Below, one piece after another: positions 1-22,902 of a DNA stretch of 22,902 nucleotides. The translations under genes were made by a program, and so were the position numbers. Every line of letters begins with the position of its first letter. The stretch's first letter is position 1. The stretch is from a virus. The notes beneath the pieces were generated by a model. The model made no database searches. It was given only the letters and a program-made list of their open reading frames with translations, and was not told the DNA's origin. The DNA lies in IMG/VR virus record IMGVR_UViG_3300046003_002007, positions 1 to 22,902 of that record. One strand, written 5' to 3'.

Positions 1-1
1 A

Positions 2-1240
2 AGAGTTCCAGACTTATACGAAGCCTACTATCGTGACAGTGCAGAATTTGAAAAGTTGTATCTACAGTATGAACAAGATAAGACAAAGAAAAAGAAAGTT
101 GTATCGGCGGATGAGATATTCAAAAATGGAATACTTAAAGAGAGAACTGATACTGGGCGCATTTATCTTGTCAACATCGACAACGTTATCAACCAGGGCC
201 CCTTTGATACAACGGTGGATCCAATATATCAATCAAACCTATGCCAAGAGATACTTTTACCCACCCGACCTTTCCAGAGAATTGAAGACCCAGAAGGAAG
301 AATTGCTCTTTGCACTCTTGGGTCCATAAACTGGGGTGCGTTCCGTAATCCACAAGAGATGCGTAAGGCATGTCGTGTTTTAGTTCGTAGTCTAAGTAAT
401 TTATTAAATTATCAAGACTTCCTTAGCGTACAGAGTAAAATGGCTAATACTGATTTTGAACCTCTAGGTGTTGGCATTACTAACTTGGCCTATTGGCATG
501 CTCGTAAGAGTTTCAAATATGGTGAGAAAGATGCACTGGCAGAAGTTAAACGTTGGATGGAACACCAGGCCTACTACCTTACTGAAGCCAGTGTTGAGCT
601 TGCCCAAGAACGTGGACCATGTGCTCGTAGTCAGTACACCTACTACGGTAAGGGAGTCTTTCCTTGGGAAAGACGCAAAGCCGGAGTCAACGAACTCACT
701 GACTTTACGCCTAGCATGGATTGGGAACCGCTCCGTGCTCGTATGATCAAGTACGGGATCCGTAATGCTACACTAATGGCAGTAGCCCCAGTTGAGTCTA
801 GCTCAGTTGTATTAAATAGTACTAACGGAATTGAAATGCCCATGGAAATGATTTCTGTTAAAGAATCAAAGGCGGGATCGTTTGTACAGGTAGTACCAGA
901 ATACAAACGATTAAAGAACCGTTATCAGTTAATGTGGGATCAGAAAGATTGTGTTGACTATTTAAAGACAGCTTCAGTATTGGCTGTTTACATTGATCAA
1001 AGTTTATCAACTAATACATTCTATAATCCTGCCAATTATGCAGGAGGTAAAGTACCTGCAACTGTAATTGCCAAAAATTTAATGCTGGCTTACAGATGGG
1101 GACTAAAGACTATATACTATAGTTTAATTAATAAGGTCGGCGCCAAAGCTGACATGACAAATACAAGTAGTGCAATTACACTTTCTCCAGTTACTGTCTA
1201 CGAAGAATTAGACGAAGACTGCGAAGCGTGTAAATTATAA
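2..1240 (+). CDS. nrdA: Ribonucleotide reductase class Ia large subunit NrdA (5' end outside window)
   Basis: C-terminal roughly 410 residues of the catalytic alpha subunit that reduces ribonucleoside diphosphates to dNTP precursors. The frame is open to the left edge, so the start is missing; the ATG at 56 is internal, because family-like sequence (VPDLYEAYY) precedes it. Visible family marks are the active-site loop SNLCQEI (the thiyl-radical Cys and the catalytic Glu), the second substrate-site Cys in ALCTLGSINW, the radical-transfer tyrosine pair in LKTIYYSL, and the C-terminal CEACKL tail with the CxxC pair that is re-reduced by glutaredoxin. It is followed by an unknown ORF, nrdB and a glutaredoxin, which together form a complete reduction cassette. 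Nothing suggests it is broken. Confidence 0.97.
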   Translation, partial: RVPDLYEAYYRDSAEFEKLYLQYEQDKTKKKKVVSADEIFKNGILKERTDTGRIYLVNIDNVINQGPFDTTVDPIYQSNLCQEILLPTRPFQRIEDPEGRIALCTLGSINWGAFRNPQEMRKACRVLVRSLSNLLNYQDFLSVQSKMANTDFEPLGVGITNLAYWHARKSFKYGEKDALAEVKRWMEHQAYYLTEASVELAQERGPCARSQYTYYGKGVFPWERRKAGVNELTDFTPSMDWEPLRARMIKYGIRNATLMAVAPVESSSVVLNSTNGIEMPMEMISVKESKAGSFVQVVPEYKRLKNRYQLMWDQKDCVDYLKTASVLAVYIDQSLSTNTFYNPANYAGGKVPATVIAKNLMLAYRWGLKTIYYSLINKVGAKADMTNTSSAITLSPVTVYEELDEDCEACKL

Positions 1241-1251
1241 AAGGAAATAAA

Positions 1252-1656
1252 ATGAAATTATATATAAAATATATTGATGGACAAATTGTTGATCACCCGA
1301 TGCTTGAAGATAATCTAACGCAGGTAGATCCTACTTTTGATCCAGATAATCTCCCAGATACATTAAAAGTATTCGAACGTGTAAATGCTCCGATACCTGG
1401 ACCATATGCTTACATACAGGTTTCATATCAACTAGGTGATGATGGTATTGTTAGAGATACGTATACAGAATTACCATTCAGTGCAGAAGAACGAGCCAAG
1501 CTAATTGAATATACAATGGCACAAGCGCATCCCAAAGGTTGGACCTTTAATGAAACAATCTGTGGTTGGGAACCAGGAGTACCTTATCCAACAGATGGAA
1601 AAGTTTATGAATGGTCTGAAGAATTAGAGAACTGGTCAGAAATGAATACTTATTAA
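1252..1656 (+). CDS. Hypothetical protein between nrdA and nrdB
   Basis: A 134-residue acidic protein that I do not recognise. It starts 11 bp after nrdA behind AAGGAAATAAA, a good ribosome-binding site, and ends 4 bp before nrdB, so it is co-transcribed with the reductase genes. No signal peptide or membrane segment is seen. The C-terminal third is rich in Trp, Pro and Gly (WTFNETICGWEPG, then YEWSEELENW), a style common in small phage structural or tail-associated proteins, but that is only a resemblance. Its position inside the nrd cluster need not mean a role in nucleotide metabolism, since phage operons often mix functions. Confidence 0.8.
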   Translation: MKLYIKYIDGQIVDHPMLEDNLTQVDPTFDPDNLPDTLKVFERVNAPIPGPYAYIQVSYQLGDDGIVRDTYTELPFSAEERAKLIEYTMAQAHPKGWTFNETICGWEPGVPYPTDGKVYEWSEELENWSEMNTY

Positions 1657-1660
1657 TACT

Positions 1661-2761
1661 ATGTCAAAAGCACAGTACAATTTTTCAAAACAAACAAATT
1701 ACCTTAAGCGTACAATGTTTCTAGATCCAGCAGGTCCAGTAACAGTGCAACGGTTCGAGGAAGTTAAGTATCCTAAACTACAAAAGTACGAAGAACTTGC
1801 TCGGGGCTTCTTTTGGGTTCCAGAGGAAATTAGTCTTACCAAAGACAAGATGGATCACAAAGAAGCCAGTGATGCTGTTAAACATATCTTTACCAGTAAC
1901 TTGCTAAGGCAAACTGCGTTAGATTCTATCCAGGGTCGAGCGCCTTTCCAAGTGTTTGGGCCAGTTAGTTCAATTCCAGAACTCGAAGCACTGACACTTA
2001 CCTGGAGTTTCTTCGAAACAAGCATTCACAGCAAGAGCTATAGTCATATTATTCGTAATGTCTACGGAGTACCTAAAGATGAGTTTAACAAGATTCACGA
2101 CACGGCTGAAATTGCTGGTATGGCTGCTAGTGTTGGTCGTTACTATGAAGACCTTCATATTCTTAACAGCCGTAAAGAGTTGGGTGAAGATGTTGGACTA
2201 CACGTTCACAAGCGAGCCATATGGATGGCCCTACATGCATCATACGCACTCGAAGCTCTACGTTTCATGGTATCCTTCGCCACGTCACTTGCTATGGTAG
2301 AGAATAAGATTTACATCGGTAACGGTAACATCATCAGTTTGATTCTACAAGACGAACTGCTTCATGCAGAGTGGACTGGTTGGTTAATTAACAATGTAAC
2401 CAAAGACGATCCGGACTTTATTGAAATTGGAAAAGAGTGTGAAGCAGAAGTATACGCTATGTATATGGAAGTCATTCAAGAAGAAAAAGCCTGGGCCGAA
2501 TACTTGTTCAAGAAGGGTGTGGTCATTGGATTGAATGCCAACATATTGAAAGACTTTGTTGACTATACTGCATTTACTAGACTAAAAGAAATTGGCATCA
2601 AGTATCTAGCAGACCATCCAAAGATGAGTCCTATCCCTTGGTTTAACAAGCACGTTAACATCAATAAGAAACAAACAGCATTACAGGAAAACGAAAGCAC
2701 CAATTATGTTATTGGTGTTATGAGTGATTCAGTTAGCTATGAAGAACTACCAGATTTATAA
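1661..2761 (+). CDS. nrdB: Ribonucleotide reductase class Ia small subunit NrdB
   Basis: A 366-residue beta subunit that houses the di-iron centre and tyrosyl radical passed to NrdA. By hand alignment with the E. coli enzyme, the metal ligands are D88 (in LDSIQGR), E119, H123, E198, E232 and H235 (in DELLH), with the radical tyrosine at Y127 (in HSKSYSH). The C-terminal tail TNYVIG keeps the tyrosine of the radical-transfer path. One oddity: E119 and H123 are spaced E-x-x-x-H (ETSIH) instead of the E-x-x-H of E. coli and T4, although the D88-E119 distance equals that of E. coli, so one residue appears inserted. Full length for the family. It lies in one operon with nrdA and a glutaredoxin. 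Confidence 0.97.
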   Translation: MSKAQYNFSKQTNYLKRTMFLDPAGPVTVQRFEEVKYPKLQKYEELARGFFWVPEEISLTKDKMDHKEASDAVKHIFTSNLLRQTALDSIQGRAPFQVFGPVSSIPELEALTLTWSFFETSIHSKSYSHIIRNVYGVPKDEFNKIHDTAEIAGMAASVGRYYEDLHILNSRKELGEDVGLHVHKRAIWMALHASYALEALRFMVSFATSLAMVENKIYIGNGNIISLILQDELLHAEWTGWLINNVTKDDPDFIEIGKECEAEVYAMYMEVIQEEKAWAEYLFKKGVVIGLNANILKDFVDYTAFTRLKEIGIKYLADHPKMSPIPWFNKHVNINKKQTALQENESTNYVIGVMSDSVSYEELPDL

Positions 2762-2769
2762 GGAATAAA

Positions 2770-2997
2770 ATGACCAAAGCAATTGTGTGGTCGAAGTACC
2801 ACTGCCCATTTTGCGATCAGGCAAAGGCATTATTAAAACAACGAGGTATTCCATTTGAAGAAAAGAAAATCGGTGATGGATATTCTAAAGAAGAATTGTT
2901 AGAAGCAATTCCCACAGCAAGAACAGTACCACAGATCTTTATCGATGATCAACTCATTGGTGGCTTTACTGAACTAAAGGCACACCTAAATGGATAA
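2770..2997 (+). CDS. Glutaredoxin
   Basis: A 75-residue glutaredoxin of the compact phage/GrxC-like type. The dithiol active site is C12-P-F-C15 (YHCPFCDQAK). The TVP turn with its cis-proline (ARTVPQIFI) and the GG motif (LIGGFTEL) that bind glutathione are both present. It most likely re-reduces the C-terminal CxxC of the NrdA encoded upstream, as NrdC or Grx1 do in other systems. It begins 8 bp after nrdB with AAGGAATAAA as ribosome-binding site. Its last 8 bp overlap the start of the next gene, which points to translational coupling. Confidence 0.95.
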   Translation: MTKAIVWSKYHCPFCDQAKALLKQRGIPFEEKKIGDGYSKEELLEAIPTARTVPQIFIDDQLIGGFTELKAHLNG

Positions 2998-3469
2998 CGA
3001 GCCCATTGTAGATGAGAACACCATTGATCTATCCGGTGGTGAAGATTACGACAGTATCACTATGATAGATACTAGCAGTATGAACTCTTATAATTACTCC
3101 TATAGTACAACACCATCTAGCATTACTATTAGTAACGGTAGCGGTAGTAACTATGGTGCAGTCGGTAGCTCTGGTAGCTTTCTAACCAGCGGCTTGAATG
3201 GCACTAGCTGGAGCAACACAAATTGGAATATAAGCAGTAGTTCGTCAACTCCAGGTTTAAAAGTATCAGGTGACGCAGAGTTTGAAGGCAAGGTTATGAT
3301 AAACGGCCGGAATATCTCAGAGTTCATGGAAACCATTTCAAACCGTCTTGCCATACTCCAACCAGACCCTGCAAAATTAGAGCACTTCGCGGCTCTTAAA
3401 AAAGCCTACGAGCATTACAAAACACTCGAAGCTTTATGCGAAATACCCAAAGAAGAAAACGAGGAATAA
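2990..3469 (+). CDS. Ser/Gly/Asn-rich probable virion structural protein
   Basis: A 159-residue protein in two parts. Residues about 20-85 are low-complexity Ser, Thr, Asn, Gly and Tyr, with runs such as SSSSS. Residues about 90-159 form a compact segment beginning GLKVSGDAEFEGKVMINGR, followed by a helical stretch (SNRLAILQPDPAKLEHF) and an acidic end. From general familiarity, the second part resembles a module seen in many myovirus structural proteins of unknown role; I cannot name a family. The start overlaps the glutaredoxin gene by 8 bp and the end is 1 bp before the Sm-like gene, so the three are probably translated from one message. Confidence 0.75.
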   Translation: MDNEPIVDENTIDLSGGEDYDSITMIDTSSMNSYNYSYSTTPSSITISNGSGSNYGAVGSSGSFLTSGLNGTSWSNTNWNISSSSSTPGLKVSGDAEFEGKVMINGRNISEFMETISNRLAILQPDPAKLEHFAALKKAYEHYKTLEALCEIPKEENEE

Positions 3470-3470
3470 T

Positions 3471-3758
3471 ATGTTAATTCAAAAACCCGCAGCCACTGGT
3501 GACACAGTGAGCATTAAATTAATTTCCGGTGAAGAAATCATCGGACGTTTAGATGAAGATACCAGTGAGTATGTTAAACTAAACAGACCTAAGAGTGTTA
3601 GTATCGGCGCACAAGGACTAGGTATGATGCCGTTTATGTTTCTAGGTGGAGCAGACAACGTTACTATTAAACATAATCATATCATTGTTATGGTACTTGC
3701 AGAGAAAAGTGCAGCCGATCAATATGTACAGGGAACAACTGGCATTGCTCTATCGTAA
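3471..3758 (+). CDS. Sm-like (LSm-fold) small protein
   Basis: A 95-residue protein. Residues about 12-70 read like an Sm domain: a first strand pair DTVSIKLISGEEIIGRL, then DEDTSEYVKLNRPKSVSI, a Gly/Met-rich loop, and a last strand NVTIKHNHIIVMVL. Sm-like rings (Hfq, LSm) bind RNA, but some phage proteins of this fold have no tested RNA role. The classical Hfq RNA-binding residues are not obvious, so it should not be called Hfq. It lies directly between two virion-like genes. An alternative reading is a small beta-barrel structural protein. Confidence 0.65.
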   Translation: MLIQKPAATGDTVSIKLISGEEIIGRLDEDTSEYVKLNRPKSVSIGAQGLGMMPFMFLGGADNVTIKHNHIIVMVLAEKSAADQYVQGTTGIALS

Positions 3759-3778
3759 ATATATGATAGGAGATTAAT

Positions 3779-4612
3779 ATGCCATACATTTCCGGCACAG
3801 GCCGAATTTCAGACGTTTACCATAGCGGCAATGTTTACGCTAACAATGTTCCAATCGCTCTTTGGTTATCGCCCGGTGCTAGTGGTACATTTGGCGGTAT
3901 TAGCATATCAGTGGCAGTGGAACTAGATCCATTAGTAGTTGAGGCAGTAGCGAGCCAGGTCAATACCTATGTAGCTGCTCAGAATGGCCAACCTAATCAA
4001 TATTATAGTGCTGCCGCGGCAGCTGATGGTGTTAAAGGTAATTATGCAGGTACAGTTGATGATGGTACCACAGCCACTGCCGCAGTATCGCTAATTTCAA
4101 CTGACACTACTTTCTCTAGTATTGTTCCATTCTTAGACAAATGTCTCGATGAAGCTGCACAAGGAAAGTGGCGTGAATCTGGTCAAGGTGGTAAACCTAG
4201 TAATCCTAATATTACTGGCATTTGGCAGAACATAGGATATCCCGGTAGCAGTCCGTGGACCACAGATCAAACGGCATGGTGTATGGGATTTATTAACTTT
4301 GGATTAAAGAGTTCGGGGTATCGATATTTCCAAACTGCATCCGCAGCCGCAATTACAACCAATCCAGAAAAGTGGAACGCTACGCAAGTTCCTAAAGATC
4401 AAGCACAGCCCGGTGACATAGCATTCTGGAGTTATAGGCACGTTAACTTTGTCTATACAGCCCAAAATGGCAAATACACGTTTGTTGGCGGAAATCAAAG
4501 TCCAAAAGCAAGTAATAATCCGGATGACGGCGATGTAACCAAATCTTATCCAAACGGAACAGGCGCTAATAACGCAAATTGGGTAAGTTGCTGGCGTCCA
4601 AGTAAAACATAA
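3779..4612 (+). CDS. PAAR-like tip fused to NlpC/P60-CHAP-type cell wall peptidase
   Basis: A 277-residue protein. Residues 1-30 (SGTGRISDVYHSGNVYANN) resemble the PAAR-like spike tips of contractile phage tails. A linker follows to about residue 110. The C-terminal 160 residues form a Cys-His peptidase-like domain: candidate nucleophile C168 in TAWCMGFINFGL, a PGDIAFW turn, H221 in RHVNFVY, and GGNQSP as a possible third catalytic position. Enzymes of this class cut peptidoglycan peptide bonds. Combined with a tip domain, the likely job is local cell-wall digestion during DNA entry. The ribosome-binding site is AGGAG with start at 3779. A sigma70 promoter for the next gene begins 4 bp after the stop. 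Confidence 0.75.
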   Translation: MPYISGTGRISDVYHSGNVYANNVPIALWLSPGASGTFGGISISVAVELDPLVVEAVASQVNTYVAAQNGQPNQYYSAAAAADGVKGNYAGTVDDGTTATAAVSLISTDTTFSSIVPFLDKCLDEAAQGKWRESGQGGKPSNPNITGIWQNIGYPGSSPWTTDQTAWCMGFINFGLKSSGYRYFQTASAAAITTNPEKWNATQVPKDQAQPGDIAFWSYRHVNFVYTAQNGKYTFVGGNQSPKASNNPDDGDVTKSYPNGTGANNANWVSCWRPSKT

Positions 4613-4615
4613 TGG

Positions 4616-4644
4616 TTGACAAACTGGTAAAAATACAGTATAAT
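4616..4644 (+). promoter_or_regulatory. Perfect sigma70 promoter for cspA-like gene
   Basis: TTGACA at 4616-4621 and TATAAT at 4639-4644 are separated by exactly 17 bp. Transcription should start near 4651, and the cold-shock gene begins at 4665 behind an AGAGGAAG ribosome-binding site. Confidence 0.9.
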
Positions 4645-4664
4645 AGTAATAAGAGGAAGCAGTA

Positions 4665-4868
4665 ATGCAACAAGGTAAAGTAAAATGGTTTAATAATTCC
4701 AAAGGTTTTGGATTTATTGTACCGGACGAAGGCGGTGAAGATGTGTTTGCACATTTTAGCCAAATTCAAATGGAGGGCTATAAAACTTTGAAAACAGACG
4801 AACATGTCCAATTTGAAGTTACAGATGGTCCAAATGGTAAACAGGCTCAAAATATTCAACGGAGTTAA
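4665..4868 (+). CDS. Cold-shock domain protein (CspA family)
   Basis: A 67-residue single cold-shock domain, the usual full length. RNP1 is KGFGFI and RNP2 is VFAHF, with the aromatic residues that stack on single-stranded RNA or DNA, and the N-terminal GKVKWFN strand is intact. CspA-type proteins melt RNA secondary structure and act as RNA chaperones or antiterminators. A phage copy driven by a consensus promoter suggests abundant expression. The gene is followed after 1 bp by a 48-residue ORF and then by a highly structured RNA element (5025-5105), a conceivable substrate, though this is only inference. Confidence 0.96.
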
Positions 4869-4869
4869 T

Positions 4870-5016
4870 ATGTATCAATATCGTGTTTGGGTTAAACTTA
4901 ATCAGTATCAAACTGCTGACGTTGTAGTCAATGCAAACAATGATTGGGAATGTAAAATGCTTGCAGAAAGCATGTACGGTTCTGGTATGGTTCTAAACTA
5001 CAGCAGAATTAATTAA
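4870..5016 (+). CDS. Small hypothetical protein, 48 residues
   Basis: A short ORF from ATG 4870. A longer in-frame extension upstream would overlap the cold-shock gene and has no ribosome-binding site. The chosen start has GGAG at 4861-4864, inside the end of the cold-shock gene. The protein reads MYQYRVWVKLNQYQTADVVV and continues with a predicted helix around ECKMLAESMYG. The pattern of one beta hairpin, a helix and a strand resembles small phage proteins of unknown function. It is probably co-translated with the cold-shock protein. Confidence 0.65.
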   Translation: MYQYRVWVKLNQYQTADVVVNANNDWECKMLAESMYGSGMVLNYSRIN

Positions 5017-5024
5017 ATACACTG

Positions 5025-5140
5025 TCCGATAGGGGTAAACCTGCATAGCAGGTTGCCAAGGTGAAAGACCTTGTAGTTAGGCGGAGACTCCACAAGCCCT
5101 TCGGATTCCGTCAACGTTGTCAACGTAATATAGGGCTAAG
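5025..5140 (+). ncRNA. Unclassified structured RNA element (junction enclosed by a long-range stem)
   Basis: Between the 48-residue ORF and the secreted-protein gene lies about 150 bp without coding sequence but with dense pairing. P1: TCCGA (5025-5029) with TCGGA (5101-5105), then AGGG (5031-5034) with CCCT (5097-5100), leaving one bulged T. Inside are two perfect hairpins: AACCTGC/GCAGGTT (5038-5044 with 5048-5054, loop ATA) and CAAGGT/ACCTTG (5057-5062 with 5068-5073, loop GAAAG). A third, weaker arm may form around 5080-5098. Downstream, AGGGCT at 5132-5137 could pair with AGCCCT at 5095-5100 and compete with P1, which would be switch-like. I compared it by eye with common riboswitch consensus motifs and did not recognise it. 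It is not a tRNA. It may be a leader element of the downstream gene or a stand-alone RNA. Confidence 0.6.
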
Positions 5141-5168
5141 GCGTTATATATACATCATGGAGAAAGTT

Positions 5169-5519
5169 ATGAAAAAATTATTGACTGCACTTGTTTTGTC
5201 TTTTGCTCTTGTTGGAGCAGTATCTGCACAACATAGACATTATGGCCATCACGGATATCATGGTCCAAGAGTAATCCACCACCATAGTGGTAATTGGGGA
5301 CAAGTATTTGTTCCGTTGATCATCGGTGGAGTTGTAGGTGCTGCCATTGCAAATAATAATAGACCCGTTGAGACTCCTACTGTCGTTGTTCAGCCACCGA
5401 TCGCACAAGGTTCTCCAATTATACAATGTCCTCAAGGTACATACCCATTTGAGAATTTTGGTTGGGTTAAAAACCAATATGGACAATTTGTCCAAGCTAT
5501 CTATATTGAGTGTAAGTAA
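5169..5519 (+). CDS. Secreted His/Gly-rich small protein
   Basis: A 116-residue protein from ATG 5169, which has GGAG at 5159-5162 six bases upstream. An ATG at 5157 is in frame but lacks a site. Residues 1-20 (MKKLLTALVLSFALVGAVSA) are a clear Sec signal peptide with cleavage after AxA. Next comes a His-rich stretch (HRHYGHHGYHGPRVIHHH) that could bind metal, then a hydrophobic Gly-zipper-like segment (VPLIIGGVVGAAIANNN). The C-terminal half has two Cys (IQCPQGTYPF and IYIECK) that could form a disulfide in the periplasm. Many bacterial small envelope proteins look like this. A phage copy may modify the host envelope, though I cannot name a family. Its stop overlaps the iscU start. Confidence 0.75.
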   Translation: MKKLLTALVLSFALVGAVSAQHRHYGHHGYHGPRVIHHHSGNWGQVFVPLIIGGVVGAAIANNNRPVETPTVVVQPPIAQGSPIIQCPQGTYPFENFGWVKNQYGQFVQAIYIECK

Positions 5520-5905
5520 TGGCCTACTCAGATAAAGTTGTTGATCACTATGAAAATCCCAGGAATGTCGGATCTTTTGACAAGGGTGATCCTAGTGTTG
5601 GTACTGGTATGGTTGGCGCACCTGCTTGCGGCGATGTAATGAAATTACAGATAAAGGTTGACCATGATACAGGTATTATTACAGATGCGAAATTTAAAAC
5701 GTATGGCTGTGGATCGGCTATCGCGAGCTCGAGCCTCATTACAGAGTGGGTCAAAGGCATGCACATCGACGAAGCCAGAACAATTAAAAACTCCGAAATT
5801 GCCGAAGAGCTAGCTCTACCACCAGTTAAGATACATTGTTCAATTCTAGCAGAAGATGCTATCAAAGCGGCAGTAGATGATTACCGTAACCGACACAGCC
5901 AATAA
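5519..5905 (+). CDS. iscU: Iron-sulfur cluster scaffold protein IscU
   Basis: A 128-residue full-length IscU, the scaffold on which [2Fe-2S] clusters are built before transfer. All ligand cysteines are present: C37 in GAPACGDVM, C64 in YGCGSAIASSS and C107 in KIHCSIL. D39, which aids cluster release, is there as well. The LPPVK motif (residues 100-104) recognised by the HscA chaperone is intact, so host HscA/HscB and IscS could serve it. The ATG at 5519 overlaps the TAA of the preceding gene, and the 3' end overlaps iscA by 29 bp. No iscS, hscA or fdx is nearby, so it must plug into the host ISC machinery. Confidence 0.96.
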   Translation: MAYSDKVVDHYENPRNVGSFDKGDPSVGTGMVGAPACGDVMKLQIKVDHDTGIITDAKFKTYGCGSAIASSSLITEWVKGMHIDEARTIKNSEIAEELALPPVKIHCSILAEDAIKAAVDDYRNRHSQ

Positions 5906-6203
5906 GAAAATCCTACAACTTCTGTCTCGACGTGGCAAGGGTATTGGTATACGGCTAGGCGTAAAAACTACAGGTTGTAGTGGCCTTGCTTATACGTTAG
6001 AATATGTTGATAGTTATACTGTCGAAGAAGGTGTAACTAATTTTGCCCAACCAGAGTTTGTAGTATTGGTTGATGCAAAGTCACTGGCATACCTACAAGG
6101 ACTCATTGTTGATTGGGCTCGTAATGGACTCAATGAAGGATTTGAATTTCGCAATCCCAATGAACGTGATAAATGTGGGTGTGGAGAAAGTTTTAGAGTG
6201 TAA
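5877..6203 (+). CDS. A-type Fe-S carrier (IscA/ErpA/SufA family)
   Basis: A 108-residue A-type carrier that receives clusters from scaffolds and delivers them to apoproteins. The three invariant cysteines are C34 (TTGCSGLAYT) and the C-terminal pair C100 and C102 (KCGCGESF). The N-terminal TDTANKKI and the FRNPN segment before the Cys pair are typical. Length fits IscA or ErpA, and I cannot choose between them. It starts inside iscU (29 bp overlap), so translation is probably coupled and the two are a functional pair. It is followed directly by the phage tmRNA gene, which may share its transcript. Confidence 0.95.
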   Translation: MITVTDTANKKILQLLSRRGKGIGIRLGVKTTGCSGLAYTLEYVDSYTVEEGVTNFAQPEFVVLVDAKSLAYLQGLIVDWARNGLNEGFEFRNPNERDKCGCGESFRV

Positions 6204-6209
6204 ATAAAA

Positions 6210-6520
6210 GTTAAGACTGTATGAAGTAGACAGAAAAGGATTCAAGACGCGGGGGCAGTGCCCGCCAGGTCCACCATAAAGTACATTGGCCAACACCCGA
6301 CATACTGGGATAATAAGATGGCATAGCCGCTAGTGTATTTTATAATGGGCCTGACACAGGATCGATTGGGTCACAAGTATTGAAATGGACAGTCCGGCAA
6401 TGTAGAAGCCGTTAGGATTGGGGTCTCCCGGTCGAAGAAGCACAACAAAGTAAACGCAAACGACTCACAGTTCGCATTGGCAGCCTAAACGCAGCCTAGG
6501 GTAAGACATACCTCGTAACA
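6210..6520 (+). ncRNA. ssrA: Circularly permuted tmRNA (SsrA), two-piece type
   Basis: This transfer-messenger RNA rescues stalled ribosomes. Gene order is permuted: the acceptor piece (about 6210-6276) comes first and the coding piece (from 6347) second, with about 70 nt between them (6277-6346) to be removed. The acceptor stem pairs GGGCCTG (6347-6353) with CAGGTCC (6266-6272), followed by ACCA (6273-6276). The third pair is G-U, the alanine identity signal. The T-arm stem is GCGGG/CCCGC (6249-6253 with 6261-6265) around an unusual 7-nt loop GGCAGTG that lacks the normal TTC. The two pieces also pair through GACTGT (6215-6220) and ACAGTC (6389-6394). The tag reading frame runs from GCA 6456 to TAA 6486-6488 and encodes ANDSQFALAA. 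Both outer ends are approximate. Confidence 0.93.
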
Positions 6521-6529
6521 GAAACTCAG

Positions 6530-6550
6530 AACCCGCTTCGGCGGGTTTTC
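6530..6550 (+). terminator. Rho-independent terminator after tmRNA
   Basis: The stem ACCCGC/GCGGGT (6531-6536 with 6541-6546) has a TTCG tetraloop and is followed by TTTTCTTTT. It ends the iscU-iscA-tmRNA unit before the PhoB-type box of pstS. Confidence 0.9.
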
Positions 6551-6572
6551 TTTTGGCAAAAATTTCTTAAAA

Positions 6573-6601
6573 TTGTAATCATACTGTAATCATTTTGTGT
6601 T
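6573..6601 (+). promoter_or_regulatory. Pho box (PhoB-type operator) upstream of pstS
   Basis: TTGTAAT (6573-6579), CTGTAAT (6584-6590) and TTGTGTT (6595-6601) are direct repeats at an 11-bp period with 4-bp spacers. This matches the CTGTCAT-N4-CTGTCAT layout of PhoB sites, which replace the -35 box. A plausible -10 is TAAATA at 6602-6607, 11 bp beyond the second repeat. The site implies induction by the host PhoR/PhoB system under phosphate starvation. Confidence 0.75.
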
Positions 6602-6636
6602 TAAATATTAATATCACAAACACAAGGAGACTTACA

Positions 6637-7641
6637 GTGAAAAAACTATTTGCTATTCTATTAGCCGCAGTGACTATATCAGCACAAGCCACGGACATCA
6701 CAGGTGCAGGAGCGACATTTCCATTTCCAATCTATGCCAAGTGGGCTGAAGGATATAAGAAAGCCACAGGTACCGGTATGAACTATCAGAGCATTGGATC
6801 ATCTGGTGGCATTCGCCAAATCAATGCAAAGACAGTGGACTTTGGTGCAACTGATGCTCCAGTATCAGGTGAAAACTTAGACAAGAACGGTCAAGTACAG
6901 TTCCCTGCTATTATCGGCGGAACAGTTCCTGTTGTAAACTTAGACGGTTTCAAGCCAGGCGAACTACGCATCACTGGACCAGTTATGGCCGAAGTGTTCT
7001 TGGGCAACATTGCCAAGTGGAATGATCCTCGATTACTAGCATTGAATCCAGGCAAACAATTACCTGATCAGCCTATTACCATTGTACATCGTGCTGATGG
7101 TAGTGGTACAACATTCAACTGGACAGACTATCTTGCTACAGTTAGCCCCGAGTGGTTGAGCCGAGTAGGTCGTGGTGCGGCAGTTAAATGGCCGGCTGCT
7201 AGTTCAGTAGGTGGCAAGGGCAATGAAGGTGTTGCTGCCAATGTAAACAGAATTAAAGGTTCAATTGGTTATGTAGAGTATGCTTATGTTAAGAAAAACA
7301 ATATGACATTTCTACAACTGCAGAACAAGGCAGGCCGGTATGTTAGCCCAGATGACTTAACATTTGCCGCTGCCGCAGACGGTGCTGATTGGTTCAGTGT
7401 TCCTGGTATGGGACTGAGTATTGTGGATCAAAAGAATCCCAATGCTTGGCCAGTGAGTTCAGCCAGTTTCATCATCATGTACAAAGAGCCAAAGAGCAAA
7501 GCTACCAGCGATGAAGTATTAAAGTTCTTTGATTGGGCATTTAAGAATGGCAAGAAAGATGCCGCAGACTTAGACTATGTAGCATTACCGGACAGTTTGA
7601 CAAAACAGATCCGTGAGCGTGTTTGGACACAGATTAAGTAA
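6637..7641 (+). CDS. pstS: Phosphate-binding periplasmic protein PstS
   Basis: A 334-residue substrate-binding protein of the Pst phosphate ABC transporter. I place the start at GTG 6637, seven bases after AAGGAGA. This gives a Sec signal peptide (MKKLFAILLAAVTISAQA) and a mature N-terminus at TDITGAGATFPFPIYAKW, typical of PstS. Phosphate-site motifs are visible: GAGATF, SIGSSGGIRQI, DFGATDAPV and HRADGSGTTFNW. An upstream in-frame TTG (6595) would add residues without a ribosome-binding site and lies in the operator. It would be exported to the host periplasm and feed the host PstCAB, since no other pst genes are here. A Pho box precedes it and a strong terminator follows, so it is a single-gene unit. 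Confidence 0.97.
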   Translation: MKKLFAILLAAVTISAQATDITGAGATFPFPIYAKWAEGYKKATGTGMNYQSIGSSGGIRQINAKTVDFGATDAPVSGENLDKNGQVQFPAIIGGTVPVVNLDGFKPGELRITGPVMAEVFLGNIAKWNDPRLLALNPGKQLPDQPITIVHRADGSGTTFNWTDYLATVSPEWLSRVGRGAAVKWPAASSVGGKGNEGVAANVNRIKGSIGYVEYAYVKKNNMTFLQLQNKAGRYVSPDDLTFAAAADGADWFSVPGMGLSIVDQKNPNAWPVSSASFIIMYKEPKSKATSDEVLKFFDWAFKNGKKDAADLDYVALPDSLTKQIRERVWTQIK

Positions 7642-7658
7642 TCTTTGATAAACAATGA

Positions 7659-7682
7659 GCCCACTTCGGTGGGCATTCTTTT
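7659..7682 (+). terminator. Rho-independent terminator after pstS
   Basis: The stem GCCCAC/GTGGGC (7659-7664 with 7669-7674) has a TTCG loop and is followed by ATTCTTTT. Confidence 0.9.
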
Positions 7683-7696
7683 GGTAAAAATTCCGG

Positions 7697-7725
7697 TTGC
7701 GGTATTACCATTAATGTTGTATAAT
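7697..7725 (+). promoter_or_regulatory. Sigma70-like promoter for the ORF at 7750
   Basis: TTGCGG (7697-7702) and a perfect TATAAT (7720-7725) are spaced by 17 bp. The -35 matches only half of the consensus. AAGGAG precedes the ATG at 7750. Confidence 0.65.
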
Positions 7726-7749
7726 AAACTATACAAACAAGGAGTTCAT

Positions 7750-8082
7750 ATGAACAACGCAGAACACACACTTACTCAACTTAAACTTTGGTGCATTGCA
7801 CAATCCAAAGATGAACAGATTTGGACTAACAAAGGTACTACCTACTACTGGAATCGCGGCAAAGATACCAGCACTGGACTTATCAACGGTGTTGTCCGAA
7901 AACTTGCAGGCAAAGATGCACAAGGTGTTGACATTTGGGTAGTCGCAGGATCACTTAAAATTAATCCAAACGGCACCATTGCTCGCTTCACTGGCATTCC
8001 TAGCAAAGTCCAAAAGACTTTCGAGCCGCACGAATCTAATACTACTACTCCTATCGACTTTCCTCAACTAGAAACTGTTTAA
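7750..8082 (+). CDS. Hypothetical protein, 110 residues
   Basis: I do not recognise this protein. The start at ATG 7750 follows AAGGAG by five bases; an in-frame extension to 7645 would run back through the pstS terminator and the promoter, so it is rejected. The sequence suggests a small alpha/beta domain: a helix at the N-terminus (HTLTQLKLWCIAQ), strands around TTYYWNRGK and GVDIWVVAGSLKINPNG, and a disordered Thr/Pro-rich C-terminal tail of about 25 residues. No signal peptide or membrane segment is seen. The next gene follows after 1 bp, so the two are probably translated together. Confidence 0.75.
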   Translation: MNNAEHTLTQLKLWCIAQSKDEQIWTNKGTTYYWNRGKDTSTGLINGVVRKLAGKDAQGVDIWVVAGSLKINPNGTIARFTGIPSKVQKTFEPHESNTTTPIDFPQLETV

Positions 8083-8083
8083 T

Positions 8084-8473
8084 ATGACAATGCACCTTGA
8101 AGGTCCATGGCTCAGTACCACCGGCAAGCGTAAAGGAAAAGTTAAATTTCGTAATGCCGAAGAAGCCAAGAAGGCTCGAGAACTTGACGAGGCATGGCGG
8201 CAACTTCAGAAGAAGTGGGATGTCGAAGCTGAAGACAAGAAACGCCGACGTGCATTAGAGGCAGAACCACTGACCTACAAACTATCTATTCCAGAAGGTC
8301 GTAGTACTGCACATATTAAAAGTCTTGGACAAAGCACAGGAGTAGCCGTGTTGAAGCCAGCTCCAGTTTATACAGGTACAAAAATCAAAGGCATCGGTAC
8401 TATGCATAAATCAAATGCTGTGCCTATTTTCAGCGATGAAGAAGCTGTAGCTATTGCTACCATGCGCCGATAA
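8084..8473 (+). CDS. Hypothetical phage protein with charged N-terminal helix
   Basis: A 129-residue basic protein, function unknown. Residues 1-65 begin MTMHLEGPWLSTTGKRKGK and continue as a highly charged helix (EEAKKARELDEAWRQLQKKW, then KKRRRALEAE). The C-terminal end GTMHKSNAVPIFSDEEAVAI with a final MRR looks like a conserved block that I associate with hypothetical proteins of large marine and freshwater phages; this is from memory and unchecked. The ATG at 8090 is an alternative start. It is followed 9 bp later by a large membrane protein gene, so an operon 7750-10266 or longer is likely. Confidence 0.75.
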   Translation: MTMHLEGPWLSTTGKRKGKVKFRNAEEAKKARELDEAWRQLQKKWDVEAEDKKRRRALEAEPLTYKLSIPEGRSTAHIKSLGQSTGVAVLKPAPVYTGTKIKGIGTMHKSNAVPIFSDEEAVAIATMRR

Positions 8474-8482
8474 ATAGATCTT

Positions 8483-9853
8483 ATGAAGCCAACTTTAAAT
8501 GAAAAATTTCTCGCCTACCTAGCATTATTCAGTGGATTGTTTTTATCACTGGTTGCAGAGTACTACAGTATTCTGGGACTGACCTCTATCTTCTCCGCCG
8601 CAGTTATCCCTGTGGTTATTATGGGTATAGCATTAGGCCTGGGTAAAATTACAGCTACCTTATGGCTCAAACAAAATTGGTTAATTGCTCCGTGGTCAAT
8701 GCGGATCTATCTATTCACTGCTATCGTGGTCCTCATGATAGTTACCAGCATGGGTATCTTTGGATTCCTAAGTAAAGCACACAGTGACCAAAGTCTAGTG
8801 TCTGGTGATGTACTAGCAAAAATATCAATATATGATGAAAAAATTAAAACTGAAAAAGAGAATATTGAAACGAACCGTAAGGCGCTCAAACAAATGGATG
8901 AGGCGGTTGACCAAGTCATGGGCCGCAGTAGTTCAGAAACGGGTGCAGATAAGGCAGTGGCAATCCGTCGTAGTCAACAAAAAGAAAGAGGACGACTACA
9001 GCAAGATATTGCTCAAAGCCAGCAGACGATCTCAGCCCTTAACGAACAGCGAGCGCCTATTGCGGCGGAGGTCCGCAAAGTTGAGGCAGAAGTTGGTCCA
9101 ATCAAATATATCGCTGCCTTTGTCTATGGCGAGACAGATCAAACAATTCTCGAAAAAGCAGTAACCTGGGTAATCATCATCCTTATTGTGGTGTTTGATC
9201 CTTTAGCAGTTATTCTGTTATTGTCTAGTCAAATTAGTTTCCAGAACTTCCGTGAACGTGAAGATCCCAATGAAAAAGAATTGGAAGAATTTGCGGATGC
9301 CTTTAATGAAGTATTTTATGAACCAGATGATGGTCCATTAACTGATGAACAAATTGATCAGATAAAAGACAGTGTTAAGCAATCTGATATGCTACGTCCA
9401 GATCCATCACCCCCAGGATGGATGTATAATACCACTACAACAACATATCCTTCTAACGAAGAAGAAGTTGAAGAATTGAAAAACGAGTTTGACCGTAGCA
9501 AACATGCCTATCTAGACAAACCATTCTCACATTTTAAAGACCTCAAGCCTATGGTATATAAAGTGGAGGGTGACAGCCCAAAGGATCCTGTCGACATAGT
9601 CGAAGAAAAATCTACTGTCACAGATACACCGTTGTTTGTACAAAACGAAGAACAAAAAGAAAGCGACCTTTGGACTAAGACTGCTATTAGCAAAGAAGAA
9701 TATTTTGAAACCAGCGCGGCTGTTAATCCAGATCCCTACAATGACGCACCTCATCCAGAAATTGTAGAGTACATTGAACTTGTGAAATCTAAGAAGATGG
9801 CATTGCGTGATGTTCCACAAGAATATATAATGGCAGTTAAAGCAAGAATATAA
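8483..9853 (+). CDS. Large phage membrane protein with coiled coil
   Basis: A 456-residue protein, function unknown. Three hydrophobic segments lie in the first 95 residues (around 9-27, 33-55 and 72-95, the last including YLFTAIVVLMIVTSMGIFGF). A long helical, probably coiled-coil region (about 105-205) is rich in Lys, Glu and Gln. A fourth membrane segment lies at about 226-247 (WVIIILIVVFDPLAVILLL). The C-terminal 200 residues are acidic and largely disordered. This arrangement would put the coiled coil on one side of the inner membrane and the tail on the other, or form a hairpin. Similar membrane proteins occur in large T4-like aquatic phages without known function. No enzymatic motif is seen. 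Confidence 0.8.
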   Translation: MKPTLNEKFLAYLALFSGLFLSLVAEYYSILGLTSIFSAAVIPVVIMGIALGLGKITATLWLKQNWLIAPWSMRIYLFTAIVVLMIVTSMGIFGFLSKAHSDQSLVSGDVLAKISIYDEKIKTEKENIETNRKALKQMDEAVDQVMGRSSSETGADKAVAIRRSQQKERGRLQQDIAQSQQTISALNEQRAPIAAEVRKVEAEVGPIKYIAAFVYGETDQTILEKAVTWVIIILIVVFDPLAVILLLSSQISFQNFREREDPNEKELEEFADAFNEVFYEPDDGPLTDEQIDQIKDSVKQSDMLRPDPSPPGWMYNTTTTTYPSNEEEVEELKNEFDRSKHAYLDKPFSHFKDLKPMVYKVEGDSPKDPVDIVEEKSTVTDTPLFVQNEEQKESDLWTKTAISKEEYFETSAAVNPDPYNDAPHPEIVEYIELVKSKKMALRDVPQEYIMAVKARI

Positions 9854-10266
9854 TGGAAAATAGAATAACATTAATAACCCCTCCGGATTTTTTTGAGAAT
9901 GAATCGTACAGTATCATGTTTGTACATCTGTCAGATGAAGATCAAACACAGGTAAGCAAATGGTTAGCCGATGCTAATCTCACAGAACATATCAACATTT
10001 ATTTTTATGATCACGACATAAACCTTGAATGGTTTTTCTATGCACTGGCTAGATGCGAGTACACGTATGTTGACCTTGAAAGTCTCAATACTGCTACGTC
10101 TATCCTAGGCGGCTACATACTAGGAAAGAAAAACGTCTATTACAAAACTGATAATGAAAACACATCCGCAGTTTGTCACTTCATTAATCAGAATAGGATA
10201 ACTAAAGTAGAAGCATTTTTAGAAAGAGCATTTAATGACAAAATCGGAATCAAATCACAAGTGTGA
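9853..10266 (+). CDS. Hypothetical protein upstream of clpX
   Basis: A 137-residue protein that I do not recognise. The ATG at 9853 overlaps the previous stop (TAATG), and its end overlaps clpX by 32 bp, so it is tightly coupled to both neighbours. The sequence alternates strands and helices: ITLITPPDFFENESYSIMFV, then INIYFYDHDINLEWFFYALA, then ATSILGGYILGKKNVYYKT. The last part resembles the helix-turn of nucleoside deoxyribosyltransferase- or TIR-like Rossmann domains, where a Glu/Asp and a Gly-rich turn sit before a strand. The catalytic residues cannot be identified, so this is only a hint. Confidence 0.7.
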   Translation: MENRITLITPPDFFENESYSIMFVHLSDEDQTQVSKWLADANLTEHINIYFYDHDINLEWFFYALARCEYTYVDLESLNTATSILGGYILGKKNVYYKTDNENTSAVCHFINQNRITKVEAFLERAFNDKIGIKSQV

Positions 10267-11482
10267 TTTTTGCAATAAAAGCAAAGAGGATGTGGAGAAG
10301 TTAATTGTCGGGGACCACGCTGCCATTTGTAATGATTGTGTAGAGCTATGTATTGACATACTCAAAGATGAAAAAGTAAAAACTTTTCCTAATACACTTA
10401 AACTATTAAATCCCGTTAAAATAAAAGAGTACCTTGACGATTATGTTATCGGACAGGACGATGCTAAGATTGCCCTAAGTGTAGCGGTTAGTCAGCACTT
10501 TAAACGTATCAATAATCCCAGTAAAGACATTGAACTAGAAAAGACTAACGTATTAATGTTAGGTCCAACAGGCTGCGGCAAAACAATGATGGCACGTAAG
10601 ATTGCCGAATACCTAGATCTTCCATTTGCCATATGTGATGCCACAGGTATTACAGAAGCAGGCTACGTAGGTGATGACGTAGAAAGTATCCTAACACGTT
10701 TGATCAACGAAGCAGACGGAGACATACAAAAGGCTGCTCGTGGTATTGTTTACATCGACGAAATTGATAAGATTAGCCGCAAAGGCGAAAGTGCCAGTAT
10801 TACTCGAGATGTGTCAGGTGAAGGTGTACAGCAGGCCCTATTGAAGATGATTGAGGGCAGTATTATGCGAGTTCCGTCAACCAGTAAAAGAAAGCATCCC
10901 GGCAGTGACATGCAGGAGATTGACACACGCAGTATCTTGTTTATCTGTGGTGGCGCATTTGTGGGCATTGACAAACTTATTAAACAACGTACAGGTGCTA
11001 GAAGTGTAGGTTTCCATGCTAACGTAGATAACGTAGAAGATAACCCGGATGTGTTTCATGATGTAACAACCAAGGATCTCATCAAGTTTGGACTTATTCC
11101 CGAGTTTGTAGGTCGCTTCGGATTAATCACTAATGTAGATGAACTCGAAGAAGATCAACTTGTACAGATTCTAACAGATACTAAAAACAGTACTATTAAA
11201 CAATATCAGTATATGTTCGAATTAGACGGTATTAATCTAAGTTTTGATCAGGATGCACTACGTGAAATAGCAAAGAGAGCCAAGGACCTTAAGACTAATG
11301 CTCGTGGACTTAAGAACATTATTGAAAAGGTTCTAATGCCTTACCAATTTGATGCTGTAGATCTCGTCGAACGCGGTTTGAAATCGATTCACATAAGTAA
11401 AGATACTATTGATGGCTCACCGGCCACTATGATTTTTGATAAAAAGAAAAATGAGCAAAAACAACAAAGCACCAATGGGTAA
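10235..11482 (+). CDS. clpX: ATP-dependent Clp protease ATPase subunit ClpX
   Basis: A 415-residue full-length ClpX, an AAA+ hexamer that unfolds tagged proteins and feeds them to ClpP. The N-terminal zinc-binding domain has C10, C13, C32 and C35. Walker A is GPTGCGKT (110-117), the pore loop is GYVG (143-146) and Walker B is VYIDEID (about 172-178). A KRKHPG segment corresponds to the RKH loop that helps recognise ssrA tags. The ClpP-docking tripeptide IGF of E. coli appears as VGF (in [10 protein letters not shown]), so docking to host ClpP looks possible. Sensor 2 is in [10 protein letters not shown]. No clpP is in the window. It overlaps the preceding ORF by 32 bp and bS21 by 32 bp. Its partner tmRNA is encoded 4 kb upstream. 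Confidence 0.96.
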
Positions 11483-11687
11483 TAAGGTTATTGTAGGAGA
11501 CCTTCCCTTAAACGTAGCACTGAGAAAATTCAAACAGAAAGTAGAAGATTCTGGAATTTTGGAAACACTGAGATCCAAAATGTTCTACGAAAAACCAACC
11601 ACTGAACGTAAGCGTAAGAAAGGAGCCGCAAAGGCTCGCTGGAATAAAAAGTTACGAGATCAGTCATTACCTAAAAAAATGTATTGA
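11451..11687 (+). CDS. rpsU: Ribosomal protein bS21
   Basis: A 78-residue homologue of small-subunit protein bS21, which sits near the anti-Shine-Dalgarno end of 16S rRNA and helps initiation. The diagnostic core is present: [16 protein letters not shown], then [19 protein letters not shown], and a basic tail ending in KKMY. ATG 11451 lies inside the end of clpX with only an A/G-rich stretch before it; ATG 11475 is a possible shorter start giving 70 residues, and a TTG at 11436 is less likely. Phage bS21 genes are known from several aquatic phages. It could replace the host copy and shift ribosomes toward phage messages. Its stop codon overlaps the -35 box of the next promoter. Confidence 0.95.
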
Positions 11688-11712
11688 CATTTATCATAGA
11701 TTCCCTTATAAT
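11684..11712 (+). promoter_or_regulatory. Perfect sigma70 promoter overlapping the bS21 stop codon
   Basis: TTGACA (11684-11689) and TATAAT (11707-11712) with a 17-bp spacer. The TGA inside the -35 is the stop codon of bS21. AAGGAG follows at 11720-11725 and the ATG is at 11732. Confidence 0.9.
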
Positions 11713-11731
11713 TTACTATAAGGAGAATACT

Positions 11732-12247
11732 ATGATCAAACCTGAAAATTGCGAAGTTACTACAATCTCGGCAAAACGCTTAGATAATGCAATCGACATC
11801 AAACATATCTTTAAGGGCTATACAAGAATAGCCTATGAGATTTTTACATTAGAAGAGACTTTAAAATACGGTGAATCTGCTGATGAAGCGGATGCAGAAA
11901 GAGTATATAGACAGCTTGCACAATTTCCAGGGTGGCCTACTGAAGCCAGTCAAGAAGCCGCAGGACGTGATATTCTTGATGTACTTAAAAAGCGCCCTTG
12001 GCTAACAAAAAATGATATTGGCATCCGAGTATGGAACATATCAGATAAAGAATGCCAAAATATCTATGATCCCCATAAAGAAACCCGTGACATTGAACAG
12101 GAATTAATCCGTAGACACATAGAGCAATACAACCGTGCTCCTATTGGAAATAAGGTAGAACAGCGTCGACTTGAAAAAGGACAAGACGCTATTAAGATCA
12201 AGCCTACAGTAGCACCTGGTCTTATTACAAAATTATTTGGTGCATAA
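11732..12247 (+). CDS. Hypothetical protein, 171 residues
   Basis: I do not recognise this protein. The start ATG 11732 follows AAGGAG; an in-frame TTG at 11684 lies in the promoter and is rejected. The protein looks soluble and mostly helical, with clusters such as ESADEADAERVYRQLAQF and a later basic stretch (KVEQRRLEKGQDAIKIK). It ends in GLITKLFGA, a short amphipathic tail. It is the first gene after a consensus promoter and may be read into the FkbM-like gene 86 bp downstream through an intergenic hairpin. Confidence 0.75.
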   Translation: MIKPENCEVTTISAKRLDNAIDIKHIFKGYTRIAYEIFTLEETLKYGESADEADAERVYRQLAQFPGWPTEASQEAAGRDILDVLKKRPWLTKNDIGIRVWNISDKECQNIYDPHKETRDIEQELIRRHIEQYNRAPIGNKVEQRRLEKGQDAIKIKPTVAPGLITKLFGA

Positions 12248-12264
12248 GATCATTGATAAATAAT

Positions 12265-12305
12265 ATTGTGAACATTGTAACAGAGTACGCTGTTACTGAC
12301 ACAAT
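12265..12305 (+). other. Long imperfect hairpin in leader of the methyltransferase gene
   Basis: GTAACAG (12277-12283) pairs with CTGTTAC (12290-12296) around a 6-nt loop. ATTGTG (12265-12270) can pair with CACAAT (12300-12305) below an internal loop. There is no following T tract, so it is not a normal terminator. It could be an mRNA leader structure or a dyad operator. Confidence 0.5.
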
Positions 12306-12333
12306 GCGAATATTGATACTAAGGAGAAATATT

Positions 12334-13380
12334 ATGCCGCAGAAAATTACAGCCACAATCACCCCTCAAGAATTTAAAGACTTATTTGGTTTTGATGAAC
12401 CAAGTGGACTTTATAACAACCCCCAGTTTAGACTAGTAATAAACAAGTTTGGTAGATGCTATTGGCTACTAAGTATTGACAACCTTCAAGGTCCAAGATT
12501 TAGTGGTAATAATGTCTACTATCAAGGCAATAACTCTAGATTGATTCGAACCATCTATCCTCAGGCACGTAGAATCATTGACGTAGGTGCTAACGTTGGT
12601 AACAACACCATTGCCTACGCAGAATGGGCAGAGAACGTAGAAAGTTTTGAACCAACTCCTACTACTTTAACCATGCTAGAAGCCAACGTCGAAATTGCCA
12701 AACGTAGCAATCTACAAGGTGTATACTGGAAAGGCACTGATATTGCTGGTTCGATATATAGAGATGCAGATGCCCCCTCCGGTTGGTTTACTTGGAAAGG
12801 TGTACAACAATCTATGAACATTGTTGGAAATATTAATATCCACAAGGTTGCTGTAACAAATCGAAACATAGGAACTATTGGCATCCAAGACCATCCCGAG
12901 CATGGGGGTCATAACTTTGCTGTCTATAATGAGAAACACGTTAAAAAATCACAACACGTTGTTCAAGTACCCGCCCGGACAATTGATAGTTTTAATTTTG
13001 AAGATGTGGATGCTATTAAAATTGACGTAGAAGGCAGTGAGCTATTTGTTATTGAAGGCGCAGATGCTACTATTAAACGATGCAGACCTAGTGTACAGGT
13101 AGAGATCGTTCCAAAACAATGTACACAATATGGTTACAATCCACAGGACTTGTATGATTACTTTGACAAATTAGATTATGTATGCGTATGTGCTGTACGA
13201 AAGCCATTAAATGCAGAACAAAAAGGTCTAGAATTTGGACAAGACATTGGAATGATACATCGTCAAATTCCAAAATATATGGATAGATTGTTTGTACCAC
13301 GCGAAGTCCATTTTACAACAGATTACAGTATTATGCAACAAGCAGACAACGAGTTTGAAAAATTATTCGATTTTGGTTAA
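12334..13380 (+). CDS. FkbM-family SAM-dependent methyltransferase
   Basis: A 348-residue protein from ATG 12334 (AAGGAG at 12321-12326); an in-frame extension to 12253 would cross the leader hairpin. The SAM-binding motif I is IIDVGANVGNNTIAYAE (around residues 85-101), followed by an acidic residue at the end of strand 2 (VESFEPTP). The FkbM signature VDAIKIDVEGSELFVIEGAD is near residue 230. FkbM-type enzymes usually O-methylate sugars or small molecules; in phages they are often found near glycan or structural genes, but the substrate here is unknown. A region of about 80 residues N-terminal to the catalytic domain has no recognised motif. It ends at a strong terminator. Confidence 0.9.
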   Translation: MPQKITATITPQEFKDLFGFDEPSGLYNNPQFRLVINKFGRCYWLLSIDNLQGPRFSGNNVYYQGNNSRLIRTIYPQARRIIDVGANVGNNTIAYAEWAENVESFEPTPTTLTMLEANVEIAKRSNLQGVYWKGTDIAGSIYRDADAPSGWFTWKGVQQSMNIVGNINIHKVAVTNRNIGTIGIQDHPEHGGHNFAVYNEKHVKKSQHVVQVPARTIDSFNFEDVDAIKIDVEGSELFVIEGADATIKRCRPSVQVEIVPKQCTQYGYNPQDLYDYFDKLDYVCVCAVRKPLNAEQKGLEFGQDIGMIHRQIPKYMDRLFVPREVHFTTDYSIMQQADNEFEKLFDFG

Positions 13381-13388
13381 ATTAATCT

Positions 13389-13416
13389 AAAAGGGTGTTG
13401 ACAGACACCCTTTTTT
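13389..13416 (+). terminator. Rho-independent terminator with a promoter -35 in its loop
   Basis: The stem AAAAGGGTGT/ACACCCTTTT (13389-13398 with 13405-13414) encloses the loop TGACAG and is followed by a T run to 13416. The TTGACA of the next promoter starts at the last base of the 5' arm and fills the loop. Confidence 0.9.
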
Positions 13417-13426
13417 ATTGTATAAT
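13398..13426 (+). promoter_or_regulatory. Perfect sigma70 promoter nested in a terminator
   Basis: TTGACA (13398-13403) and TATAAT (13421-13426) with a 17-bp spacer that contains the terminator's 3' arm and T tract. Transcription is expected to begin near 13433. Confidence 0.9.
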
Positions 13427-13432
13427 TATTAC

Positions 13433-13468
13433 ATGAACTAGCAATAGTGTCTTGTTCATAAAACACTA
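13433..13468 (+). promoter_or_regulatory. 5' leader with overlapping stems (pseudoknot or switch)
   Basis: ATGAAC (13433-13438) pairs with GTTCAT (13454-13459), and TAGTGT (13445-13450) pairs with ACACTA (13463-13468). The two helices interleave, so they either form a compact pseudoknot at the very 5' end of the transcript or are mutually exclusive. A small hairpin GGC/GCC lies just before the ribosome-binding site AAAGGAAA of the gene at 13525. Confidence 0.5.
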
Positions 13469-13524
13469 GCCCTTGTGGTTAGTATAAAATTTTTAACAGG
13501 CCGTGTGCCAGAAAAGGAAATATC

Positions 13525-15000
13525 ATGAAAGTAAAATTTTCACCCATCTACGGTGACGTTCATCCGTTTGAAAAACGCAGGTTTGGTAAAAATCTTGTCA
13601 AAGTAACAGAAGAGGATCCTAGTAATCCGTCTGATGCTGCAAAAAAGTTAACTTCTCTATCTAAAAAACAGCTTGAGAAATTGTGTAATAAACACAAAGT
13701 TCTCCACGAGCTCCCAATGAATAATCCGCAGGAGAGTTTACCAAATATTATTGATGCTGTTTTAAATCACTTTGAAGAGACGGGCATCCTTAAAAATATC
13801 ATTCTTCCGTTTATTGAAGAAAAATCTCCTCTCCAAGAACCAGACGAATTGTTGTATCCAATTGACCGAGTTTTTCTAAATTACGGTCCTGACGGTAAAG
13901 GTGGTCAGCGTAATCCTAAACCTCGTCATGTATTAGAAATGATGCGTAAGTTTAATATTAAACTACTTACTGTAGGTATGGCCAGACGAAATAGCACAGG
14001 TCAAGTATTTGTTAATGAAGGTCAACAACGCAGTATTGCCGCAGGTATTTTAGGCAAATCTAAAATGTGTTATCAATGTCTTGTTAGTGACGACGAGGCC
14101 GACGATCCTATTGCTTATAAAGGTGAGAATAGCGGTAAGTTGTCACAGTCAGATGTAGAGACTTATGAGTCTGATGCAATTATTGCAAAAAACGCTCTCG
14201 AAAAATATTTGCTTAAGAACGGTCGTGGTGTTCATACTGATCTAGATTTTGCATCTGTTCAACGAATTCTTAATGTTGGGCCAGAGCAGGACGAATTTGT
14301 CCATTATAAGATGAAACGTATCCTATATTGGAATCGTAGATCTGTACAACAGATTCATTTAGTTAACTCTGATGCAGACTCAAAGACACGGTTCGCTACT
14401 AATCACTGTGGAAACTATAGTCAAACATGGGATATTTTTGAAACAGACGAATACACTGACAACAACGATCGTGTATTAAAATCTGCACTTGATTTCTATC
14501 AGCGTGTTTGGTCAAAACGTGCAATGGTCACCGGTGATTTGATTATGTTCTTAGAGTTCTTTTACTTTAATCAAGATTGGTTTTACGATTTTGACGAGAA
14601 CGAACAAGAATATTTTTTAATCCGGATGAAAAATGCTATACAACCAATTTGGGTTGATAATGAAACAGGTAATAAAGGTGCTGGTAACAGAGCAGTATGG
14701 GATGTTATCCAGGACGCTCGATCTGCATGTTATCCGTTTAAAACAGTTGCAGACAAGCAAGCAAACAGCATTTACTACTCTGCGGCCAGTCCTCGAGTAG
14801 CACAATGCATGTGGATTGGAACTGCACTTTATCATCTTCTTAAGGAACGCATGGATGAAGACGATGTTAAGTTATTGGTACAGCCATCTGTTATTACAGA
14901 AGATGGAACTGAGTTAGTTTACGATAAGTTGATTATTGTTCCTAAATCTGCAGAGAAAAAACCTACTAAGGCAAAACTTAAAGTAGCTAAGAAAGCCTAA
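13525..15000 (+). CDS. ParB/sulfiredoxin-fold-like protein, function unknown
   Basis: A 491-residue protein. Around residues 110-200 it resembles the ParB N-terminal nuclease/CTPase-like fold: a strand with YPIDRVFLNYGPDGKGGQRN, a helix RHVLEMMRKFNIKLLTVGMA, then VFVNEGQQRSIAAGILG, which corresponds to the D/N-G-x-R-x-x-A motif of ParB-like domains. A long helical region (about 215-470) has no recognised motif, and the last 20 residues are Lys/Ala-rich and basic, suggesting nucleic-acid contact. Phages carry many ParB-like proteins as nucleases or DNA-binding regulators, so no specific role is claimed. It has its own promoter and structured leader. The next gene starts 1 bp after its stop. 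Confidence 0.7.
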   Translation: MKVKFSPIYGDVHPFEKRRFGKNLVKVTEEDPSNPSDAAKKLTSLSKKQLEKLCNKHKVLHELPMNNPQESLPNIIDAVLNHFEETGILKNIILPFIEEKSPLQEPDELLYPIDRVFLNYGPDGKGGQRNPKPRHVLEMMRKFNIKLLTVGMARRNSTGQVFVNEGQQRSIAAGILGKSKMCYQCLVSDDEADDPIAYKGENSGKLSQSDVETYESDAIIAKNALEKYLLKNGRGVHTDLDFASVQRILNVGPEQDEFVHYKMKRILYWNRRSVQQIHLVNSDADSKTRFATNHCGNYSQTWDIFETDEYTDNNDRVLKSALDFYQRVWSKRAMVTGDLIMFLEFFYFNQDWFYDFDENEQEYFLIRMKNAIQPIWVDNETGNKGAGNRAVWDVIQDARSACYPFKTVADKQANSIYYSAASPRVAQCMWIGTALYHLLKERMDEDDVKLLVQPSVITEDGTELVYDKLIIVPKSAEKKPTKAKLKVAKKA

Positions 15001-15001
15001 G

Positions 15002-15535
15002 ATGCGTTACACTGATGTAATAAATCAGATGATCCTCGATCGCAAGTTGGTCGAGGATCAACTAGATAGAAAAACTTGGAAAAATTTACAATCGTATCAT
15101 CTTTGTCACGAACACAATGATCTTAGATATGATCACATTTTAAGGATTATGAAAAAGTGGCACGGTGGTACGATCGAGCAATGGATCGAGTCTGACAAAT
15201 GCCCAGTAAGTCAAAAAACTGATTCGGGTAAAGAATATCTCATAGACTATGGTAAGGGAAAGAATAGTGTGTTACATCAATTTAGGCATGCGTTTGTTTC
15301 TAATCCAGACCTTGCTTATGAATATAAGATGTTTCACACTCCAGAAAATGATCATTGCCCGCAACCAAAATCTAAAGGTGGGCAAGATTTGTTTGATAAC
15401 TGTGAAGTTGTGATCAAATACCCAAATCAATCATCGTTGGATTTAGATCTAGATGATATTATTGAGGCTTGTGAATTAACCCTAGCAACCTATAAACGAA
15501 TTAGAGACAAATTGCAGATTGACAAACCTAAATAA
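15002..15535 (+). CDS. Hypothetical protein, 177 residues, His/Cys-containing
   Basis: I do not recognise this protein. It starts 1 bp after the ParB-like gene and is presumably its co-translated partner. The sequence has several His and Cys (SYHLCHEHNDLRYDH near the N-terminus and ENDHCPQPKSKGGQDLFDNC around residue 125). The second block resembles the D-H-x-x-P-x-SKGG-x-x-x-x-x-N core of HNH nucleases, but the expected upstream zinc Cys pair is not clear, so nuclease activity is only a possibility. The C-terminus is a charged helix. The -35 of the next promoter lies within its last codons. Confidence 0.7.
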   Translation: MRYTDVINQMILDRKLVEDQLDRKTWKNLQSYHLCHEHNDLRYDHILRIMKKWHGGTIEQWIESDKCPVSQKTDSGKEYLIDYGKGKNSVLHQFRHAFVSNPDLAYEYKMFHTPENDHCPQPKSKGGQDLFDNCEVVIKYPNQSSLDLDLDDIIEACELTLATYKRIRDKLQIDKPK

Positions 15536-15547
15536 AGACGATATAAT
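15519..15547 (+). promoter_or_regulatory. Perfect sigma70 promoter giving a leaderless mRNA
   Basis: TTGACA (15519-15524, inside the previous gene) and TATAAT (15542-15547) with a 17-bp spacer. Only six bases separate the -10 box from ATG 15554, so the expected start of transcription is the A of the start codon. Confidence 0.88.
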
Positions 15548-15553
15548 AAACAC

Positions 15554-16084
15554 ATGGCAAAACATTTAATGATCGATATGGAGACTATGGCAGTTTCCCC
15601 AAACGCTGTAGTCCTCAGTCTAGGCGCAGTACACTTCAATCCCTATTCACAGGGCTATGGAGAAAAGATATATTTTAAAATTGATCTCGATGACCAAGAC
15701 AAACTAGGCCGTGAAATCGATCCCCAAACATTGGAATGGTGGGGGCGACAGGATCCTGCTATCATGGAAGAAGCTTTCAGCGAAGAAGGTCGTATTCCCC
15801 TAGTTGATGCTATGGATCAGTTCCACAAATTTGCTTGGAACTGCGATGCATATTGGAGTCATGGCGCTACCTTTGATCTTGTGATTATAGAAAACATTTA
15901 TCGCCAACTTGGTAAACCACTGCCATGGAACTATTGGCAACTACGCGATACTCGCACATTGTTTGATTTGGGCTACGATCCAGATATGCCACAGGGCAGT
16001 AAACACGATGCCCTGCAAGATGCTATTCGACAAGCAGTAGGTGTGCAAAACATCTACGCAAAAATGAAAATCAGACCACGATAA
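15554..16084 (+). CDS. DEDDh 3'-5' exonuclease (DexA / RNase AS-like)
   Basis: A 176-residue exonuclease. Exo I is D8-x-E10 (LMIDMETM), Exo II is D108 in SHGATFDLVIIE, and Exo III is H151 with D156 (KHDALQDAIRQ), the complete DEDDh set of two-metal 3'-5' exonucleases. The compact form and the DPQTLEWWGRQ segment resemble T4 DexA and the Rv2179c-type RNase AS family, which degrade single-stranded DNA or adenylated RNA, so the substrate remains open. No ribosome-binding site precedes ATG 15554, which lies 7 bases after a perfect -10 box, so its mRNA is predicted to be leaderless. Confidence 0.92.
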   Translation: MAKHLMIDMETMAVSPNAVVLSLGAVHFNPYSQGYGEKIYFKIDLDDQDKLGREIDPQTLEWWGRQDPAIMEEAFSEEGRIPLVDAMDQFHKFAWNCDAYWSHGATFDLVIIENIYRQLGKPLPWNYWQLRDTRTLFDLGYDPDMPQGSKHDALQDAIRQAVGVQNIYAKMKIRPR

Positions 16085-16147
16085 TGTTCATGGTTTCCCT
16101 ATTACTAAAATAGGAAAATACAATGGAAGACTCATGGTTTTCCATTG
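16085..16147 (+). terminator. Two tandem hairpins between exonuclease and ahpC
   Basis: CCTATT/AATAGG (16098-16103 with 16109-16114) and CAATGGAA/TTCCATTG (16121-16128 with 16140-16147) form two stems. Each hairpin contains or is flanked by a TCATGGTTT repeat (16088-16096 and 16132-16140). The second stem is followed by ATTTCTTC, a poor T tract. They may act as a weak terminator or as a 3'-end stabiliser. Confidence 0.5.
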
Positions 16148-16173
16148 ATTTCTTCATTAAATACATGTACAAT
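16145..16173 (+). promoter_or_regulatory. Probable promoter for ahpC
   Basis: TTGATT (16145-16150) and TACAAT (16168-16173) with a 17-bp spacer. It is weaker than the other promoters here. The -35 overlaps the 3' arm of the upstream hairpin. Confidence 0.55.
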
Positions 16174-16207
16174 AAATATTGTTTCATTCACACACAAAGG
16201 AGATATT

Positions 16208-16759
16208 ATGAAAACAGTGGGAGATAGATTGGAAAAATTTGCCGTAACAGGCGTGAACCCAGGTAAAGATGATTTCTTTACTATTACAGATGAGAGCTTT
16301 GCAGGAAAGTGGAAGGTAATTGTTTACTATCCTAAGGACTTTACGTTCGTTTGTCCTACAGAAATTGTAGCCTACGATAAACTGTTCCAAGACTTTGCCG
16401 ACCGTGACGCTGTATTGCTGACAGGTTCAACAGACAACGAGTTCTGTAAACTAGCATGGCAACGTAGCCATGAAGATTTGAGCAAGATTAAACACATTCA
16501 GTTTGCTGATACTCAACGCCCTAACAACGAAACTTATGAGAATCTTAGCCTAATCGAACAGCTTGGTGTGTTCTATGCTCCAGCAGGTGCCGCACTTCGT
16601 GCAACATTCATTGTTGACCCAAACAATGAAATCCAACACGTTACTGTCAACAACTTGAACGTTGGTCGCTCACCCGAAGAAACACTTCGTGTATTGGATG
16701 CGCTACAAACTGGCGAACTATGTGCTTGTAACCGTACAGTCGGCGGTGAGACTCTATAA
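16208..16759 (+). CDS. ahpC: Peroxiredoxin, AhpC/Prx family
   Basis: A 183-residue 2-Cys peroxiredoxin that reduces H2O2 and organic peroxides. Peroxidatic C49 lies in YPKDFTFVCPTE, the canonical PxxxTxxC motif. C-terminal cysteines C172 and C174 (GELCACNR) include the resolving Cys. The start ATG 16208 follows AAAGGAGA; the in-frame extension upstream would overlap the promoter. AhpC needs a reductase. The AhpD-like protein encoded two genes downstream is the natural candidate, as in actinobacterial AhpC/AhpD pairs. The TAA overlaps the ATG of the next gene, so the three genes form one unit. Confidence 0.95.
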   Translation: MKTVGDRLEKFAVTGVNPGKDDFFTITDESFAGKWKVIVYYPKDFTFVCPTEIVAYDKLFQDFADRDAVLLTGSTDNEFCKLAWQRSHEDLSKIKHIQFADTQRPNNETYENLSLIEQLGVFYAPAGAALRATFIVDPNNEIQHVTVNNLNVGRSPEETLRVLDALQTGELCACNRTVGGETL

Positions 16760-17409
16760 TGTTAGAAACTATATGCGACACGTTAGTTGAAGCATATAGA
16801 CGCAACTGGATTACCAGTCGTGATGGCAATGTTTCAATTCGTCATCACGACCGTGATCACTTTTATATCACACCCAGTGGCGTCCGTAAGCAGACCATGC
16901 AACCTGATCAGTTCAAGAAGATTGGCATTGAGAAAGGTTACTACGATCAACCTCCTCGATTGTATCATGCTGGCAAGGAATTAGAGTACACTGACATTAG
17001 TGCTAACCTAAAGCCTAGCGGAGAACTACCATTGCACTTTGGCTTACAACGAGAAATGGGTCAACACTCAAGCGATGTTAGAGTTGTAGTTCATTTACAT
17101 CCAACTTACTGCATTGCGGCCATGCATGCCGGTATTGATTTAGGAACGGTTAGTGCAGCCTTCCCAGAACTTAATCGCTATACTAAAGTTGCACCCAACG
17201 TTGGTGATGTTCCGCCTATCAGTCAAGAACTTGCTGATCGTTGTCACGAGAATCTACAGTTAGATAATCTAGGCAACATCGCCTACGATATTGTTGGTAT
17301 CAAAGGTCACGGTGTTGTAGCCATTGACACAAGCCCATGGAGGGCGTTTGAACACATTGAACGATTAGAACATATTTGTCAAATCGTATTAGCATCAGGG
17401 AAATATTAA
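16759..17409 (+). CDS. Class II aldolase / epimerase / dehydratase family protein
   Basis: A 216-residue member of the zinc-dependent class II aldolase/adducin family (AraD, FucA, MtnB). Visible marks are RDGNVSIR near residue 21, ITPSGVRK at 37-44, KPSGELPLHF with a candidate catalytic E89, zinc ligands H112 and H114 in VVHLHPTYC, GHGVV further on, and a third zinc His in FEHIERLEH. The substrate cannot be read from sequence: candidates are sugar phosphates or the methylthioribulose phosphate of methionine salvage. The ATG overlaps the stop of ahpC and ahpD starts 1 bp after its stop, so an enzyme of sugar metabolism is wedged between two peroxide-defence genes. Confidence 0.9.
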   Translation: MLETICDTLVEAYRRNWITSRDGNVSIRHHDRDHFYITPSGVRKQTMQPDQFKKIGIEKGYYDQPPRLYHAGKELEYTDISANLKPSGELPLHFGLQREMGQHSSDVRVVVHLHPTYCIAAMHAGIDLGTVSAAFPELNRYTKVAPNVGDVPPISQELADRCHENLQLDNLGNIAYDIVGIKGHGVVAIDTSPWRAFEHIERLEHICQIVLASGKY

Positions 17410-17410
17410 A

Positions 17411-17917
17411 ATGAGTTTTATTGAATCAGTGAAAGGTGCGTTGCCAGACTACGCCAAAGATACAAAATTAAATCTGGATGCTGTATTGCTACGCAGTACA
17501 TTGGATGCCGATGTTGCTATGGGCTGTGCAGTAGCCGCTCTGGCCGCAACTGGCAACGGCAAAATATTATCAGTAATGTTAGCAGATGCTCCAGTACACG
17601 CAGAGTCAGCAATGACAGCCGCAAGCATTATGGCACAAAACAATGTATGGTACCCATTCGTTGAGATGGCTGATGATCCTAGTCTAAAAGGATTGCCAGC
17701 AGGTTTGCGTATGAACGCCATTCTGCACCACGGTGGAACTACTAAGGCTAACTTTGAAGCATTCAGTCTTGCTGCCAGCATTGTGGGCAAGTGCCATTTT
17801 TGTGTTAAGGCACACTATGACACACTTAAAAAGGAAGGCTATACTGTAGAACAACTTCGAGACATTGGACGTATTGCCAGCGTTATGAACAGTGTAGCCA
17901 AAGTGTTAAACAGTTAA
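17411..17917 (+). CDS. ahpD: AhpD-like alkylhydroperoxidase
   Basis: A 168-residue AhpD/carboxymuconolactone-decarboxylase-fold protein. The active-site motif is C128-H-F-C131 followed by H135 (GKCHFCVKAH), with E116 in the position of the proton-relay glutamate. In the best-studied case, AhpD is reduced by the lipoyl domains of 2-oxoacid dehydrogenase complexes and passes electrons to AhpC, which is encoded two genes upstream. Length and motif order fit full-length AhpD. It is the last gene before the promoter of the large ncRNA; no clear terminator is seen after it. Confidence 0.93.
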   Translation: MSFIESVKGALPDYAKDTKLNLDAVLLRSTLDADVAMGCAVAALAATGNGKILSVMLADAPVHAESAMTAASIMAQNNVWYPFVEMADDPSLKGLPAGLRMNAILHHGGTTKANFEAFSLAASIVGKCHFCVKAHYDTLKKEGYTVEQLRDIGRIASVMNSVAKVLNS

Positions 17918-17954
17918 TTTGGCTAAAAAAGGTATATTATCTGCAATATTTTTG

Positions 17955-17983
17955 TTGACAAGATAATTAAATTACTATATAAT
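17955..17983 (+). promoter_or_regulatory. Perfect sigma70 promoter for the large ncRNA
   Basis: TTGACA (17955-17960) and TATAAT (17978-17983) with a 17-bp spacer in an AT-rich setting. Transcription should start near 17990, 500 bp ahead of the next start codon. Confidence 0.92.
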
Positions 17984-18007
17984 AATAGCATAGACAGTAA
18001 ATTATAA

Positions 18008-18024
18008 GGTTAGGTACAGCAACA
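18008..18024 (+). repeat. Direct repeat, left copy, at ncRNA 5' end
   Basis: GGTTAGGTACAGCAACA matches the right copy at 18440-18456 in 15 of 17 positions. The pair frames the ncRNA core. Confidence 0.7.
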
Positions 18025-18430
18025 TTCATAATACTATGAATCGTTGGACCCTATGGTAGTCAGCTGGAGTTGAAGGGCTTGCCCGGAGACATTGAAGGTT
18101 GCTATTGAAATAGACCAACAAGCTCAGAGTGATGGCCTGAGTAAAATAAAAGCAGTCAACAACTAACCTGTTAAATCCTAGGATGGATTCAGCAACTTAA
18201 ACATTAAACTCTGAGCTAACTGCTATAGAAGATGGTCGCAGGACACAGTAGAAATACTGTACTAGGAAACTAGACTCGAAGGAATAGACGACACATTGGA
18301 AAGACTTTGTATGATGATTGTACAGACACAACACAATCTAGGCAACATGAATTGTTTGCTAGGCTTGCGGAACTAAACCGATACACTGGGGAATAGGCAA
18401 GCAGAAAATAAAATACGGTTCCGACCATCC

Positions 18431-18477
18431 TGTTGTATAGGTTATATACAGCAACAATTTTTTAATTAACATAACCT
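18431..18477 (+). terminator. Possible terminator/attenuator ending the ncRNA
   Basis: TGTATA/TATACA (18434-18439 with 18445-18450), extended by outer pairs, is followed by T6 (18458-18463). An alternative pairing of AGGTTAT (18439-18445) with ATAACCT (18471-18477) would disrupt the hairpin and ends next to the ribosome-binding site of the downstream gene. The stem is AT-rich, so termination would be partial. Confidence 0.5.
18440..18456 (+). repeat. Direct repeat, right copy, at ncRNA 3' end
   Basis: GGTTATATACAGCAACA is the partner of 18008-18024. It also forms the loop and 3' arm of the terminal hairpin. Confidence 0.7.
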
Positions 18478-18490
18478 GAAGGAAAGTAAA

Positions 18491-19888
18491 ATGAACGCAT
18501 TTGTTGAAGCGGTTAAGTCCGTTCCAGTTGAATCTCGTACCGCAAACGGTATGAAGACTTTTGAATCTAGCAAGAGTGATCTTGTAGATTTGTTCTTTGC
18601 CATTGGTGCAAGCCGTGGCAAGGATTTAAGCACTCAGTTTGCTCGCGCACTAGCACAAGACGAAACTCTTGCTCTACGTCTTTTGATGTGGGCACGTGAC
18701 GTGCGTGGTGGCGCCGGCGAACGTGACGTTGTTCGTAAGATTCTAGTAAATCTAGAAAAGACCAACCCAGCCGCATTGGCAAGAATTCTGCCACACCTGG
18801 CTGAATTTGGACGTTGGGACGACCTATTGATTTTTACTTCCAAGGAAGTGAAGGCGCAGGCATTTACCCTAATCGGTGATGCGCTACGTGCTCGCAATGG
18901 GTTGGCAGCAAAGTGGATGCCACGTCAAGGTCCGTTGGCAGTTGAAATCCGCAATTTCTTCGGTATGAGCCCAAAGTTCTATCGTAAGAGTTTGGTTAAC
19001 TTGAGTAAGACCGTTGAACAGAACATGTGTGCAAACACATGGGACCAAATCAATTATGGACACGTTCCATCGTTGGCGGCTGCTCGTTATCAAAAGGCTT
19101 TTAAGAAGCACGATGCTGTTGGTTATGATGCCTATAAGGCACGTTTGGTCTCTGGTGAAGATAAGGTTAATGCCGCAGCCGTTTACCCATACGATGTGAT
19201 CAAGTCACATAAGTTTGGTGGAGACGCAACTGTGATCCAATCACAGTGGGATGCATTGCCAAACTACATCGGTGATGAACTGGTGTTGCCAATGTGTGAC
19301 GTGTCTGGCTCTATGAGCTCACCAGTTGGCGGAAACGCTAACTTGACTTGTATGGATGTTTGCGTGAGCTTGGGCTTGTACCTTGCTGATAAGAACACTG
19401 GTCCATTCAAGGACATGTTTTTGACTTTCTCTGCAAAGAGCAAGATCGAAATCTTGAAGGGTGACTTGTTAAGCAAGTTGGCTCAACTACAACGTGCAGA
19501 TTGGGACATGAGTACCAACCTACACGCGGCCTTTGACACTGTATTAAACTACGCTGTCAAGGCCAATGTCGATGCCAAGGATATGCCACGGTATGTCCTT
19601 ATCATGAGTGACATGGAGTTCAACGTTTGTACTCGCAACGATGACTCTGCTATGCAGATGATCGAACGCAAGTACAACGAAGCAGGATATACTGTTCCAA
19701 ACATTGTATTCTGGAACTTGAACGCTCGTGCAGGTAATGTACCTGTTAAGCACGACAAGAAGGGTGTTGCCCTTGTTAGCGGATTTAGTCCAGCTATCAT
19801 GAAGAGCATCCTGAGCGCTGAATCATTGGATCCTGTATCAGTAATGATGCAGACTTTGAACAGCCCACGTTATGCTGTAATAGCATAA
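18491..19888 (+). CDS. DUF2828 / TROVE-like protein with von Willebrand A domain (Ro60-like)
   Basis: A 465-residue protein in two parts. Residues about 25-245 are helical repeats with DUF2828-type motifs: ARDVRGGAGERDVVRKIL, then FGRWDDLL, AAKWMPRQGP, KFYRKSLVNLSKTVEQNM and WDQINYGHVPS. Residues about 262-465 form a von Willebrand A domain with a complete metal site: D270, S272 and S274 (CDVSGSMSS), T342 (STNL) and D374 (MSDMEF). This order, helical ring plus vWA, is that of Ro60/Rsr, RNA-binding proteins that hold Y RNAs; DUF2828 is related but its biochemistry is little known. Here a large structured RNA is encoded directly upstream, so an RNP is plausible. Ribosome-binding site GAAGGAAAG. 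It ends at a strong terminator. To the eye its codons are richer in G/C than those of many neighbours. Confidence 0.88.
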   Translation: MNAFVEAVKSVPVESRTANGMKTFESSKSDLVDLFFAIGASRGKDLSTQFARALAQDETLALRLLMWARDVRGGAGERDVVRKILVNLEKTNPAALARILPHLAEFGRWDDLLIFTSKEVKAQAFTLIGDALRARNGLAAKWMPRQGPLAVEIRNFFGMSPKFYRKSLVNLSKTVEQNMCANTWDQINYGHVPSLAAARYQKAFKKHDAVGYDAYKARLVSGEDKVNAAAVYPYDVIKSHKFGGDATVIQSQWDALPNYIGDELVLPMCDVSGSMSSPVGGNANLTCMDVCVSLGLYLADKNTGPFKDMFLTFSAKSKIEILKGDLLSKLAQLQRADWDMSTNLHAAFDTVLNYAVKANVDAKDMPRYVLIMSDMEFNVCTRNDDSAMQMIERKYNEAGYTVPNIVFWNLNARAGNVPVKHDKKGVALVSGFSPAIMKSILSAESLDPVSVMMQTLNSPRYAVIA

Positions 19889-19895
19889 GGTGGTT

Positions 19896-19924
19896 AAAAA
19901 GGACTCCTAGGAGTCCTTTTTTTT
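19896..19924. terminator. Bidirectional terminator between convergent genes
   Basis: AAAAAGGACTCC followed by its inverted copy GGAGTCCTTTTT, around the centre TA, gives a near-perfect palindrome with an A run on one side and a T run on the other. It can end both the DUF2828 gene (+) and the DUF454 gene (-). Confidence 0.9.
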
Positions 19925-19926
19925 GA

Positions 19927-20346
19927 TTACTTAAACCAACCTATCTTCTTACCCTGTGCTTTGCGCTCATCGTATTCTTCAGGAGTACTTGGGAAACGTA
20001 ATGCCCATATAGCGCAGAGTGCCATTCCCAGTCCAACACCTGCAACTAGTTTCCAATTGTAGGTAGTGAACCAAAGAATGATAAGACTGATATCCATGGT
20101 AATGATCATAGCCCATTTACCATATGTTGGGAATACTCGTTTCTCACTCCAATTACGTAAGAACGGACCAAACAGTTTATGATTCATAATCCAATTATGC
20201 CAGCGATCTGAACTTTTGGCAAAACAGTAGGCAGCACCCACAGTTGGTGTGCTCCATGGAATTCCAGGTGTGACTACTCCAATATAGGCAATGCCTAAAC
20301 AGATAAATCCTAGAGTCATCCATAACGCTTTTTTAATCTTTTCCAT
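19927..20346 (-). CDS. DUF454 (YbaN-like) inner membrane protein
   Basis: A 139-residue membrane protein of the DUF454 family, function unknown. The N-terminal membrane segment (about 8-27) contains LGFICLGIAYIGVVTPGIP. The family signature follows: FAKSSDRWHNWIMNHKLFGP, then LRNWSEKRVFPTYGKWAM. Two further membrane segments are at about 78-96 and 99-116, and the tail is basic and cytoplasmic. It is the only minus-strand gene in the window, with AAGGA upstream of its ATG and its own divergent promoter. Bacterial ybaN-type genes are widespread, so this is a host-derived acquisition whose use to the phage is unclear. Confidence 0.9.
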   Translation of the reverse strand: MEKIKKALWMTLGFICLGIAYIGVVTPGIPWSTPTVGAAYCFAKSSDRWHNWIMNHKLFGPFLRNWSEKRVFPTYGKWAMIITMDISLIILWFTTYNWKLVAGVGLGMALCAIWALRFPSTPEEYDERKAQGKKIGWFK

Positions 20347-20364
20347 AATAAATCCTTATCAACT

Positions 20365-20393
20365 ATTTAACTTGGTAAAATAGTGATTGACAA
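20365..20393 (-). promoter_or_regulatory. Divergent promoter for the DUF454 gene
   Basis: On the minus strand, TTGTCA (20393-20388) and TTAAAT (20370-20365) are 17 bp apart. The -35 overlaps the plus-strand -35 TTGACA by five bases, so only one polymerase can occupy the site at a time. Confidence 0.55.
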
Positions 20394-20415
20394 AAGTTTG
20401 AATTCCGTGTATAAT
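20387..20415 (+). promoter_or_regulatory. Perfect sigma70 promoter giving a leaderless mRNA
   Basis: TTGACA (20387-20392) and TATAAT (20410-20415) with a 17-bp spacer. ATG 20422 is the seventh base after the -10 box, the expected transcription start. Confidence 0.88.
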
Positions 20416-20421
20416 TAGTAT

Positions 20422-20679
20422 ATGAAACACTCGAAACTAGATCGTCGACATACTGGCTATTCAGACTTCAAGTATGCGGCTCAATTTGTTTCTAAAGAAA
20501 AACACAAATTCTGCGATATTAGAGAATGGGCATGGTCTCAATGGGGGCCTAGTTGTGAAATGGAATTTTGGGATTCTATTAGAAATCCTAGATGGTGTTG
20601 GGTAGTTGATCAATATAAAATTAAGATTTTCCTTGCCACTGACGCAGAGTATCAGTGGTTTTTACTAAAATGGACATAA
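20422..20679 (+). CDS. Hypothetical protein, 85 residues, Trp-rich
   Basis: I do not recognise this protein. It is strikingly aromatic, with nine Trp in 85 residues (EWAWSQWGPS, then WCWVVDQYKIKIFLAT, and a final FLLKWT). An alpha/beta layout is likely: a basic N-terminus, a helix around the EWAWSQW segment, then two strands. No signal peptide or membrane segment is seen. The gene has no ribosome-binding site and its ATG coincides with the predicted transcript start of the promoter at 20387-20415. The next gene begins 1 bp after its stop. Confidence 0.75.
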   Translation: MKHSKLDRRHTGYSDFKYAAQFVSKEKHKFCDIREWAWSQWGPSCEMEFWDSIRNPRWCWVVDQYKIKIFLATDAEYQWFLLKWT

Positions 20680-20680
20680 A

Positions 20681-21493
20681 ATGATTATTCACTTAGTCAG
20701 TGATTTACACTTAGAATTTGCCTACCAAGAGTTACCCGGTGGTGATGTCCTTATCTTGGCTGGAGATATCTGCGAGGCAAAAACCTTGCGTAAGGAATTC
20801 CACCAGACTAAGGTAATCGATCGTGTACCAGGTGCGTTCAAAGCCTATGACTTTTTCTACAGCGAATGTGCCAAATACAAAAAGGTGTTCTATGTTATTG
20901 GAAACCACGAACATTATCACGGACGTTTTGACAAGACCTACAACGAATTAAAGGCTATGATGCCCGACAACGTAGTCTTGTTGGAAAAGGAGTGTTTCGA
21001 GTATGAAGGTATATTATTCTTAGGTGCTACATTATGGACTGACCTTAATAAGGGTGATCCTATTACAGTTTACACTATGAAAGGTTTTATGAATGACTAC
21101 AAGGTTGTTCAAAACTTTTATGCAGACAAGGGGTTGTACTACAAGTTAACTCCTGAGCACACCTTTGAAGAACATCGTAAAACTAAAGAATATTTTAAGT
21201 TTATGCTAGAAGAAAAAAGAGACGTGCCGGTTGTTGTAATCACACACATGGCTCCTAGTTTTCAAAGTGTCAACCAAAAGTTCAAACACGAAACTACAAC
21301 CAATGGCGGGTATGCTAGTGAGTTAAGTGAGTTCATCCTTGATCATCCTAACATCAAGGTATGGGTGCATGGGCATATGCATGATCCTGTAGACTACAAG
21401 ATTGGTGATACCCGTATACTTGCTAACCCAAGAGGCTACATGCCTTGGGAAGATGGCAACGGCTTTGAACCTGGTCTGTACTTTGAGGTATAA
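20681..21493 (+). CDS. Calcineurin-like metallophosphoesterase
   Basis: A 270-residue phosphoesterase with all five metallophosphatase blocks: D8-x-H10 (SDLHLE), GD in LAGDIC, GNHEHY, the TH of VVVITHMAPS, and the final GHMHDP with a following DTRILANPRGY strand. These residues bind a di-metal centre that hydrolyses phosphomono- or diesters. Substrates in the family range from nucleic-acid ends to cyclic nucleotides and dinucleoside polyphosphates, and sequence alone does not decide. It resembles phage and bacterial cytoplasmic members, with no signal peptide. It is co-transcribed with the small ORFs on either side (1 bp and 3 bp gaps). Confidence 0.94.
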   Translation: MIIHLVSDLHLEFAYQELPGGDVLILAGDICEAKTLRKEFHQTKVIDRVPGAFKAYDFFYSECAKYKKVFYVIGNHEHYHGRFDKTYNELKAMMPDNVVLLEKECFEYEGILFLGATLWTDLNKGDPITVYTMKGFMNDYKVVQNFYADKGLYYKLTPEHTFEEHRKTKEYFKFMLEEKRDVPVVVITHMAPSFQSVNQKFKHETTTNGGYASELSEFILDHPNIKVWVHGHMHDPVDYKIGDTRILANPRGYMPWEDGNGFEPGLYFEV

Positions 21494-21496
21494 AGC

Positions 21497-21739
21497 ATGG
21501 CTAGTCTAGCAGAATACTTTGAAGCCAATCGCCCTAAACCCAAATACAAGTTTGGGGATAGGGTCGAAGGTGTGTATATGAAGATACCCTATGTCGGTAC
21601 AGCCTATACAGATAATCAACGAAATGAAATAGAGGGCCCTATGGTTAGTATTCATTTAGATCTGCCTATGAAAATTGGAAAAATGTGGCACGAATACATT
21701 CGTGTCAAATACAAAGACATTAAAGGACTACGTAAATGA
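21497..21739 (+). CDS. Hypothetical protein, 80 residues
   Basis: A small protein of unknown function. After a short N-terminal helix (MASLAEYFEANRPKP), the sequence KYKFGDRVEGVYMKIPYVGT and IEGPMVSIHLDLPMKIG reads as a small beta-barrel, similar in style to SH3-like or KOW-like domains, ending in KYKDIKGLRK. Such folds are common in phage early proteins. It starts 3 bp after the phosphoesterase gene, and its last 4 bp (ATGA) overlap the next start. Confidence 0.7.
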   Translation: MASLAEYFEANRPKPKYKFGDRVEGVYMKIPYVGTAYTDNQRNEIEGPMVSIHLDLPMKIGKMWHEYIRVKYKDIKGLRK

Positions 21740-21999
21740 ACAAAAGAATTCAACAACTTAAAGAACAGGCTATGGAATGGGTGCCTAATCAGGTAGATCC
21801 AGATACCAAGATTAGATTGCTTAATGCTGAAAAGTTCGCCGAGTTGATTGTTCAGGAATGTATTGAGCAGGTGAGAGGAGAATTTCTGCCTGTGCTAGAA
21901 GATGAAGCTATGATGAAAGATACTCATTGGGACGGATATGTCCAATGCGGAGTTGACAGTGTTGTGGCCATTAAAGAACATTTCGGAGTTGAAGAATGA
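21736..21999 (+). CDS. Hypothetical protein, 87 residues
   Basis: A small acidic, mostly helical protein: MNKRIQQLKEQAMEWVPNQ, then NAEKFAELIVQECIEQVRGE, and a C-terminal VVAIKEHFGVEE. This layout of two helices ending in FGVEE is seen in many short phage proteins of unknown role, from general familiarity. It overlaps its neighbours by ATGA on both sides, so it is part of the translationally coupled cluster 20681-22819. Confidence 0.72.
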   Translation: MNKRIQQLKEQAMEWVPNQVDPDTKIRLLNAEKFAELIVQECIEQVRGEFLPVLEDEAMMKDTHWDGYVQCGVDSVVAIKEHFGVEE

Positions 22000-22271
22000 T
22001 AGTCTTAACCTTTTCTCTGCAAAACCCTTACTTTAAAGGTTTGAAGGATTTTAAAAACATCCGCAACTGGCACGGATCTCTTCCTTTCAAAAACAAGTAC
22101 TGGGAATTTGAAGTCATGCGTTCGGGCGCACTAATAGAGTTTGACTTTACAGTTCGCACACGTTGCGATCATGCCGGCATCACATTGGGCTTAGGTCTGT
22201 TCAACTATGCCCTCAATCTCACTGCTTATGATAATAGGCATTGGAATCACGAAACCAACACTTGGAGTTAA
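21996..22271 (+). CDS. Hypothetical protein, 91 residues
   Basis: I do not recognise this protein. It is aromatic and basic at the start (LQNPYFKGLKDFKNIRNWHG), then strand-rich (YWEFEVMRSGALIEFDFTVR), and ends with a helix and an Asn/His/Trp-rich tail. Segment GITLGLGLFNYALNLTAYD is mildly hydrophobic but too short and polar for a firm membrane call. The start overlaps the preceding stop by ATGA. Confidence 0.7.
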   Translation: MIVLTFSLQNPYFKGLKDFKNIRNWHGSLPFKNKYWEFEVMRSGALIEFDFTVRTRCDHAGITLGLGLFNYALNLTAYDNRHWNHETNTWS

Positions 22272-22274
22272 AAA

Positions 22275-22526
22275 ATGACATCAACAGTACGTATACCTTG
22301 GACTAGAGAATTTGATAATGAGTACAAATGGAATGAAGTCTGTGCCAGAGCCATTGAAATGTTTGGCTTGCCCGGAGATAGATTTGAAACTCATGCCAAT
22401 GTTAACTATATGGACTTTGTATTTAAAAGCAACAAAGACGCATTGATGTTTGCAATAGAACATAATGGAAGTATTGTACCCGATGATGAACTAACTGTAG
22501 AAGCTGTGGGAAGATACATGCAGTGA
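22275..22526 (+). CDS. Hypothetical protein, 83 residues
   Basis: I do not recognise this protein. It contains RIPWTREFDNEYKWNEVCAR, a helix AIEMFGLPGDRF, and strand segments YMDFVFKSNKDALMFAIEHNG. The alternation of helix and strand suggests a small ferredoxin-like alpha/beta fold. It starts 3 bp after the preceding gene behind GGAGTTAAAAA and overlaps the next start (GTGA). Confidence 0.7.
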   Translation: MTSTVRIPWTREFDNEYKWNEVCARAIEMFGLPGDRFETHANVNYMDFVFKSNKDALMFAIEHNGSIVPDDELTVEAVGRYMQ

Positions 22527-22819
22527 GAAAGCGTGAGGATGAAACTTATGAAGCATGGTGCAAACGTGTTGAAATGTATGAACACGGTTGTGCCCTGCAA
22601 CGGATTGCCGAAGGTGATCCTATAGATAAAGTTTTAGATGATATGAGTCGTAAAATTGTGCAAAAACTTTTACATCCTCTCTATGACGAAATCCGTAAAT
22701 CATCAAATACTACTTATGATGCAGAAGCTAGCAGAAAAGACTATTATGAAAAATACTTAAAAAATCGCGATCCAGTAGCGGATCATGTTGAAGGTCAATT
22801 ATTTGACAAACGCGATTAA
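22523..22819 (+). CDS. Hypothetical protein, 98 residues, GTG start
   Basis: A charged, helical small protein of unknown function. GTG 22523 overlaps the stop of the preceding gene as GTGA, the usual coupling pattern, and no better ATG start exists near the N-terminus. The sequence RKREDETYEAWCKRVEMYEH is followed by repeated acidic and basic helices (DDMSRKIVQKLLHPLYDEIR) and ends in EGQLFDKRD. Its last codons carry the -35 box of the next promoter. Confidence 0.68.
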   Translation: MRKREDETYEAWCKRVEMYEHGCALQRIAEGDPIDKVLDDMSRKIVQKLLHPLYDEIRKSSNTTYDAEASRKDYYEKYLKNRDPVADHVEGQLFDKRD

Positions 22820-22833
22820 TTCGTGTATAAATA
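22803..22833 (+). promoter_or_regulatory. Sigma70 promoter near the window end
   Basis: TTGACA (22803-22808) and TATAAA (22826-22831) with a 17-bp spacer. The longer TATAAATA (22826-22833) also equals the T4 late-promoter consensus. Downstream, GGACA/TGTCC (22868-22872 with 22876-22880) can form a small hairpin. The driven gene lies outside the window. Confidence 0.75.
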
Positions 22834-22902
22834 TAGCTGTAGTGAATACTTTTAAGATTTGCTACCGGACATAGTGTCCAAACTATTCTTACTTACCAAT
22901 TC

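What the first reader, a model, noticed from the sequence alone, without database searches (positions are those of the whole stretch)
17955..19888. Candidate phage Ro-like RNP module: large ornate RNA plus DUF2828/vWA protein
A perfect promoter drives about 470 nt of noncoding sequence with many long-range complementary segments, two GAAA-tetraloop hairpins and at least two interleaved (pseudoknot) helix pairs. It directly precedes a protein with the helical-ring-plus-vWA order of Ro60/Rsr and an intact MIDAS site. Bacterial Rsr genes often sit beside Y RNA genes. The direct observations are the promoter, the pairings and the protein motifs. That DUF2828 is Ro-related is family knowledge. That the protein binds this RNA is inference.
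Basis: partly seen in the sequence, partly recalled or inferred. Interest (0 to 1): 0.88.

Follow-up and report, generated by a model that had tools for sequence, protein, structure and literature searches.

The report
Phage Ro protein with modular RNA
A freshwater virus of bacteria carries a ring protein with the fold of the human Ro60 autoantigen, together with a large folded RNA built from repeats of one docking motif; the same motif sits beside this protein's gene in phages of very different bacteria and at its translation start, so it is probably the protein's RNA partner and its feedback switch.

Summary
A 12/12 promoter (17955-17983) drives about 500 nt of noncoding RNA, then a DUF2828/DUF7788 protein and a terminator. 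The AlphaFold model of the protein matches TROVE and human Ro60 structures over its whole length. The RNA is in no Rfam family. It is three tandem modules, each a 7-bp helix (AGN5...N5CU-G) followed by N-U-A-CAGCAA. Modules 1 and 2 hold large folded domains; module 2 holds a pseudoknot with strong covariation. Module 3 is minimal and ends at the Shine-Dalgarno sequence. The motif was found in 79 of 81 non-redundant viral DUF2828 loci (in the first 80: 176 forward, 0 reverse, 0.6 in shuffles), and an RNA-only search never found the RNA without the protein where flanks could be read. It also flanks Ro-like genes in phages of Mycobacterium, Listeria, Staphylococcus, Enterococcus, Bacillus, Fusobacterium, Campylobacter, Vibrio, Aeromonas, E. 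coli and cyanobacteria. Where the big RNA lies downstream of the gene, the minimal module stays in the leader, which suggests autoregulation. Phage Ro60 with tRNA-like Y RNAs is already reported; the motif, the multi-module pseudoknotted RNA and the leader operator appear new. Binding itself is inferred.

The parts
17955..17983 (+). sigma-70 promoter TTGACA-17-TATAAT
   Evidence: 12/12 match; similar promoters seen before the RNA or leader in several relatives
18007..18170 (+). module 1: P1 AGGTTAG 18007-18013 / CTAACCT 18163-18169 then G; GUA; CAGCAA 18017-18022; branched insert
   Evidence: P1 pairs 18010:18166 and 18012:18164 and inner pair 18059:18102 covary; descriptor
18180..18432 (+). 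module 2: P2 AGGATGG 18180-18186 / CCATCCT 18425-18431 then G; CAGCAA 18190-18195; large insert
   Evidence: 18186:18425, 18224:18286, 18225:18285, 18295:18308, 18317:18337, 18319:18335 covary
18363..18422 (+). H-type pseudoknot: P2h 18363-18368/18397-18402 interleaved with P2i 18369-18373/18418-18422
   Evidence: P2i 175 of 175 cells paired in 35 sequences, joint score 83 vs null maximum 7.8
18245..18273 (+). two GAAA-tetraloop hairpins, 18245-18260 and 18262-18273
   Evidence: sequence; first not conserved in all relatives
18439..18478 (+). module 3 (minimal, candidate operator): AGGTTAT 18439-18445 / ATAACCT 18471-18477 then G; CAGCAA 18449-18454
   Evidence: leader module strict in 80 of 87 leaders; kept when the large RNA is elsewhere
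18479..18483 (+). Shine-Dalgarno AAGGA of the DUF2828 gene, one base after the module 3 helix
   Evidence: sequence; same arrangement in relatives
18491..19888 (+). DUF2828/DUF7788 (vWA) protein, 465 aa, Ro60-like fold
19896..19921 (+). intrinsic terminator of the transcription unit

Best explanation
The locus encodes a phage Ro60-type ribonucleoprotein. The DUF2828/vWA ring protein recognises a short RNA module: a 7-bp helix starting AG and ending CU-G, followed at fixed distance by N-U-A-CAGCAA. One transcript carries two such modules with large folded inserts (one pseudoknotted), which act as Y-RNA-like partners; the inserts probably tether the ring to another machine or gate its RNA-binding hole, as Y RNAs do. 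A third, minimal module abuts the ribosome-binding site of the protein's own mRNA. Free protein would bind it and lower translation once the partner modules are filled, matching protein to RNA supply. Shown: promoter, modules, covariation, synteny, predicted protein fold, position of the leader module. Inferred: binding, autoregulation, tethering or gating.
For: Ro60/TROVE fold over the full length; intact MIDAS. Motif near the gene 176 times forward, 0 reverse, 0.6 in shuffles; RNA never seen without the protein in 49 protein-independent hits where flanks are readable. Same motif, same strand, near Ro-like genes at 30-47% protein identity in phages of many host phyla; in four whole phage genomes it clusters at the gene. 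Fixed 3-nt spacing in 187 of 223 unique modules. Leader module present in nearly all leaders and retained when the large RNA is downstream or far upstream (L015, L026, L027, L029). tRNA-mimic inserts like those of YrlA in LeBron, JH2 and S13.
Against: No binding data. Bacterial DUF2828 loci lack the motif. Several jumbo or T4-like phages (Erwinia SNUABM_19, XbC2, OC, Va3, CBB) show no module in the stretch read. The window's own modules have no detectable tRNA mimic. JH2 shows no strict leader module, so autoregulation is not universal.
Confidence: 0.78

Rival explanations
1. The whole 5' region is a cis-acting leader (riboswitch or attenuator) of the DUF2828 mRNA and not a trans-acting partner RNA.
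For: In most loci the RNA lies directly upstream of the gene on the same strand with no terminator between.
Against: In L026, L027 and L029 the large RNA lies downstream of the gene and ends in a terminator; in L015 it has its own promoter behind another ORF. In JH2, Moogle and S13 modules lie among tRNA genes downstream.
Confidence: 0.12
2. The modules bind another phage or host factor (for example an RNase, RNA ligase or tRNA enzyme), and DUF2828 is only a frequent neighbour in RNA-repair or tRNA islands.
For: RNA ligase genes lie near the gene in some phages and modules can sit among tRNAs.
Against: DUF2828 is the constant neighbour across otherwise unlike gene contexts, and the motif sits on its own ribosome-binding site.
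Confidence: 0.08
3. A decayed gene, a mobile intron or a member of a known RNA family.
For: Large noncoding stretch in a phage.
Against: No Rfam match at gathering threshold and no believable weak one; compensatory changes at many pairs.
Confidence: 0.02

Closest known systems
Bacterial Rsr with Y RNA / YrlA (Deinococcus, Salmonella; Rfam RF02553)
   Same: Ro60-fold protein encoded beside structured noncoding RNAs whose base stem is closed by the two ends; some phage modules here enclose a permuted tRNA like YrlA.
   Different: The YrlA consensus base stem has no CAGCAA motif; here several modules stand in tandem, with large non-tRNA pseudoknotted inserts, and one copy lies at the gene's Shine-Dalgarno.
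Phage Ro60/TROVE proteins with YrlA (reported in PMC7765460 citing Sim and Wolin 2018; PMC7824862; Chen et al. 2014 as listed in PMC9569102)
   Same: Phages with a Ro-like gene and tRNA-mimic Y RNA.
   Different: No text that could be read describes the CAGCAA module, tandem multi-module RNAs or a leader copy; the original Y RNA papers could not be opened.
Ribosomal-protein leader autoregulation by binding-site mimicry (established knowledge)
   Same: A copy of the presumed RNA-binding motif overlaps the ribosome-binding region of the protein's own mRNA.
   Different: The partner here is a phage Y-like RNA; regulation is untested.
Large ornate phage or bacterial RNAs (GOLLD, ROOL, OLE, HEARO)
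   Same: Large, structured, noncoding, in phages or mobile elements.
   Different: No Rfam match to any of them; tied to a protein gene and modular.

Membership tests
Ro60/TROVE protein | Helical-repeat ring followed by vWA domain, full-length structural match | tested here: met
   AlphaFold2 model pLDDT 82; Foldseek 9kop E 1.9e-7 and human Ro60 9nen E 1.4e-5, both probability 1.00 over about 510 columns
Ro60/TROVE protein | Match to Pfam TROVE PF05731 | tested here: not met
   Pfam calls DUF2828 and DUF7788; TROVE absent; PDB TROVE hits by profile weak, vWA only, E 0.005. A Ro60-fold relative, separate sequence family
Ro60/TROVE protein | Intact MIDAS DxSxS...T...D | tested here: met
   D270, S272, S274, T342, D374 invariant
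Y RNA | Encoded near the Ro60-like gene and specific to it | tested here: met
Y RNA | 5' and 3' ends pair into a base stem that is the Ro binding site | tested here: inconclusive
   Base stem with conserved sequence supported by covariation; binding not tested
Y RNA | Bound by the Ro-like protein | not testable with these tools
   needs co-purification or binding assay
YrlA (RF02553) | Rfam covariance match | tested here: not met
   No hit in the window RNA; LeBron module only 39.8 bits against a cut-off of 69
GOLLD/ROOL/OLE/HEARO | Rfam covariance match | tested here: not met

The most novel reading that the evidence does not exclude
A phage-wide class of Ro ribonucleoprotein distinct from YrlA: one RNA with two to six docking modules loads several Ro rings, the pseudoknotted inserts being new effector domains that recruit a host machine, while the minimal leader module sets protein level to RNA supply.
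Probability: 0.4. Interest if true: 0.9.

Novelty: new variant of a known kind. Interest (0 to 1): 0.78.

Why it matters
What phages use Ro60-like proteins for is unknown, and the RNA partner in most of them had no common descriptor in what I could read. A short, strict motif with fixed geometry lets partner RNAs be found near the gene in many of the 680 cultured phage records that carry the protein, names testable RNA baits and point mutants, and predicts autoregulation. It would also give new natural examples of Y-RNA effector domains, including ones that are not tRNA mimics, and of tRNA chimeras that bear the same motif.

Tried and rejected
Known RNA families: none. Nucleotide search of cultured phages with the window RNA: nothing, so the large inserts are not widespread there; only the module is. 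Bacterial DUF2828 loci: no motif. A YrlA-type tRNA mimic in the window's own modules: not found. MAFFT plus RNAalifold on all full-length RNAs gave few pairs because the inserts differ in kind; splitting into modules helped. A Gammaproteobacteria sample for TROVE, meant for comparing bacterial Y RNAs, gave one partial hit in 229 genomes, so bacterial Rsr loci were not compared directly. A linker hairpin between modules (CCUGUU-stem-UAGGAU-stem-ACAGCAA) was seen by eye and not tested. The descriptor requires exact complementarity, so motif counts alone are not covariation evidence; shuffles and the opposite strand are their control, and the covariation tests use alignments made without the descriptor. 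No Infernal model was built.

Full report
Observation. The window (a 22.9-kb virus record) has a perfect sigma-70 promoter at 17955-17983, no ORF of 60 aa or more from there to 18490, a 465-aa ORF at 18491-19888 and an intrinsic terminator at 19896-19921. It reads as one transcription unit. No Rfam family matches the noncoding part.

Protein. Pfam calls DUF2828 and DUF7788, PHROGs an RNA-binding protein. MIDAS residues are invariant across 31 homologues. TROVE PF05731 itself does not match. AlphaFold2 on 30 homologues (pLDDT 82) and Foldseek give only two PDB hits below E 0.001, the TROVE domain 9kop and human Ro60 9nen, over the full length. I conclude: Ro60 fold, separate sequence family.

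RNA anatomy (window coordinates). Three modules follow one another. Each has a 7-bp helix whose 5' strand starts AG and whose 3' strand ends CU followed by G; after the 5' strand come three nucleotides and CAGCAA: module 1 18007-18170, module 2 18180-18432, module 3 18439-18478. Modules 1 and 2 enclose large branched inserts. Module 3 is minimal and ends one base before the Shine-Dalgarno sequence.

Is the structure real? I simulated alignments along the tree, keeping substitution numbers per column, and compared G statistics. Significant pairs fall in proposed helices: 18010:18166, 18012:18164 (P1), 18059:18102 (module 1 interior), 18186:18425 (P2), 18224:18286, 18225:18285, 18295:18308 (89% paired), 18317:18337, 18319:18335 (module 2 interior). 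One search also gave two significant pairs that are not pairings (45% and 18% paired), in a part of module 1 where unlike inserts were aligned together; they are absent from the module-wise alignments. The close-group run (22 sequences, looser threshold) likewise listed non-pairing columns in one hypervariable hairpin of module 1 (about 18071-18088) and near 18321-18333. In 35 sequences the pseudoknot is essentially fully paired; P2i has 175 of 175 cells paired with double changes at four of five pairs. Singly its pairs are not significant (E 0.5 or more); jointly the helix scores 83 against a null maximum of 7.8 in 100 simulations. Six rows of that alignment were shifted by one column by hand.

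Who has it? A protein search of IMG/VR gave 345 stretches, of which 80 loci were kept; L025 is the window itself. The strict motif occurs 176 times on the coding strand, never on the other, 0.6 times in shuffles, in 76 of 80 loci. A protein-independent search for the pseudoknot core gave 49 stretches; 47 have DUF2828 nearby and the other two (L138, L155) are cut off. Of 87 non-redundant leaders, 80 have a strict module ending within 90 nt of the start, though in a number of these the module counted is the preceding one and the leader copy has a one-letter variant; six of the remaining seven have such a variant by eye, L031 lacks it. Architectures vary: one to six strict modules upstream, large RNA downstream with a terminator and the leader module kept (L026, L027, L029), a big module behind another ORF (L015), module order 2-1-3 (L033, L035).

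Cultured phages. 680 records carry the protein. Of 23 loci fetched, most show modules beside the gene (strict count 28 forward, 0 reverse; relaxed count 67 forward, 25 reverse, 11 in shuffles): Aeromonas LAh_6 and 4_4572 (six to eight in tandem), E. coli JH2 and Citrobacter Moogle, Listeria LMSP-25, Campylobacter NCTC12673, Staphylococcus S-CoN_Ph8, Enterococcus PEF1, Bacillus 2S-4, Fusobacterium FNU3, Vibrio BUCT194, Synechococcus BUCT-ZZ01, Mycobacterium LeBron, Cronobacter S13. Erwinia SNUABM_19, XbC2, OC, Va3 and CBB show none in the stretch read. In four whole genomes the motif clusters at the gene, with the remainder near shuffle level.

tRNA links. In LeBron, JH2 and S13 one module encloses T-arm, acceptor stem and D-arm in circularly permuted order, as in YrlA; Rfam YrlA aligns to the LeBron one below threshold. 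In S13 (two), Ci1, LAh_6 and BUCT-ZZ01, tRNA-like genes of about 113-121 nt carry a capped P1 hairpin plus a CAGCA-type motif (CUGCA in BUCT-ZZ01) in place of the anticodon loop, which I read as the opposite circular permutation of the same chimera. This reading is by eye.

How it works. Most likely the ring protein binds the module; the inserts tether or gate, on the precedent of Y RNA tethering Rsr to PNPase (PMC7790460, PMC8058203); the leader module gives feedback. Binding, feedback and tethering are inferred.

Novelty. Phage Ro60 with YrlA is reported (PMC7765460 citing Sim and Wolin 2018; TROVE proteins in jumbo phages in PMC7824862; Chen et al. 2014 listed in PMC9569102; from memory, its abstract reports likely Y RNAs near Ro60 in more than 250 bacterial and phage species). 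A search for DUF2828 found four unrelated plant papers. The original Y RNA papers were not readable, so prior description of the motif cannot be excluded. I rate it a new variant of a known kind.

Noticed in passing
window 6215-6488 (+): A permuted (two-piece) tmRNA, Rfam RF04321 at 103 bits, encoded in this phage between the IscA-like and PstS-like genes; ARAGORN reports no gene there.
   Followed up: no
L165 4356-4476 and 4486-4598; L170 24-140; L175 4211-4324; L191 about 6973-7086: tRNA-like genes of 113-121 nt whose anticodon loop is replaced by a hairpin plus a CAGCA-type motif resembling the Ro module; ARAGORN calls none of the first four tRNAs.
   Followed up: partly
L165 4615-4750, L166 4950-5075, L168 4028-4149: Circularly permuted tRNA-like domains enclosed by a module, one with an encoded CCA (S13).
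   Followed up: partly
L033 and L035, upstream of DUF2828: Module order 2-1-3 instead of 1-2-3, directly after a tRNA-Ser gene at the end of a long tRNA array.
   Followed up: partly
window 5519-6203, 6595-7641, 16145-17917, 10235-11482: Host-like genes in the phage: NifU/IscU- and IscA-like proteins (from the sequence), PstS-like phosphate-binding protein, AhpC/TSA peroxiredoxin, class II aldolase, CMD-family protein and a ClpX with zinc finger.
   Followed up: no
L081-L116: Distant DUF2828 genes in mostly rumen and gut Clostridia genomes, without the CAGCAA module; their RNA partner, if any, is unknown.
   Followed up: no
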